64,000 nucleotides of DNA, from the NCBI GenBank assembly GCA_017994935.1, contig JAGOJU010000010.1, positions 19,119 through 83,118 of the forward strand. The letters run 5' to 3'. Positions within the stretch are counted from its first letter, which is position 1; each line of letters begins with the position of its first letter. This DNA is from Opitutaceae bacterium. Its GTDB lineage: Bacteria; Verrucomicrobiota; Verrucomicrobiia; Opitutales; Opitutaceae. The translations under genes and the position numbers were made by a program. The notes under the pieces were generated by a model. The model saw nothing but the letters and a program-made list of their open reading frames with translations, searched no databases and was not told the origin of the DNA. Shown here in pieces: positions 1 to 64,000 of this stretch.

Positions 1-686
1 ATCCAGTTCGGGATTCCGGCGAGCACGGTGATGTCCCTTCCGACGGTGCGCTCGGCAATCGTGTTGATCTTCTGCTGCCAGTCGGGAATGCGGGCGATCT
101 CCTCGCCGGGCTCATAGAACAACTCGTCCGCCCATTTCGGCAGGTTGAGGGTGGCGATCCCGCTCAGGTCGCAGGCGTAGGCCGTGTGACCATTTCCGGC
201 GTCCACCGGTGTGGGTGCGGGCGAGCCGCCGAGGTAGAGATGCCTGCCGTGGAAAATGCCTGTGTGCCCGACGCGGGCCGTGTAGTAGAGGAGGGATTCT
301 CGTCCAGCCTTTCGAAAATGCTGGAGCAGGGCCTCCGTGACCGGGATGAGTTTGGAGCGGCCGAAGGTGGTGCCGCTGGTGCTGATGAAGAGGGAACACG
401 TGCCCGGCCAGAGGACGTCCGCCTCGCCCGATTTGATGCGCTCGATGTAGGGAAGGAATTCCTCATACACGCGAAGAGGCACACGCCGCTGGAATCCGTC
501 GTAGGGCAGCGTGCTGTCGAGTTCCATGTCCTGGCCGAGAGCGGTACCTGCGATGCGTTTCAGCAGATGTTTGTAGGCCGTCTCCTGTTCGCGCAGCGCA
601 TTTGTGCCCTTCTTCAAACGACGGGAAATGCGGGTCGTCGCGATGCTCGCGCCAATATGGATGAATTTGCGTTTGATGACGGACAT
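1..686 (-). CDS. GH3-family acyl-adenylating enzyme, N-terminal part (truncated by window edge)
   Basis: Reading leftward from an ATG at 684-686 gives about 228 residues that run off the window. The stretch SGTTFGRSKLIPVT (about residues 104-117) is the phosphate-binding loop of the GH3 branch of adenylate-forming enzymes, and the flanking 'lyYTaRvGhTGIFHG' region also fits. The family is known from plants, where members conjugate amino acids to auxin or jasmonate; bacterial homologues have no established substrate. The C-terminal half, with the rest of the ATP site, lies outside the window. It is divergent from the pseudouridine synthase gene, with 192 bases between the starts. No strong ribosome binding site is seen. 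The family call is fairly sure; the substrate is unknown. Confidence 0.8.
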   Translation of the reverse strand, partial: MSVIKRKFIHIGASIATTRISRRLKKGTNALREQETAYKHLLKRIAGTALGQDMELDSTLPYDGFQRRVPLRVYEEFLPYIERIKSGEADVLWPGTCSLFISTSGTTFGRSKLIPVTEALLQHFRKAGRESLLYYTARVGHTGIFHGRHLYLGGSPAPTPVDAGNGHTAYACDLSGIATLNLPKWADELFYEPGEEIARIPDWQQKINTIAERTVGRDITVLAGIPNW

Positions 687-878
687 ACCGCTCTAATCGG
701 CCCGGAGGAATCCGGGTCGTGCCTCCAGAAGAGCAGCGAGTCTACCGCCTCCTTGGCAAGCCCTTTCAATCGGTCAACCAACGCGTTACACTAATTTTTG
801 TTCGGCAGCCAATCGCTAAGAATTCGTCAATTTTCCCGAGGTTTGAGTTTCCGTCGTTTTCCGTGCATTCGCTTCTGG

Positions 879-1712
879 ATGTCCCTGCCGCCGATAATTC
901 ACCAGGACGATGCCCTGATTGCCTTCGACAAGCCGAGTGGCCTTCTGGTGGCGCCCGATCGCTGGGACAAGGCGCGCCAGAATCTCATGGGCAGCGTTCA
1001 TGTCGCCATGGGGAAGGGTGTTGCGAATGTCCACAGGCTGGATGCGGATACGAGTGGCGTGCTGCTTTGCGCAAAGACGAAAGCAGCGCTGGATTTTCTG
1101 AGCGGCCAGTTCCAGTCGAAGTCCGTGGGCAAGGTCTATCACGCCCTCGTGGTCGTGCCGCCGGCGGAGGAGGCGATGAAGGTCATTGCGGCGGTGCGCG
1201 ACGAGGCGGGACTGCTGCCCGAGACCTTCAGCATCGATCTCGCGCTCGACCAGGACGAGGCGCATCCGGGTCGCATGCGGATTTTCAAAAAGAGGGGAGG
1301 GAAACCCTCGCTGACGGACTTTCGGACGCTGGAGCGTTTTCACACGGGGCGTGGCCGGAGTTTTGCGTGGGTCGAGTGCCGCCCGCATACGGGCAGGACG
1401 CATCAGTTGCGGGTGCATCTTGCCGCAGCCGGAGCTCCGATTCTCGGCGATCGGTTCTACGGAATCCCCGAAGCGGATCTGAAACTTTCCGATCTCAAGC
1501 GCGGCTACAAGAATCGCGACGACGAAAAGCCCCTGTTGCAGCGTCTCGCCCTGCATGCCAGCGTACTCACGGTCAGGCACCCTGACACGCTAGAACCCGT
1601 CACTCTCCGGGCGGAGCTTCCGCACGAGTTTGAGGTTGCGCTCAAGTACCTGCGGAAGTTCGCGTCCCAACCTTGCCGTCGGCAGGACGGCGGACAGACT
1701 GGCGGCCCATGA
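879..1712 (+). CDS. RluA-family pseudouridine synthase
   Basis: Isomerises uridine to pseudouridine in rRNA or tRNA. The protein of 277 residues carries the RluA/RluC/RluD signature HRLDADTSG (residues 52-60), with D55 the expected catalytic aspartate, and the downstream 'RPHTGRTHQLRVHL' motif that closes the active site. There is no S4 domain, so it resembles the short RluA/TruC type rather than RluC/D. The frame is open upstream to a TTG at 798, but the ATG at 879 gives the normal family N terminus (ppiihqDDaLIAFDKPSGLLV). Its stop overlaps the start of the next gene as ATGA at 1709-1712, implying translational coupling. The exact target base cannot be read from sequence. Confidence 0.9.
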   Translation: MSLPPIIHQDDALIAFDKPSGLLVAPDRWDKARQNLMGSVHVAMGKGVANVHRLDADTSGVLLCAKTKAALDFLSGQFQSKSVGKVYHALVVVPPAEEAMKVIAAVRDEAGLLPETFSIDLALDQDEAHPGRMRIFKKRGGKPSLTDFRTLERFHTGRGRSFAWVECRPHTGRTHQLRVHLAAAGAPILGDRFYGIPEADLKLSDLKRGYKNRDDEKPLLQRLALHASVLTVRHPDTLEPVTLRAELPHEFEVALKYLRKFASQPCRRQDGGQTGGP

Positions 1713-2236
1713 CGCTGCAGGAACGCCTTGCCCGGCACCTCGGAAAGAATCCGGATACGGCTCGTGCCATCTGGGTCGCGCCCAATGCGACGGTGGTGGG
1801 TGATGTCACGCTGGGAGCGCAGAGCAGCGTTTTCTATGGCGCCGTCCTCCGGGGTGACATTGCGCGCATCCTTGTGGGAGAGGGGAGCAATGTGCAGGAC
1901 AACGCGATCGTGCATCTCGCGGACGACCTGGATGCGATCATCGGAAAGTGGTGCACGATCGGGCACAGCGCGATTGTGCACGCCTGCACGATCGAAGATG
2001 AATGCCTGATCGGGATGGGTGCGACGGTTCTCGATGGGGCGGTCATTGGCGCCCGCAGCATTGTGGGCGCCGGTGCGGTGGTGAAGCAGCGCATGGTTGT
2101 GCCGCCCGGCTCGATGGTCCTTGGCACACCCGCCCGCATCGTGCGTTCGCTGACTGCGGAGGAGATGGCCGGGCTGCGCCCCTGGGCTGAGAAATACGTC
2201 CACGTGGCGACAGCCCACGCGGCGCGCAAGGTTTGA
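1709..2236 (+). CDS. Gamma-class carbonic anhydrase family protein (left-handed beta-helix)
   Basis: The 175-residue protein is a run of hexapeptide repeats typical of the gamma carbonic anhydrase/YrdA-like family. H69, H86 and H91 (in AIVHL, TIGHS and VHACT) are in the positions of the three zinc-binding histidines, and R48/D50 in LRGD are also conserved. The family is trimeric and hydrates CO2 or is catalytically weak; many short YrdA/PaaY-type members have no proven role. The start was chosen at 1709 because it overlaps the upstream stop (ATGA); an in-frame ATG at 1673 lies inside the pseudouridine synthase gene and adds 12 residues without homology. Confidence 0.9.
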   Translation: MTLQERLARHLGKNPDTARAIWVAPNATVVGDVTLGAQSSVFYGAVLRGDIARILVGEGSNVQDNAIVHLADDLDAIIGKWCTIGHSAIVHACTIEDECLIGMGATVLDGAVIGARSIVGAGAVVKQRMVVPPGSMVLGTPARIVRSLTAEEMAGLRPWAEKYVHVATAHAARKV

Positions 2237-2261
2237 AGATCGTTTGCGCCGTCCCGCAAAC

Positions 2262-2349
2262 TGGTGCCCGGAGAGGGGATCGAACCCACACGCCTTTAGA
2301 GGGCGACGGATTTTGAGTCCGTTGCGTCTGCCAATTCCGCCATCCGGGC
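2262..2349 (-). tRNA. tRNA-Leu (anticodon CAA)
   Basis: On the minus strand the sequence begins GCCCGGA and ends TCCGGGC-A-CCA, a full seven-pair acceptor stem with encoded CCA. The anticodon arm ACGGA-CTCAAAA-TCCGT gives anticodon CAA (reads UUG). The long variable arm (CGCCCTCTAAAGGCG) and the T loop GGTTCGATCCC fit class II tRNA-Leu. Length is 88 nt including CCA. Confidence 0.97.
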
Positions 2350-2451
2350 TTTCAGGGGGGTCATGCGATGCGAAATCGATCGGACTGGCAAGCCATGATT
2401 CTTGTTCCTGCCGCACGCTCCGCGCGGGGCGAATGGCGCCTCCAGCCGGTG

Positions 2452-2499
2452 CCAGGCATGAGAGCCTGGGAAGGGAGGCATTGGGGAATTACCAATGCC
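2452..2499 (-). terminator. Two adjacent hairpins downstream of the aminopeptidase gene
   Basis: A perfect 8-bp inverted repeat (GGCATTGG at 2477-2484, CCAATGCC at 2492-2499, 7-nt loop) abuts the stop codon of the leftward aminopeptidase gene. It is followed by a 6-bp hairpin (CCAGGC 2452-2457, GCCTGG 2464-2469). There is no long T run after either, so this may be a weak terminator or a 3' end-protecting structure. Confidence 0.4.
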
Positions 2500-3809
2500 T
2501 ACAGCGCTTTTGAAATCGACGATGTCAGGATCTCCGGCTCCCCGGCAGTTACCAGAACATTGTCCTCAATCCGCACACCGCCTGTCTCCATCAGGGGCTC
2601 GATGCGTGTCCAATCGACACAGTCGCGATACCGTTCCCGGCGCGCAGGATCGTTGAGGAGAGTGGGAATGAAATAGATGCCCGGCTCCACGGTGATGACA
2701 TATCCGGGCATCAGCGGCAGATCCGTACGGAGCGTTTGCAAGGCTGCGCGCGGATCCTTGGGTCGGTCGGGCAGTGTTCCGCTCGCATCGCGCACGCCGA
2801 GCCCGACAAGGTGACCCAGTCCGTGGGGGAAGAACAGCGTGTGTGCGTTGCGATCAACCAGTGATTCTGGATTCCCGAGGAGGATTCCCATGTCGACGAG
2901 CCCGGCGGTGATCTCCATGGCTGCCTTGAAATGGATGTCTTTCCACTCGGCACCGGTGCGACAGCGGCCGATGGCCGCTTCTTCGACGGACAGCACCAGG
3001 CTATGAAGATCGCGTTGGAAGGCAGAGGGTTTGCCGCCTGCGACAAAGGTGCGCGTCACGTCACATACGTAGCGGTCGATTTCGGCTCCGGCGTCGATGA
3101 GAACAAATTCACCAAAGGCGATCATGCGGTCGCCCGGATCAAAGTGAAGCACCGCGGCGTTGGGTCCGCTGCCGACAATGGATCCGTAGCCGGTCCGGCG
3201 TGCGCCTGCCTGAAAGAAACCGGTTTCGAGCGTGATCTGGAGGCTCCTTTCGGTGGCCGGTTGAAACTCCGATCCCAGGCGTGCCCGCACGGCCGTGTAT
3301 CCCGCGGTGGTGCAGGCGGCGGCGCTGCGGAGGAGGCCCAATTCAAGTTCGTCCTTGGGGCGCCTGGCGTGACGGAAATGTTCGCGGACACGTTTTGTCC
3401 GGTCATCGCGATCGGATATGTCCATCGCGCGCGGCGGTGCGCCCAGTCTGACGATGGAACGCGAACGTTCCTTGAGCCAGGTCGTCAGGCCGGCGATCGG
3501 CTCACCCGGCGCCTGGCCGCGTCCCTCCCAGATGCGTTCGTTTTCTGTGAGCGCAGGCACGAATGACCGCCATTGCCCGCCGGCGCCTGGGGTCGGATCG
3601 AAGGCGACGATGCCGCCGGGGCATTCGAGTGCGGTCAGGTAGTGATATTCCGCGTGTGCGCGATAGGGGTAGGTCTGGTCTGTGTTTTCAGGCAGGGGAA
3701 TGGGATCACCCGCGTGAACCAGCAGCACGGCGTCGCCGATGACCGGTGTAATTGCGTCCTGGATACGTTTCCGGCGTGCCTGGAGCACGGCATCGTCAAA
3801 GGACAGCAT
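2499..3809 (-). CDS. Xaa-Pro aminopeptidase / M24 metallopeptidase
   Basis: Releases N-terminal residues preceding proline, using two divalent metal ions in the cytoplasm. The protein of 436 residues has an N-terminal aminopeptidase-P-type domain (PYRAHAEYHYLTAL motif) and a C-terminal pita-bread catalytic domain. The five metal ligands are visible: D in VLIDAGAE, D in CDVTRT, H in HGLGHLVGLGVRD, E in TVEPGIY and E in GGVRIEDN. The ATG at 3809 is preferred to a TTG 39 bases upstream. Length and motif order match the PepP family. It is transcribed leftward toward tRNA-Leu and separated from uspA by 79 bases, so the two may be co-transcribed. Confidence 0.93.
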   Translation of the reverse strand: MLSFDDAVLQARRKRIQDAITPVIGDAVLLVHAGDPIPLPENTDQTYPYRAHAEYHYLTALECPGGIVAFDPTPGAGGQWRSFVPALTENERIWEGRGQAPGEPIAGLTTWLKERSRSIVRLGAPPRAMDISDRDDRTKRVREHFRHARRPKDELELGLLRSAAACTTAGYTAVRARLGSEFQPATERSLQITLETGFFQAGARRTGYGSIVGSGPNAAVLHFDPGDRMIAFGEFVLIDAGAEIDRYVCDVTRTFVAGGKPSAFQRDLHSLVLSVEEAAIGRCRTGAEWKDIHFKAAMEITAGLVDMGILLGNPESLVDRNAHTLFFPHGLGHLVGLGVRDASGTLPDRPKDPRAALQTLRTDLPLMPGYVITVEPGIYFIPTLLNDPARRERYRDCVDWTRIEPLMETGGVRIEDNVLVTAGEPEILTSSISKAL

Positions 3810-3888
3810 GAGGCAGCCTGCCGGGAAGGGATGGTTGCGGCAAGCCAAGCCCCTCTGGTGCGGAAAGAGGCTCTGGGGTCATGCGGCT

Positions 3889-4356
3889 CTATTTTCTTTT
3901 CCTGCGTTTTTTCCCGGGCTTCGCGCGTGTCGGAAGTACCATGACCGGGCACTGTGCGCGCTTGAGGACACCCTGGGTGGTGCTGCCGACGAGCAGGTCA
4001 TAAAACGCGGTGTGACCGTGGGACCCCATGACGATGTAGCTGGCTTTGGTGCGATCGGCCTCCTTGAGGATGGATGCGATGGGGGAGCCGGTTGAAACCA
4101 CGCCGTCGGCTTCCACTCCCTTTTTCGCGAGCCGTGCCTTTTGGCGGTCAAGATTCTTGGTCGCTGCCTTTTCGCTGATGACCATGAGTTCCTGGACATT
4201 GTCCAGTCCGACGCCGAAGTCATTTGTGACGACGGGAGGCTGCACCACATGTAGCAGCACGATGCGCGCGCTGAGAATGCCAGCCAGTTCGGAGGCCGCC
4301 TTGACGACACCGTCACTTGCGCCTGAAAAATCGATGGGTGCCAGGATGGTTTTCAT
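3889..4356 (-). CDS. Universal stress protein (UspA family)
   Basis: A single Usp domain of 155 residues starting MKTILAPIDFSGASD. The ATP-binding signature is present as VMGSHGHTAFYDLLVGSTTQGVL-type sequence (G-2x-G-9x-G-S/T), placing it in the ATP-binding UspFG-like group. The last dozen residues are very basic (KPGKKRRKRK), an unusual tail that could contact nucleic acid or membrane lipid. The start at 4356 gives the family N terminus; upstream codons to 4458 are open but lack homology. The protein probably acts in the cytoplasm under stress or starvation; no partner is evident from the neighbours. Confidence 0.93.
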   Translation of the reverse strand: MKTILAPIDFSGASDGVVKAASELAGILSARIVLLHVVQPPVVTNDFGVGLDNVQELMVISEKAATKNLDRQKARLAKKGVEADGVVSTGSPIASILKEADRTKASYIVMGSHGHTAFYDLLVGSTTQGVLKRAQCPVMVLPTRAKPGKKRRKRK

Positions 4357-4536
4357 ACCGCGTTTGACTCGTGTCGGATCCGTTTGTTCAAAACAGACAG
4401 CAACTTCCGCGGATCCTGTGGCCGGTTGGCAGAGAGCTTGCCTCCCCCCGATGAGCACGGAAATCCGATCGGGAAACGGGGAAAAAACGCGCTTGCATCC
4501 TGCGGGGCCATAGGGCTGTCTGACCGTTCACTTGTT

Positions 4537-4613
4537 CGGGCCGTAGCGTAGCCTGGTAGCGCGCTTGCATGGGGTGCAAGAGGTCGCGAGTTCGAATCTC
4601 GCCGGCCCGACCA
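4537..4613 (+). tRNA. tRNA-Pro (anticodon GGG)
   Basis: Acceptor strands CGGGCCG (4537-4543) and CGGCCCG (4603-4609) pair perfectly, with discriminator A and an encoded CCA (4611-4613). The anticodon arm CTTGC-ATGGGGT-GCAAG gives anticodon GGG. The D loop (AGCCTGGTAGC) and T arm (GCGAGTTCGAATCTCGC) are canonical. Length is 77 nt. Confidence 0.97.
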
Positions 4614-4780
4614 TTTGATTGAGGGTTCCATGCTGGAGCGTGGGGACCTGGGAGGAAGAGGAGACCATCACGCCCGGGGAAGGGGCGCGGGAGAGAACTG
4701 TGACACGTGTGCAATCCGCCGGCGCGGTCGCGCGCCCAAATTTCGGTTGGTCTCGGTACGGATTGCGTTAGAGCTGGGGC

Positions 4781-6058
4781 ATGACGCTGCCCGCTCCAGT
4801 CCTCTTTGTTCCGGGGATCATGGGAAGCACCCTTCGCGACGAGTATCCGGTTGATCCGGAGAACGTGTGGTCGGTCCTGAAGGCTGCGACAAAAAACTAT
4901 GATCGCATCACGTTGCATCCGGACGATGTCAGGTACGAGCTGGTCGAACCGGCCCGCGTGGCACGCGATCAGGTATTCCAGCTTTTTTACGGCGAGATCA
5001 TAGAGGAACTGCGCCACAACCTTACGCAGGACCCCGCAAGTCCCGTGCCGGTGTATCCGTTTGCCTATGACTGGAGGCAGCCCCTGGACATCATCGAAGG
5101 CGAGCTTGCCGCCTTTGTCGGCGAGGTCATTGCGAGAACCAGCCTGATGCGGCACTATCATGCTGATGGATTCTCTACCAGGACGGGAAAGGTGAATATC
5201 GTCGCGCACTCGATGGGTGGGCTGATAACCGCGGGGTATCTGGCGCGTGCGGGATTCAAATCGGTCGACAGGGTGGCGTCGCTGGCGTCGCCCTTCCGCG
5301 GTTCGCTCGAGTCGATCGCAAAGGTGGCGATCGGCGTCGGTGGCTTCAGTCTATCCGGCGGTGGCTCCCGCGAGCGCGAGGCGGCGCGGCTGACGCCTTC
5401 GCTCTATCATTTATTGCCGTCCTACGATGAGGCGGTCACGGCGGAGGGTGGCCTGACTGAGGACATCTTCCTTCCTGAGGCATGGCAGCCGGGCATCCTT
5501 GAAACGCTGGCAACATTTGTCACCCGGTATGGATTGCGGCCCGATGACCCGCGCATGAAGGCTGACCGATTGCTGGCGGCCATGCTTGATCGTGCCTGGC
5601 GGCACCGTCGTCGCCTGGAGCGCTTGAAACTGCCCGATCCGCGCCGATGGCTTTGTGTGGTTGGAGTCGATGCGGAAACGCGCGTGAGCATGGCGATCAG
5701 GCCGGATGGGGGTGGAAAACCCCGGTTTGAGCTCGAGGACCCGAGGAACGAGTGGGGTGGCATCAATCGCCTGAATACAGGCGACAACACCGTACCGTAC
5801 CTTGGTGCCAGGTGTGCGTTTGTTCCCGTGGAGCAGGTGGTGTGTGTGACTCCGGGCGATTTCGGATTTTTTGAATTCGGCGACCAGTTGCTGGCCAAAC
5901 TCGGATTCCACAGCGCGCTGCCCAGCATGAATCTGGTGCAGAGGCTGGTGACGTCGCATCTCCTGGGGCGCCCCCAGGGAAAGCTGGGAGGGCGTCCGCC
6001 GCCGGAGATAGATCCTGCGGATTGGGATCCGCCCATCAGCGAGCTCCTGCCCAGGTAA
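4781..6058 (+). CDS. LCAT-like alpha/beta hydrolase (putative lipase/acyltransferase)
   Basis: The 425-residue protein begins with VLFVPGIMGSTL, the oxyanion strand-turn of lecithin:cholesterol acyltransferase-like (PF02450) enzymes, and has the nucleophile elbow AHSMGG with S144. Other family marks are FAYDWRQ (about 94-100) and GDNTVPYLGA, whose Asp is the likely acid; a C-terminal His (for example in TSHLLG) would complete the triad. No signal peptide is seen, so it is probably cytoplasmic. Known relatives hydrolyse or transfer acyl chains of phospholipids; the true substrate here is not known. It is followed at 125 bases by the four-helix-bundle gene. Confidence 0.82.
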   Translation: MTLPAPVLFVPGIMGSTLRDEYPVDPENVWSVLKAATKNYDRITLHPDDVRYELVEPARVARDQVFQLFYGEIIEELRHNLTQDPASPVPVYPFAYDWRQPLDIIEGELAAFVGEVIARTSLMRHYHADGFSTRTGKVNIVAHSMGGLITAGYLARAGFKSVDRVASLASPFRGSLESIAKVAIGVGGFSLSGGGSREREAARLTPSLYHLLPSYDEAVTAEGGLTEDIFLPEAWQPGILETLATFVTRYGLRPDDPRMKADRLLAAMLDRAWRHRRRLERLKLPDPRRWLCVVGVDAETRVSMAIRPDGGGKPRFELEDPRNEWGGINRLNTGDNTVPYLGARCAFVPVEQVVCVTPGDFGFFEFGDQLLAKLGFHSALPSMNLVQRLVTSHLLGRPQGKLGGRPPPEIDPADWDPPISELLPR

Positions 6059-6118
6059 GATTCGGAGCCCCGTGCGTGGCGGCCCTGAAATGGGTACGCG
6101 CAGGCCTGGCCAGAGCAG

Positions 6119-6172
6119 ATCAGTCGTATCAGTCTGATCGGACTGATCGGTCTGATCGGACTGATCTGGATT
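6119..6172 (+). repeat. Imperfect simple repeat of about 9-10 bases (GATCGGACT-like)
   Basis: The unit (T/C)TGATCGGAC is repeated about five times with small changes just upstream of the four-helix-bundle gene. In the frame of that gene it would encode alternating D-R-T/S-D. Related copies occur inside the same gene at about 6546-6582 and 6794-6815. Confidence 0.85.
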
Positions 6173-6183
6173 GGCTGAAAACT

Positions 6184-6945
6184 ATGGAAGGCCCTCACAA
6201 GAAACTGCGCCCGAGTGGCGGCTATCGCAAGACTGCCAGCTTTCAGACTGCCACGCTCATCTACGATGCCACGGTGTGGTTTTGCGAAAAGTTCCTGGAT
6301 GCCCGCTCGCGTACCGTGGACCAGATGGTGCAGGCGGCGCGTTCGGGCCGGCAGAATATCGCCGAAGGAAGCCGGGCCTCTGCGACCAGTTCGCAGACCG
6401 AACTGCGCCTTGTGAACGTCGCGCGGGCCAGCCTTGAGGAGCTGCTGCTCGACTACGAAGACTACCTGCGGCATCGCCGGCTGGCTGCGTGGAGAGCTGA
6501 TAGCGCCGAAGCGAGCGCGGTGCGGGCGGTGGCGTCAAGGATCAGAAATGATCGGACGGATCCGACTGATCGGACTGATCTTGGCGGGATGAGCGATCAG
6601 GAGCGCTGGGCGCTCTATGCCCGCTGGCTTGACCATGCCGAACCGGCCGTGCGCGCCAACGCGCTCATCTGCCTGATCCACCAGACAAATTTCCTGCTCG
6701 ACCGGCAGATAGCGGCGTTGGAGGCGGTCTTCATCGAGGAGGGCGGCTACTCCGAGCAACTCGCCACCGAGCGGCTGAAGCAGCGCAGGAAGGATCGGGC
6801 CGATCGGACTGATCCGAGGCCACCTGTCTGCCCGAAATGTGGCTCGCTCATGGCCCTGCGCACAGCGAAAGCAGGCCAGAACCAAGGCGGCCAGTTCTGG
6901 GGCTGCGCAAAATACCCGGAGTGCAAGGGCACCCAGCCCATCTGA
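6184..6945 (+). CDS. Four-helix-bundle protein with suffix domain and C-terminal zinc ribbon, joined by DRTD-repeat linkers
   Basis: From the ATG at 6184 the protein has 253 residues. Residues 1-110 look like the 23S rRNA intervening-sequence-type four-helix bundle (ARSGRQNIAEGS motif). A first repeat linker (RNDRTDPTDRTD) joins it to a second helical segment, ERWALYARWLDH...IHQTNFLLDRQI, which I recognise as the 'four helix bundle suffix' domain. A second linker (DRADRTDPRP) leads to a topoisomerase-I-like zinc ribbon with cysteines in CPKCG and WGCAKYPEC. The same repeat occurs just before the ATG, so the true start could be as far up as 6022, which would overlap the hydrolase gene. The cellular role is unknown; the zinc ribbon hints at nucleic acid binding. 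Confidence 0.8.
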   Translation: MEGPHKKLRPSGGYRKTASFQTATLIYDATVWFCEKFLDARSRTVDQMVQAARSGRQNIAEGSRASATSSQTELRLVNVARASLEELLLDYEDYLRHRRLAAWRADSAEASAVRAVASRIRNDRTDPTDRTDLGGMSDQERWALYARWLDHAEPAVRANALICLIHQTNFLLDRQIAALEAVFIEEGGYSEQLATERLKQRRKDRADRTDPRPPVCPKCGSLMALRTAKAGQNQGGQFWGCAKYPECKGTQPI

Positions 6946-7032
6946 ACTATTCGACTCATCCGGCCTGTCAGGCGGATTTTCGACCCAACGTGACCATCGC
7001 GGGAGAAAATCTTCCGGGTCGGCGGAATTGCG

Positions 7033-9312
7033 TCAGGCGCCTGCCGGCGACGACTCGAGCCAGTTTCGAAAATCCCTGAGCTGGTCGAGAGATCCCAGGC
7101 CGAGAAGGCGGTCGCCGGGTTGGAGGACCTCGGAGGCCTGTGGGACGAGGATCTGGGAGCCGTTGCGTCCGATGCCCAGAACGCGGACGCCCGTCTTCCT
7201 TGCAATCTGAAGTTTTCCAAGCGGCACACCTGTGGGGCCACTTTCGGGAACGGTGAACGAATCGAGAACGGCTCGATCGAAGTCGCCGTGATGTTGCCTG
7301 TCCTCACCCTGCCCTGCGAGGAATGCCGATGCCTTCTCGATCTGCGATGGAATGCCCAGCAGCAGAAGCTTGTCGCCAGGAAAGCAGGAGAGGTCTGGCG
7401 AAGGATGGGGGATCACGAAGTTGTTGCGTTCGATCTCGACCACAAAGCAGCCGAACCGGGAGGGAATCTGGAGTTCGGAGAGGGAGCTTCCCGCATAGCT
7501 GGCTCCGGCGGGAACGGTGCAGTCGTGCAACTGGAGGTCCCAGGCCTCGAGTCCCTGGGCGAGTGATTCCCTGTCCGTCCCGCCTTCAGCACTGGATGGG
7601 GATCCATTCCCTTCAAGCACCTTGTTCATCGAGTGCTGCCAGGTGCTGTGCCAGTAGATGAGTTTTCGGGAGAACACCGTCACGATTGCGATGGCCGCGA
7701 TTCCCAGGAAGAGCCAGCCGAGCGGGCTCAGTTTCACTGGAAACAAGGCATAGAGGAAGGAACCGAGCGCCACTGCAGCGGCAGTGCGCAGGCTCGTCCG
7801 GATGAACCGTGGCGTCAGCGTAGGCATGTGCCAGGCTTCGGCGACGATTGCCGCGAGGGCACCGATGTTCCTCCAGGCTGCAAACAGCGGGATCAGCACG
7901 AGCAGGCCGATGCCGATCCAATAGGCGATCCGAAGGGGAGTGATGCCCAGCATCGAGGCGAGCATGGTCTCTTCGAGACGCAGCAGGAGGGGTTGAGAGA
8001 AAATGAGGACGCCGGCCACGAAAAGGATTTCGACGGCGACCTGCACGAGACGGCTGCGAATCAGTTTCCATGCGAGCGGAGCCGTGTCGCGGTTGGCGAC
8101 GTGATGAAGCCAGCTTTGATAGGCGGCGATGAACCGGGAAACCGGAGCTGGCTCGATGACATCAAGGAAGTGCAGGATGGGGCCGGCAAAACGGTTGAGA
8201 ATCGGTGTGGCGAGCACGGTGAGAACCGAAAGCCCGACGGAGAGCGGATAGAAAGAGACCGGAAGGACGGCCGCTGCGATGCCTGCCTGCGCGATGATGA
8301 ATGTGAACTCTCCGAGGGGAGTGAGCAGGAGTCCGCCGCGCCGCGCCTGGGGTGGTGGCACCCCCACCAGCATGAGTGCGATGCCGCATGCGATTGGGCG
8401 CACGAGGAGCGAGAATAGGCTGAGCGTAAGGACAGGCAGCCAGATCTCCTTCAGCAGGCGCACATCGATCATCATGCCGATCGATACAAAAAAGACGCTG
8501 CCGAAAAGATTGCGGAGGCTGCCGAAAGATTCCTCGATCGTCTGCTTTTGCGGCATCTCCGCCATCAACGCTCCAAACAGGAATGCGCCGAGCGCGATGG
8601 AATAGCCCGCCTTGATGGCCGCGAGCGAGAGCAGGAAGAGCACGCCCGCCACCACGAGCGTCTGCAGTTCCGTATCAGCCTTCTTCTCAAGCCAGCGCAG
8701 AAGACGCGGCAGCAGGAGCAACCCAAGACAAACAAAGAGTACGACAAAGGCCGTGAGTCCGGTGAGCACGGCTCCCAGGCCCGCTGACTTGTGGGCCCCC
8801 TGGGTGGCGAGCACCGTCAGCATGATGACGGCCACGACGTCCTCGACGATCGTGATGGCAAGGGCCATCTGGGCGGCGCGATCGTGGTTGAGCTTCAGCT
8901 CACTCATGATTTTTGCGATCACCGCCGAGCTCGACACCATCAGCATGGCGGCGACGAACAGGCTGTGGAGGGGCGTCCATTCCAGCACCCGCCCCAGCAG
9001 CAGGGTGAACGCGAGCATGAAAAAGGCGCCGATGAAGGTCGCCATGATGATGGGCAGCCCCATGCGCCGCAGTTTCGACAGGCTCAGTTCCAGTCCGATG
9101 GAGAACATGAGGAAGACCAGCCCCACCTGAGACAACTGCGCGATGTGATCGGTGTCCTGTATCAGCGAAAACGGCAGGTAGGGCCCGATCGCAATCCCGG
9201 CCAGGAGGTAGCCGACGATGACAGACAGCCCGATACGCTTGCACAGCATGCCTGCAAGGCCTGCAGCGAGCAGCAGGATGACAAAATCGTGAACGAGCGT
9301 GAAATGGTCCAT
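7033..9312 (-). CDS. CPA2-family cation:proton antiporter with two RCK_C (TrkA-C) domains
   Basis: Residues 1-390 form the Na/H-exchanger-type membrane core (about 12 hydrophobic segments, with FSIGLELSLSKLR and the glycine-rich HDRAAQMALAITIVEDVVAV stretch typical of KefB/KefC relatives). Two to four further membrane segments follow (about 415-560). The cytoplasmic tail holds two tandem RCK_C domains (roughly 580-665 and 675-755). There is no Rossmann TrkA-N domain, so unlike KefB/C it should not be NAD/glutathione gated through that fold. RCK_C domains of related antiporters are known ligand sensors, including for c-di-AMP in CpaA. Likely a K+ or Na+/H+ antiporter of the inner membrane; ion specificity is not readable. 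The 87-base gap to the convergent upstream gene holds only a weak hairpin. Confidence 0.88.
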   Translation of the reverse strand: MDHFTLVHDFVILLLAAGLAGMLCKRIGLSVIVGYLLAGIAIGPYLPFSLIQDTDHIAQLSQVGLVFLMFSIGLELSLSKLRRMGLPIIMATFIGAFFMLAFTLLLGRVLEWTPLHSLFVAAMLMVSSSAVIAKIMSELKLNHDRAAQMALAITIVEDVVAVIMLTVLATQGAHKSAGLGAVLTGLTAFVVLFVCLGLLLLPRLLRWLEKKADTELQTLVVAGVLFLLSLAAIKAGYSIALGAFLFGALMAEMPQKQTIEESFGSLRNLFGSVFFVSIGMMIDVRLLKEIWLPVLTLSLFSLLVRPIACGIALMLVGVPPPQARRGGLLLTPLGEFTFIIAQAGIAAAVLPVSFYPLSVGLSVLTVLATPILNRFAGPILHFLDVIEPAPVSRFIAAYQSWLHHVANRDTAPLAWKLIRSRLVQVAVEILFVAGVLIFSQPLLLRLEETMLASMLGITPLRIAYWIGIGLLVLIPLFAAWRNIGALAAIVAEAWHMPTLTPRFIRTSLRTAAAVALGSFLYALFPVKLSPLGWLFLGIAAIAIVTVFSRKLIYWHSTWQHSMNKVLEGNGSPSSAEGGTDRESLAQGLEAWDLQLHDCTVPAGASYAGSSLSELQIPSRFGCFVVEIERNNFVIPHPSPDLSCFPGDKLLLLGIPSQIEKASAFLAGQGEDRQHHGDFDRAVLDSFTVPESGPTGVPLGKLQIARKTGVRVLGIGRNGSQILVPQASEVLQPGDRLLGLGSLDQLRDFRNWLESSPAGA

Positions 9313-9547
9313 GGACGAATGTGCGGTGCGACTCGTTCAGCGTGCGGCTGATTTGTCAGGAGAAGGGGGGAGAAGCCGCGTCCAAGGCGCAACTCCATTC
9401 GACGAGCACGGATTTCCAGGACCGGCAAGGGCGCCCGCGACCCCGGATCCCGGAGGCGGAGCCCATCGTTCGCGATTGCTGGCGGCGGAGGGAATGCCAG
9501 CCGTTTCCCTCCTGCCCAACGGGGCCGGCATTGCCGCTGAAGACGTC
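9313..9547. other. Non-coding gap between the antiporter and rnk-like genes
   Basis: These 235 bases contain no supported gene. Both flanking genes run leftward, so the interval should contain the rnk-like gene's 3' end and the antiporter promoter. I see no convincing promoter hexamers or T-rich hairpin. Confidence 0.5.
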
Positions 9548-9970
9548 CTAGTGCGACGGTGATGCCGCCGGTTTCGAGGTCGCCGCGTGGCCTTGCGTGA
9601 CGCGGTGAATCTTCAACTGGCGGACACCGCCAGGAGTGTTCCAGTTGACGATATCGCCTACGCGGAAACCGATGAGAGCGGTGCCGATGGGAGCAAGAAT
9701 TGAAAGACGCCTCTGCTCGATATTGGCCTGGTCGGGAAAAGTGAGGGTGTATTCCTCGACCTCGCCGCTGCCGAGGTCCTCGAACTTGACGGTCGAGCCC
9801 ATTGTGACGACGTCCGGCGGAAGGGCCGATGGCTCGACAACGATGGCGCGGTCAAGCTCTTCGCGGAGCTTGTGGAGCGATGCGGTGGCGTTGGAGCGCA
9901 GCGCAGCTGAAAGCAGAAGGCGCAGTTTCGAATGATCCTCGCTGGAAATATGGATGGATGTTGGGTTCAT
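9548..9970 (-). CDS. rnk: Rnk-like GreA/GreB C-terminal domain protein
   Basis: The 140-residue protein has a short helical N-terminal segment (SKLRLLLSAALRS...LREELDRA) and a C-terminal FKBP-like GreA/GreB domain: VTMGSTVKFEDLGSGE, then LSILAPIGTALIGFRVGDIVNW. This is the layout of Rnk (regulator of nucleoside diphosphate kinase), which binds RNA polymerase without the long coiled coil of GreA and so does not stimulate transcript cleavage. It probably acts on RNA polymerase in the cytoplasm. The tail (HAATSKPAASPSH) is low complexity. The symbol is given for the family; the physiological role in this organism is unproven. Confidence 0.8.
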   Translation of the reverse strand: MNPTSIHISSEDHSKLRLLLSAALRSNATASLHKLREELDRAIVVEPSALPPDVVTMGSTVKFEDLGSGEVEEYTLTFPDQANIEQRRLSILAPIGTALIGFRVGDIVNWNTPGGVRQLKIHRVTQGHAATSKPAASPSH

Positions 9971-10539
9971 ATTGATAATTTGATTCGTGGTTGGTTTCCT
10001 GCCGGAAGTTCCCGCGATCGGGCGGGACCGGTGGGTGGAAATGAGTGTTTATCTTTGGAGCGGGGCCGGGAGTGGCCTGGAGAACCTGCGAGGTGCAAGG
10101 TGCATCGCAGGAGGAGTGTGCGGGCGCATGAACGCCCGCGGAAATCGAAAGAGTTGTATTGAATGTGACTCGCCCGGTGCCGTGCTTCAGGTCTGGGCAC
10201 GTACCGGGTTCGTGCTGACCGTCAGTATTCGGCGCCGGGCTGCGCGGGGCAGATGTGCAACGCCACGCCCGCCGCCAGTTGCTGGCGGGCTTCAAGAGGC
10301 GCGTTCCGTTGCTTGAATGGGTTCACTCTGAAACATCTGTGTTTCTGCCTCATTTGTTGTCAAGCCTTCGAGGCCAATTCATCAGGTCATCGGGAGAGTG
10401 TCCGGCAGAAAGTCCGCGCCGCCGTGCGGCCTCAGGCACCGGCGAGGGCCGGCTTGCCAGCTGCTTCCTGCCCTGTCAGCGTACCGCTCTCGCGCGGCGT
10501 CCCGCACGGAATACTGACAATTCTTCCCCCGATTTCCTC
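9971..10539. other. 569-base intergenic region between divergent genes, with two GC-rich inverted repeats
   Basis: No gene is supported here. It holds two short perfect inverted repeats: GCGGGCG (10120-10126) with CGCCCGC (10133-10139), and GCCCGCC (10267-10273) with GGCGGGC (10284-10290). Neither is followed by a T run. The interval must contain the promoters of the rnk-like gene and of the FG-GAP gene, but no clear sigma-70 hexamers were found. Confidence 0.5.
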
Positions 10540-11760
10540 ATGACACATCCCCTGCGTTTGGCGGCACGCCACCTGGCAAGCGTCGCCACCACCTGTGTTC
10601 TCGCACTGGCGTGCGTCGCGGCGGCCACACCCTCGCACCGGCGCCTCCAGCTTGACGACAAGTTTTATGCCGAAGGCGCGGTCTTTGCTGACCTGAACCG
10701 CGATGGCGCCATGGATGTCGTTGCAGGTCCGTTCTGGTACGAAGGGCCGGCGTACAAGGTCCGCCATGAGATCTATGAGCCGAAGCCCTACGATCCGTTG
10801 AAGTATTCGGACAACTTTATCGCTGCGGCAAATGACGTGGACGGTGATGGATGGATGGATGTCCTTGTCATCGGGTTTCCCGGGCTGGATGCCGCGTGGT
10901 ATCGCAATCCTGGACACAGGGAAGGGCGCTGGGCCAAGCATCACGTCCATGCGCCCGTCGACAATGAATCTGCGATGTACGTTGATCTCACCGGAGATGG
11001 CCGCCTGCAGATCGTGTGTTCTTCCGGAGGGAAATACGGCTACGCAGCGCCTGATCCAAGTGATCCCACCCGACCCTGGATTTTCCACCCTATTTCGACG
11101 CATTCGAATGCATTCCAGCGCTACACACATGGGTTGGGGGTGGGAGATGTCGATCAGGATGGCAGGAACGACCTGATCGAGCGGGGCGGCTGGTGGCAGC
11201 AGCCTGCCTCTTCTGAGAGCGGCGAAGCTTGGACGCACCATGTTGTCGCCTTTTCCAAGGCGGGTGGAGCGCAGATGGGGGTGATCGATATCAATGGCGA
11301 CGGCCTTCCCGATGTGGTGACGTCGAAGGCAGCTCATGGATATGGACTCTCCTGGTTTGAGCAGGTGCGCGCGGCGGATGGTGCAATCACATTCAGGGAA
11401 CACGCGATACTTCCGGAAGAGGCCGATAAGAAATTCAAGGGCGTCCAGTTTTCGCAGCTTCACGCGGTGGTGCTCGCCGATGTGAATGGCGACGGCGTCC
11501 CCGACATTGTCACGGGAAAACGCTGGTGGGCGCACGGCCCGGACAAGGACCCTGATCCCATGGGCGCCCCCGTGATCTATGCGTTTGTGGTTTCCAGAAC
11601 AACGCAGGGTGGGGTGACATTTTCACCTTTGCTGATCGACGATGCGAGCGGGATTGGAACGCAGTTTGATGCGCGCGATGTCGATGGCGACAAGCGTGCC
11701 GACTTTGCTATCTCAAACAAGCGAGGCACTTTTGTACTGCTGTCCTCTGCGGTGCGGTAG
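10540..11760 (+). CDS. Secreted FG-GAP/VCBS-repeat protein
   Basis: From the ATG at 10540 the 406-residue protein has a signal peptide (LASVATTCVLALACVAAATP) and then repeated calcium-binding blades with DxDxDG cores: DLNRDGAMDV, DVDGDGWMDV, DLTGDGRLQI, DVDQDGRNDL, DINGDGLPDV, DVNGDGVPDI and DVDGDKRADF. Seven such units predict a complete beta-propeller. The frame is open upstream to 10255, but that extension lacks homology and would bury the signal peptide. Proteins of this kind in Verrucomicrobiota and Planctomycetota are exported and often neighbour sugar oxidoreductases, as here. No enzymatic residues are recognisable; binding or adhesion is a guess. Confidence 0.85.
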   Translation: MTHPLRLAARHLASVATTCVLALACVAAATPSHRRLQLDDKFYAEGAVFADLNRDGAMDVVAGPFWYEGPAYKVRHEIYEPKPYDPLKYSDNFIAAANDVDGDGWMDVLVIGFPGLDAAWYRNPGHREGRWAKHHVHAPVDNESAMYVDLTGDGRLQIVCSSGGKYGYAAPDPSDPTRPWIFHPISTHSNAFQRYTHGLGVGDVDQDGRNDLIERGGWWQQPASSESGEAWTHHVVAFSKAGGAQMGVIDINGDGLPDVVTSKAAHGYGLSWFEQVRAADGAITFREHAILPEEADKKFKGVQFSQLHAVVLADVNGDGVPDIVTGKRWWAHGPDKDPDPMGAPVIYAFVVSRTTQGGVTFSPLLIDDASGIGTQFDARDVDGDKRADFAISNKRGTFVLLSSAVR

Positions 11761-11887
11761 CATCCGGTCCGATGAGCGGTGCTGCCATGAATGTCGTCAT
11801 GGCACTTCCCTCCGTGGGGGGTCTTCCTTTAAGCGGCTGACTTGAGATTTGGCTGGTTCCCGCGGTTGGCCGAGATAGAAGGGATTC

Positions 11888-13201
11888 ATGAACCCCCTCA
11901 ATCGACGCCAGTTTCTCGGCACCGTTGCGGCTGGAGCCGCGGCGGTTTCACCCGTTCGGTCATTGATCGCCCAGGTATCCTCCCCGTCGACGGACCCGTC
12001 CGCGCCGCGCAAGGTGAAGGTGGGGCTGATTGGTGTGGGCTGGTGGGGCATGGTCAATGCCCGTGCTGCATTCAAGGCGGGCGGGCTGGAGGTGCCGGCC
12101 ATCTGTGACATCGACAGCGAGCACCTTGAAAAGAGCGCCGAGGAGATAACGAAGCTGCAGGGATGGCGCCCGAAGACCTTCAAGCTTTATGCGGAATTGC
12201 TCGAGACACCGGGACTGGAGGCCGTCATCATCTCGACTCCGCCCCAGTGGCATGCGCTGCCATTCCTGGCCGCGCTCAACAAAGGGATGCACATCTATCT
12301 GGAAAAGCCGGTTTCCTATGACGTGCGTGAAGGCCGCGCCATGGTGGAGGCAGCGGCGAAGCGTCCGCAGCAGGTTGTACAGGTTGGATTTCAGCGCCGC
12401 CAAAGCGCGGCGTTCAAGGCGGTGAAGCAGTTCATCGCCGACGGCAATCTTGGCCGGGTGGTCCAGGCGGAGGCCCAGATCAATGCCAAGGTCGGGTTGA
12501 AGGATCCCGCTCACAAGGCGCCCCCGCCGAGTCTCGACTGGGACCTCTGGTGCGGCCCGGGCCCGCTGATACCCTACAGCGAACAGGTGGGTCACATGAA
12601 CTGGCGACTCGAGGAGACCTACGGGCAGGGACATCTGTATGACTGGGGCATCCACATGATCGATGCTGCGCGCGTGGTTCTCGATCTTTCCGCGCCCAGG
12701 ACCGTTGCAGCGGCGGGGGGGCTCTATCAGCTGAAGGGAAGGATCACCACCCCCGACACCATGACGGCGCACTTTGAATATGACCGATGCCCGGTCAGCT
12801 GGCGTCACCGCATCTGGGGCTCGGAGGAATACACGCCCGAGATCAATATCGGTGTCACCTTCCTTGGGGAAAACGGAACCGTCTGGGTGAACGACAACCG
12901 CTGGGTGCATGTGCCCAAGGCGAAGGGGGCAGAGAGAGTCGTGACTGACGTGCGGACCGACACCGGCACCGCGCATTTGGGTGAGTTTCTCGAGGCCGTG
13001 CGCGGAAAGGGAAAGGCGAGCTGTACGATCGCCGATGCCCATCTTTCAACGACAGCGGTCAAGCTTGCGATGATCGCGCTCAAGGTGGGTGACCGGCTCG
13101 TCTGGGATGGGGCCAGGGAGCAGATTCCTGGCAACAGGGAGGCATCGGCATTCCTGAAGCGTGACTATCGTGCACCGTGGAAGCATCCCCACTCTGGTTG
13201 A
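11888..13201 (+). CDS. Gfo/Idh/MocA-family oxidoreductase with Tat signal
   Basis: The 437-residue protein starts with a twin-arginine signal (RRQFLG, residues 6-11, then an Ala-rich hydrophobic stretch). The Rossmann motif GVGWWG lies at 49-54 and the family lysine at EKPVSYDV (K140). The C-terminal alpha/beta domain includes a WGIHMIDAARV stretch whose histidine is usual for the substrate site. The family oxidises or epimerises sugars and inositols with tightly held NAD(P). The Tat signal implies export with bound cofactor, as in other Verrucomicrobiota and in the exported glycosidase/oxidoreductase group. The substrate is unknown. The gene is 127 bases after the FG-GAP gene in the same direction and may share its transcript. 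Confidence 0.9.
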   Translation: MNPLNRRQFLGTVAAGAAAVSPVRSLIAQVSSPSTDPSAPRKVKVGLIGVGWWGMVNARAAFKAGGLEVPAICDIDSEHLEKSAEEITKLQGWRPKTFKLYAELLETPGLEAVIISTPPQWHALPFLAALNKGMHIYLEKPVSYDVREGRAMVEAAAKRPQQVVQVGFQRRQSAAFKAVKQFIADGNLGRVVQAEAQINAKVGLKDPAHKAPPPSLDWDLWCGPGPLIPYSEQVGHMNWRLEETYGQGHLYDWGIHMIDAARVVLDLSAPRTVAAAGGLYQLKGRITTPDTMTAHFEYDRCPVSWRHRIWGSEEYTPEINIGVTFLGENGTVWVNDNRWVHVPKAKGAERVVTDVRTDTGTAHLGEFLEAVRGKGKASCTIADAHLSTTAVKLAMIALKVGDRLVWDGAREQIPGNREASAFLKRDYRAPWKHPHSG

Positions 13202-13221
13202 CGTCGGGACGCACAGCTACT

Positions 13222-13248
13222 AAAAAAGCCGCCCCGGTGAGGGGCGGC
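13222..13248 (-). terminator. Rho-independent terminator of the Dabb gene
   Basis: GCCGCCCC (13228-13235), a 5-nt loop and GGGGCGGC (13241-13248) make a perfect 8-bp stem. On the minus strand it is followed by TTTTTTA, so it terminates the leftward Dabb gene. On the plus strand there is no T run after the stem, although it may still slow transcription from the oxidoreductase gene. Confidence 0.88.
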
Positions 13249-13273
13249 CTGAAAAGCCGGACTGCGCGCGGGA

Positions 13274-13660
13274 TCAGTTGGTGATGTCGTAGGTCGTGCT
13301 CGTCTGCCGCGCGGGCAGGTAGGCCTTGTACCATGCCTTCTGCGCAGGTGAATCCGTGTAGGCCTTCAGGGCGGCTTCATCGGCAAATTCCATGACAAGG
13401 ACATGGGTCTTGGCGACTTCAGCGCCCTTTGGATTCTGGACCTTGATGGCCTTCGTCCAGACACGTGTGATGCCGGGGTACGCTGCGGGAAGCGCGTGCA
13501 CGCCGTCGATGGCGGCCTTGATCTGTTCGGGTGTTGCGTCCTTTTTCCAGGCGAGGGTCACCACATGGATGACGCTCTTGGGGGACGTTTCAGAGGCAAA
13601 GGAAGCCGTTCCTCCGAGAAGGGCGGCAGCGGCGATGAGGCTCATCAACAGTTTTTTCAT
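13274..13660 (-). CDS. Exported Dabb-family (stress-responsive A/B barrel) protein
   Basis: The 128-residue protein has a signal peptide (MKKLLMSLIAAAALLGGTASFA) and one ferredoxin-like A/B barrel domain: VIHVVTLAWKKDATPEQIKAAIDGVHALP, then VLVMEFADEAALKAYTDSPAQKAW. A GGAG sits eight bases before the ATG at 13660, which decides this start over the longer frame to 13726. Dabb proteins form dimers and some act as small enzymes or stress proteins; most exported ones have no assigned function. It is a single-gene unit closed by a strong terminator and divergent from the symporter gene. Confidence 0.88.
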   Translation of the reverse strand: MKKLLMSLIAAAALLGGTASFASETSPKSVIHVVTLAWKKDATPEQIKAAIDGVHALPAAYPGITRVWTKAIKVQNPKGAEVAKTHVLVMEFADEAALKAYTDSPAQKAWYKAYLPARQTSTTYDITN

Positions 13661-13849
13661 TTTGGAACTCCGTGGATAGTGGTGTTTCGGGGAGACTGCG
13701 GGCTCAAACGCGAGCCGCGTTCTCAACGTGCGTTTGTTGATGACGCTTCAGGGGAGTCAATCGCGGACTGGTGTTTTCAAAACGACCGCTTTCATTCCAC
13801 TCGAAGAAAGGGGTTGCCGGCCAACGCCTGCCAACAGCAAGCTGATGGC

Positions 13850-15184
13850 GTGACTCTCAAACCCTGGAAGTGGCCGCTGGCCAATCAGATCTTGGTGGGA
13901 CTCCTGGTCGGCGCTGCGGCGGGGCTCATCGTCGAGCGGACAGTGACCGATGCGGGTACACTCGCCCAACTCGACTGGTGGCTGACGAACATCATCAAGC
14001 CGGTGGGGTCGCTGTTCATCCGCCTGATTTTCATGATCGTCATTCCGCTGATCTTCGCGGCCATTGTGCTTGGGATCGCGGAGATGGGGGATGTGCGCGA
14101 ACTCGGCAAGGTTGGCCTGAAATCGGTCCTGTTCACGCTCCTGCTGGCGGGGTCGAGCGTTCTCCTGGGCCTGGTCCTCGTGAACGTTCTCTCTCCAGGC
14201 TCGCACTTGTCGGAGGCGACCAAGAGCGAACTCACCGCAAAATACGGTGGTGCGGTTGCGCAGAAGGTCGAACAGGGGACCAAGAAGGCTCCCATCGCGG
14301 ACACGCTGCTCGCGCTGGTGCCCCAGAACCCCCTGTACGAGGCTGTCAATGCGTTCACGCCCAACTATACCGGCGGTGGACTGATCGCGGTGATGGTCTT
14401 CAGTCTCTTCTTTGGCATCGCGATGGCGATGGCCCCGCCGGAAAAGATGAAGCCCCTCGTCCAGGTGCTTCAGGGCGTCTTCGAGATCTGCATGCGCATC
14501 ATCGGCATCGCCATGTGGCTCGCGCCGGTGGGCGTCGCATGCCTCGGTTTTGCCCTGACCTCCACTCTCGGAATCGAGATCGTCAAGAGCCTCGGGTTCT
14601 ACGTCGGTGTGGTCGTGCTCGGACTGTTGCTGCACCAGTTCGTCACCTACTCGCTCCTCCTCAAGTTTGTGGCAGGGAAGTCGCCGCTCCAGTTTTTCAG
14701 GCAGACGCAGGAGGCGATGATCACCGCGTTCAGCACGTCGTCGAGCAATGCGACGCTTCCGGTGTCGATGCGGGTGGCCGAGGAGAACCTGGGGCTGCCG
14801 AAAAAGATCAGCCGCTTTGTCCTCACCGTCGGGGCGAGTGCCAACCAGAACGGAACCGCCTTGTATGAAGGCGTGACCGTGCTCTTTCTCGCACAGGTGT
14901 TCGGAGTTGATCTGTCGATCGGCCAGCAGGTCGTCGTGGCGCTCATGTGCATCATGGCGGGATTCGGCACCGCCGGGGTGCCGGGTGGGTCGCTGCCGCT
15001 GGTGGTGGGGGTGCTGGTCTCGATTCGGGTGCCGGGTGAGAGCATTGCCATCATCCTTGGAATCGACCGGTTCCTGGACATGGCGCGCACGACGCTGAAT
15101 GTGACGGGCGACCTCGTGTGCGCGGTGCTCGTTTCGAAGGGAGAGCGGTCGGACGGGGTCGGAGCGGCCGCGTCGGAAGGGTAG
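13850..15184 (+). CDS. Dicarboxylate/amino acid:cation symporter (DAACS family)
   Basis: The 444-residue integral membrane protein matches the GltP/DctA fold: eight membrane helices and two re-entrant hairpins. The serine-rich hairpin tip is AFSTSSSNATLPVSM, and later come ANQNGTALYEGV and MAGFGTAGVPGG, which form the substrate and Na+ sites (N-M/Q-D/N-G-T motif as NQNGT). No ATG fits the N terminus, so the GTG at 13850 (VTLKPWKWPLANQILVG) was chosen; the upstream frame is long but without homology. It imports C4-dicarboxylates or acidic/neutral amino acids with Na+ or H+. Substrate not determinable by eye. Confidence 0.9.
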   Translation: MTLKPWKWPLANQILVGLLVGAAAGLIVERTVTDAGTLAQLDWWLTNIIKPVGSLFIRLIFMIVIPLIFAAIVLGIAEMGDVRELGKVGLKSVLFTLLLAGSSVLLGLVLVNVLSPGSHLSEATKSELTAKYGGAVAQKVEQGTKKAPIADTLLALVPQNPLYEAVNAFTPNYTGGGLIAVMVFSLFFGIAMAMAPPEKMKPLVQVLQGVFEICMRIIGIAMWLAPVGVACLGFALTSTLGIEIVKSLGFYVGVVVLGLLLHQFVTYSLLLKFVAGKSPLQFFRQTQEAMITAFSTSSSNATLPVSMRVAEENLGLPKKISRFVLTVGASANQNGTALYEGVTVLFLAQVFGVDLSIGQQVVVALMCIMAGFGTAGVPGGSLPLVVGVLVSIRVPGESIAIILGIDRFLDMARTTLNVTGDLVCAVLVSKGERSDGVGAAASEG

Positions 15185-15195
15185 GAAACCCGTAG

Positions 15196-15501
15196 GTGCG
15201 TGTGGGTGATAATGCGGCCGGGAATCCCCTTGTGCTGGAAGAATGGATACACAGCATGGGAGGCACGGAAGCGACCTTCCGCACTTTTCACGATCCCCGC
15301 ATGAAACCTCTGTTTCATCTTTATGCCGTCAATCGCGAGGGGTACCGGGTGACGCCCAAGGAGGGCGAGCCCGACCTGTCACGAGTGTCCAGGCTGGTCA
15401 ACGAGCGCAATCGATTCCGGCAACCGTGGGAGCAACGCTGGGTTGCCATGGAGGTCGATCGCGAGAGTGGCCGCACCCTTAGGGAACTCACATTCTGCTG
15501 A
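15196..15501 (+). CDS. Hypothetical protein, about 101 residues
   Basis: An open frame begins at a GTG 12 bases after the symporter stop, with AGGA about nine bases upstream; in-frame ATGs at 15256 and 15301 are alternatives. The product (ending VDRESGRTLRELTFC) is hydrophilic with many Arg and Glu and has no signal peptide or membrane segment. I do not recognise a family. It fills most of the 421-base interval between the symporter and the convergent oxidase gene; the rest of that interval holds nothing I can identify. It could be spurious, since opposite-strand frames here are also open. Confidence 0.4.
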   Translation: MRVGDNAAGNPLVLEEWIHSMGGTEATFRTFHDPRMKPLFHLYAVNREGYRVTPKEGEPDLSRVSRLVNERNRFRQPWEQRWVAMEVDRESGRTLRELTFC

Positions 15502-15605
15502 CGGAATGGCCAGCGAGTTTCCGGGCAATGCCCGCGACGGTACACACCGCCGGGTGGCTGTCGGCGACTTTCGATTGCGTTGCGGCAACGGGAGGTCCCG
15601 GCTGT

Positions 15606-16850
15606 TCAGGCGGCCACGTGTCTCTCCGCGGGGGAGGCTGACCCGTTGATCGCCGGAGCGGGCGTATTTGCCAGGGCGCGCTCCGCCAGGTGTGCGCCGA
15701 TGGCAAGCGATGCGGTGGCTGCGGGACTCGGGGCGTTCAACACGTGGAGGATGCCGGGTCGCTCGATGAGATGAAAGTCTTCCACCAGGGAGCCGTCCGG
15801 TCGCATGGCCTGTGCGCGCACGCCGGCGCCGCCTTCCTCCAGATCGGATTCCTGAATGGCAGGTACGAGTTTCTGGAGTGCTCTGCAGAAGAGCTTCCTG
15901 CTGAAAGACCGGCGGAGTTCATTCCACGCCATGTTCCGGTGATTGCGGGTGAAGGCCCAGAATCCCCTGTATCCCAGGGAGTCCGCCAGGTCCGCCGCGT
16001 TGATACGCCATTTGGTGTAGCCTTCGCGGGAGAAGGCGAGGACGGCATTGGGTCCCGCCTCGATGCCTCCGTGAATCAGCCGTGTGAAGTGGACACCGAG
16101 GAAGGGAAACGCAGGGTCGGGGACCGGATAGATCAGGTGCTTGACCAGATATTCGGCGGATTTCCGGAGCCTGTAGTACTCGCCACGGAAAGGCACGATG
16201 CGGACATCGCGCTCCTCGCCCGAACCGGCAGCCACGCGGTCGCTGTGAAGACCCGCACACGTGATGACGTGGTGTGCCCGGAACTCACCGGCTGTGGTCA
16301 GGACCATCCAGGCGTCGCCGTCCTTCAGGATTCGGGTGACCCGGGTACGCGTGCGCACGGTGCCGCCGGATCTTGAGAATTCCCGCGCCATGGCGGCGCA
16401 GACGGCTGGGTAGTCGACGATGCCCTCCTCCGGCACCCGCACGGCCGCAAGGCCGGCTGCGTGGGGCTCAATTTCCTTGAGCGCATCGGATGCCAGCCAC
16501 TCGAGCCCACGGAGCCCGTTTGCCGTGCCTCGCTCGAGCAGTGCCCTGAGGCGGACGACTTCGTCGGCAGTCGTGGCGACGACCAGCTTCCCGCAAATCT
16601 GATGGGCGATAGCGTGCTGCTCGCAGAATCGGGTCATCCTGCGGATGCCCTCGACCGCGAATTTTGCCTTGAGCGAACCGGGGCGATAGTAGAGGCCTGC
16701 GTGGAGAACACCACTGTTATGGGTGCTCTGGTGAAGGCCTGCCGCCGACTCCTTCTCGAGCAGGATGATTCGTGCGCCAGGCTGGCGATCCCTCACCGCC
16801 AGGGCGGTTGCGAGGCCGACGATTCCCCCGCCGACAATGACGACGTTCAT
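15606..16850 (-). CDS. lhgO: L-2-hydroxyglutarate oxidase-like FAD-dependent oxidoreductase
   Basis: The 414-residue protein has the FAD Rossmann motif GGGIVGLATA at the N terminus (VIVGGGIVG) and the DAO-fold signature STHNSGVLHAGLYYRPGSLK, which is characteristic of LhgO/YgaF. Further family marks are CAGLHSDRVA, PFRGEYYRL and the C-terminal GAGVRAQAM. The enzyme oxidises L-2-hydroxyglutarate to 2-oxoglutarate, passing electrons to the quinone pool. Its start is nine bases after the stop of the upstream GT41 gene, so the two are probably co-transcribed although no functional link is obvious. The C-terminal tail after ALANTP is variable. Confidence 0.87.
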   Translation of the reverse strand: MNVVIVGGGIVGLATALAVRDRQPGARIILLEKESAAGLHQSTHNSGVLHAGLYYRPGSLKAKFAVEGIRRMTRFCEQHAIAHQICGKLVVATTADEVVRLRALLERGTANGLRGLEWLASDALKEIEPHAAGLAAVRVPEEGIVDYPAVCAAMAREFSRSGGTVRTRTRVTRILKDGDAWMVLTTAGEFRAHHVITCAGLHSDRVAAGSGEERDVRIVPFRGEYYRLRKSAEYLVKHLIYPVPDPAFPFLGVHFTRLIHGGIEAGPNAVLAFSREGYTKWRINAADLADSLGYRGFWAFTRNHRNMAWNELRRSFSRKLFCRALQKLVPAIQESDLEEGGAGVRAQAMRPDGSLVEDFHLIERPGILHVLNAPSPAATASLAIGAHLAERALANTPAPAINGSASPAERHVAA

Positions 16851-16859
16851 TCAGCTGAT

Positions 16860-19142
16860 TCAGGCCACATTGACGCGGGATGCGAGCTGGATCACGCGCA
16901 GATCGGAGGGTGCGATCTCCAGTGCGCATCCCAAGGCCTCGCGGGCAAGCTCCGCGGAGCCTGCGGCTTCGGCGAGTTCGAAGAGCAGCAGCCACGAATC
17001 GACGCGGGAAGGGTCGAGCCTCAGGCTCGTTTCCAGCGCATGGATGGAGGACTGCGGGGCCCCTGCCGCGCGGTAGACGCGGGCGATGTCGTACCAGAGT
17101 TCGGCGTTGCCTTCGTCCTGCTGCACCGCGGAAGCGAGATAGGCGGCAGCACGCGGATGGCGGCCCGAGGCGAAGAGAGCGAGTCCGTGGCGGTGGCGGC
17201 TCTGTGCGTCGAGCGGCATCCGTTCAGCGGCAACAAGCGGAGTTCGGTCGGCTCGGAATGCGGCGGCGCCCAACTCGGCCATCTGGTCAAAGGCGGTTTC
17301 AATCAAGGCCCCGAAGGCGTCGCTCGCCGCGAGCGGATCGAGGAACGGCGGCACGCGCTCGATGGACTGGGAAATGGCGTTGCGAAGGGTGAGCCGTGAG
17401 CCCGGATCCTGCGACAACCGGACAGCGATGTCCCGGTAGGACTCCTCGCTCGTGGCGATCAGCTCCTCGAGTCCGATCTGCCTGAGCAGGGCAGCGCCCA
17501 TGCGTGAACGGAAACAATCGCCCTCCCAGGCGATGGTCGGAATGCCCAGTTCGAGCGGATCGACAAGAGAGTTGACCCCTCCAAACGGATAGGTGTCGAG
17601 ATAGATGTCACCGACGCTCAGGAGCGACTTCACGTCGGAGCGCGAAGGGAATCGTTCGGTCGAGACCTTGAGGCGCGTGGGATCCACCTCGTGTGCTGCG
17701 AGCACCTTGTCGAATTCGATGCAGAATCGGTCGATGGGGTAGGAGGATGCCCAGTTGGGATTGAAGGGATGGACAAGCAATTGAGAGCCGGGAACGGCCT
17801 TCAGGAGCCTTGCCCATGCGGCCTGCACCTCCGGTATGATCTTGAAATAGTTGGCGGCCGTCACGAAGAGCAGGGCGTCGCTTGGCACTCCGAGCGCCTC
17901 GCGCGTCCATTGCGTTGAAGGCGCCTGCCGGTCGGCTTCATAGTTGAAGGCGTGGGCGGGACCCGGGAGCAGGCCCAGGCGTTCGCTGAAGTGGGCGTGC
18001 GCCTCTGGTGACTCCGTCAGGTCGCCTGAAACGTACAGGTCGATATGCGGGAGTCCTGATGTGATGCAGGAGGAGTTGTTGACAACCTGAAGGGGGGCAT
18101 TGCGATAAAGCGCAAGGCGGGCGACTTCGTTGAAGACAGCGGTCACGTTTGTGCCAAAAACAATCACATCGAGCCGGGCATCACGCAGCATGTCCAGTTG
18201 TCCGGACAGATCCTCGGGGAGCAAGGTGAGTGCCTGGGAGTGTTCTCGCGCATGTTTCTCGAGCGGTTCCCCGGTGATCCGGTGCGCGAAGAGGTGGACT
18301 TCGAAACGTTCGGGGTCCAGCTGTTCAAATGTGGGCAGCGTGGTGTAGGTCTCGGTTTGAGGACCAAAGTGGCGGCTGACAAAGCCCACCTTGAGCTTGC
18401 GGCCGAAACGCAGTTCCGGTGCGGGCTCATAGACATCGCGGTGCGCATTCATCGCCTTGGTGAGCAGCCGACCGCGAAGCTCAGCATGCTGCCGCAGGCT
18501 TCCTTCGGAGAAATACAGGGGAATGCAGGAGGCTGTGTTGAGGTAGGCGTCGAGCGCGAGACGCACGGTCTTCGAACCGAGATTGCGATCGGTCCAGGCG
18601 ACGAGATCCTCGAGCCGGCGCAGCGTGTGCGCCGCAAACGTCTCCGCTTGGCCCGCTGCACAGAATCCCTGCACGGGAGCGAACAGCCATTCCGTGTAGT
18701 CACCCCAGAGTTCGTCCGGCACACGACTCAGCGTCGGGGCCTCCGGCCACTGCCAGGCTGACGTCAGCAGCATGGCCGCCAGCAGCCCCGGGCCTCCTTG
18801 GAATTCGGTCGCGAGTTTTCCAGCCAGATCGAGGTCGGAAGCGGACGTAGTCAGATCATGGATACCCGATTCCCGGACGGACTTGAGGAGCGCGCGGATG
18901 TCGCCGGCCACCGCGCTCCTGATCTGCTTTTTCGAAAGGTGAGCGACCGCGGTTGCGCAATCCTGTCGCAGCGCGAAGAAAGCCTCGTATGCGGATGGCG
19001 ACGCGGAACGGGTGTTCGCCAGCAGTTCCGCCAATCCGGCGCGTACGGCTTCACATAGCGAGGCCAGAGCGGACTCAGGGAGCGTCGGACTGTTGCGCGA
19101 AGCGGAAACGGGGACGGGGATGGAGGTGGCACCGGGAAGCAT
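16860..19142 (-). CDS. Divergent GT41-type glycosyltransferase with C-terminal TPR
   Basis: A 760-residue protein with three parts: an N-terminal helical domain without clear TPRs (1-245); a GT-B core (248-620) with KVGFVSRHFGPQTETY, the donor-site YLDTYPFGGVNSLVDP (about 515-529) and GIPTIAWEGDCFRSRMGAALL; and a C-terminal pair of TPR-like repeats (650-755). The core is related to O-GlcNAc transferases, but the His near the first strand, the Lys of the donor site and the TTT run found in the two upstream paralogues are replaced. That, and the non-TPR N-terminal domain, recall the HMW1C branch of GT41. The acceptor is unknown. It probably acts on cytoplasmic proteins. ATG at 19142 is preceded by AAGGA at good spacing. 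Confidence 0.8.
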   Translation of the reverse strand: MLPGATSIPVPVSASRNSPTLPESALASLCEAVRAGLAELLANTRSASPSAYEAFFALRQDCATAVAHLSKKQIRSAVAGDIRALLKSVRESGIHDLTTSASDLDLAGKLATEFQGGPGLLAAMLLTSAWQWPEAPTLSRVPDELWGDYTEWLFAPVQGFCAAGQAETFAAHTLRRLEDLVAWTDRNLGSKTVRLALDAYLNTASCIPLYFSEGSLRQHAELRGRLLTKAMNAHRDVYEPAPELRFGRKLKVGFVSRHFGPQTETYTTLPTFEQLDPERFEVHLFAHRITGEPLEKHAREHSQALTLLPEDLSGQLDMLRDARLDVIVFGTNVTAVFNEVARLALYRNAPLQVVNNSSCITSGLPHIDLYVSGDLTESPEAHAHFSERLGLLPGPAHAFNYEADRQAPSTQWTREALGVPSDALLFVTAANYFKIIPEVQAAWARLLKAVPGSQLLVHPFNPNWASSYPIDRFCIEFDKVLAAHEVDPTRLKVSTERFPSRSDVKSLLSVGDIYLDTYPFGGVNSLVDPLELGIPTIAWEGDCFRSRMGAALLRQIGLEELIATSEESYRDIAVRLSQDPGSRLTLRNAISQSIERVPPFLDPLAASDAFGALIETAFDQMAELGAAAFRADRTPLVAAERMPLDAQSRHRHGLALFASGRHPRAAAYLASAVQQDEGNAELWYDIARVYRAAGAPQSSIHALETSLRLDPSRVDSWLLLFELAEAAGSAELAREALGCALEIAPSDLRVIQLASRVNVA

Positions 19143-19308
19143 GGCAATCCTTAAGCATATTGTAGGCCCAACATGAATTGATGTATGGAACTCAATTGTC
19201 GATAGATACTAACGTGTTTAATAAGTGATATCGTGACTCAGAATTCAGGGGATTTCCCTCAGGCATTTTATAGGGCGGCACTATTTGCCTGGGGAGCATG
19301 ATCGGCGG
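19143..19308 (-). promoter_or_regulatory. AT-rich leader and ribosome binding site of the divergent GT41 gene
   Basis: This 166-base gap is markedly AT-richer than its surroundings and separates the third glycosyltransferase gene from the two coupled upstream ones. Read leftward it carries TACAAT (possible -10) and TTAAGGATTGCC directly before the ATG, with AAGGA as ribosome binding site. No good -35 box is seen at the right spacing. A promoter here is likely but not located exactly. Confidence 0.45.
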
Positions 19309-21288
19309 TCATGCGGCGGCTCTTGTGGCGGCGCTGTGACATTGAACCAGGGCTTCGCCGAAGCGTTTTGCCTGTGTGGCGTGATCCATGAGAAGGCTGG
19401 CGGCGAGCTGAGTTCGAAGCTCCGCTGTGCTGGCTGCGAGGTTCTTTCGATCCTGCACGAGGCGTGCTGCGAGCCGGACGTATTCCTCGTCGGAGGTTGC
19501 GATCCATTCGGAATGCCCCACCGCTGACAGCAAGGATGCGCTCACGCGGCTCGCGTGGCGGTTCCCTGCGAGCGTGACAACCGGTCGTCCCATCCACAGT
19601 GCTTCGCACGTGGTCGTCGTCCCGTTGTAGGGTGAGGTGTCGAGAGCGACGTCGATCCTATTGTAAAGCGCCAGATGAGCCTCGAGGCCGCTGGTCCGAC
19701 CGGCGAATGTGAGTCGGTCGCGGGAGATGTTTCGGGCATCCATGTACGCAAGCAGCCGATCCTGGAAGGAGGGTTCGTCGACGCCGTGACCCTTCATGAA
19801 CAAGCAGGAATTGGGAACGCGGCGGAGAATGTCCGACCAGAGCCGAAGGGTGTGGTCAGAGAACTTCGCCGCGTTGTTGAACGAGCCGAAGGTGATCTGT
19901 GAGGAGTCCAGGCATGGCGGCGGCGCGACCTCCGGTGCACTTGAGGGAGGCTGGTAGGTCCAGGCGCAGGGCGAAAAGCGAAGGAGCCGTTCGGTATGGT
20001 AGGCGTCGCTCGAAGGGAACGGATCAGCGATTTCATCCGTGAAGCGGAAGTTGATCGCCGAGAGACCGGTTGTGTTGGGATAGCCCAGGTAGCTGATCTG
20101 CACCGGTGCCGGGCGCCTCGCAAAAACAGGCAGTCGATTGAACCCGGTATGGCCTGCAAGGTCGACAAGGATGTCCGGACGGTCCTCACGGATGCGCTCC
20201 TCCACCCATCTGTCTGGATGCGAGGCGAAGTTTCGCCAGAGCCTGGCCCGTTGCCGAAGCCGGTCGCTCACCGCATCCGTGACGGCATGGTCGTGGTAGA
20301 GGATGATTTCGAATCGCGAGCGATCGAGATGGGCGAGAAGAGGCTCGAGAAAATAGGAAACGGAATGCGCGCGAAGATCGGGCGACAGGAAAGCAACGCG
20401 CAGGGGCTCATGTGCTGAAGGAAGTGCGGTTTCAATCCGCCTGGGAGCGGGGTCACCTTCGAGCCGTTTTCCAAAGGCGAGGTGCTCCTCGTACAGGCGG
20501 GAAGGATCGATGGTGTCGAGATAGTTGAGGCAAAGCAGTCGCGCGCTTCCCGCCTCAACATTTCCAGGATCGAGTGCAAGTGCCCGGTCGTAGGCAGCAA
20601 CGGCCTCCGGGATTTGGTTGGCGCGCTGAAGGGCAAGGCCCTTGCCCAGCATGGCCTGCACAAAGCCGGGGTCTATCGAAAGTGCCTTGTCGAGCGATTC
20701 AACGCCACCGGGAATGTCGCCGGACTGCACCTGCGCGAGTCCCAGGTTGCACCAGGCGCCGGCGAAGCGCGGGTTCAGTTCGATCGCCTTCCTGAAGTGG
20801 GGAATGGCATGGACGAAACCCTGCGTGTCGGCGATCAGGGCGCCCAATTGATCGTGCGCTTCCGCGAGTCCCGGCTGAAGGACCAGGGCGCGCCTGAAGG
20901 CCTCGATCGCATCGGGCGGACGTCCGAGTGCGCGCAGCACCAGCCCGAGGCCGTTCCACGTTTCGGCGGCGGACGGATCTCGCGCGAGCGAGGTGCGCAG
21001 GTGTTTCTCGGCTTTGTCTGGATGGCCCTGCGAGAAAAGTGCCATGCCCAGCCGCATCGCGCAGGGTGCGGACCGCGGGTCGAGCGAAAGCGCTCTCGAG
21101 AGAAGCGTCACGGCTGCGTTGTAGTCATGACGCTGATACGCAACCGTACCGGCCAGATGCACGGCATCGAACAGCCGCGGAGCAACCTTGAGGATCTGCT
21201 CGTAGATCGCGGCTGCCTGGTCGAGCCGGCCTGCCCTGTGATGTGCCAGACCCGCCCGCAGCGTGCTCTGGAGTTTTGCCGGAGTCAT
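19309..21288 (-). CDS. TPR-containing O-GlcNAc transferase-like glycosyltransferase (GT41/SPINDLY type)
   Basis: The 659-residue protein has about eight TPRs (residues 1-270, for example AGLAHHRAGRLDQAAAIYEQIL and AIELNPRFAGAWCNLGLAQ) followed by the two-lobed GT41 catalytic domain. Key features are VAFLSPDLRAHSVSYFLEPLL with the family His, FMKGHG with the donor-site Lys, and YNGTTTTCEALWMGRPVVTL with the TTT run that binds the UDP phosphates. It should transfer a sugar from a nucleotide donor to Ser/Thr of proteins; donor and targets are unknown. The start at 21288 overlaps the stop of the preceding gene as ATGA, so the longer frame to 21444 was rejected. Translational coupling suggests joint use of the two enzymes. 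Confidence 0.9.
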   Translation of the reverse strand: MTPAKLQSTLRAGLAHHRAGRLDQAAAIYEQILKVAPRLFDAVHLAGTVAYQRHDYNAAVTLLSRALSLDPRSAPCAMRLGMALFSQGHPDKAEKHLRTSLARDPSAAETWNGLGLVLRALGRPPDAIEAFRRALVLQPGLAEAHDQLGALIADTQGFVHAIPHFRKAIELNPRFAGAWCNLGLAQVQSGDIPGGVESLDKALSIDPGFVQAMLGKGLALQRANQIPEAVAAYDRALALDPGNVEAGSARLLCLNYLDTIDPSRLYEEHLAFGKRLEGDPAPRRIETALPSAHEPLRVAFLSPDLRAHSVSYFLEPLLAHLDRSRFEIILYHDHAVTDAVSDRLRQRARLWRNFASHPDRWVEERIREDRPDILVDLAGHTGFNRLPVFARRPAPVQISYLGYPNTTGLSAINFRFTDEIADPFPSSDAYHTERLLRFSPCAWTYQPPSSAPEVAPPPCLDSSQITFGSFNNAAKFSDHTLRLWSDILRRVPNSCLFMKGHGVDEPSFQDRLLAYMDARNISRDRLTFAGRTSGLEAHLALYNRIDVALDTSPYNGTTTTCEALWMGRPVVTLAGNRHASRVSASLLSAVGHSEWIATSDEEYVRLAARLVQDRKNLAASTAELRTQLAASLLMDHATQAKRFGEALVQCHSAATRAAA

Positions 21289-23207
21289 GCGACGGCAGGT
21301 TGAGCCGAGTTTTCTGGGGAGGGATTCATGCCCTCCTGATGTCGCTCGTTCCAGCAGGTGCGCAGAGCCGCGCCGAAACGGGCAGCCTGTCCGGCATAGT
21401 CGAAAAGCGGACCGCTGCGCAGGGAGTCCCGCAATGTCTGACACGCCATTGTCAAAGCCGCCCGGTCATGGGCGAGGCCGACAGCGATGCTCACGTAGTC
21501 AGTCTCGGTGCGGGCGATCCAGGCGGACCGGCCTGCGGCGGTCAGGAGGGAGACGCCGACGCGACTCGCGTGCCGGTCGCCTTCCAGGGTGACCACGGGG
21601 CGTTGCATCCAGAGAGCCTCGCAGGTGGTGGTAGTGCCGTGGTAGGGAAAGGTGTCGAGTGCGATGTCCAGCCGGGAGTAGGTTTCCAGGTGGCTGCGGA
21701 TATCCGGGGCGGGGTCGAGCAATTCAACACGCGAGGCGTCGAGACCATTGCGGGTCAGACGCTCCAGAAATGCCGCATGCGTTTTCGTATGACTTTTCAG
21801 CACAAGCCTTGAGCCGGGCACCGCGTTGAGGATCCTGCTCCAGAGCGCGATCGTGAAATCGGAGATCTTGGAGAAATTGTTGAACGATCCGAAAGTGATT
21901 CCGGCCCGGGTGGCGCATGGCAGGGGGGATGGCCCGGGTGAATCCGGGGGCGGCTGGTAGGTCCAAGCGCACCCGTCCAGGCGGACAAGACGTTCGGTGT
22001 GGTAGGCATCCGACTCGGGAGAGGGATCCGCGAAGGAGTCCGTGATCTTGTAGTCGATCGTGGAGAGTCCGGTGGTATTCGGGTATCCCAGAAAGGTGAT
22101 TTGCACCGCGGCCATGCGCCGGGCGAGGAGGGTCATGCGATTGAGCCCGGTGTGCCCGGCGAGGTCGATGAGGATGTCGGGTGCGTCCTCGAGGATCTGC
22201 CGCGCCACCTCGTCATCTGGGACACCGACGATGTGACGCCAGATCGTGGCGCGGGAGCGAAGGCGTTCGCTTACCGCATCGATGACATAGTGGTCGTGAT
22301 AAAGTGCGATTTCGAAACGGCCGGGGTCCAGATGACAGAGCAGCGGTTCAAGAAAGCTTGCGACCGCGTGGGTGCGCAGGTCGGGCGACAGGAATGCCAC
22401 GCGCAGCCGTTCACCGCGTGTGGAGGGTGTGGCGGCGGAGACGTTGACGGGGAATGCCTGTTCGTGTCCCGCCCCTGCGCCGACTCTCCTGCCGAACTCG
22501 ACATGTTCCGCAAAGATGGTTTCGCGCGCGAAAGATGGGAGGTAGTTGAGCGCGAACAACCGGGAACTCCGGGCGTCGTGGTGGTCGGGGTTGCGCAGGA
22601 GCTGCCTGTCATAGGCGGCGATGGCGTCCTCCACGCGATGGAGCTGCTGCAGGGACTGACCGCGGCCAAAGTGTGCGTTCGCATGGCCGGGATCGATCGC
22701 GAGCGCACGATCATGACATTCCAGTGCGGTGTCACTGCGGCCAAGCAGCGCGTGAGTGTGTCCGAGATTGTACCAGCCCGCCGCGTACTTCGGAAGGATC
22801 TCCACGGAGCGCTGATGGGCGGACAAGGCAGCGGCGACATTTCCTGCGGACTTCAATGCCATGCCGAGGTTGTCCCACGCCTCGTGGAACTGAGGATGCT
22901 GCACGGTGATCCTGCGAAGCTGAGCCACGGATTCCGAGATCTGTCCCGCTGCGAGCAGCGCCAGGCCGAGCCGCATTCCGCAGACGGCGGATCGGGGATC
23001 GACGACGAGCGCCTGTTTCAGAAGAGCGATGGCCTCGGACGGCCTTCCGAGTTGCAGCGCCGCGGTGCCGCCCAGGTGACAGGCATCGAAATGCCGCGGA
23101 TCGGCCCGCCGCAACTGGGCGTAGAGGGCGGATGCTTCGCGCAGGCGGCCGGCGCGATGATGCGCCACTGCAGCCTGGAGCTGATGGTGTGACTTGTGGT
23201 GAGCCAT
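21285..23207 (-). CDS. TPR-containing O-GlcNAc transferase-like glycosyltransferase (GT41/SPINDLY type)
   Basis: The 640-residue paralogue of the next gene has N-terminal TPRs (AVAHHRAGRLREASALYAQLRRADPRHFDACHLGG-type units, to about residue 245) and a GT41 core with VAFLSPDLRTHAVASFLEPLL (His), LVLKSHTK (Lys) and YHGTTTTCEALWMQRPVVTL (TTT). The two proteins align along their whole length, consistent with tandem duplication followed by divergence in the TPR part, which selects acceptors in OGT. The ATG at 23207 (MAHHKSHHQLQ) was chosen over the upstream open frame to 23375. It is first in the leftward cluster and divergent from the HDOD gene, with 160 bases between the starts. Confidence 0.9.
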   Translation of the reverse strand: MAHHKSHHQLQAAVAHHRAGRLREASALYAQLRRADPRHFDACHLGGTAALQLGRPSEAIALLKQALVVDPRSAVCGMRLGLALLAAGQISESVAQLRRITVQHPQFHEAWDNLGMALKSAGNVAAALSAHQRSVEILPKYAAGWYNLGHTHALLGRSDTALECHDRALAIDPGHANAHFGRGQSLQQLHRVEDAIAAYDRQLLRNPDHHDARSSRLFALNYLPSFARETIFAEHVEFGRRVGAGAGHEQAFPVNVSAATPSTRGERLRVAFLSPDLRTHAVASFLEPLLCHLDPGRFEIALYHDHYVIDAVSERLRSRATIWRHIVGVPDDEVARQILEDAPDILIDLAGHTGLNRMTLLARRMAAVQITFLGYPNTTGLSTIDYKITDSFADPSPESDAYHTERLVRLDGCAWTYQPPPDSPGPSPLPCATRAGITFGSFNNFSKISDFTIALWSRILNAVPGSRLVLKSHTKTHAAFLERLTRNGLDASRVELLDPAPDIRSHLETYSRLDIALDTFPYHGTTTTCEALWMQRPVVTLEGDRHASRVGVSLLTAAGRSAWIARTETDYVSIAVGLAHDRAALTMACQTLRDSLRSGPLFDYAGQAARFGAALRTCWNERHQEGMNPSPENSAQPAVA

Positions 23208-23367
23208 GTGGCCGGGCTGTTGACATTCTTCGGCATGTGCCTGCCCCGCTTGAGTAGTTTCCCCGATGGCGCGGCGAAAAACCCCTAAACTTTGCCATGT
23301 CCCCGGCCGATTCTGCATCCACGGCTGTTCCCGGCCGATTTTGACCGACCCGCGCACGAACGCCATC

Positions 23368-24297
23368 ATGTCCACCGCCCTCTCTTCAGGTCAAACCCGC
23401 ATGCCCCCACAGATCTACAGTGATTCCGAAATCATGAAGAGGGTGGATGCGTGTCCCAAGCTGGCTTCGCTTCAGAGCATCAATCGGGCGCTGGCGGGAC
23501 TGGTGAATTCGGAGCAGAGTTTCAACTCGCAGATTGCGGAGATCATTCGCCGTGATCCCTCGCTGACGGCGCGTCTCCTCAGGATGGTCAACAGCGTCTA
23601 TTTTGGTCTCACGGCAAAGGTGAACAACATCGAGGAGGCGGTCTTCTACCTTGGGTTGCGACAGATTCGCGAACTGTCGATGGCCACGCCGGTGATCGAG
23701 GAACTTGAAAAGATCTCGCGGTCTCCCCTGAGGCTGCCGTGGCGTGAACTCTGGAAACATTCGATCGGTGCCGCCATCATGACGCGGGAAATCCTGGCGA
23801 CGACGACCCTGCTGATCGACGATGACACCGATTATATCATCGGACTGCTGCACAATGTCGGAAAGGTGGTTCTGGCGACCGCGTTTCCAACGGAGTTTGG
23901 CCAGATTGTCGCCCAGACCTATGCCACTCCCGAGGATGTATGTGCGGCTGAACGTGAACTGATCGGATGGGATCATGCGCGCATCGGCGGCTACTATCTG
24001 CAGCGCCACCAGCTGGCCGCGGAGATCACGGACGCCGTCCTGTATCACAATGCGCCCGAGTCCGCCCCTGATCATGGATTTTATGCGGCGGCGGTGCAGG
24101 TTGCCGACCAGCTTGTCCGATACGCGGGGATCCCGGGAGGCTTTGAGAAGGTCGAACCCATACCGGATGAAGCCTGGCTGAAGCTGTCGGGCTGGACTAT
24201 ACTTTACGGCGATGGCGAGAAGGAGACCCGCATTGCGCGGGCGGCGCTGTCCAACAGTGTTCAACGCCTGCCGACCGTTCTCAACGGTCTCGTCTGA
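23368..24297 (+). CDS. HDOD-domain signalling protein
   Basis: The 309-residue protein is mostly one HDOD domain: IYSDSEIMKRVDACPKLASL, then IIRRDPSLTARLLRMVNSVYFG and VNNIEEAVFYLGLRQIRELSM. The HD-like motif is degenerate (LLHNVGKVVLA), as is usual for HDOD, so no phosphodiesterase activity is expected. Such proteins act as adaptors in signalling, motility or DNA-damage responses. The gene is followed after 24 bases by a PAS hybrid histidine kinase on the same strand, suggesting a shared signalling pathway. Two starts are possible (23368 or 23401); neither has a clear ribosome binding site. Confidence 0.88.
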   Translation: MSTALSSGQTRMPPQIYSDSEIMKRVDACPKLASLQSINRALAGLVNSEQSFNSQIAEIIRRDPSLTARLLRMVNSVYFGLTAKVNNIEEAVFYLGLRQIRELSMATPVIEELEKISRSPLRLPWRELWKHSIGAAIMTREILATTTLLIDDDTDYIIGLLHNVGKVVLATAFPTEFGQIVAQTYATPEDVCAAERELIGWDHARIGGYYLQRHQLAAEITDAVLYHNAPESAPDHGFYAAAVQVADQLVRYAGIPGGFEKVEPIPDEAWLKLSGWTILYGDGEKETRIARAALSNSVQRLPTVLNGLV

Positions 24298-24321
24298 CGG
24301 GCGAGGTCAGGGCGCCTCGAC

Positions 24322-26220
24322 ATGATCCCGGCCGCACCCGTATCACCCGCCGATTCGATGGTGGCTCCGTGGGAGCTCAGCATCGAACTCGCACTGGTGC
24401 GCAGCCCCGACGGGCGGGTGGTCGCGGTCAACCAGGCCTTTGCCAGGAAATTTGGAGTGCCGGCTCGAAACTGGGCGGGATCCGATCCGAGTGCGCTGAT
24501 CCATTCGGATGACCTCAGGAGCTGGAAGCAGGCGACGAGCCGTCTCTCCCACGCACCGTTTCGCTGCTCGCATGAGCACCGATGGCTGACGGCCCAGGGC
24601 TGGCGCTGGATCGCCTGGGAGGAGAGCGCCGTGCGGGATGAGGACGGTTTGATCATCGCCTTCCGTGCGATTGGAAGGGATGTCACCAAGCGCCGCCTGT
24701 CCGAGGAACATTTTCACAAGCTGGCGAACGCGGTTGAACAGTCGCCGCTTGCGGTGGTCCTCACCACCCCCGAGGGGCTGGTGCAGTATGTGAATCCGCG
24801 CTACACACAGGTCACGGGCTACACGCTCGAGGAAATCTTCGAAAAGGATGTCCAGGTGCTGCGCACCGGATTCGGCAGCGACGCGGACTACGAACGCTTC
24901 TTTGCAGCGGTGAGCGCCGGCAAGGAGTGGCGCGGTGAACTTTGCACGCCGTGCAAGAACGACCGGAAGGTGTGGGAGTTTGTCCAAGTGTCTCCGATCC
25001 GCAATCAGACGGACGAAATCACCCACCTGCTCTGCCTCCGGGAGGACATCACGGAGCGCAAGAAACTCGAAGACCAGCTGCGCCAGGCCCAGAAGATGGA
25101 GAGCCTTGGAACGCTGGCGGGAGGCATCGCGCATGACTTCAACAACATGCTGGCGATCATCAGCGGTTTCACCGAGATCGCGATGGCGCGGGCGGCCGAC
25201 AACGAGGATCAGCAGCGTTTCCTGAAGGAGATCTACAATGCGTCGCAGCGGGCGGTGGGACTCGTGCGGCAGATACTCACGTTCAGCCGAAAGACCGAGG
25301 TGAGTTACAGTCCCGTGTCGGTCAATCGCATGATCCGCGATCTCGGAGGCATGTTCGCCGAGACGTTTCCACGGACCATTTCCTTTGAATTTCACCTCGC
25401 TGAAGGGCTGCCCCTGATCGCGGCGGACCAGAACCAGCTGCAGCAGGTCGTGATGAATCTCTGCGTGAATGCGCGGGATGCGATGACCGAGGGCGGCAGC
25501 ATCACGATTTCCACGAGTCGCGTGCCCGGGCTTTCCATCAGCCGGCTCGGGGGTGACTCCCGCCATCAGTACGTGTGTATCAAGGTGTCGGATACGGGTT
25601 GCGGGATTCCGCCGCAGGTGCGCGACCGGATCTTCGAGCCCTTCTTCACGACCAAGCAGGAGGCCGGCGGGACCGGACTCGGTCTCTCGGTGGTGTATGG
25701 AGTGATCGCCAATCACAAGGGATTCATCGATCTCGAGAGCACCCAGGGCAAGGGTACGACCTTTCTGGTGTATCTTCCCATCGAACTGGCGGACACGAAG
25801 GGGCTTGTCGACGAGAGCGGAGCCGCAACAGAGATTCCCGTTGGCACCGAGAACATCCTGGTGGTGGAGGATGAGGGCAGCCTTCGCACGCTGCTGCGCG
25901 TCGTGTTGGAAATGCGCGGCTACAAGGTGCGCACGGTTTCCGATGGAGGCGAGGCGCTCGAGTTTCTGCTTGGAAATCCCGGAACCATCGACGCGGTTCT
26001 ACTTGACCTGAATCTGCCGCGGGTTTCCGGGGCGGAAGTCTACACGACGATCAGGCGGATCTGCCCGAAGGCAAAGGTTCTGGTGGTCAGCGGCAACATT
26101 TCGCCCGAGGTGCGGACCGAACTTGAGAAGCAGGGGCAGCGCGTGTTTGTTTCGAAACCCTATCGGCTGCACGAACTGGGCCGACAGCTGCGGGAGTCTC
26201 TGGACGGGGCGAAGACGTAG
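24322..26220 (+). CDS. PAS-PAS hybrid sensor histidine kinase with C-terminal receiver
   Basis: The 632-residue soluble protein contains a PAS domain (about 20-125), a second PAS/PAC domain (130-248, [29 protein letters not shown]), a HisKA domain with phospho-acceptor H271 in GGIAHDFNN, a HATPase domain (N box [11 protein letters not shown]1 DTGCGIP, G2 [12 protein letters not shown]) and a receiver domain (510-628) with phospho-acceptor D562 (LLDLNLPR). No membrane segment is present, so it senses a cytoplasmic signal. The HDFNN type is common in kinases that pass phosphate to their own receiver. The output regulator is not in the window. Confidence 0.93.
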
Positions 26221-26490
26221 CTCCTCCGGGGATTCTGCGGGCTGCCGGGCTTCAGATCCGCCAGCATCGCCTCGCGATGAGCCCGGCGCGGTGGGGTATT
26301 CCCGGAGAAATGAAAAGCGCCTGCGAATCCCGGGCGGGGCTGTGTATCCCCGGTGGACAAGTCCTTAACTGATCCGGGAGTGGGTCGATGTAGTCCAAGC
26401 GATGATCTGTGGCAATCCCATGCCTGCCGAGAGGCGATTGAGCAACCCTGAGCGGGAGGAACTTGTCGTGGACATTTGGAACGGGGAGGA

Positions 26491-28566
<2,076 letters not shown>

Positions 28567-28628
28567 CAGGTTTCTGGATACGTGTCCGGCTCATGCCGGA
28601 CTGATCGCCCCGGAAAATTGCGGCCGCG

Positions 28629-29198
28629 TCATTTGCGGCCGGCCGCCTGGCGGGTTGCCGCCTCAGTCGCTTTTCGTTGTGCCTCCTCGTAGGCCTTGCG
28701 CTGCTGAATGCCGATTTCCAGAAGGTCGCTGACCAGCATGCGCGCCTCGCGTTCGGCTTCCGCGGGAGAGGATGGCGGAGGGAGGGGGACCGTGGGTGAT
28801 ATTGCCACGGTGGCGATGGCGGCGCCGGAAACGGCGGCCACGGCCGGCTTCTTGAGCAGGAGCGTCCGGGCCTGATCCGCGATGCGCACGACGACGCTCT
28901 CCGCCTTGGTGTCGTAGCTGAGCGCATCGATGCCGTCCGCGGATTTGCCGATGGCAACCCAGACACTGCGCTTGGCGGCAACGTCCGTGATGTTGACCGT
29001 GACATTCTTGCCAGCGACAATCACACCGGTGAATTCATAGGCGGACGGTGCTGCGGCTGCGGGCGCGGCAGCCTTTTCCGGCGGAAGGAAAGGGGACTGC
29101 TTGCGCGCGGGCGCGTCACCACGCACGCAGGCTGCTGCGAGCAGAGAGGCAGCGACAGCCCTGGCTGCGATGCGCATGATCGATGGAAACGTGATCAT
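28629..29198 (-). CDS. Exported hypothetical protein downstream of rpoD
   Basis: The product of about 189 residues has an N-terminal hydrophobic segment (AARAVAASLLAAACVRG) that is a signal peptide or, less surely, a lipoprotein signal ending AAAC. Then come a proline/alanine-rich stretch, a small beta-rich region (YEFTGVIVAGKNVTVNITD...VWVAIGKSADGIDALSY) and a C-terminal amphipathic helix (EAEREARMLVSDLLEIGIQQRKAYEEAQRKATE). I do not recognise a named family. The frame starts next to the rpoD stop (a TTG at 29213 overlaps it), so it is probably the last gene of the dnaG-rpoD transcript. ATG 29198 or 29177 may be the true start. Confidence 0.7.
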   Translation of the reverse strand: MITFPSIMRIAARAVAASLLAAACVRGDAPARKQSPFLPPEKAAAPAAAAPSAYEFTGVIVAGKNVTVNITDVAAKRSVWVAIGKSADGIDALSYDTKAESVVVRIADQARTLLLKKPAVAAVSGAAIATVAISPTVPLPPPSSPAEAEREARMLVSDLLEIGIQQRKAYEEAQRKATEAATRQAAGRK

Positions 29199-29209
29199 GC
29201 GGAAGCGGA

Positions 29210-31027
<1,818 letters not shown>

Positions 31028-31058
31028 GGAAAATGAAAATAAAATAACGTCGCGACAT

Positions 31059-32930
31059 TCAAAGCGGCGCCAGAGTGATGGGCTGGCGAAGCTGTCGCTG
31101 AAGTTCGGAACGGAGTCTTAAGAGTGAAATTGCGTCGACGTTACTCTCCGCATGGTGGGTTGCTAAATCAAGGTCGATTTTCCGAAGTCGCGGCTCAAGC
31201 GCGCGCCCACGCATGCGCTGAATGCCTTCCTGCAACGCCTTTACCGGATCGTCCAGCACCGGGGCGTCGAAGAGAAGTGAGGCAACCAGAGCCTTTTCCT
31301 CCGGGGTTTCCAGGAGGCTGTCGAGGTGGTCGCGTCCCGGCCAGTTGTCCTGTTCGAATTCGGCCAGGAAACGATTGAGGAGCGCCCCGCACGGGTGGGC
31401 GTGGTCGATCCATTCGTGGGGGAACGCGTGTGCAAGAGATTTGCCGAGTTTATCCCAATGGAGGCAAATCAGGAGCAAGTGTTGTTCAGGGGCGATATCA
31501 CGGAGGGTGGAAGAGGCCGGGGGCGATTCCGGATTTTGGGAAGCGCCATGGGAGTCGGGTCGTCCCGTGGGTCGATTCAGCCGGTGCAGGTTTGATTGAA
31601 AGTCCCGTTGCAGGGCGGCGACGGGCAGCCTGAGATGGCCCGCAGCTTCGGCAAGAAACTGTGATCGCGCCACTTCTGACTCTACTGCCGCGATGATTGA
31701 CTGGACCTGGACTGCCGCCCTCGCTTTCTCCTCGGGGGTGGCGGCATCGACATTCGGGAGGAGGGAGAGGCAGGCATATCCCATCGCCGATTGGGACCTC
31801 TCCTGGAGCTCCGCGTAGGCTGTGATACCGCGCTCCAGAAGGAGCAGATCGGGGTCCACCTTTGCGGTGGATTGTGCTCCGAGAAAACGCACCTCGAGGC
31901 CGGTCTTGAGGGCAAGAGGCAGGAATCTCAGTGAAGCTTTCTGGCCGGGCTCATCCGTGTCGAAAAAACACTCGATGCGATGCTGGTAGCGACGCAGAAG
32001 CAGCAATTGGGATTCCGTGATGGCCGTGCCCTGCGGGGCGATGGCGGTTTTCAGACCCACGCTCCAGCATCGCAGGGCGTCGAGCTGGCCCTCCACGAGG
32101 ATAAACGGACGGTTTTCCTTGCTGGCAGGATCCCTGGCGCGGTCGAGGTTGAAGAGGAGGTGTCCCTTTGTGAAAATGGGGGTTTCCGGAGAATTGACGT
32201 ATTTTGCCTCGCGTGAGGGGTCGTCGGCGGGGGTGAGATCCGTCTGGCGGCCGGTGAAGGCGACGATGCGGCCCTGGTGGTCGCGGATGGGAATCATCAG
32301 GCGGCCACGAAAGCGGGAACGCAGGCTCCCCATCGACATAACCGCTGAATCCCGGATGAAAAAGAGCCCGCACTGACGGATCGCATCCTCGGAGAAGCGT
32401 CGCTTGAGAACGGCCGCTCCGATCGGGGAGTCATCGGGTTCGGCCAGACCAATTTTGAATTCATCCGCAAGTTCCGGGAGAAAACGTCGCTTCCCGGTCC
32501 AGTAGGAACGGATATATTCGCCGGCGGAACTCTTCCCCTTGAATTGTTGAAAATAGAGTTCTGCGACGAATTCGTGAAGATCAAAGAGCTCCTGGCGCAA
32601 TGAGCGCTCCTCGCGGGTCGGCCCTGTTCCCTCCTCGTACTCGATGACCACCCCGAAACGGTTTCCCAGGGTTTCCATTGCCTCGGTGAAGGTGAGCTGT
32701 TCGGTGTCCCGAACGAACGTGATGACGTCGCCAGCCTTCCCGCACCCAAAGCATTTGAAGAACCCCTTGTCGGGATCGACATGGAACGAGGGAGTCTTTT
32801 CCGAGTGAAACGGGCACAGCCCCTTGAAACGCGACCCTGCTTTTCGCAGCGTGATCACGCGGGAAACAACATCGACGATGTTCACCCGCAACTTGATGTC
32901 GCGCAGGCAGGTGGGTTTTATGACGGACAT
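31059..32930 (-). CDS. dnaG: DNA primase
   Basis: Makes RNA primers at the replication fork. The 623-residue protein has the N-terminal CHC2 zinc finger (C39, H42, C60, C63 in CPFH...CFGC), the primase core, and a Toprim domain with EGQLDALRC (normally EGYMD; the tyrosine is replaced by Q) and [10 protein letters not shown] (normally DGDxAG). The C-terminal part (about 430-623) is poorly conserved, as usual for the helicase-binding domain. It is first of the leftward dnaG-rpoD pair and divergent from the DUF362-like gene; the 119-base gap holds the promoters. Identity is firm from the zinc finger and gene order. Confidence 0.96.
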
Positions 32931-33049
32931 GACAAGAACACGGGCGCGGAGTGAATGGACTTTCTGCCGGAGGTGAACACTGTCAAGTTTGCCCGTTTCA
33001 CTCCTTAAAAATCACGAAACATTGCCGGCCCGCCGGCGACAGACAGACT

Positions 33050-34129
33050 ATGCGTTCATTTTTCAGAAGTTCACTGTTCCCTGCGCTTTGTGTGCTGGTG
33101 GCATTGGGTGTGGTGGCGACAGGCTTGCGGGGCCAGAGTGCCAATCCGCTGCCGTCGGCACCACTGCCGCCCGCTGCTCCCCTGCTTCCGGTCTGGGAGA
33201 CCTCGCTGCAGAACTTCGATCAGGCGATTTATGATCGCGAAGTGGAGCGCCTTTTTGTCCAGTACGAGGCTTCGACGGGCAAGCGGATCCAGCCGTCCGT
33301 AAAGAAGAAGGTAGGACTCAAGATCTATGCGGATTCCGGGCAGGGCCTTGCGACGCCGCACGCGCTGGTGCACGCGGTGATCCACGCGCTTGAGCGGCGG
33401 GGATTTGAAACGGCCAATATTTTCCTCGTGGGATTGAATCAGCTCCGGTTGCGCCTCACCGGATTTCTCCCGTCGCTCGCAACCGGTGAATCTGCCTACA
33501 AGGGGCATCCGGTCTTTGTGCTCGAAACCGGGCGCTTTTTCGATCCTGTCTGGTTCTACGACAGTCCGCTGCCGAACCGGTTTGATCCGGTCCTGGCCGA
33601 GAAGCAGGTTGAGGGAGTCGACGCGAACAGCAGCACCGAGCAGGATCGCAAGAGTTTCCTGGCGACGCCGTTGTTTCTCGATGCGGACTTCTGGATCAAC
33701 CTGCCTGTCTTCACGGATCATCCCATCCTTGGGGTCAACGGAGCTCTCGTGAACGCCACCCTTTGGAATGCCTCGAACACCGCGCGGTTTTTCAGGTCGC
33801 CCGCGAATGCGCCTGCGGCGGTCGCGGAAATGAGCGCCATTCCGGAGTTGCGCGCCACGTGGGCATTCACGATCGCAAGTCTGGAACGGTATCAGTTCAT
33901 CGGGGGGCCCTATTTCAACTCCCTGTACACGGTGTCGGAACCGAGGCTCTGGCTCAGTGCCGATCCGGTGGCGATGGATTCCCTCGCGCTGGAGAAGATC
34001 AATCTTTGGCGGAAGCGTTCCGGATTTCAACCGATCACGGATGAGATCCGCACCCTTGAGTTCGCTGAAATCCTGGGTGTCGGTACGGGTCGTTCCCTAT
34101 CGACGCGCCTCTTCAAGCTGAACGAATAG
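33050..34129 (+). CDS. Exported DUF362-like protein
   Basis: The 359-residue protein has a signal peptide (SSLFPALCVLVALGVVATGLRGQ) and a proline-rich linker. A core follows that recalls DUF362 proteins: VGLKIYADSGQGLATPHALVHAVIHALERRG early, FLDADFWINLPVFTDHPILGVNGALVNATL in the middle, and WLSADPVAMDSLALEKIN late (DUF362 members usually have DPVALD here). There are no cysteine clusters, so no ferredoxin part. DUF362 proteins have no settled function. The start at 33050 gives the signal peptide at the N terminus. It is followed by nuoA after 113 bases. The family link is by motif recall and moderate. Confidence 0.55.
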   Translation: MRSFFRSSLFPALCVLVALGVVATGLRGQSANPLPSAPLPPAAPLLPVWETSLQNFDQAIYDREVERLFVQYEASTGKRIQPSVKKKVGLKIYADSGQGLATPHALVHAVIHALERRGFETANIFLVGLNQLRLRLTGFLPSLATGESAYKGHPVFVLETGRFFDPVWFYDSPLPNRFDPVLAEKQVEGVDANSSTEQDRKSFLATPLFLDADFWINLPVFTDHPILGVNGALVNATLWNASNTARFFRSPANAPAAVAEMSAIPELRATWAFTIASLERYQFIGGPYFNSLYTVSEPRLWLSADPVAMDSLALEKINLWRKRSGFQPITDEIRTLEFAEILGVGTGRSLSTRLFKLNE

Positions 34130-34242
34130 AAGTGTCGCTTCCGATTCAACGTAACCGTCTGTGCTCCGTCCCGGGCGATTCACCCCTTGCACGGGAAAAA
34201 TCCCTTGCCCCACGGGGCTAACAGGCAACAAATGGAAGCCGC

Positions 34243-34635
34243 ATGACACCCGCCGTTGTCGACACCTCCGCAGACTACCTGCCGATCCTCGTGCAGGTAT
34301 TGCTCGCAGCCGGACTGGCTGGAGCGATAGTCGGGATCAGCCAGCTCCTTGGACAGCGCTCCGCGAAAAACGCGATCAAGGACTCCGCGTACGAATGCGG
34401 TGTGAAGCCGGAAGGCATCACGCATGCACGCTTTGCGGTGAAGTTCTACGTCACCGCGATGCTGTTCATCATATTCGATATTGAAGTGGTCTTCCTGATA
34501 CCCTGGACGTTCATCTATCGGGAATTTCTCTCCCATCAGATCGCCATACTCGGTCCAATCTCCTTCTTCCTGTTCGTTCTGGTCCTGGGACTTTTCTACG
34601 AAGTGAAGAATGGGGCATTGGAATGGGAAAGATAA
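34243..34635 (+). CDS. nuoA: NADH-quinone oxidoreductase subunit A
   Basis: Membrane subunit of respiratory complex I. The 130 residues contain three membrane helices and the invariant NuoA loop: SAYECGVKPEG, then ARFAVKFYVTAMLFIIFDIEVVFLIPW. Length and motif spacing are normal. It stands alone: the downstream gene is a PTS-cyclase fusion and no nuoB, C or D is in the window, so complex I genes must be dispersed or this is a second copy. The gap before it contains GC-rich sequence but no clear promoter. Confidence 0.96.
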   Translation: MTPAVVDTSADYLPILVQVLLAAGLAGAIVGISQLLGQRSAKNAIKDSAYECGVKPEGITHARFAVKFYVTAMLFIIFDIEVVFLIPWTFIYREFLSHQIAILGPISFFLFVLVLGLFYEVKNGALEWER

Positions 34636-34688
34636 TCGAGAATCGGCTGTTGGGGAGCTTCGTGGCGCCGGTTTCGAGGAGAAGGGCG

Positions 34689-34714
34689 GTACGCGTGCGG
34701 GTGCTCCCGCGTAC
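34689..34714 (+). promoter_or_regulatory. Inverted repeat in the leader of the EIIA-cyclase gene
   Basis: GTACGCG (34689-34695) and CGCGTAC (34708-34714) form a perfect 7-bp inverted repeat about 38 bases upstream of the ATG at 34752. It could be an mRNA hairpin or an operator. No T run follows, so it is not a simple terminator for nuoA. Confidence 0.35.
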
Positions 34715-34751
34715 GCGGCTGGCCTGACGCAAGAGCACACCCCTGTCTTCC

Positions 34752-36107
34752 ATGCGCCTCGACAAGATCATTGCACGCAGCCGCCTCGTTGAGCTGAAGA
34801 GCTCGGACCTGAAGGGTGCCCTCGAGGAGCTCCTGGCCGTGTCGGTCGCAAAATTCCCCGACCTCAAACCCGAACTCCTGTTGCGGAGCCTGCTGCAGCG
34901 CGAGGGCACCATGACGACCTACCTCGGCAACGGCGTTTCCCTGCCGCATGCGCGGGTCAAGATGGCGCGTCCGTACGTGCTTGCGGTGGGGCGCAGCAAG
35001 GTGGGGATCCGGCATGATGGAGGCGCCAGCGATGAACGCATCCATTTCATCCTGATGCTGATCGCGGGGGAGAAGGCCCGCAGCTATCTGCCGGTGCTGG
35101 CGTCGCTCGCCCGTCTCTTCAAGGAACCCGAATTCATCGACAGCCTCCTGATCGCGCCCGATCTCAACGACCTCTACACGAAGCTGATCGCGGGCCTTGG
35201 TGGCATTGCGGGGCGCCCCGTCCAGGCGCAGCAGAACCGTGTCAATCGCCTGATGCTGCGTGAGGCGGAACGTATCGCCAAGGGGGCGGGCTGCGGTGCA
35301 CTGATGGTGTTTGGAGACACCTTTGTCGGCGGCATCGAGGTTGGCATGCTCCAGCCGAAGCTGAAGACCATACTGGTCACCCGGAATCCGATCGAGGTGG
35401 GGGACGACCATTCGAGTTTCGCCGAGACGATCCAGGTGCGTTCGTTCTCCAAGGCCCGTCTCGCGCAGTTGCGCAGCGCGATGCTCGTCGGGCTGACCCA
35501 TGGCATCATTTCCTTCAATGACCGAGTCTGCTGCATCGGCGGCATCACGGGGAGCAACCAGTTCGACACGCTGGTGGTAGTCGATGTCGAGCGCGAGTTC
35601 CAGACCCTGCTGACCGGCCATGCGGAACTTCTGCCGCCGGATGTCAGGCCGGAGGTGCTCGAGCGCGTCATCGCGGTGGCCACGGAGCTTGCCGTCGAAG
35701 GACGGGAGGGGCGTCCGGTCGGGTGCCTGTTTGTTGTCGGTGACACCGCAAAGGTCGAGAAGCTGGTGAAGCCGCTCGTATTGAATCCGTTTTATGGATA
35801 CAAGGAGGAGGATCGCAACATCCTGAATCCGTTCATGGATGAGACGATCAAGGAGTTTTCGCTGCTCGACGGGGCGTTCATCATCCGCGGGGATGGCGTG
35901 GTCCTGTCCGCAGGCAGCCTCCTGCAGGCCACGGATTCCGAACATGCGCTACCCAGCGGCCTCGGAAGCCGGCACGCAGCCGCGGCAGCCATTAGTGTGG
36001 CGAGCGACTGCATTTCGATCGTCGTTTCCTCGAGCACCGGGCAGGTGAATCTATTCCGGCGAGGGGTGATGCTGCCGTTGACGGAGCGCAAGATTGCCCC
36101 GGGTTAG
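34752..36107 (+). CDS. PTS EIIA domain fused to a diadenylate cyclase (DAC) domain
   Basis: The 451-residue protein joins a fructose/mannitol-type PTS EIIA domain (1-150; GNGVSLPHARVK with the candidate phospho-histidine H66) to a middle alpha/beta region (160-365) and a C-terminal DisA_N-type cyclase domain (370-445). The cyclase motifs are DGAFII (D373-G374-A375) and GSRHAAAAA (S406-R407-H408), with the strand SIVVSSSTGQVNLF after. DAC domains condense two ATP into c-di-AMP. The third residue of the usual RHR motif is Ala409. The middle region recalls the pyruvate-kinase-C-like part of archaeal DacZ proteins. There is no membrane segment or DNA-binding domain. Phosphorylation of H66 may tune the cyclase; no EI or HPr gene is nearby. 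Confidence 0.85.
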   Translation: MRLDKIIARSRLVELKSSDLKGALEELLAVSVAKFPDLKPELLLRSLLQREGTMTTYLGNGVSLPHARVKMARPYVLAVGRSKVGIRHDGGASDERIHFILMLIAGEKARSYLPVLASLARLFKEPEFIDSLLIAPDLNDLYTKLIAGLGGIAGRPVQAQQNRVNRLMLREAERIAKGAGCGALMVFGDTFVGGIEVGMLQPKLKTILVTRNPIEVGDDHSSFAETIQVRSFSKARLAQLRSAMLVGLTHGIISFNDRVCCIGGITGSNQFDTLVVVDVEREFQTLLTGHAELLPPDVRPEVLERVIAVATELAVEGREGRPVGCLFVVGDTAKVEKLVKPLVLNPFYGYKEEDRNILNPFMDETIKEFSLLDGAFIIRGDGVVLSAGSLLQATDSEHALPSGLGSRHAAAAAISVASDCISIVVSSSTGQVNLFRRGVMLPLTERKIAPG

Positions 36108-36183
36108 CAGTTTTATGGGGAATTTTTTGGGATTGCGCCGCGACACCGTCGGGGTAGACCTGATTGCCTAATCGCCAAAAACC

Positions 36184-36348
36184 ATGCAAGAAGTTGTCAC
36201 ACTGGAGTGCACCGAAGCCCGCAAGGAGGGAAAGCCTGTTTCCCGTTACCTCACCCGTCGCAACAAGAAGACGGTGACCGAGCGCATTGAGAAGAAGAAG
36301 TACAATCCCTTCCTCAAGCGCCATACGTTGCACAAGGAAATCAAGTAA
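36184..36348 (+). CDS. rpmG: Ribosomal protein bL33
   Basis: A 54-codon gene encoding a very basic protein ([44 protein letters not shown]). The pattern Y-x-T-x-(K/R)-N-K-K followed by [15 protein letters not shown] is diagnostic for bL33 of the large ribosomal subunit. There is only one cysteine, so this is the zinc-free (C-minus) form. It lies 76 bases after the EIIA-cyclase stop and is closed by a strong terminator. Confidence 0.97.
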
Positions 36349-36383
36349 CCAGCCGGAACGCAGCCCGTTGGCTGCTCAAATGC

Positions 36384-36411
36384 AAAAACCGAGCGCCAGC
36401 TCGGTTTTTTT
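36384..36411. terminator. Bidirectional rho-independent terminator
   Basis: AAAAA, CCGAGC (36389-36394), loop GCCA, GCTCGG (36399-36404) and TTTTTTT (36405-36411). The stem has a T run on both strands, so it can end rpmG rightward and the small convergent gene leftward. Confidence 0.95.
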
Positions 36412-36441
36412 GTACCTGGATTGCAGCTCGATTCCCTGCGA

Positions 36442-36720
36442 CTAGCGATTGGTCGGGGCTGCGGGAGCGGGATCCAAGGATGGGCCACCCGGTTGCTGTC
36501 CGCCCTGAGCCCTGCGATGGGCCCGCCAGTTCTCCCGGTGTTTGCGAATCCAGTCGAGAAGGGCCCTTTCGAAGCCAATATCGTAGCCCAATCTCTCCGA
36601 TTCCAGCCACTTGTGCTTCAGGATTTCCTCCCTCTCGGCGAGGAACTCCTGATAGAGCGACGAATTCTTGACGAAGTCGCGGGATCCGGAGTGTTCCGAC
36701 GAGTACGAGGAGGACGTCAT
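36442..36720 (-). CDS. Small conserved-looking hypothetical protein, 92 residues
   Basis: The product is hydrophilic, with an N-terminal Ser/Tyr-rich stretch (MTSSSYSSEHSGSRDF) and a helical core rich in Trp, Arg and Glu (FLAEREEILKHKWLESERLG, then YDIGFERALLDWIRKHRENW) before a Pro/Gly tail. The core reads like a compact conserved domain, which I cannot name. An in-frame GTG at 36762 is an alternative start. A good sigma-70 promoter lies upstream and the bidirectional terminator lies downstream, so it is a monocistronic gene that is very likely expressed. Confidence 0.75.
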   Translation of the reverse strand: MTSSSYSSEHSGSRDFVKNSSLYQEFLAEREEILKHKWLESERLGYDIGFERALLDWIRKHRENWRAHRRAQGGQQPGGPSLDPAPAAPTNR

Positions 36721-36856
36721 GGCAACCACGGCGGTATCAGCTTTCTGCTGAACAACACCCACAACATAATCTTGGAATCGTTCTCGATGCGGCGCGAATG
36801 AGTTTGGCCCTTCGAGTGGGAACGAACGCGAACATCATAGGTCTTACAGCACCGTA

Positions 36857-36884
36857 AAAATAGGGTTACTTCCCGACCTGTCAA
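36857..36884 (-). promoter_or_regulatory. Sigma-70 promoter for the small hypothetical gene
   Basis: On the minus strand TTGACA (36884-36879), a 16-base spacer and TATTTT (36862-36857) make a near-consensus promoter. It leaves a leader of roughly 90-130 bases before the small gene, depending on the start codon. Confidence 0.65.
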
Positions 36885-36945
36885 TCCTCCTGCATCTGTT
36901 TTCACATATGCCGAAAGGTTTCAAATCACCCTGGCGGCAGCGGGG

Positions 36946-38013
36946 TCAGCCCTGCCTGGTGGTGAGCTGATGGAGGAGCGACTCCGCTATCGAGCGGAAA
37001 ACGACGCTGGCGGGGTGATCGGGCGCACTGACGACAAGTGGCCGGCCTTCGTCGCTGGCGGCACGGATGTCCGGGTGCAGCGGAACCTGTCCCAGGAGGT
37101 GGGTGCCGAGCGATTCTGCGGTTCGTGCCCCACCGCCTTCGCCGAAGAGCATCTGCTTCTTTCCATTGGAATCAATGAACCAGCTCATGTTTTCGGCAAC
37201 GCCGAGCAGGGGGACATTCACCTTCTTGAACATCAGGGCGCCCTTCCTTGCCACGTTGGTCGCAGCCGGCTGGGGAGTGGTGACAATGACCGCCCCATCG
37301 AGCTGGATCGTCTGGACAAGGGAGAGCTGGGCATCGCCGGTGCCTGGCGGCAGATCGACCAGAAGGATTTCCAGTTCGCCCCATTTCACATTCTGGACGA
37401 ACTGCTGGATCGTTTTCATGATCATCGGCCCCCGCCAGACGACCGGCGTGTTGTCGTCGACAAGAAAACCCATGCTCATGACCTTCACGCCATGGGCTTC
37501 CAGTGGAATGAGGGTTTCCCCCTCAAGTTCGGGACGCCCCTGGGCACCGATCATCAGAGGCACGCTCGGTCCGTAGATGTCGGAATCCAGCAGCCCCACA
37601 CGGCCGGGTTTGCCCTGTGCGCTGAGCACCTGCGCGAGGGCGCAGGCGAGGTTGACCGAGAAGGTGCTTTTGCCCACGCCTCCCTTGCCGGAGGCAATGG
37701 CTACCGAGTAGCGACTGGTCTTCCGGGGTGCGTTGCTGCCTGTGCCGGATGCTCCACCGGCGGCAGGACGCACCGGTTTGACCGCGACATCGATGATGAT
37801 CTCCTTCGCGCCCGGGATGACGCGCAGGCACTTCTCGACTTCTCCCTTCAATTGCAGCGGGACTTTCGGGTCGCTCGTGGTGAGTTCCAGGGCAACCTTC
37901 ACCGTGCCATCGATCCATGCGGCCGAACGAACCAGGCCGAACGAAACGATATCCCGGCTGAATCCCGGGTACTTTACTTGCTTCAGATGTTCTTTGATCT
38001 CTTCAGGTGTCAC
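36946..38013 (-). CDS. Mrp/NBP35-type P-loop ATPase (Fe-S cluster carrier)
   Basis: Binds and transfers Fe-S clusters to apoproteins in the cytoplasm. The protein has an N-terminal MIP18-like (DUF59) domain (VTPEEIKEHLKQVKYPGFSR) and a Mrp ATPase domain with the deviant Walker A GKGGVGKSTFSVNLA, the switch DSDIYGPSVP, and Walker B-like LLVDLPPGTGDAQLS. The C-x-x-C of many Mrp proteins is absent from the C-terminal part; the N of AENMSWF follows in its place. A GTG at 38013 gives the usual N terminus (355 residues); the longer frame to 38223 would overlap the divergent TolB-like gene's signal peptide. Family call firm, start less so. Confidence 0.88.
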   Translation of the reverse strand: MTPEEIKEHLKQVKYPGFSRDIVSFGLVRSAAWIDGTVKVALELTTSDPKVPLQLKGEVEKCLRVIPGAKEIIIDVAVKPVRPAAGGASGTGSNAPRKTSRYSVAIASGKGGVGKSTFSVNLACALAQVLSAQGKPGRVGLLDSDIYGPSVPLMIGAQGRPELEGETLIPLEAHGVKVMSMGFLVDDNTPVVWRGPMIMKTIQQFVQNVKWGELEILLVDLPPGTGDAQLSLVQTIQLDGAVIVTTPQPAATNVARKGALMFKKVNVPLLGVAENMSWFIDSNGKKQMLFGEGGGARTAESLGTHLLGQVPLHPDIRAASDEGRPLVVSAPDHPASVVFRSIAESLLHQLTTRQG

Positions 38014-38122
38014 AACAAAAGTGAGGTTTTCCGGAACGGAAGGGTTTTGACGTTGTTTTGATGGCAGAGCCTGTAAAATGGAAATGCCATTACTGCACTC
38101 TTGTTCATCGTTTATCCACTTC

Positions 38123-39319
38123 ATGCAAATCTTCCAACGACTTTTCCTGATCTGTGTCATGCTCTCGCCCGGGTCACGGGTGGCATTTGCGCAGGGGGTC
38201 ACCAAGCTGGGCGAAATCGTCATTCAGGCCGATGTGAAAACCATCGCCATTCGAGTCACGGGCTCGACACCCGAGCTTGAGCGCCTTGCCCACACCGCCT
38301 TTGGAGCGCACGGGAGGTACCGCCTGGTCAGCAGCGGAGGCGCATTTACCCTGCAATTTTCCGCGGCGGGTGCGAATCAGGTGAAGGTGGACATCACCCG
38401 CGGTGCATCGGCGGTCGGATCGCAGGTTTTCAGTGGCACGAGCACACGCAATGCCCTGTTTCGCGCGGCGGATTTCGCTGTCGAAAGGACGAGCGGACTC
38501 AAGGGGTTTTTTGCGAGCCGGATCGCGTTCATCGTGGAGAGCGGAAAGGCAATGGAGGTTGCAACCAGCGATCTCTTCTTCGGGGAGGTCCGGCAGATCA
38601 CCCAGGACAGGTCGCAGGCGATGACGCCGCGCTGGTCACCGGATGGTCGGAGGCTGCTGTACACGAGTTATTTCAGGACCGGGTTTCCCGATATTTTTCT
38701 CCTCGACCTGGGCACGTTGCAGCGGTCGACATTCGTCAGCTTCAAGGGCACGAACATGAGCGGGCGCTTCAGCCCGAATGGCCAGCAGGTGGCGATGGTT
38801 CTGAGCGGTGAGGGAAATCCGGAGGTGTATGTCAGCAACGCGCAGGGGAGGCAGATTTCACGGCGCACGCGCACGCCAGCGGCGGAAGCCGGACCGTGTT
38901 TTTCACCGGACGGCCTGCAGATTGTCTATGTTTCAGACTCTTTGGGAGGGCCGCAGCTGTTCGTGATGCCGGCAGCGGGAGGCGCTTCGCGTCGCCTTGC
39001 AACCAACATCAGCCGCTACTGCGCGGAGCCTGATTGGAGCCGCGGCAACCCCAACATGATCGCCTTCACGATTCGCGAGGGCAACAGTCTCAAGCTTGCG
39101 GTGCATGACCTCAGCGGACGCACGGCGACGCGGGTGGTGTCAAAGGGACCGGGTGACTGTGTGGAGCCCTCATGGCTCGCCGACGGGAGGCATCTTGTCT
39201 ACACGCAGCGACTGTCCGGCGGTCCGCGCCTTGCAATCCTGGACACGGAGACGGGCAAATCCACCTTCATCAGTGGCGCTGGCAGCCGGGTCATGCAGGC
39301 CAACGTCTGGGGACCCTGA
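38123..39319 (+). CDS. TolB-like beta-propeller protein, exported
   Basis: The 398-residue protein has a signal peptide (MQIFQRLFLICVMLSPGSRVAFAQ), an N-terminal TolB-like alpha/beta domain (30-130) and a propeller of PD40 blades: QAMTPRWSPDGRRLLYTS, NMSGRFSPNGQQVAMVLS, AEAGPCFSPDGLQIVYVS and EPSWLADGRHLVYTQ. This is the layout of periplasmic TolB of the Tol-Pal envelope system. No tolA, tolQ, tolR or pal is near, so the symbol is withheld. The start at 38123 gives the signal peptide; a divergent start for the Mrp gene lies about 110 bases away. Confidence 0.82.
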   Translation: MQIFQRLFLICVMLSPGSRVAFAQGVTKLGEIVIQADVKTIAIRVTGSTPELERLAHTAFGAHGRYRLVSSGGAFTLQFSAAGANQVKVDITRGASAVGSQVFSGTSTRNALFRAADFAVERTSGLKGFFASRIAFIVESGKAMEVATSDLFFGEVRQITQDRSQAMTPRWSPDGRRLLYTSYFRTGFPDIFLLDLGTLQRSTFVSFKGTNMSGRFSPNGQQVAMVLSGEGNPEVYVSNAQGRQISRRTRTPAAEAGPCFSPDGLQIVYVSDSLGGPQLFVMPAAGGASRRLATNISRYCAEPDWSRGNPNMIAFTIREGNSLKLAVHDLSGRTATRVVSKGPGDCVEPSWLADGRHLVYTQRLSGGPRLAILDTETGKSTFISGAGSRVMQANVWGP

Positions 39320-39349
39320 AGCTTTGCTTTCCGGTGGGTACCGGTGGAA

Positions 39350-40330
39350 TCAGTTGTGCACGACGCCGGCCTCTTCGTAGAGGCCGAGTGAGCGCAGCCG
39401 CTTGTAACGCGCGTCGAGCAGATTCTCCACCGAAAGCCCCCGCAGGTCGTCGAGGTGCCGCTCGATCGCCGCGCTGAGCGATTTCGCCGTTTTCGCCGGA
39501 TCGTTGTGGGCGCCGCCAAACGGTTCGGGAATCACTTCATCGACAACGCCGAATCCTTTCAGGTCATCGGCGGACAGTTTCATCGCCTTGGCGGCTTTCT
39601 CCGCTGACGCGGCGTCCTTCCAGAGGATCGCGGCGCAGCCTTCCGGCGAGATCACGGAGTAGTAGCTGTTCTCAAAAATGAGCACACGATCGGTCACGCC
39701 TATTCCGAGGGCGCCACCCGAGCCGCCCTCTCCGACGACGATTGCGACCGTGGGGACCTTGAGCAGGGCCATCTCCCGCAGATTCACTGCGATCGCCTCG
39801 GAAACATGGCGCTCCTCCGAACTCAAGCCTGGGTAGGCTCCCGGGGTGTCGATGAAGGAGATTACCGGGAGGCCGAATTTTTCGGCCATTTTCATCAGGC
39901 GCAGCGCCTTCCGGTAGCCTTCCGGCTGCGGCATGCCGAAATTGCGGGAAACTTTTTCCTTTGTATCCCGGCCCTTGTGCTGGGCGATGATCATCACGGC
40001 ATCGCCCTTGAAAAAGGCGGTGCCGCCAACCAGGGCCCGGTCGTCATTGAACTGGCGATCACCGTGAAACTCCTGAAATCCCTCGCAGATGGCAGCCACG
40101 TAGTCGAGGGCATAGGGGCGTTTGGGGTGGCGGGCGATCTGGACCCTTTGCCAGGCGGTGAGGCTCGAATAGATTTCACGCTGGGTAGCCGTAATCTTCC
40201 GCTCGATCGCCGCGATCTCGGCCGCGACATCGAGATTGTTCTCCAGTGACTGCTGTCTGAGCTGGTCGAGTTGTGCGCTCAATTCACGCAACGGTTTCTC
40301 GAACTCGAGCGTATAGGCGGGCTTGTCCAT
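39350..40330 (-). CDS. accA: Acetyl-CoA carboxylase carboxyltransferase subunit alpha
   Basis: Transfers the carboxyl group from biotin to acetyl-CoA, with AccD, in the first step of fatty acid synthesis. The 326-residue protein has the N-terminal helical hairpin (FEKPLRELSAQLDQL), HPKRPYALDYV, the CoA-binding core GDRQFNDDRALVGGTA, GMPQPEGYRKALRLM, SFIDTPGAYPG and the oxyanion glycine run GEGGSGGALGIG. Length is normal. It lies 59 bases from the upstream M20 peptidase gene on the same strand and may be co-transcribed. Confidence 0.97.
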   Translation of the reverse strand: MDKPAYTLEFEKPLRELSAQLDQLRQQSLENNLDVAAEIAAIERKITATQREIYSSLTAWQRVQIARHPKRPYALDYVAAICEGFQEFHGDRQFNDDRALVGGTAFFKGDAVMIIAQHKGRDTKEKVSRNFGMPQPEGYRKALRLMKMAEKFGLPVISFIDTPGAYPGLSSEERHVSEAIAVNLREMALLKVPTVAIVVGEGGSGGALGIGVTDRVLIFENSYYSVISPEGCAAILWKDAASAEKAAKAMKLSADDLKGFGVVDEVIPEPFGGAHNDPAKTAKSLSAAIERHLDDLRGLSVENLLDARYKRLRSLGLYEEAGVVHN

Positions 40331-40389
40331 TGCGTCAGGCTAGTGATGGCGGGAAACCCCTGTCAACGGGCGGGCAGCGCACCATGGAC

Positions 40390-41559
40390 TCAGGGGCCGG
40401 AAGCCGGCTGCAACGATGCCGGGGGTGGGGTGCATAGGAATTCGAGATAGAGGGCGGCCGCGCGCGCGAGTTCGTGCCGATCGAGATACTCATCCCGCGT
40501 GTGCGCCTGCGCAATGTCGCCTGGTCCGAGGACCACGACCTGGGCTCCAACCGCTGCATAGTGGCTCGCATCGGTTGCGTACCGCGCACCGACAGGATTC
40601 GCCTCCATTCCCAGTTTTTCGAATGCAGGCAGCATCCAGGCATGCAGGATGGAGGAATTTTCAGGTGGCAGCGGAGGGGCCAGAAACTCCTGGTCGTTCT
40701 CGACCTCGATTCCCTCGAGCGCATGGTCGCGCTCAGCAAGAACCTGGGCCGTCGTTTCACCCGGGACGAGGCGTCGGTCGCAGAGAATCTCGCAGTAGTC
40801 GGGTACGACATTGACGGCGCTGCCTCCGCGAATGACGTTGATGCTGGCAGCAGCGCGACCGGTAAGCGGGGTTTCGCGGACTGCCAATGGAATCATTTTG
40901 GCTTCGAGGGCGGCTATCACGGTCATCATCGCGCGGATGGCGGAGCGTCCCTTCGACGGATCGGCCGAGTGGGCTGCAGTGCCCCGAGTGATGCTTCTCC
41001 AGCGCAGGGCTCCGTTGTGGGCGACGACCGGCCTGAGTTGCGTCGGTTCCCCTACGACGATGCCGATCAGGGGTTCGAAGGACTTGAGATCGTTGGAGGC
41101 AAATGCCTGGGCGCCTGTCATCGAGGACTCTTCGTCCACGACAAAAACGATGCCGGCATTCAGTCGCCGTCCGGGCAGTGTCGCGTAGGTCCTGATCGCC
41201 CAAAGCATGGCGGCACCCGAGCCCTTGGTATCACATGCGCCGCGACCATGGAGACGCGCGCCCATGGCGGTGAGTGTCAAGGGGGGGACCGTCATGCCAT
41301 CGAGGCTGACAGTATCCAGATGACTCTCGAACAGGAGCCAGGGCGCACCGGGAATGCGGGGCAGCGTGAGGATGAGGTTGAAGACCCCCTTGGAGACCTC
41401 GCGCCGCGCAGCATGCATGCCCCAGGCCCGGGCCACCGTTTCCAGATGGCCGGCCAGCCGCGCCTGTCCGTCCGCCGGTCCGCCGAAGTCGGGATTTACC
41501 GAGTCAATCGACACCATGCCCGCCAGGAGTGCTTCGCAGGTCTGTGGAGTTTCAGGCAT
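40390..41559 (-). CDS. M20-family metallopeptidase (ArgE/DapE-like deacylase)
   Basis: The 389-residue cytoplasmic hydrolase shows the M20 metal site: H and D in FESHLDTV, D in GRGACDTKG, the general base pair EE in VVDEESSMTG, E in GIVVGEPTQ, and a late His in IAQAHTRDEYL. The dimerisation domain (RWRSITRGTAAHSADPSKG) is present. Relatives include acetylornithine deacetylase and succinyl-diaminopimelate desuccinylase; the exact substrate is not clear. The ATG at 41559 was preferred to the open frame to 41688, which lacks homology. Confidence 0.9.
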   Translation of the reverse strand: MPETPQTCEALLAGMVSIDSVNPDFGGPADGQARLAGHLETVARAWGMHAARREVSKGVFNLILTLPRIPGAPWLLFESHLDTVSLDGMTVPPLTLTAMGARLHGRGACDTKGSGAAMLWAIRTYATLPGRRLNAGIVFVVDEESSMTGAQAFASNDLKSFEPLIGIVVGEPTQLRPVVAHNGALRWRSITRGTAAHSADPSKGRSAIRAMMTVIAALEAKMIPLAVRETPLTGRAAASINVIRGGSAVNVVPDYCEILCDRRLVPGETTAQVLAERDHALEGIEVENDQEFLAPPLPPENSSILHAWMLPAFEKLGMEANPVGARYATDASHYAAVGAQVVVLGPGDIAQAHTRDEYLDRHELARAAALYLEFLCTPPPASLQPASGP

Positions 41560-41784
41560 GGATCCGGTTTGGAAGGGTGCAGGAGACAGCAATGCATTTG
41601 GATCGCTGGCGAACCCAAAGTCAAAAGGTTCACCGGGGTCGGGGCGGCCATTGGACACTCCGATAACCGGCAAATGGGCGCCAGCCATCTACCTCGCTGC
41701 TTGGAGGTCTCCGTACGCGACGAGCTGGCGGACAGCATGTCGATTCTGGAAATGCGCCCCGCGCGGCTGACGAGCAGGCCTAAA

Positions 41785-41839
41785 AAGGGTCGACCCCTAA
41801 TGTGACGGCGCAGGCTACTTGAATTAGGGGCTGACCCTT
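41785..41839. repeat. REP-like palindrome acting as the end of the leftward array
   Basis: Arms AAGGGTCGACCCCTAAT (41785-41801) and ATTAGGGGCTGACCCTT (41823-41839) pair at 15 of 17 positions with a 21-base loop. Read leftward the stem is followed by further T residues (CCCTTTTTAGG), so it can serve as a terminator. The right arm overlaps the 3' end of the aminotransferase gene and supplies its stop codon and last residues. The shape is typical of mobile REP elements, but no second copy or RAYT transposase gene is in the window. Confidence 0.75.
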
Positions 41840-43068
41840 ACGATCTGGTGATAGACCTGCTCGACACAGGATGCGATGTAGTCGGCGTCGTCCGAGGTGG
41901 TGCGCCAACCCAGGGGGAGTGCGACAAAGCGGGACGAATAGTCTTCGGTCCTTGGAAAGTCTTCTGCCCTGTAGCCGGGCGCGGGCCAGGGTGAGAGGTC
42001 GCGAAACGGCGAGAGGGCTGGAACGGCTGCGAGGCCGGTTTTCACATAGTCACGACGGTACTGAGGATAGGTTCCCGTGCGTTGCTGGCACCAGACATTG
42101 AGCCTATCCAGTTCTTCACGAAATGCCGCGCTAAGTTCGGGCGTCTTCGTGTAGAAATAGATTTCAAATCCGAAGTCGCCTTCGGGATCCGCGAGCGGGC
42201 GCAGTTCCAGGTCAGGCAGGGCCTGGATTCGCGGCGCGATACGGGCCTTGAGGGAGCGACAGTGATCTCGAATGCGATGCAGCTTGCGAAGCTGCGCGAG
42301 GGCGACGGCTGCGGTCAACTCAGACATGCGGTATTGTCCGCCGGCAAATGCGGGCTCGCGCGCAGGTGAGATTGCCGCGTGATGCGCGCGGTAGAGTCCG
42401 AGATCGTGCAACCGTACGGCCCGTTCGTAGAGGCGAAGGTCGCGGGTCACGACCATTCCGCCTTCACCGGCGGTCATGGGCTTGTTGTGCTGGAAACTGA
42501 AGATGGCGGCGTCGCTCCACGTGCCGACGGGCCTGCCCTTGAAGGTGGCTCCGGGTGCCTCTGCGCAATCCTCGATCACGAACAATCCACGGCGGTGGGC
42601 GAGGTGCTGGATCGCGAGCATGTCGGCTGCGGCTCCCTGAAAATGGATCACCACCACCGCTTTTGTGCGCGGGGATTGCAGACGGACGATTTCCTCTGGG
42701 TCGAGGCAGAGCGAGCCATCAACCTCAGCCAGCACGGGGCGGGCGCCGCAGCGCACGATTGACGTGAAGCAGGAGACCCAGCTCCACGCGGGCACGATGA
42801 CTTCATCGCCCGGGCCGATACCGGCGGCCCCGAGGACAATTTCCAGAGCTGCGGTTCCACTGCTCACCGCAAGCGCGAACGGCAATCCGAAACACTCACA
42901 GGCTTCCCGCTCCAGGGTGGCCGCCACCTGCGGGGGGTGTGCGGGATCGCTGCCATAGTAGCGGAACAACTCCCGGCGTCGCAGGACATCGAGGACCGCG
43001 GCTTCCTCCTCCGGGCCGATGGCGGCGGCCCCGAGACCGGCTGGGGGACGTGGGCGAATCGGAATCAT
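41824..43068 (-). CDS. DegT/DnrJ/EryC1/StrS-family aminotransferase
   Basis: A PLP-dependent sugar aminotransferase of 414 residues. The PLP lysine is K196 in FSFQHNKPMTAGEGG; other marks are SSGTAALEIVLGAAGIGPGDEVI, PAWSWVS, the DPEEI loop, and EDCAEAPGATFKG (PLP-ring Asp). Family members aminate keto-sugars for glycans and antibiotics, or act as dehydratases. The last residues (RVSP) and the stop codon come from a REP-like palindrome, so the original C terminus may have been replaced. It is the last gene of the 22-kb leftward array, 60 bases after the cysteine hydrolase gene; a role in amino-sugar handling would fit but is inferred. Confidence 0.88.
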   Translation of the reverse strand: MIPIRPRPPAGLGAAAIGPEEEAAVLDVLRRRELFRYYGSDPAHPPQVAATLEREACECFGLPFALAVSSGTAALEIVLGAAGIGPGDEVIVPAWSWVSCFTSIVRCGARPVLAEVDGSLCLDPEEIVRLQSPRTKAVVVIHFQGAAADMLAIQHLAHRRGLFVIEDCAEAPGATFKGRPVGTWSDAAIFSFQHNKPMTAGEGGMVVTRDLRLYERAVRLHDLGLYRAHHAAISPAREPAFAGGQYRMSELTAAVALAQLRKLHRIRDHCRSLKARIAPRIQALPDLELRPLADPEGDFGFEIYFYTKTPELSAAFREELDRLNVWCQQRTGTYPQYRRDYVKTGLAAVPALSPFRDLSPWPAPGYRAEDFPRTEDYSSRFVALPLGWRTTSDDADYIASCVEQVYHQIVRVSP

Positions 43069-43128
43069 TTGAAAATCAGAAATCAGAATTTTGGAGAACA
43101 GACCTGTTGGGGCAGCGCAGGAGTGCCG

Positions 43129-43968
43129 TCAGCGGGGGACGTTTCCCTGCCTGTGCATCGAAGGCGCGCGGAGCAAAGCAGCCATGAGATCCGGGACGTG
43201 AAATACGAAGCCGAACTCCAGGGAAATGCGCCAGAGCGCCTGCCGCTTTTCGAGTTCCCCCGCCGCAGTTTCACGGTTCTCCACCGCTGTGACCGCTTCC
43301 TCCAGGGTCGAGCAGAGGAAACCGTGCCGGCGCATATCGACCATGCCGCCCGGTGACATCAGCAGGCACCAGTTGATGGCGAAGCCGATGTAGAGGAGAT
43401 GATTGATGCCGCGTTGGATGCAGGCTTCCGCCAGTTGAAGTCCATTCGCCGCGATGCACTCGTTCCCGACGGGGCGCGCCTGCGGGGCAAAATCCAGGCG
43501 TGCAAAGCCTGCTTCCACATCGTCTTGGTTGTGACGACCCGTAAAAACCCTTTCCGATCGGAAAGTCTCCAATTCCCTCGAAACCGGATCCGGGATGGCA
43601 CGGAGTGACACGGAATCCGTACCCTCGGCAGCGCGTCCCTGATATCCGGGCAGATGAGAATAGTAGTCGCGCCCGCCCACGACATGCATGACCGCCAATC
43701 CGCCGGAGCGGGCTGCTGACAGGAGAGGCGGGAAGATCCCGCTCAAGATCTTTGCCGCCCTGGGTTGGTATTCGACGGCTCTGCGCCAGCCTGGGAAGTC
43801 ACCGGGCTGGCCGCAGTCCCAAGCGTGCATCACCACGAGTGCCGTGTGCTCCAGTGACAGGTTCACCGTCCCCTTCTTCCAGCCGCCGTAGCCCTCGGCA
43901 GGCACGGGGCGGGCATGGTCCGCGTCGAACTGCTGGTAGTAGTCGGTGGGAAGCGAAATCGTTGTCAT
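43129..43968 (-). CDS. Isochorismatase-like cysteine hydrolase
   Basis: The 279-residue protein fits the isochorismatase-like fold: TALVVMHAWDCG (D51 is the expected catalytic Asp), LAVMHVVGGRDYY, and the nucleophile region INHLLYIGFAINWCLLMSPGG with C201. This superfamily includes nicotinamidases, N-carbamoylsarcosine amidase and others; the substrate is not determined. Its ATG follows the symporter stop by one base, so translation is probably coupled and it may act on the imported compound. The upstream frame (to 44100) lies inside the symporter gene and was rejected. Confidence 0.82.
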   Translation of the reverse strand: MTTISLPTDYYQQFDADHARPVPAEGYGGWKKGTVNLSLEHTALVVMHAWDCGQPGDFPGWRRAVEYQPRAAKILSGIFPPLLSAARSGGLAVMHVVGGRDYYSHLPGYQGRAAEGTDSVSLRAIPDPVSRELETFRSERVFTGRHNQDDVEAGFARLDFAPQARPVGNECIAANGLQLAEACIQRGINHLLYIGFAINWCLLMSPGGMVDMRRHGFLCSTLEEAVTAVENRETAAGELEKRQALWRISLEFGFVFHVPDLMAALLRAPSMHRQGNVPR

Positions 43969-43969
43969 G

Positions 43970-45745
43970 TCACGAAGGAGCCGTCCGCCGGGAGGATGCC
44001 AGACGGCGCAATCCGAATCCCAGCGCGACCAGCAATACGCCGGCAACCAGATTGTGGCGCGCCGGCGCGAGATCGGAGGATGGCAGCAGGGCGCAGGCAA
44101 TCAGAACGACACCGAGCACAAGCGATGTGACACCGATGACGCCGTAGACCGCGAGGCTGCCACCGGCGTGGTGGGGCGCCGGTGGCACCGGTGTGTTGAG
44201 ATCCTTTTCCAGGCGATGGAGCTCTGCGTGACGCGGATCCTCGGCACGATACCAGCGTGCGGAGATGGCGAATACGACGGAGGTGACAACCGCTTCGCAA
44301 AGGATGTTTCTTGCGAGGGGATTTTCCTTCCAGACACCCATGAGCATGAGGGTGATCGCCACGATCAAGGCGGCGCTGCAGGATGCCATGCCCGACCACC
44401 AGGGAGTCTTGCGGAAGATCATGCCCAGTGCGACGGGCATCATGAATGCGGCCGTAAGTGAATAGTACTGCAGGGCGAATTCAAACGCTCCTCCGTAGCG
44501 GGGTATGTAGAAGGCGACGGCGATACCGAGGATTCCAACGACTGCCATCGTGGCCTGCGCGACGCGCAGTTGGTTCCGATCATCGGGGGTGTGACCCCGC
44601 CAGCGCCTGTGGAGCGGCACGTAGATGTCGCGTGTGGTTGTTGCGGCCAGCCAGTTGAAGGCATCATTCGCCTGGCCCAGCGTGGCAGAGAGCACAGCCG
44701 ACACCACGAAGCCTATGAGGCCGTGGGGAAGCAGCAGGAGGGCGAGCGACACATAGGACGCCTCGGAAGGGTCGCGAAGGGTGGGCCACAGGGAGGCCAT
44801 ATCCGGGAAGATCACCCGGGCGGCCATGACGGGGAGGATCCAGAGAAGCGGTCCGACCAGCGAGAGCACGGCGCAGAGAAGCGCCATCTTTCGCGCGCCC
44901 TGTTCGTCGGGCACGCTGTAGTACCGCTGGCCGAGGTGCCAGGCGACATTATAGCCGAGCATGCAGTTGATGAAGAATCCGAGAAGAAACCAGGGATCCG
45001 CTGCGCTGCCCTGTAGGGTGAAGAACCCCTCCGGCACCTCGGCAATCAGGCGCTGGAACCCTTTCAGGATGCCGCCTCCCTGGCCGGCTCCCAGATAGTG
45101 ATAGGAGACGGGAAAGATGATCACCGTCATGACGAGGATGATGATCGATTGCACGGCGTCCGAGAGCACCGCGGCCCAAAGGCCGCCGACCACCGTGTAG
45201 ACCACCATGATCACGCCCGTACAGAGAATGGAAAGCTGAAGACCGTTGAGCTCGAATCCGAGCACATTGAATTCGCGTCCCCCGAATCCGAGAGCGGTCG
45301 AGATGAAAATGCACAGGATGTAGAGTCCCTGGCCGATGCCAACGACTTGGGGAACGATTGCGGTGACGGAGTAGAAATACGTCGTCGAAGGCGAGTAGCG
45401 GCGGGTCAGGAACTGCAGGGGCGAATCGAGCCGGGCGCGACGCCAGATTCGTGCGAAGTAGAAGTAGCCGACGAGGTATGCCCACGTTGCCATGGTGAAG
45501 ACGAGGGCCGCGCCGATGCCGGTCTTGTAGGTGAAGCCTGCGGCGGCGACGAACATGAAGGCCGAGAACCCGGAGACCCAGTTGGAAAGCCCCGCGAGGA
45601 CCCAGGGGATCTGTCCACCGGCCTTGAAGTAGTCGTCGGTCCCGCGATTCTTGCGCGCGGCGTAGAAACCGACAAAAATCACGATGACGAAGTAGAGGGC
45701 GATCAGCGCATAGTCGTAGGCATTGACCGTATTGAAGGTGGGCAT
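43970..45745 (-). CDS. Sodium:solute symporter (SSS family)
   Basis: The 591-residue inner-membrane protein has about 13-14 membrane helices with SSS marks: DYFKAGGQIPWVLAGLSNWVSGFSAFMFV early, FLTRRYSP, GGLWAAVLSDAVQSIIILV in the Na+-site helix, and SATLGQANDAFNWLAAT later. SSS transporters in such loci import monosaccharides, sialic acids or uronates. The last 50 residues add a hydrophobic segment and an Arg-rich tail. It follows the first GxGYxYP gene by 97 bases, which points to import of the locus product. Confidence 0.92.
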   Translation of the reverse strand: MPTFNTVNAYDYALIALYFVIVIFVGFYAARKNRGTDDYFKAGGQIPWVLAGLSNWVSGFSAFMFVAAAGFTYKTGIGAALVFTMATWAYLVGYFYFARIWRRARLDSPLQFLTRRYSPSTTYFYSVTAIVPQVVGIGQGLYILCIFISTALGFGGREFNVLGFELNGLQLSILCTGVIMVVYTVVGGLWAAVLSDAVQSIIILVMTVIIFPVSYHYLGAGQGGGILKGFQRLIAEVPEGFFTLQGSAADPWFLLGFFINCMLGYNVAWHLGQRYYSVPDEQGARKMALLCAVLSLVGPLLWILPVMAARVIFPDMASLWPTLRDPSEASYVSLALLLLPHGLIGFVVSAVLSATLGQANDAFNWLAATTTRDIYVPLHRRWRGHTPDDRNQLRVAQATMAVVGILGIAVAFYIPRYGGAFEFALQYYSLTAAFMMPVALGMIFRKTPWWSGMASCSAALIVAITLMLMGVWKENPLARNILCEAVVTSVVFAISARWYRAEDPRHAELHRLEKDLNTPVPPAPHHAGGSLAVYGVIGVTSLVLGVVLIACALLPSSDLAPARHNLVAGVLLVALGFGLRRLASSRRTAPS

Positions 45746-45842
45746 GGGGGCGGAGGTGTGGAGCGAAGGGAGCGGGGCGGGAGTTCAGGAAACAGGCTGG
45801 AGATTCTGCGCAGGCATCGGTGCGGAGCCTGGCGGAAGAGGG

Positions 45843-47510
45843 TCAGGGATTGTGGTCGATGGGATCGCCGGGTTCCTGAAAGTGTGTCTTGTAGGTCTTG
45901 TCGCTTGCAGCGAGCTTTAGAAAGACATCGAGCGGCACCACCTCGGCCTTTTCGGAGAGGCGACTGAAAATATCCGCCACCTTCTCGACCGAATTGGTTT
46001 CGCGCACGTGCATGAGCAGGAAGTACGGGCGCTTGGGGTTCAACTGGATCAGCTCCTCAAGGTCCGCAGCAGCCTCTTCGAGCGGGCGGGCCGCGTCCAG
46101 ATAGTAGTCGTAGCTGAGGAAGGGTTTTCCGTTTCTCAGGTCGAAGGTGTGGGCCGAGCCGTAGCCATTGATGAAGCCCAGCACCCCGGGAAACTGCTGA
46201 TAATAGCGGTCGACCAGTTCCTTTGGCAGGTCCGTGTTGCCGACGTGCCGGTTGCCTTCGGAATAGTCCATGATCTCCATGACATGAAGATCGAGCTGCG
46301 CCATCAGGTCTCTCGCCTTCGCCATGAGCGCGGGAAACTTGTCCGGAGGAATCGCCTGGGGATACATGTAGCCCGGCCCCGAAAGTCCCCCGATGAAATA
46401 GTCGTTGGGAGTCTTGCTCTCGTAGAAATACTGCAGCGCCGGCGGATTGATCCAGATCCAGTTCATGAGCACCTGCCAGTTGTACGGGATCCTTCCACGT
46501 CCCGGTTTCGTCCACGCCCCGATGCCCATCGAGTCGGTCGAAACGGCGCAGATGTAGACCTTCTTTTCCGCCTTCATCACGGCGTTCGCCGCGACGCTGT
46601 GGTTGTTCGCAAATTTGAAATCGGGCGTGAGCGGGATCTGCGACGTGAAGGAGACATTGGGTAGGTTGTGCAGTCCCTCCATGATGAGGCCGAAATTGCT
46701 CGTCAGCGTCGTATGCTGTCCCTCCGTGTCCTTCGCGTAGGAGTGCCATCCTAGGACAACGCTTGCGGGATTCTGCGCACCGAGGAACTTCTTGAGGAGG
46801 GCGAGTTCCTCGGGGTGCTTCGGGTTGGCCGAGAGGTCTGCAAAAAACGCGCGCTGCTGAATGCCGAAGTCGGCGATGCCGGGCTGCATCTCGATGCCGG
46901 CATGACCGCCCATGACGACATAGTAGTCGCGCGAGCAGCGGGCTCCGTACTCGGCGTAGACCTGCGCGTAGATCGCGTGGTCGGGCATCCCGGTGAACCT
47001 GCCGCGAAGGTCGACGACTGGCTTCAATCCGTGTTTTGCGGCGAGCGGAAGCAGGTCCTCGTTCACCACCAGCAGATCCTCCACTCCGGAAATGGTGAAG
47101 GCAACCGTGAGGGAGGTTCGTACCTTCTTGTCCCACACGACACACCCCTTGGCATGACGCGCGAACATGGCGAGCGCCGCATCGGCATCGTCGAGCCCGA
47201 GGCGCGTGAAGGTCATCCCGTGCCGACGCTCGAGGAATCCGATCAGCGGGCGGACAATCTCCCACTGCCAGTTGAGCGGATACTCAAGATAGAGACGAGG
47301 GGACTCCCGGTTCGCCAGCCCCTGCAGGGAGATGAGCAGCGCGTGCACAGGCAGATCACCATCGAGCCGCCAGTTTTCGGAGAGGGGCACGATCGTTGCC
47401 GTTGCAGGGGCGCGCCCGGTCCGATGCAGGCTGGACTGGCTGAAACACGGCGAAACGGACGCGAGAAGGAGGCCGGCGAAGAGGAGGCGAAGGAAATGGG
47501 GACGGTTCAT
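45843..47510 (-). CDS. GxGYxYP-family putative glycoside hydrolase, copy A
   Basis: The 555-residue exported protein begins with a signal peptide (FLRLLFAGLLLASVSPCFSQ). It contains GGLSGPGYMYP, the defining GxGYxYP motif, plus LISLQGLANRESPRLYL at the N-terminal domain and VLGFINGYG and PYFLLMHVRE in the C-terminal domain. The family is listed as putative glycoside hydrolases found in Bacteroidota and Verrucomicrobiota, without biochemical proof known to me. A close paralogue (copy B) lies at 54689-56320; the two agree over their whole length, strongly around the motif. Nine bases upstream is a small secreted-protein gene, and the same pair recurs at copy B. Confidence 0.87.
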   Translation of the reverse strand: MNRPHFLRLLFAGLLLASVSPCFSQSSLHRTGRAPATATIVPLSENWRLDGDLPVHALLISLQGLANRESPRLYLEYPLNWQWEIVRPLIGFLERRHGMTFTRLGLDDADAALAMFARHAKGCVVWDKKVRTSLTVAFTISGVEDLLVVNEDLLPLAAKHGLKPVVDLRGRFTGMPDHAIYAQVYAEYGARCSRDYYVVMGGHAGIEMQPGIADFGIQQRAFFADLSANPKHPEELALLKKFLGAQNPASVVLGWHSYAKDTEGQHTTLTSNFGLIMEGLHNLPNVSFTSQIPLTPDFKFANNHSVAANAVMKAEKKVYICAVSTDSMGIGAWTKPGRGRIPYNWQVLMNWIWINPPALQYFYESKTPNDYFIGGLSGPGYMYPQAIPPDKFPALMAKARDLMAQLDLHVMEIMDYSEGNRHVGNTDLPKELVDRYYQQFPGVLGFINGYGSAHTFDLRNGKPFLSYDYYLDAARPLEEAAADLEELIQLNPKRPYFLLMHVRETNSVEKVADIFSRLSEKAEVVPLDVFLKLAASDKTYKTHFQEPGDPIDHNP

Positions 47511-47519
47511 GGCGTGAGG

Positions 47520-48053
47520 TTATTTGCCTTCTGCGGAGGTGAGGCGTTTGAAGACATAGACGATGGGACGGTTTCGCGTGCTTCGCAGTTCGGTCAGCGT
47601 CAGCTCCGCCCCACTGGCGGACACCTTGTAGTCGCTCAGCACATTGATGGCGCGATCACCCTGTTGCGTGGTCAGCACGAAGTCGGAAGAGACGCGGAGG
47701 ATCCTTCCCTCATCCAGAAATTGTGCGGAGACTTTTCTGCTCTTCTTGGAACCAACGGCCGCGCCGAGATGCCGGTTGTCCGGCCAGTAGGTGAAGGGAA
47801 GCACGGTCTGTTTACCTGTGGTTGGAAAGGTGGACGTGTCGCGGAACTCCCTGCGCCCATTGGCAAAGCTGCGTTCGACGGTGACGGACTTTCCGGTGAC
47901 CTTGAGTGTCAGATCGAACTCCTTCCAAGGACTCAGATCGGTGCTTTGAGCCGCATCGATCCGCCATGTGCCCGTGAGCAGGGAGGGCGGCGCGGCATAC
48001 AGACAGGAGGCGAGAAGCAGGCCAAAAAGCAGCAAGGATCGAGGGTGGAGCAT
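47520..48053 (-). CDS. Small exported beta-rich protein paired with GxGYxYP copy A
   Basis: The 177-residue product has a signal peptide (LLLFGLLLASCLYAAP) and a lipocalin-like beta-rich core beginning LTGTWRIDAAQSTDLSPWKEFDLTL. Its paralogue at 56324-56845 has DGRWRLDTTRSSALDGWTQWDLV and the same ending pattern (LTELRSTRNRPIVYVFKRLT versus LIELHSSRPQPLVYRFTKVT). Both precede a GxGYxYP gene with only a few bases between. I do not recognise a named family; binding of a glycan or pairing with the GxGYxYP protein is inferred. ATG 48053 gives the signal peptide; the longer frame overlaps the upstream gene. Confidence 0.78.
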   Translation of the reverse strand: MLHPRSLLLFGLLLASCLYAAPPSLLTGTWRIDAAQSTDLSPWKEFDLTLKVTGKSVTVERSFANGRREFRDTSTFPTTGKQTVLPFTYWPDNRHLGAAVGSKKSRKVSAQFLDEGRILRVSSDFVLTTQQGDRAINVLSDYKVSASGAELTLTELRSTRNRPIVYVFKRLTSAEGK

Positions 48054-48127
48054 GGCGGGAGGAGGAGGGAAGGAGTGGCTTTGGGAGGGGATCTGCTGCC
48101 GGGTGCGTTGTTGCGATGTCCCGGGAC

Positions 48128-50326
48128 TCAATTTCCGAGCAGAACGGATCCGGTTTGGGCGTCGAAGACCGTCGTGCTGCGCGGTGGCAGCGTTACGGAC
48201 AGGACCTTGCCGTTGGGGAGTCGCAGGGTGCGGGAACCACCCTTGAGCGTATGGACCATGAGCAGGCCGTCGCCGTGCGCGGTGGCATCGTCGTGATCGT
48301 TGATCACATGACAGCCGGCCCGGCGGCCCAGCGCCCGAAGGATGCCCGGGGAGGTAGGGCTGATGCCGAACGACCACCAGGTGGCGCCTGCATCCTCGCG
48401 CCAGGCCGCGCTGGTGCTGCCGTCGGACCACCGTCCGGCCACGTGGCTGCCCGGGACGTCGTAGACCGGGACAAACTTGGGCGGCTCGAGCGTCTGTTCC
48501 TCGGTCGCTTCGTCGAGCGTGAGGGTGGACACCGGCTTCTGAAGTTCGCGGCCGGAGGTGAGAATCCCGCTGGTGGAGGTCGCAAGATGTCCACCGACCT
48601 CCCGCCCGTTGCTCCAGCCGACGTAGCCGGTGAAGACGACATGCCGGCCCGCCGTGGCCACGCGGGACGCAATCAGCTCCCTCTGACGCTCGTCGAGCAC
48701 GACCGTTGACCCGAAGATCACGAGCTTGAAAGGGGAGAGATCAATTGTGGCGAGTTCGCCGATCAGCGCCTCGTCGAACATCAGGCCCGAATGATAGAGT
48801 CCCTCGAGCAGTCCATCCATGCCGCGCCCGGAGAAGGGATTGGGTCCAACGGGAGGCTGGTCACCGAATTTGAATCCCTCAAGCGACCAGCGCTTCGCGA
48901 CCGTGTGGCAGAATGACCATGGGTCGTGTATGATCAGGACATCTGTCGGCCGGTGGTAGGGGTGAGCGTGACGGGCCTGCGCAACCCTGTGCACGGCCTT
49001 GATCTCTTCCGAAAGGCGCGGGTGATCCCACCACCCGACGTTGCCATAGCCCGCGAAATCAGGTGTGCCGGCGATCATGCCGAAGTCGAACCACCATTGG
49101 CCGCCGCCCCGCAGGACAGGGAGGAGCGAATTGCGGCGCAGGTAGGCAATGTCGTCCTCGAGCGACGAATGGAAGTGACGATCCCATGGGCATCCGACAA
49201 ACGACGTGGCGTGATCGTTTTCGTCGAGCCAGAGCTTGCCCGCGCGTCGCACCGCTCCCGTGATGCCCCGGCCGTGTCCCGATCCTCCCATGGCGCGCAC
49301 GCCGTCGGTGTAGGATGCCGGTGAACAGAGGCAGTCGAGATGGGGTGATGCGAGCACCTTGTCGTGCGCGAGGTGGCTGCCGGCGGCGTTGCGTGCGAAC
49401 TGGCCGTAGAAATATCCCTGAAAGGCGGCGGTGACAACCGGACGCGGCCAGGAGCGTTTCACGTTGGCCGCGAGATCGAGGAGAGCGTCGGCCATGGTGG
49501 AATGCAGCCAGGTGAAGTAGTCGATCAGGTCCTGATGTTTGCGCGGATCGCGAAGCGGACCCAGGTCGGCGCGTTCGCGAGAGGGCGAATCCGGTGCAGT
49601 GACGGCGTCGATGTGCTGGCCGGGCCGGTTCCATGCGGCGGCGAGCCTCTCGTCTGTTCCATAACGGTTGCGCAGCCAGGCCCGGAAGGACCTTGTTGCG
49701 ACGACACCCGTGTCGGGATCGTGGTGAAGGAAACCGAATTGGTGCCACTCGCCGTAGAGGCCGTAGGCGAGATGAATGCCGAACACGGAGCCTCCCTCCG
49801 GGGTGGCTCCGAAGTGGCGGCAGAATTCCGAGATGTGTCCGTTTGCCCAGTCGAGCCACTTGCGCGAGGCGAAGCTTGCGCGTGCCGGAAGTCCGCCGTC
49901 CGTTGCGATGCGTCGGGGCAGGCCCCAGGGAGCCGGATCGTCGACGGCTCCGTCGGCGTAGCCCACGCACTCATCGGGATTCTGCTCCACCCACCAGCGG
50001 GGTGCATTGGCGTGCAGGCGGAACATGACGGCTGCCTCAGGATTCCGCTCGAGTGCGCCGGCGACCTGCTTGCGGGGAATCGTTAGATCGAGTGCCGCCC
50101 CAGGGCCCGCAAACATGTCCTCGATCCAGAGGTCGAGTTCGATCAGGCGGACCCCCTGTCTGCCGAACAGCTCGATGTTGCGGCCCGGCACCTCCTCCCA
50201 CGACCAGCGGCCGCCGGGGCAGTCGGTCAGGGCGTAGATGAGCGGTGCATGAGGAATGCCGTTGATGAGCAGCGTCGGGCGACCGTCGCGCATTTCGACG
50301 GCGGATACGATGGGAGGACGGGACAT
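48128..50326 (-). CDS. GH42-like putative glycoside hydrolase
   Basis: The 732-residue protein looks like a family-42-type beta-galactosidase relative: an N-terminal TIM-barrel part with LIELDLWIEDMFAGPG, GIHLAYGLYGEWHQFG (E as candidate acid/base) and KLWLDENDHA (E as candidate nucleophile). A middle alpha/beta domain follows with DVLIIHDPWSFCH and FKLVIFGSTVVLDERQR, like the beta-galactosidase trimerisation domain, then a C-terminal beta domain. There is no signal peptide, so it would act in the cytoplasm on imported oligosaccharides, unlike its exported neighbours. Specificity cannot be told; the catalytic Glu pair is my reading. Confidence 0.7.
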   Translation of the reverse strand: MSRPPIVSAVEMRDGRPTLLINGIPHAPLIYALTDCPGGRWSWEEVPGRNIELFGRQGVRLIELDLWIEDMFAGPGAALDLTIPRKQVAGALERNPEAAVMFRLHANAPRWWVEQNPDECVGYADGAVDDPAPWGLPRRIATDGGLPARASFASRKWLDWANGHISEFCRHFGATPEGGSVFGIHLAYGLYGEWHQFGFLHHDPDTGVVATRSFRAWLRNRYGTDERLAAAWNRPGQHIDAVTAPDSPSRERADLGPLRDPRKHQDLIDYFTWLHSTMADALLDLAANVKRSWPRPVVTAAFQGYFYGQFARNAAGSHLAHDKVLASPHLDCLCSPASYTDGVRAMGGSGHGRGITGAVRRAGKLWLDENDHATSFVGCPWDRHFHSSLEDDIAYLRRNSLLPVLRGGGQWWFDFGMIAGTPDFAGYGNVGWWDHPRLSEEIKAVHRVAQARHAHPYHRPTDVLIIHDPWSFCHTVAKRWSLEGFKFGDQPPVGPNPFSGRGMDGLLEGLYHSGLMFDEALIGELATIDLSPFKLVIFGSTVVLDERQRELIASRVATAGRHVVFTGYVGWSNGREVGGHLATSTSGILTSGRELQKPVSTLTLDEATEEQTLEPPKFVPVYDVPGSHVAGRWSDGSTSAAWREDAGATWWSFGISPTSPGILRALGRRAGCHVINDHDDATAHGDGLLMVHTLKGGSRTLRLPNGKVLSVTLPPRSTTVFDAQTGSVLLGN

Positions 50327-50346
50327 ATGGGTGTAGGAAAGATGGA

Positions 50347-52437
50347 TCAGGCGAGCGTGATCGCCGGCAATGCTCCTGCCGGATCGATCAGGACATTGAC
50401 TTTGCGGCCTCGGTGGGAGCCGGTCACCCGCCAGGCGCCGTGCTCCCCGATGACATGAAGGTCACCTTGCGATTGCGGTTCAGGTGAGGGCTGGGCAGTG
50501 GCGACGGTCAGTAACACATGGGAGGCAGCGGATGAGGAAACGGCTTCGACGAACGGGTGAATTCCCTCGGATTCGGGCAGGTCCTGCTTCAGGACCGAGC
50601 ACGCGATTCCTCCGGAGGAATGGACCGAAGCGTTCAGACTGGCGAAGGGCCGCGTGATGCTGAATTGGCTCCCATTGGCTTTGGCGGTTCCGTTGCCGTC
50701 GTCGTTGTACACCTGATAGCGAAGCTGGACAGGTTCGGCGGTGGAGAGTGTGACGCGATCGAGCATCAGCAGAATATCCGGTTTGAGATAGACGAGCGTA
50801 CGATCGATGCGCTGGACCTCGGGAAGCACGAGCGAATAAGCCTCCGTGGCGTCGCTGGTCACGGTCATCCAGTCGGGACCCGTCCTGTAGGATTGCACAT
50901 GCGCCCATGCCCAGGAGGCGTTGGTGCCCTCGTGACCGTCGTGGTACTGATGGCCGTGTCCATTGACTAGGACGGCGGTATGGGCTGCGGTGAGACGCAG
51001 TTTCCAGCGGGGAATCGTGTACGAATATCCGGCGCGGAATGGATCATGGAACAGGCGTTCGCCGTGTGCCATGAAGATGACGCTGTTGCGGTCGGCGTGT
51101 TCGTGGTTTGCCGGACCGCCGCTGCGCAGGGCAACGACGGAGTCGTTCGCGGTCCAGCCGGTGCGTGAGATGACGATGTCGTTCGAAAGGCGGACATTCA
51201 GAAGCGCGGCCTCAGGCGGTCGCGAAGGCGCATGGGCGTCGAACCAGATGAAGCCGAAATGCGAGGTCATCGCTCCGACATGCAGGGCGCAGTACTGGGC
51301 GAGAGGATCCTGGTGGGTTCGGCTGACCCAGGAGGCGATGGCAAAATCGCTCGTTGTCAGGGCATCGCTGAAATTGACGATGTCGTTGGCCGGATCGACC
51401 TTGAGCGTCGGGATGGCGAGGTTGCGAGGCGTGCGGGTGGGATCGAAACCGGCGCCCTTGGTTGGCATCGAGAAGGCGAGGGCGTAGCGGACCGTGCCCG
51501 GGTAGTTGATGAGCTTGCGATCGTCGATGGCGAGCCTGCGCCAGAGCACTTCGGCGAAGAGGGCGAGGTGCAGGGTGGTGTACCCCCAGTAGCTGGCTCC
51601 CTCATCGTAGGCGCCGTCGGAACCGTACATCGTCGAGAAGGCGAGGGCGCTGGAGCGGGCGAGTTCAAGCCACTGATCCGCCTGCGGGTGCCGACCGTGG
51701 AGCAGGACCGCCGCCATGCCGAGCGCGGCAATCGGGATGACCTTGAGATTGGTCGCATTCAGGATCAGCGGCCAGCGCGCAAGGCTGACACGAAATGCCT
51801 GCGGATAGTCGTCGTCGGGATCAAAGCCCCATCCCCTGACGCGGTCGGGGTACTTCATCCCGTAGAGCGTCGTGTAGCAGGCGGGCGCACCCTTGGTGGC
51901 GATGGCATGTTCGATTTCGGCGACTTCCGCATCGGTGAGCGTGCCTCGAAGGAAATCGAGCGTGCACGCAAGCGCGATGGTCGCCTCAGGCGCGCGTTGA
52001 AGCCCCATGACGGTCTTTCCACCCTCGAGAAAGTAGTCCCATTTCGGATAGTCGAGGAGCTTACGGATGGCGAGCTTCGCGACGGCGAGGTGGGAGGCGT
52101 CCTGATTCACCGCATGGACGAAGGCGGATCGCTCGGCGATCTGCCGGCAGCGCAGCATGTCCGAGACGTGATTGTTGAAGCGGACCTGATTCTTGAGAAA
52201 TTCCGTATCGGCTGCGAGATCGGCGCTCGTCATCTCCGCCCAGAGCTTCGCGAAGCGCGGATGACGGGTGTTGGCCCGGATTCGCGGGAGATCGGATTCA
52301 TCGAACAGCAGCCCTCGCCTGGTCCCGGTGGGCGCAGGAGCGGGACGGGCGGCGGAGAGGGAGATGTGTGTGAGGGGCAGCGAAGCGGCGAGGACGGCGG
52401 AGTTCTTGAGGAATGTGCGGCGGGATGGGGAGTTCAT
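50347..52437 (-). CDS. Heparinase II/III-like protein with Tat signal, copy A
   Basis: The 696-residue protein has a twin-arginine signal (SRRTFLKNSAVLAASLPLT). A helical alpha/alpha-toroid domain (about 40-380, with YDEGASYWGYTTLHLALF) is followed by a beta-sheet domain containing NHEHADRNSVIF, the metal- and substrate-site motif of heparinase II/III-type polysaccharide lyases, and LFHDPFRA. The toroid Tyr and the HEHAD histidines are the likely catalytic and metal residues. Members cleave uronic-acid-containing polysaccharides by beta-elimination. Export is through Tat. A paralogue lies immediately upstream; the signal sequences are nearly identical, showing a recent-looking duplication. 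Confidence 0.87.
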   Translation of the reverse strand: MNSPSRRTFLKNSAVLAASLPLTHISLSAARPAPAPTGTRRGLLFDESDLPRIRANTRHPRFAKLWAEMTSADLAADTEFLKNQVRFNNHVSDMLRCRQIAERSAFVHAVNQDASHLAVAKLAIRKLLDYPKWDYFLEGGKTVMGLQRAPEATIALACTLDFLRGTLTDAEVAEIEHAIATKGAPACYTTLYGMKYPDRVRGWGFDPDDDYPQAFRVSLARWPLILNATNLKVIPIAALGMAAVLLHGRHPQADQWLELARSSALAFSTMYGSDGAYDEGASYWGYTTLHLALFAEVLWRRLAIDDRKLINYPGTVRYALAFSMPTKGAGFDPTRTPRNLAIPTLKVDPANDIVNFSDALTTSDFAIASWVSRTHQDPLAQYCALHVGAMTSHFGFIWFDAHAPSRPPEAALLNVRLSNDIVISRTGWTANDSVVALRSGGPANHEHADRNSVIFMAHGERLFHDPFRAGYSYTIPRWKLRLTAAHTAVLVNGHGHQYHDGHEGTNASWAWAHVQSYRTGPDWMTVTSDATEAYSLVLPEVQRIDRTLVYLKPDILLMLDRVTLSTAEPVQLRYQVYNDDGNGTAKANGSQFSITRPFASLNASVHSSGGIACSVLKQDLPESEGIHPFVEAVSSSAASHVLLTVATAQPSPEPQSQGDLHVIGEHGAWRVTGSHRGRKVNVLIDPAGALPAITLA

Positions 52438-52590
52438 GGGTGACGTGCAGTAGGTTCTCGTGTCTGGCTCAACGCGCTGCTCTGTGCGGCTGCCGTTCCA
52501 GATGGAGGGTTTCGGTTGAGGCGCCGCAGCGAGCGCCCTCTGGAAAGGGGCGTTGCCCGAAGCGATGAGTTGTGCCGGACAGGTGCACTG
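52438..52590. other. Gap between the two heparinase-like genes
   Basis: These 153 bases contain no gene and no clear terminator or promoter. It is the longest gap within the lyase/hydrolase part of the array except that before the symporter, and may mark the duplication junction. Confidence 0.4.
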
Positions 52591-54672
52591 TCAGGCAATG
52601 GTTACGAGGGGAGATCCACTCGCGGAGGCGCGGATCGTCACATTCACCTTCTGCCTGGCGTGGCTGCCGGTGACACGCCATGAGGCGCCTTCACGGCTGA
52701 GATGCAGGTCGCCGTGGGCCTCGCCTGCTGGGCGAGCCGTGCAAACGGTGAGGATCTCATGCGCCCCTGCGGCGGCGGACTCGATCTCGGCATAGGGCTG
52801 CGTGCCGTCCTTTTCCTCAAGCGGCAACTTGCCCAGGTGCAGGGCCAGGCCCGGCGCACGGGCCACCCGTCCAAGCAGCGAGGCATGTGGGCGAACGATG
52901 CGGAAGCTGTCGTTCTCGATTGCGAGTTTTGCGGCGAGGTCCTCGTTGTTCGCCTGAAAGCGGACCTGCACGGTCGCGGTCGTGCCGGACAGCGACACCT
53001 GGTCCAAGAAGACGACGACGTCGGGCTTGAGGTAAACGAGGGTGCGGAGGACGCGGGTGACCTTGTCGTTGACCAGCGCGTAGGCCTCGGTGGCGTCGCT
53101 GGTGACCGTCATCCAGTCCGGACCGGTACGGTAGTCGGTCACATGGGCGAAGGCCCAGGACGCGTTGGTGCCCTCGCTGCCGTCGTGATACTGGTGGCCC
53201 GCGCCGTTGATGAGGACGGCGGTGTGCGCGCTGGTGAGGCGGAGCATCCAGCGGGGTTGCGTTGCGATGTAGGAGGCGCGGAACGGGTCGTGGAGCAGAC
53301 GCTCGCCGTATGCCTTGAAGATGACGCTGTTGCGGTCGGCGTGCTCGTGGTTGCCCGGGCCGCCGCTGCGCAGGGCGAGCACGTTGTCCATGGTCGCCCA
53401 GCCTGTGCGGGAGATGACGATGTCGTTGGATTGGCGGATATCGAGCAGGGCCGGGGTCGGCGGCGTGGCGGGCAGGTCCTGCCCGAACCATATCAGGCCA
53501 TAGACCTGTTTGACCTCGCCGACACGTGTGGCGACGTACTGGGCGAGGGAGTCCTTGTGCGTACGTGCGATCCAGCTGGCTACGGAGACCTCGACGCTGC
53601 CATTGGCGTCGCCGTGGTTGACGATGTCATACTGCGGCTTGACAACAGGCATCATATAGCCGGGAAGATGGGCATATGCGGCGACCGCGCGATGGTCGTC
53701 GATGGTCGGCATGGTGTTGCCGAGCGCGTAGCGGATCGTGCCCGGATAGTTGATGAGGGAACGGTCGTCGATGCCATGCGTGCGCCAGAGCACCTCTGCG
53801 AAGAGGGCGAGGTAGAGGGTGGTGTAGCCCCAGTAGCTGACGCCCTCGTCGTAGCAGCCATCGCTGCCATACATGGTGGAAAAGGACTTGGCGCTGGAGC
53901 GGGCCAGTTCAAGCCAGCTTGCGGCCTCGGGGCGGTCGCGGAACCAGCAGGCGGCGATGCCGAGGCATGCGGTCGGGATTATCTTGAGATTGGTCGAGTT
54001 GAGGATGAGCGGCCAGCGCTTGAGGCTGATGTAGCGCAGGGCGTCCACCTCGCTTCGGGGGTTCCAGCCCCAGCCGCGGACGCGGTCAGGATACTTCATG
54101 CCGTAGACGGCGGCGTGGCAGGCGGGGATGCCCTTGGTCAGGACCGCCTGCTCGACCTCAGCACGCTCGGCGGGAGTGAGGGCGTCACCCAGGCAGTCGA
54201 GCGCAAGGAGAAGCGAAAAGCTGCCCTCGGTGGCGCGCTGCAGGCCGAGGATCTGGTTGCCTTCCACGAAGCAATCCCACTCCGGAAAATCGAGCATCCG
54301 GCGCATCGCGAGTTTGGCGAGATCGCGCTGTGCCGGGTCGCGGTTTACGAGGTAGACGAACGACGTGCGATCGAGGATCTGCTGGGCGCGGAGGAGGTGG
54401 GTGACATGGTTGGTCAGTCGGAGTTCCGTGCGCAGGAAGTTCGTATCGGCGGCACCATCCGCATCGAGCAGAGACTGCCAGTAGGCGGCGAAGCGCGGAT
54501 GCTTCGTATTGGCGCGGATGCGTGGAAGGTCGGCGGCGTCAAAGAGCAGGCCTCGCTTGTTTCCAGTTGGCGCGGGAGCAGGCCGCGCGGCGGACAACGG
54601 GATTCGAGTGAGGGGCAGCGATGCGGTTAGAACCGCGGAGTTCTTGAGGAATGTGCGGCGGGAGGTGCTCAT
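52591..54672 (-). CDS. Heparinase II/III-like protein with Tat signal, copy B
   Basis: The 693-residue paralogue of copy A has the same Tat signal (SRRTFLKNSAVLTASLPLT), YDEGVSYWGYTTLYLALF in the toroid domain, and NHEHADRNSVIF with LLHDPFRASYI in the beta domain. Differences are concentrated in the middle segment (around the DDHRAVAAYAHLPGYMMP stretch) and in the C-terminal third, so the two could cut different linkages or sulfation patterns. The ATG at 54672 (MSTSRRTF) was chosen over the longer frame to 54768. It follows GxGYxYP copy B by 16 bases, making that pair and the lyase one transcription unit. Confidence 0.87.
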   Translation of the reverse strand: MSTSRRTFLKNSAVLTASLPLTRIPLSAARPAPAPTGNKRGLLFDAADLPRIRANTKHPRFAAYWQSLLDADGAADTNFLRTELRLTNHVTHLLRAQQILDRTSFVYLVNRDPAQRDLAKLAMRRMLDFPEWDCFVEGNQILGLQRATEGSFSLLLALDCLGDALTPAERAEVEQAVLTKGIPACHAAVYGMKYPDRVRGWGWNPRSEVDALRYISLKRWPLILNSTNLKIIPTACLGIAACWFRDRPEAASWLELARSSAKSFSTMYGSDGCYDEGVSYWGYTTLYLALFAEVLWRTHGIDDRSLINYPGTIRYALGNTMPTIDDHRAVAAYAHLPGYMMPVVKPQYDIVNHGDANGSVEVSVASWIARTHKDSLAQYVATRVGEVKQVYGLIWFGQDLPATPPTPALLDIRQSNDIVISRTGWATMDNVLALRSGGPGNHEHADRNSVIFKAYGERLLHDPFRASYIATQPRWMLRLTSAHTAVLINGAGHQYHDGSEGTNASWAFAHVTDYRTGPDWMTVTSDATEAYALVNDKVTRVLRTLVYLKPDVVVFLDQVSLSGTTATVQVRFQANNEDLAAKLAIENDSFRIVRPHASLLGRVARAPGLALHLGKLPLEEKDGTQPYAEIESAAAGAHEILTVCTARPAGEAHGDLHLSREGASWRVTGSHARQKVNVTIRASASGSPLVTIA

Positions 54673-54688
54673 GATGGTTGGGGGCTGG

Positions 54689-56320
54689 TCATTTCCGGTA
54701 ACCTTCGAAGTGTTTGGGCTCGTCGGGATCCTGATAGCGGGTGGTGTAGGTCTTTTTGCTTGCGGCAAGTTTCAGGAAGACATCGAGGGGCACGACCTCG
54801 ACGGGGCCGTCCAGTTGTTTGACCACCTCGACGAGGCTGTTGACGTCGTTTGATTCGCGCACGTGTACGAGCAGGAAGTAGGGTCGCCTGGCGTTGAGGG
54901 CGATGAGCTCGTTGAGGTCGGCCGCGACCTCGGAGCGGGGGCGGCGCGGATCGATGTAGTACTCGTAAGAGATCAGAGGCCGGGTGTCGCGCAGGTCGCG
55001 GGTGCGGGCGGGGCCGTAACCGTTGATGAATCCGATGACATCGGGGAAGGCGGCGTAGTAGCGGTCCACGGTTTCCTTGGTCAAATCGGCGTTGCCGACG
55101 TTTCCGTCGGCGGCGGAGTTGTCCATGATCTCAAGCGCCTGTTCATCGAGGGTGGCCATGAGTGAGCGGGCCTCCTTCATGAGGCCGGGGAATTTGGCGG
55201 CGGGGATGTGATTGGGATACATGTACCCCGGTCCGCTGAGGCCGCCGATGAAGTAATCGTTGGGTGTGGCGCTTTCGTGAAAGTATTCGAGCGCGGCGGG
55301 GGAGAACTTCGTCCAGTTCATCGTGACCTGCCAGGCGAAGGGCAGCTTGCCGCGACCGGGTTTCGTCCACACGCCAATGCCGATGCTGTCGGACTGGACG
55401 AAGCTGAGATAGACTTTCCTTTCCGCGACGAGTTTTGCGTCCAGTGCCACGTGGTGGTTGTTGGTGAACTTGAAGCCGGGCGTGAAGGTGAACTGGCAGT
55501 TGAAGGAGAGGTTCGGCAGATTGTGAAGCCCCTCCATCTTGAGACCGTAGCCAGAAAGCAGGGTGGTCCACTGTTCCTCGGTATCCTTGCCATAGGAGTG
55601 CCATCCGAAGACGGTCGCACCGTCGTTCAACTGCCCAAGGAGTTTCTGTGCCAGGGCGAGTTCCGCGGAGTGTTTTGGATTTGCGGAGAGATCGCTGAAG
55701 AACATGCGCTGACGCACTCCCCAGTCTGCCATGCCGGGCATACGAACGGCGCCGGCATGTCCCCCCATCAGCATGAAGGCGTCGTGGTTGCAGCGCGCCC
55801 AGTAGCGCCTGGCCGCATCGCCGTAGATTTCCGCGTCGGTCTGTCCATCGTAGCGCCCGCGCAGATCGTCGATTTTTGCGAGGCCGTGTTTTTCGACGGC
55901 GGGAATCAGCGCGGGAGTCACAACAAGGGCGTCCTCGAGGCCTGCGAGGGTGAAGGCCACGTTCATGGTCGCGGGCACGGCGGGATCCCAGACAACATAG
56001 CCCCTGGCACTGCGGGAGAAATGCGTGAGTGCCTGGTCGGCGGTCTCCAGCTCGGTGAACTTCACCCCGTGCTTCCGCTCATAGAAGGAGAAAAGCGGGG
56101 CGGTGATCTCCCACTGGTATTCTGGGGGATGGATGACGTAGAGTTGGGGCGCGTGGCGGTTGGCGAGACCCTGCAGGCTCAGCAGCATGACCTTTTCCGG
56201 AAGGCCACCGGCGACATTCCAGTCAAGATTCCAGCGCATGACGAAGGCGGAACGCGCGCTGTCGGCCAGCGACAGAAGGGGAGTGCAGAAAAGAAGGAGG
56301 AGTGAGAGCGGACGGCGCAT
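54689..56320 (-). CDS. GxGYxYP-family putative glycoside hydrolase, copy B
   Basis: A 543-residue exported protein (signal peptide RPLSLLLLFCTPLLSLADS) with GGLSGPGYMYP, LLSLQGLANRHAPQLYV, VIGFINGYG and PYFLLVHVRE, as in copy A. Blocks such as TPNDYFIGGLSGPGYMYP and PLDVFLKLAAS are almost unchanged between the copies, while the N-terminal 40 residues and the C-terminal tail differ. It starts three bases after the small secreted-protein gene's stop, so the two are translated together. Function is as uncertain as for copy A. Confidence 0.87.
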   Translation of the reverse strand: MRRPLSLLLLFCTPLLSLADSARSAFVMRWNLDWNVAGGLPEKVMLLSLQGLANRHAPQLYVIHPPEYQWEITAPLFSFYERKHGVKFTELETADQALTHFSRSARGYVVWDPAVPATMNVAFTLAGLEDALVVTPALIPAVEKHGLAKIDDLRGRYDGQTDAEIYGDAARRYWARCNHDAFMLMGGHAGAVRMPGMADWGVRQRMFFSDLSANPKHSAELALAQKLLGQLNDGATVFGWHSYGKDTEEQWTTLLSGYGLKMEGLHNLPNLSFNCQFTFTPGFKFTNNHHVALDAKLVAERKVYLSFVQSDSIGIGVWTKPGRGKLPFAWQVTMNWTKFSPAALEYFHESATPNDYFIGGLSGPGYMYPNHIPAAKFPGLMKEARSLMATLDEQALEIMDNSAADGNVGNADLTKETVDRYYAAFPDVIGFINGYGPARTRDLRDTRPLISYEYYIDPRRPRSEVAADLNELIALNARRPYFLLVHVRESNDVNSLVEVVKQLDGPVEVVPLDVFLKLAASKKTYTTRYQDPDEPKHFEGYRK

Positions 56321-56323
56321 GGC

Positions 56324-56845
56324 TTATTTTTCCGGTGTGACCTTGGTGAAGCGGTAGACGAGCGGCTGGGGACGCGAACTGTGGAGTTCGATCAGCACGA
56401 GCGAGCGGTCCCCCTCGATGAGCCGGTATTCGCTGTAGATCCGCATGTGGGCTTCGCCCTGGGAGATTTCGAGCGGCGTGTCTGCCTCGAGCCGGAGTGT
56501 GCGGCCGTTGTCGATCCACGAGGCCCGGACGGTGCTTGTACCACCCTTGGCCGGATAGAGCGCCATGTGGCGCTGCTCGACCCGGAAGAAATCTGCGAGT
56601 TTTACTGCCTGAGAAGTATCGACGGTGTTGGTGGCCGAACGTTTCGTCGAGCGCCACTGCATGTCGTGCTGCAGGCTTACGCGGGGTCCGTTGCTGGTGA
56701 TGACCAGGTCCCACTGGGTCCAGCCGTCGAGTGCGGAACTGCGCGTGGTGTCGAGACGCCAGCGACCGTCGAGCGGCGAAGCGGAGAGTGCCGCGAACGG
56801 CAGAAGGAAACCCAGGGTGGCAAGGAGAAGACGCGATCGAGTCAT
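56324..56845 (-). CDS. Small exported beta-rich protein paired with GxGYxYP copy B
   Basis: The 173-residue product has a signal peptide (LLLATLGFLLPFAALSAS) and a beta-rich body that starts LDGRWRLDTTRSSALDGWTQ and ends VLIELHSSRPQPLVYRFTKV. It is the paralogue of the protein at 47520-48053, with clear similarity at both ends and a divergent middle. The three-base gap to the GxGYxYP gene downstream is evidence for a functional pair. Family unknown to me. Confidence 0.78.
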   Translation of the reverse strand: MTRSRLLLATLGFLLPFAALSASPLDGRWRLDTTRSSALDGWTQWDLVITSNGPRVSLQHDMQWRSTKRSATNTVDTSQAVKLADFFRVEQRHMALYPAKGGTSTVRASWIDNGRTLRLEADTPLEISQGEAHMRIYSEYRLIEGDRSLVLIELHSSRPQPLVYRFTKVTPEK

Positions 56846-56858
56846 TGTTGAAAAATGG

Positions 56859-59738
56859 TCATTGGGCTTCGCGCGCGCGGAGCTTTTCCGCGTCGCGATC
56901 GAGGAAGGGAATGCCGGAGGTCATCCAATCGGGAGCGGGGGCACCCTTGAGGAAATGATCGAAGAACTGGCGGAGCCGGCGTCCGTAGTCCACCTGGTCC
57001 GCGCGGCGTCGCAGGCCGTGAAGGGCGTTGTTGTAATTGAAGAGGTAGGCCTCCTTGCCGAGGCGCCGCAGAGCCAGGAAGAACTCGATTCCCTGTTCCC
57101 ATGGCACTGCGTCGTCGTGGTCGTTGTGCAGAAGGAGCAGGGGAGTGGTGATTCGATCGACTCCGAAAAGCGGGGAGTTTTCGAGATAGAGATGCGGCGC
57201 TTCGCTCAGCGGCCGGCCGATGCGGCTCTGCGTCTTTTCGTATTGAAACTGCCGGGCGCGCCCCGAAGCCCAGCGTATCCCGGAGTAGGCACTCGTCATG
57301 TTCGAGACCACCGCACCCGCCGCGGCGGCCCGGAACAGGTGAGTCTGCGTCACAAGGTAGGCGATCTGGTAGCCTCCCCAGGAATGTCCCTGAATGCCGA
57401 TCGCGTTCTCGTCAACGAAGCCGCGCGCCACGGCGGCCTCGACGGCGGGAAGGACGCACTTCATTGCGCTTGGACCGGGCTGCCCGACGGAATAGACGAT
57501 GTCGGGCATGAGCACGAGGTAGCCGTTGCTGGTGTAGACCGTCGGATTGACCAGCTGACTGGGCGCGGGCGGCGTGAACGTGTGCAACGTCTGTGACAGG
57601 CGTTCGTAGATGTAGACGATCAGGGGATATTTTTTGGTGGGATCGAAGTCGGCAGGCTTGCAGAGAGCGGCCTGGAGTTCGACGCCGTCCGCATTGCGAT
57701 AGGTCATCATTTCGGAGCTTCCCCAGGCGAAGGGAGCCAGTTGCGCGCCGCCGTCCGAGACTTTCGCTGGCCTGGCAAATCCGGAGGTTGTGGTCAGGAT
57801 GTCCGGAAATTCATCGAACCGGGAACCTGTCAGCAGCAGTGTGTCGGCCTCGGCGGCGCGGCCGAGATAGCGGTAGTTGCGGTCATCCCACAGAAGCTGC
57901 TCGGGTGCGCCCGTTGCACTGAGCATCGTGCGGAAGAAGCCGGTGGCGCGGGTGACTTCGCTCTCACCGCGAAAATAGAGTGGCTTGGCGGGATCGATGC
58001 CGTGGGTTTCCTTTTCTGGATCGACGACTTCGATGTTCTGCAGACGCAGTTGAATCTTTTTCTGGCGACCGTACGAGGCCGTGACGTTTCTTGCGGGACG
58101 GCCGTCTGGAAAGACCTGCCACAGGTCGAAACGATCGTACAGCAGCACAGAATCGCCCGTCTCCGTCCAGCCGGCGACTCCATAGGCCGCAGGCGCCCCG
58201 GGCGAATCATGGAGTTCATTGTGAAAGGCGACAGGAAGGCTTCCGGTGAGCGAGACGATTCTTGTGCTGGCCGTATCGAAAGCGAACCACTGGCGGTCTG
58301 CGAACCATACGATCCATTTGCCCGAGGGAGAGAAACGCAGGGAAGAGGTTTCACCGAGATCCTTCGCAATCAGCCGGCGCTGGCCGGTGGATGCATCGAC
58401 GAGGTAGGCATCCTGGAAAGTGCCATCGTAGTCGTAGCGACGCCGATAGGCGCGGTCGTCGGTGCCGAAGGCACGGGTGCCGTCGTCGCACAGGGTGACC
58501 GAGGCCAGCGAGCGGTTGGCGAGTTGCGCGAAACGTGCCGTGGAAAAATCCCATAGTCCGACATAGGCCCGTTTCCGCTCACGCTCGGCGCGCACCTTTT
58601 GCAGCGGCTGGATTTCGTCGTCGTTCCAGCGCCAGAGATCAGCGGTCACCCTTTCATCGTCCAGCAATTCCGAGAGGCGTTTGTCAGGCTCCGGGACCGG
58701 CGGCGCGGTGGAGACGAGGAGCCGGGAGCCGTTGAAAGTGAAGGCCGGTGCGACGTTTCCGCTGACGATCCAGCCATCGGGAATTCCGGTGGTCGACGGA
58801 CTTACAAGCTCGGAGGCTGCGTTCGCGTGTCGTTGCCACTGCCAGACAGAAAAGCGGGGGGACTTTGCCTCGTGATCTGCGCGGTCCGTGAGAAAGGCGA
58901 GGCGGGTCTGCTGGCGATTCCATGCGAGCTTCTCATAGCGCCCCGGTCCCTGCGCGAGGGCGACCGGAGCGGCTGGATCGCCCGGAGTGATGCAGAACAC
59001 GCCATTTTCCTCGGGCTTCGTCGAGGCGATCGCGTAGACCAGGCTGCGGCCGTCGCGCGTGAGCGAATACTCAATCACATGGGGAAAGACACGTTCCATG
59101 GCGGCGGAAAGATCGCGCAGCACGAGATCACTGCCCGTTTTTTTCCTGGAGTCCTTGCCGGAGGCAGGTGAGTCACCGGCATCCCCAGGCTTGGTTTCGA
59201 GAGGTGCGGGTGGGGCATTCTTGAGATACGCAATCCAGGCGCCCCCCTTTGCCGGAACCTGGAAGCTCTTGACGTCGTCAATTCGAGCCACCTCGGAATT
59301 GCCCAGATTGACGATGACAATACCCTCTCTGGGCAGCTGGTCTGACCTCCGTTTCGCCCGTTTTGCCGCACGTGTATCTTCGATGTCGGGAAACCGGGTT
59401 GCCACGGCGAACCGGCTGTCGCTGGTGAAGACCAGAGTGACCTCGCGGCGCGGTGCCGCCCGTTCGGGGTTTTCGTCCGACGGACCTGTCGGGGGCGGAG
59501 GAAGTGCGCCTACGGGCAGCCGAGTCTCGGTTCCGCCGTCGACCCGGTGCAGGACAATTTCGCCGTCGCCCACCTGCGGCATGTAAGAGTAGCCAAGCCA
59601 GGCGCCATCGCGGGACAGCGTAGCGGAAGCGATTGAACGCCAGGCGTCATAGTCTGCGGGTGTGAGCACCCTGCCTGCCGTGAGGGTTTGAAGCGGCAGC
59701 AGCCAGAGGAGGAGAACGAGAGAATGCGCCCGGCGCAT
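56859..59738 (-). CDS. S9-family prolyl oligopeptidase-like peptidase, exported
   Basis: The 959-residue protein has a signal peptide (SLVLLLWLLPLQTLTAG), an N-terminal beta-propeller (about 30-680) and a C-terminal alpha/beta hydrolase domain with IQGHSWGGYQIAYL (S786), an Asp in HNDHDDAVPW (about 875) and H907 in NNALHGL. This is the Ser-Asp-His order of the S9 peptidases (dipeptidyl-peptidase or acylaminoacyl-peptidase type). In the locus it could trim glycoprotein peptides bearing the glycan. ATG 59738 gives the signal peptide; a second ATG at 59777 and a much longer open frame to 60335 exist, the latter overlapping the lipoprotein gene antisense-free but lacking homology. Confidence 0.87.
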   Translation of the reverse strand: MRRAHSLVLLLWLLPLQTLTAGRVLTPADYDAWRSIASATLSRDGAWLGYSYMPQVGDGEIVLHRVDGGTETRLPVGALPPPPTGPSDENPERAAPRREVTLVFTSDSRFAVATRFPDIEDTRAAKRAKRRSDQLPREGIVIVNLGNSEVARIDDVKSFQVPAKGGAWIAYLKNAPPAPLETKPGDAGDSPASGKDSRKKTGSDLVLRDLSAAMERVFPHVIEYSLTRDGRSLVYAIASTKPEENGVFCITPGDPAAPVALAQGPGRYEKLAWNRQQTRLAFLTDRADHEAKSPRFSVWQWQRHANAASELVSPSTTGIPDGWIVSGNVAPAFTFNGSRLLVSTAPPVPEPDKRLSELLDDERVTADLWRWNDDEIQPLQKVRAERERKRAYVGLWDFSTARFAQLANRSLASVTLCDDGTRAFGTDDRAYRRRYDYDGTFQDAYLVDASTGQRRLIAKDLGETSSLRFSPSGKWIVWFADRQWFAFDTASTRIVSLTGSLPVAFHNELHDSPGAPAAYGVAGWTETGDSVLLYDRFDLWQVFPDGRPARNVTASYGRQKKIQLRLQNIEVVDPEKETHGIDPAKPLYFRGESEVTRATGFFRTMLSATGAPEQLLWDDRNYRYLGRAAEADTLLLTGSRFDEFPDILTTTSGFARPAKVSDGGAQLAPFAWGSSEMMTYRNADGVELQAALCKPADFDPTKKYPLIVYIYERLSQTLHTFTPPAPSQLVNPTVYTSNGYLVLMPDIVYSVGQPGPSAMKCVLPAVEAAVARGFVDENAIGIQGHSWGGYQIAYLVTQTHLFRAAAAGAVVSNMTSAYSGIRWASGRARQFQYEKTQSRIGRPLSEAPHLYLENSPLFGVDRITTPLLLLHNDHDDAVPWEQGIEFFLALRRLGKEAYLFNYNNALHGLRRRADQVDYGRRLRQFFDHFLKGAPAPDWMTSGIPFLDRDAEKLRAREAQ

Positions 59739-59862
59739 ATGGAGGGAATGACAAGCCAAATTGGAAAAATTAGGCATGGGAACCACCGAGCGAGTCAGTC
59801 GCTGGCCCGATTGGTGCCCGGGATATGGGAGAAACTTCCGTCGATGAGTCCGGCAGTCATGC

Positions 59863-60357
59863 TCACTTGGAGTCGGGGAGCCGCAATGCCGAGACCGCAC
59901 CGTTCTGCAGGTCAATTTGAAGGGTGGCAGTTGCAGCGCCTGCGACATTCGCAAGCGAGAGCTCCGGACCATAGCGGCCGGTGCCTGCGGTGCTGGGGCC
60001 ATGGCGCGGATTGCCGGGCGACTCGATGATTCCCTGGTAACGCGAACCGGGATTGTTGTTCGAGAGCTGAACTGCCATTTCAGAACTGAGGACGAAATTC
60101 TTGTAGGTCCATGTCTCGATCTGCCCGGCAGGGGTGTTGTGGGTCTGGATCGAAGTGGGCTTTCCGAGTGCGATGTAGACGACGTCATCGCTGTCGCCAA
60201 TTGCGACGATGCCTTCGGCAATGCGCTTCTGAGTGGGGGCGTCGAATTTCGAGTAGAGCGCGGATTTTTCCTGAATTCGTGTAGTGCGTGGGCTCTGGCA
60301 TCCGGTGATGCCGAGTCCGAGGAGGGTTGCAACAAGTGCCAGGGTGAAGGCTTTCAT
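59863..60357 (-). CDS. Putative lipoprotein with SmpA/BamE-like feature
   Basis: A 164-residue protein with a lipoprotein signal (LALVATLLGLGITGC; lipobox ITGC). The segment RIAEGIVAIGDSDDVVYIALGKPTS recalls the helix-strand start of SmpA/OmlA (BamE-like) domains, and the following IETWTYKNFVL strand fits that fold. The C-terminal part is Gly/Ala rich. Anchored in the envelope; the function is unknown. It lies after the TonB-receptor terminator and 124 bases before the S9 peptidase gene. Confidence 0.7.
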   Translation of the reverse strand: MKAFTLALVATLLGLGITGCQSPRTTRIQEKSALYSKFDAPTQKRIAEGIVAIGDSDDVVYIALGKPTSIQTHNTPAGQIETWTYKNFVLSSEMAVQLSNNNPGSRYQGIIESPGNPRHGPSTAGTGRYGPELSLANVAGAATATLQIDLQNGAVSALRLPDSK

Positions 60358-60383
60358 GGAAGGACGTAGACGGGAAGGAGGAA

Positions 60384-60415
60384 GAAAAAGGCGGAGGCGT
60401 TGCCGCCTCCGCCTT
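60384..60415 (-). terminator. Rho-independent terminator after the TonB receptor gene
   Basis: AAGGCGGAGGCG (60388-60399) and CGCCTCCGCCTT (60404-60415) form a perfect 12-bp stem with a 4-base loop. On the minus strand the stem is followed by TTTTTCTTCC. It separates the receptor from the downstream enzymes and may limit read-through. Confidence 0.93.
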
Positions 60416-60452
60416 GGGATGATTGCTGATGCCGGGTAGATCCGGCGTCAGA

Positions 60453-63400
60453 TTAGAACGCGACCGTCGTCGACAGCACCCAGTTGCGGGCGGGCGAGAA
60501 CACGAACGATCCGTCGAGATAGTCCTTGTCGGTCAGGTTGTAGACACCGAGGGTGGTATTCAGCTTGTAGCCGAGCACTTCCCAAGGATACGACAGCGTG
60601 GCATCGAACACGACGTAGTTTCCAGCCTGGAGACCGTTGCGCAGAGGATTCCAGTCAACCGAACGGCTGATGACCGTCTTAGACACATAGCGACCACCCA
60701 GGCCAACGGCGAGGCCGCGGCCGAATTCACCGAAGATATTGTCGGTGTAGGTGTACTTTGCGAACGCGGCCAGCTTGAACTCCGGAACGTTCTCGATCCG
60801 GGCGTCGTAGTAGATGTCCGAAGCAACCTTGGCGGCGGCGCTGAGCGCATTGTAGGCGGCCGTTCCTGGAGCGGCGCGGGTCTTGTCATACACGGTCTCG
60901 GCCGTGAACAGCCATGAACCATTGATGACGGCCTGCAGATTCCTCGTCGGCTGGTAGATGACCTCGGCCTCTATGCCTTCGATCCGATTCTTCAGGTCTG
61001 TCGTGCGCCAGCGGAAGTTGCGGGCGCCGTAGCCAGCGGTACCGGGAGCAAACAGCGTCGTATTGTAGTTGAACGGCTCCTCGATATTGGATTGGCGGGC
61101 TCCGTCGTCGAGCTTCTGGTTCTCGCGTTCTCCGCGGAAGAGGGAGAAGGTGCCGACGAGCTTGCTGTCCCAGAGCTGGGCCTTGAGGCCGACCTCGTAG
61201 TTGATGCCTTCCTCATTCTTGATCAGGTCATAGGCGCCGCGAGCGCGCAGGGCTTCCTGCCCCTGGGCGACCGACGTGATGGTCTGACCGAGGTATTGGA
61301 AGGAGCCGCCGCCCTTGGTCAGGGCGCTCTGGATGACCGCTGCTTCGTCGCCGGGGAAGAATCCACCGACGTTGCCGAAGTTGAACTTGAAGGTCTTTGA
61401 AACCGAGGCGTATACCGAGATGTCCTTGGTCAGCGCGAACGAGGCGCCGCCCATCCATGAGTTGCCCGTCTTCTTTTCGAAGTTGGTCCTCGCGTAGTTA
61501 CCCGAATAGTTGTAGACGCTTTCCGGGTACTTCGCGGGATCGCGGAAGGCATCGGGCGGCGGGATGAACCACGGGTAGTTGGCAATCAGGTGTTGGCCCG
61601 TGTCCTTGTGATGCTCTTTCCGGTAGCCGGCGAGCAACGTGAGGCGGTCATCCAGCAGCGAGCCCTGCCAGTTCAGATACCAGGCATATTGCTTGGGCTT
61701 GTATCCATCGAGCAGGTTGCGGTCGATGAGACCGTAGACCTTGTCCACCGGCGGGGCAATTTCCGTTCCCGGATCCCATTCCATGTAGACCTGCTGCGCG
61801 GTCTTGATATTGCCGTAACGGTCCTTGATCACCTGGTTGACGGGCACGTTCCAAGCGGTATTCCATGAAGCGGGAAGGGTTCCGGGGCCGCTCGGTGCGG
61901 TCGGGTAGTTGAAGCCCGGGACGAGGAAGTACAGCGGTACCGTGTTCGTCGAGTTGGCATTGTACCGCTGTTCGTACGTGTTGTTCACATAACCCGCGAG
62001 GAACTTGTTCTTAACGCCAAAGAGATCCACCTTGCCGATCAGGTCGAGCTGATGGTTCGTCGTCTGGCGATAGTATCCGGCGCTGTTGCCCGAGAGGATG
62101 CTATTGAAGGTCCGGCCATCCGCGTTCGGATAGGAAATACCTTCGACGGAGTCGTAGCGATTGTTGTCGCTCGTGAAGACATAACGCGCATCGAGCCATT
62201 CGGTGGGCGAGTAATCAACCGTGCCGGTAAACACATTGACGGCATTGTCGATGTAGGCGCCACGGCTCCATCCGTTGAAGTCCTCGTCGTGGATGCGCTT
62301 GCCTGACTTGTCCAGGTAGAACGCGCCCCGAGAGGCGGAGGTATACAGGGGGAGCCCTGGATCGTTGGCATTCTTGCGCACATCAGCCATGTAGTTGCCG
62401 AGGCTGGCAAAGATGCGGCTGCGGTAGGCGGTCGCATCCGCGACGCCGCTGGCGGAGATCAAAGCCGCCGACGGATTCGCATACGCATCGAACCAGCCCT
62501 GCGGGAAGATCCAGTCCCAGTCGTTCTGATTGGACCTTGATTTCAGATGCTCCACCTCGAGGTTGATCCTCAGGCGGCCGTCCTCGAATGGGACGAGTGT
62601 CAGGGACGGAGTCAGGTTGAAGTTCTTGCGGAATTCGTAGTTGCGTTGACCGCCGGTGTTTTCCCAGGCGCCGACCACGCGGAAGGCGGCCTTGTCGCTC
62701 AACTGCTGGTTGTGGTCCATGACAACCTTCTGGCCATCATCGCTATTGAATTCATAGCGGAGGGTGGTCGGAATGCGGGAGAACTGCGGCTTCTTCGTGA
62801 TGTAATTGATGACGCCACCCGGGTATCCCTGGCCGAAGAATACGGCGGCGGGACCCTTCACGATCTCGACGCGGTCGACGTTGTCCAGGTTGTACGCGGT
62901 GTACCGGTATACGCTGTTCCGGAGAACCGTATTTACGGTGAACCCACGCATCGTGAAGCCGCCTTGGGGCGTTGCTTCATTGGCGGGGCGGCGCATTGCA
63001 AACCGGTTGTCGCCCGAGGCCGAGGCCGAATAGCGAAACAGGTCGGTGAGGGAACGGGCATTGGTGTCGCGCAGGAAATCTTCGGACAAAACCGAGATGT
63101 TCATGGGAACCTTCTGGATTTCCATGCCGATACGCGTGGCCGTGGCCGAGTTCGTCTTCAGGTAGCCGAAGTCACGCTCGCTGCTAACCTCGAAGGGCGA
63201 GAGGACGATGGTGTCTTTCGGAGCCGGTTCCGTTGAGGTGACGGGCTGTACGGCAGGTGCGGCCGTACGGCTCGTCGAGGCAGCGGGAGCGGCCTGCTGG
63301 GCTGCTGGCTGACCCTCCATTTCAGCGAGGCGCTTCCTGAGCGCCGCGTTCTCCTCTTGGAGCCGACGAATGGCGTCCGGGCTCGATTGTCCGGATGCCG

Positions 63401-63482
63401 AGGTGGCGATGAGCAATGCCGCCAGACCGGTGGCCAGGAGTGCCCTGGCGCGATCCAGACGGGTATGCGGGTATTGATTCAT
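60453..63482 (-). CDS. TonB-dependent outer-membrane receptor
   Basis: The 1009-residue protein has a signal peptide (ALLATGLAALLIATSASGQ), a short coiled coil (IRRLQEENAALRKRLAEMEG) and a Pro/Ala linker. Next come a Ton-box-like stretch (DTIVLSPFEVSSERDFGYL), a plug domain (VPMNISVLSEDFLRDTNARSLTDLF, then NVDRVEIVKGPAAVFFGQGYPGGVINYITKKP) and a 22-strand barrel ending in aromatic VLSTTVAF. The coiled coil is common in Opitutaceae receptors. It imports glycan fragments or siderophores across the outer membrane; its position next to lyase and hydrolase genes favours a glycan. No SusD gene is present, as is usual outside Bacteroidota. Confidence 0.94.
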   Translation of the reverse strand: MNQYPHTRLDRARALLATGLAALLIATSASGQSSPDAIRRLQEENAALRKRLAEMEGQPAAQQAAPAASTSRTAAPAVQPVTSTEPAPKDTIVLSPFEVSSERDFGYLKTNSATATRIGMEIQKVPMNISVLSEDFLRDTNARSLTDLFRYSASASGDNRFAMRRPANEATPQGGFTMRGFTVNTVLRNSVYRYTAYNLDNVDRVEIVKGPAAVFFGQGYPGGVINYITKKPQFSRIPTTLRYEFNSDDGQKVVMDHNQQLSDKAAFRVVGAWENTGGQRNYEFRKNFNLTPSLTLVPFEDGRLRINLEVEHLKSRSNQNDWDWIFPQGWFDAYANPSAALISASGVADATAYRSRIFASLGNYMADVRKNANDPGLPLYTSASRGAFYLDKSGKRIHDEDFNGWSRGAYIDNAVNVFTGTVDYSPTEWLDARYVFTSDNNRYDSVEGISYPNADGRTFNSILSGNSAGYYRQTTNHQLDLIGKVDLFGVKNKFLAGYVNNTYEQRYNANSTNTVPLYFLVPGFNYPTAPSGPGTLPASWNTAWNVPVNQVIKDRYGNIKTAQQVYMEWDPGTEIAPPVDKVYGLIDRNLLDGYKPKQYAWYLNWQGSLLDDRLTLLAGYRKEHHKDTGQHLIANYPWFIPPPDAFRDPAKYPESVYNYSGNYARTNFEKKTGNSWMGGASFALTKDISVYASVSKTFKFNFGNVGGFFPGDEAAVIQSALTKGGGSFQYLGQTITSVAQGQEALRARGAYDLIKNEEGINYEVGLKAQLWDSKLVGTFSLFRGERENQKLDDGARQSNIEEPFNYNTTLFAPGTAGYGARNFRWRTTDLKNRIEGIEAEVIYQPTRNLQAVINGSWLFTAETVYDKTRAAPGTAAYNALSAAAKVASDIYYDARIENVPEFKLAAFAKYTYTDNIFGEFGRGLAVGLGGRYVSKTVISRSVDWNPLRNGLQAGNYVVFDATLSYPWEVLGYKLNTTLGVYNLTDKDYLDGSFVFSPARNWVLSTTVAF

Positions 63483-63516
63483 GATTTTGGTTATGTTGGA
63501 GTTTCCAGTGAGTGAA

Positions 63517-63529
63517 CGCGTGTGACGCG
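63517..63529. promoter_or_regulatory. Short palindrome in the receptor leader (possible operator)
   Basis: CGCGT-GTG-ACGCG is a 5-bp inverted repeat about 35 bases upstream of the receptor ATG and downstream of the LacI-type regulator gene. Its place fits an operator, but it has an odd centre, unlike typical LacI-family sites, so the claim is weak. Confidence 0.3.
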
Positions 63530-63572
63530 CCCAGTTGGAAAGTTTTGCGTCGTTTCTGTGTGCGTCGATGTT

Positions 63573-64000
63573 TTATTGTTTTGTTGAAGCGGCGGAAGAA
63601 TCCCCGCGGGAAATCAGTTTGGGCGAAATCGTCAAGCCAATGCGGCCACCGACGTCGCGATTCTCAATCCTCCACAGGAGGTGATCGATCACCTTTCGCA
63701 CGAGGAGCGGAAGGTTGATGTCGATCGCTGCCGGATGGTGGTCGAGATTGTGATAGATCATCGGGTTGTAGTTGCCGAGGATCGTGTCGAAGTCGCGCTC
63801 CGGATTTTTTCCGGCCTCACGCAACGCGCGGAAAAAGGCGCCGCAGAAATGATCCACCGGCAGATAGAGCCCGGTGGTTTTAGGTGCGGATGCCAGCAAA
63901 CGGCGGACGAGTTCGGCGCTTTCCGCATGGAGCGGCGTGAATTCCAGATAGCTCACCCCGGGATTCGACACTCCCATGATGGAGTGCAGCGTCATGCCGA
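63573..64000 (-). CDS. LacI-family transcriptional regulator, C-terminal part (truncated by window edge)
   Basis: The readable 141 residues match the C-terminal lobe of the LacI/PurR sugar-binding domain: TTGLYLPVDHFCGAFFRALREAGKNPERDFDTILGN, then HHPAAIDINLPLLVRKVIDHLLWRIENRD and IGLTISPKLISRG. The DNA-binding domain lies beyond the window. The gene precedes the receptor gene with only about 90 bases between, so it is the likely local regulator of the utilisation locus, released by an oligosaccharide or monosaccharide. Confidence 0.82.
   Translation of the reverse strand, partial: GMTLHSIMGVSNPGVSYLEFTPLHAESAELVRRLLASAPKTTGLYLPVDHFCGAFFRALREAGKNPERDFDTILGNYNPMIYHNLDHHPAAIDINLPLLVRKVIDHLLWRIENRDVGGRIGLTISPKLISRGDSSAASTKQ

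What the first reader, a model, noticed from the sequence alone, without database searches (positions are those of the whole stretch)
34752..36107. PTS EIIA domain fused to a diadenylate cyclase, with Ala in place of the third RHR residue
The sequence shows a phospho-histidine motif (SLPHAR, H66) and, at the C terminus, the DGA (373-375) and RH (407-408) motifs of DAC domains in one chain. Known c-di-AMP synthases (DisA, CdaA, CdaS, DacZ) carry DNA-scanning, membrane or pyruvate-kinase-like partners, not EIIA. The fusion suggests that sugar or nitrogen PTS phosphorylation state controls c-di-AMP. Ala409 replaces the Arg found in DisA/CdaA, so activity or metal use may differ.
Basis: partly seen in the sequence, partly recalled or inferred. 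Interest (0 to 1): 0.8.

Follow-up and report, generated by a model that had tools for sequence, protein, structure and literature searches.

The report
PTS phosphate switch fused to c-di-AMP cyclase
This Verrucomicrobiota gene joins a PTS phosphate-acceptor domain, a pyruvate-kinase-like domain and a diadenylate cyclase domain in one protein, so the cell's PEP-driven phosphate relay likely tunes its predicted production of the messenger c-di-AMP; the domain combination is already in databases, but my paper searches found no test of this control.

Summary
The 451-aa ORF (34752-36107, +) scores above the curated cut-offs for PTS_EIIA_2, DacZ_P and DAC, in that order. Predicted folds match PtsN, the pyruvate kinase C-terminal domain and DAC enzymes.

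It is not a one-off: 37 of 37 sampled family genomes have it, 68 of 78 DAC-bearing genomes of the order do, and so do Spirochaetia and Chitinispirillaceae records. JGI names already state the fusion; Braun 2019 lists Opitutia proteins as class 'DacD'. Ala409 is ordinary for this branch.

New, indirect support for PTS control: EI, HPr and HPr kinase are in the same genome. On the tree, 6 of 9 losses of His66 or of the EIIA domain fall on EI-less branches holding about a fifth of the length (p 0.002-0.003); EIIA deletions were seen only there. Limits: three losses arose with EI present, and several EI-less lineages keep the His.

Best reading: a DacZ-type c-di-AMP synthase likely tuned by EIIA phosphorylation, the unphosphorylated state probably active. 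Activity and direction are untested.

The parts
34752..36107 (+). EIIA-DacZ_P-DAC fusion gene, 451 aa
   Evidence: full-length relatives in 37 of 37 family genomes
34797..35180 (+). PTS_EIIA_2 domain, residues 16-143
34899..34901 (+). Arg50, aligned with the conserved Arg of PtsN and IIA-mannitol; the EIIA site with the strongest excess of losses in EI-less lineages
   Evidence: its role at the phosphorylation site is recalled, not tested
34947..34949 (+). His66, predicted phospho-acceptor (PHAR motif)
   Evidence: aligned with the His of PtsN and IIA-mannitol; identical in 120 of 120 close homologs
35235..35606 (+). DacZ_P domain, residues 162-285, predicted pyruvate-kinase C-terminal fold
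35691..36068 (+). DAC (diadenylate cyclase) domain, residues 314-439
35868..35876 (+). DGA motif, residues 373-375
   Evidence: D373 and G374 invariant in 67 of 67
35970..35978 (+). RHA, residues 407-409 (RHR in CdaA and DisA)
   Evidence: R407 and H408 invariant in 67 of 67, third residue variable
34243..34635 (+). nuoA-like gene (Oxidored_q4) directly upstream, possible operon partner
   Evidence: PF00507; same-strand neighbour in 78 of 80 named loci and 35 of 48 order loci
7033..9312 (-). Na_H_Exchanger antiporter with two TrkA_C (RCK_C) stretches; candidate c-di-AMP target, inferred only
   Evidence: PF00999 and PF02080; found through

Best explanation
The protein carries a PTS EIIA domain, a DacZ_P domain and a diadenylate cyclase domain, and it likely makes c-di-AMP from ATP at a rate tuned by phosphorylation of His66 through the cell's EI-HPr relay. 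Proposed working: PEP charges EI and HPr, and HPr would pass phosphate to His66; the charge state of EIIA would then change how the DacZ_P/DAC core pairs its catalytic sites. Unphosphorylated EIIA is probably permissive and phosphorylation probably lowers or adjusts activity, because lineages without EI keep the DAC motifs and the phosphodiesterase family PgpH. The pyruvate-kinase-like domain would be a second metabolic input, and potassium/osmotic control the likely output. Shown: domains, predicted folds, co-occurring genes, the evolutionary pattern. Inferred: cyclase activity, phosphorylation, its direction, the ligand of DacZ_P.
For: Domains above cut-off and predicted folds. D373, G374, R407, H408 invariant in 67 of 67. 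EI, HPr and HPrK each present once in the own genome. 6 of 9 losses of His66/EIIA on EI-less branches with 18-20% of the length, p 0.0018-0.0033; 6 of 9, p 0.0017, on a longer tree search and 7 of 10, p 0.0015, with FastTree. EIIA deleted in 8 of 43 EI-less and 0 of 80 EI-bearing proteins read. Loss-rate ratio EI-less/EI-bearing: EIIA 2.13, DacZ_P 1.34, DAC 1.28; R50, R68, H66 and P65 are among the five most affected of 30 EIIA sites. DAC and PgpH co-occur in 87 genomes (72 both, 6 neither, Fisher p 1.3e-4). All 12 EI-less genomes of f84 and f96-f99 in that set have PgpH. RF00379 c-di-AMP riboswitches in 12 of 61 family genomes.
Against: No biochemical test. With EI present, His66 is lost in three lineages (f9 Tyr, f3 g27 Ser/Cys/Asn, G569 Asn), and 36 of 120 more distant fusions have Gln, so control by this His is dispensable. 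16 of 43 EI-less proteins keep the His. The test rests on about nine events; for H66 alone, deletions masked, p is 0.02. Conservation of DacZ_P falls as far as that of EIIA in EI-less proteins (0.655 and 0.643, DAC 0.835), so part of the signal may be general decay in reduced genomes. The model's pTM of 0.54 gives no domain arrangement. The own draft genome shows no PgpH and no RF00379.
Confidence: 0.55

Rival explanations
1. An active DacZ-type cyclase whose EIIA domain is mainly a docking or oligomerisation module: its phosphorylation state changes which partner it binds (for example transporters with RCK domains), not the rate of catalysis.
For: In E. coli unphosphorylated PtsN binds TrkA, KdpD and the K+/H+ antiporter YcgO (PMC13104625 and PMC11808508, passages). 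Antiporters with TrkA_C domains are common in the family (54 of 61 genomes have TrkA_C) and lie 5.7-8.5 kb from the cyclase gene in 11 of 25 genomes with both places listed (read by eye).
Against: Being in the same chain, upstream of a PK-like sensor domain, is more simply an input to the enzyme. The antiporter linkage spans housekeeping genes (seen in two genomes) and may be plain synteny.
Confidence: 0.22
2. An active DacZ-type cyclase with a vestigial EIIA domain; the losses in EI-less lineages only reflect relaxed selection in small genomes.
For: DacZ_P conservation falls as far as EIIA in EI-less proteins; His66 is also lost in EI-bearing f9 and f3 g27 and is Gln in 36 of 120 distant fusions.
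Against: His66 is kept in 68 of 80 EI-bearing proteins and 120 of 120 close homologs. EIIA sites show the larger rate excess (2.13 against 1.34 and 1.28) and the lead includes R50, R68, H66 and P65. EIIA deletions were seen only without EI.
Confidence: 0.18
3. The DAC domain is inactive or makes something else, because the RHR Arg and the CdaA Glu124 equivalent are replaced.
For: A409 in place of Arg. The position of CdaA Glu124 appears to be Ser428, Ser in all 360 homologs checked (motif alignment by me).
Against: D373, G374, R407, H408 and S426 are invariant in 67 of 67; Haloferax DacZ, of the related DacZ/CdaZ branch, is reported to form c-di-AMP with manganese (PMC6741144, passages); DAC and PgpH are kept or lost together.
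Confidence: 0.05

Closest known systems
DacZ / CdaZ (DacY) diadenylate cyclases of Euryarchaeota and some bacteria
   Same: DacZ_P/PK_C-like domain followed by a DAC domain (fold); third RHR residue not Arg in the bacterial stand-alone relatives.
   Different: An EIIA domain in front; NCBIfam DacZ equivalog NF041371 reached only 117.1 bits against a cut-off of 430.
DacD class of DAC proteins (as listed in Braun 2019, PMC6741144)
   Same: Listed members are Lacunisphaera limnophila, Coraliomargarita, Puniceicoccaceae and Opitutae proteins, the group in which this fusion is the usual DAC.
   Different: Cannot tell: the definition of the class (2013 review) is not held and the listed entries were not fetched.
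EIIA-Ntr (PtsN) and fructose/mannitol EIIA proteins
   Different: Part of a cyclase; PtsN equivalog TIGR01419 36 bits against 138.7, fruA domain TIGR00848 37.6 against 103.5.
CdaA, CdaS, CdaM, DisA
   Same: DAC fold with DGA and RH motifs.
   Different: Different partner domains (recalled and passages); third RHR residue Ala; their NCBIfam models score 19.8-40.1 bits, under every cut-off.

Membership tests
DAC domain family (PF02457) | Score above the curated cut-off with DGA and RH motifs | tested here: met
   81.4 bits against 27; D373, G374, R407, H408 invariant in 67 of 67
DAC domain family (PF02457) | c-di-AMP synthesis from ATP | not testable with these tools
   needs an enzyme assay
DacZ/CdaZ branch | N-terminal DacZ_P or PK_C-like domain | tested here: met
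DacZ equivalog NF041371 | Score above 430 bits | tested here: not met
   117.1 bits, residues 239-440
DacD class | Attached-domain definition of the 2013 scheme | tested here: inconclusive
   definition not held; listed members come from the same order or close to it
PTS EIIA-2 family (PF00359) | Profile score, fold and phospho-acceptor His | tested here: met
   64.0 bits against 27; fold; H66 aligned with the PtsN His
PtsN equivalog TIGR01419 | Score above 138.7 bits | tested here: not met
   36 bits
PTS-controlled protein | EI and HPr encoded in the same genome | tested here: met
   one PF05524 and one PF00381 match in G000
PTS-controlled protein | Phosphorylation of His66 by HPr | not testable with these tools
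   needs a phosphotransfer assay

The most novel reading that the evidence does not exclude
The PTS phosphate relay directly sets c-di-AMP: an EIIA domain fused to a DacZ core turns the PEP charge of EI and HPr into a c-di-AMP signal that governs potassium, throughout Opitutales and in relatives named Spirochaetia and Chitinispirillaceae. Lineages that lost EI then shed the phosphosite or the whole EIIA domain and run a constitutive cyclase.
Probability: 0.5. Interest if true: 0.78.

Novelty: new member of a known kind. Interest (0 to 1): 0.52.

Why it matters
The signals that adjust c-di-AMP are described as largely unknown (abstract of PMC11323494, listing). A cyclase with a built-in PTS phospho-acceptor offers a directly testable input: the PEP charge of EI and HPr. 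PTS-Ntr (PMC13104625, passages) and c-di-AMP (PMC7900238, abstract) both control potassium, so the fusion would put both regulators in one chain. The EI-less lineages form a natural mutant series (His kept, His replaced, EIIA deleted) around an intact DAC motif set; they predict a default-on cyclase and supply ready-made constructs for biochemistry.

Tried and rejected

Chance ORF or artefact: rejected; full-length relatives in 37 of 37 family genomes. In the larger sample, 76 of 77 family genomes have a strong match; the exception is G631, 99% complete, best E only 1.9e-9, not followed up.

Riboswitch in the window: none at gathering threshold. Promoter/terminator scan around the gene: 0 and 1 found, shuffles 0.6 and 2.3.

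Tip count of His66 against EI (68 of 80 against 16 of 43, Fisher p 1.2e-7): not relied on, since rows are related and my choice of loci was enriched for EI-less and f3 families. Independent-pairs test on 74 rows: too few pairs to decide. Replaced by a branch-based test with a per-site control, which is weaker for H66 alone.

Neighbour clustering by all ORFs was swamped by shadow ORFs; replaced by tblastn of window proteins.

Papers: the ten searches listed no paper whose title or shown abstract reports an EIIA-fused diadenylate cyclase; the library lacks most subscription journals. I saw passages only of PMC6741144, PMC6488665, PMC7288161, PMC5575661, PMC13104625 and PMC11808508, and listings of the rest. 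Three reviews that might settle 'DacD' are not held.

Rows dropped before counts: seven paralogs or fragments (L155, L190, L198, L199, L208, L210, L271) and G114; the CdaA-like L112-L114 fell under my score threshold. The tree has 130 rows, 123 of them from the order with an EI status; they come from the 87-genome set, the 30 best A3 matches and 30 chosen handles. 298 of 372 order genomes had an A3 match, so most were not read.

Full report

How common it is. All 120 listed close homologs have the same three domains. In a phylum sample of 387 genomes, 37 of 37 of the same family have a full-length match; of nine loci outside the order whose DAC part matched and which I read, six (G004, G035, G159, G247, G318, G383) have EIIA and DAC in one ORF. 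In a larger sample of the family 76 of 77 genomes have a strong match. In the order, 78 of 87 genomes have a DAC; 68 of those 78 have this fusion with a detectable EIIA part, the others lacking EIIA (5), having a decayed one (1), being cut by a contig end (2) or showing only another DAC (2). With the outlier G004 as query, 120 fusions were listed; where a name is given it is Spirochaetia, Spirochaetales, Spirochaetota, Chitinispirillaceae or Chitinivibrionales. Stand-alone DacZ relatives are named Smithella and kin. JGI product names spell out the fusion. Braun 2019 (PMC6741144, passages) lists Opitutia and related proteins as class DacD, and says that DACs were classified by attached domains in a 2013 review, which is not held. 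That DacD is this fusion is therefore likely, not shown.

Ala409. In the 67-row alignment R407 and H408 are invariant while the third residue is A 53, S 9, T 2 and V, G, R once each. It is A in 120 of 120 close homologs, I in 120 of 120 stand-alone DacZ, and mixed in the other fusions (A 83 of 120). The Listeria CdaA active-site list in PMC7288161 (passages) names Leu31, Asp71, Thr102, Arg103, His104, Ser122, Glu124 and main-chain contacts, not the third Arg. Ala409 is thus no sign of odd chemistry. The Glu124 position appears to be Ser428, Ser in all 360 homologs checked; a link to metal use would be speculation.

Is the EIIA domain a live PTS input? The own genome has one EI, one HPr and one HPr kinase. 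Of 372 genomes of the order 305 have EI; the reduced-genome families f84, f96, f98 and f99 and part of f97 do not. I scored 123 cyclase proteins of the order. Without EI, the EIIA domain is gone in f96 (4 of 4 read) and in f97 g221 and g245 (4 of 4 scored); His66 is Tyr in 11 of 11 f98 g227, Cys, Leu or Asn in five of six f99, and Tyr or Asn in three of seven f84 g240. It is kept in f84 g201 (4), f98 g216 (2), four of seven g240, G502, G403 and four genomes with sporadic EI absence (G396, G411, G598, G634). With EI, His66 is kept in 68 of 80; the exceptions are f9 (Tyr, 5), f3 g27 (Ser, Cys or Asn, 6) and G569 (Asn). On a tree of the DacZ_P-DAC part, with losses counted as irreversible, 6 of 9 losses fall on EI-less branches that hold 18-20% of the length (p 0.0033; 0.0018 with sporadic EI absences set to unknown). 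A longer tree search gives 6 of 9 (p 0.0017) and FastTree 7 of 10 (p 0.0015). EIIA deletions: 8 of 43 EI-less and 0 of 80 EI-bearing proteins.

Control. Reduced genomes evolve fast, so I repeated the count for each conserved site. Pooled loss rates in EI-less relative to EI-bearing lineages are 2.13 for EIIA, 1.34 for DacZ_P and 1.28 for DAC. Within EIIA, R50 (p 4e-5), D19, R68, H66 (p 0.02, deletions masked) and P65 lead of 30 sites. R50 and H66 align with an Arg and the His of PtsN and IIA-mannitol; that these form the phosphorylation site is recalled. Against this, the mean conservation of DacZ_P sites falls as far as that of EIIA sites in EI-less proteins (0.655 and 0.643; DAC 0.835), and the test rests on about nine events. 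I take it as moderate support for PTS input through EIIA, not proof. In the more distant fusions 80 of 120 have His and 36 have Gln, which again suggests control that is common but dispensable.

Direction. Where EI is gone the protein keeps D373, R407 and H408, and all 12 EI-less genomes of f84 and f96-f99 in the 87-genome set have PgpH. If c-di-AMP turnover still works there, the uncharged or EIIA-free enzyme must be active; hence I propose that unphosphorylated EIIA is permissive. This is inference.

Pathway context. DAC and PgpH (PF07698) are kept or missing together in 87 genomes (both 72, DAC only 6, PgpH only 3, neither 6; Fisher p 1.3e-4, not corrected for relatedness). The own draft (89.9% complete) is one of the six with DAC only. 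RF00379 occurs in 12 of 61 family genomes, not in the own draft, under stricter filters. Of these 12 I scanned the following ORF of nine: K_trans 1, amino acid permease 2, Band_7 3, DEAD helicase 3. TrkA_C, which I recall as a c-di-AMP receptor domain, is in 54 of 61 family genomes; the window carries such an antiporter at 7033-9312. In 11 of 25 family genomes with both places listed it lies 5.7-8.5 kb upstream of the cyclase on the same strand (read by eye); in the two genomes I checked, rpoD, dnaG, DUF362 and nuoA lie between. nuoA is directly upstream of the cyclase in 78 of 80 named loci and 35 of 48 order loci.

Verdict. What this work adds is indirect evolutionary evidence that the EIIA domain is a working PTS input to a predicted c-di-AMP synthase, with a set of natural variants for testing it.

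Noticed in passing
window 34243-34635 and 34752-36107: A single nuoA-like gene sits 116 bp upstream of the cyclase gene; the pair is conserved (78 of 80 named loci, 35 of 48 order loci). Whether the rest of complex I is elsewhere was not looked at.
   Followed up: partly
window 7033-9312 (-): Na_H_Exchanger antiporter with two TrkA_C stretches in the same window; in 11 of 25 relatives it lies close to the cyclase gene.
   Followed up: partly
L112, L113, L114 (G430, G440, G409; family f85): A second, higher-scoring DAC (402-438 aa frames, 108-112 bits) without EIIA or DacZ_P signal, perhaps CdaA-like.
   Followed up: no
L198, L199, L210 (G430, G419, G172): A separate 300-322 aa DacZ-like paralog with DGG in place of DGA on a long branch; in G419 it is the only DAC found.
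   Followed up: no
genomes G102 and G298 (family f3, genus g22), both 99% complete: Both DAC and PgpH are missing while EI is present: apparent loss of c-di-AMP turnover as a unit.
   Followed up: partly
L253 genome G525, contig C43:2412-3734: Beside the intact cyclase gene a second, stop-riddled copy lies on another contig. Described only.
   Followed up: no
L277-L286 and two further places: RF00379 riboswitches precede potassium transporter, amino acid permease, Band_7 or DEAD-helicase genes in Opitutaceae.
   Followed up: partly
window 4781-6058 (+): LCAT-like alpha/beta hydrolase next to the tRNA-Pro gene.
   Followed up: no
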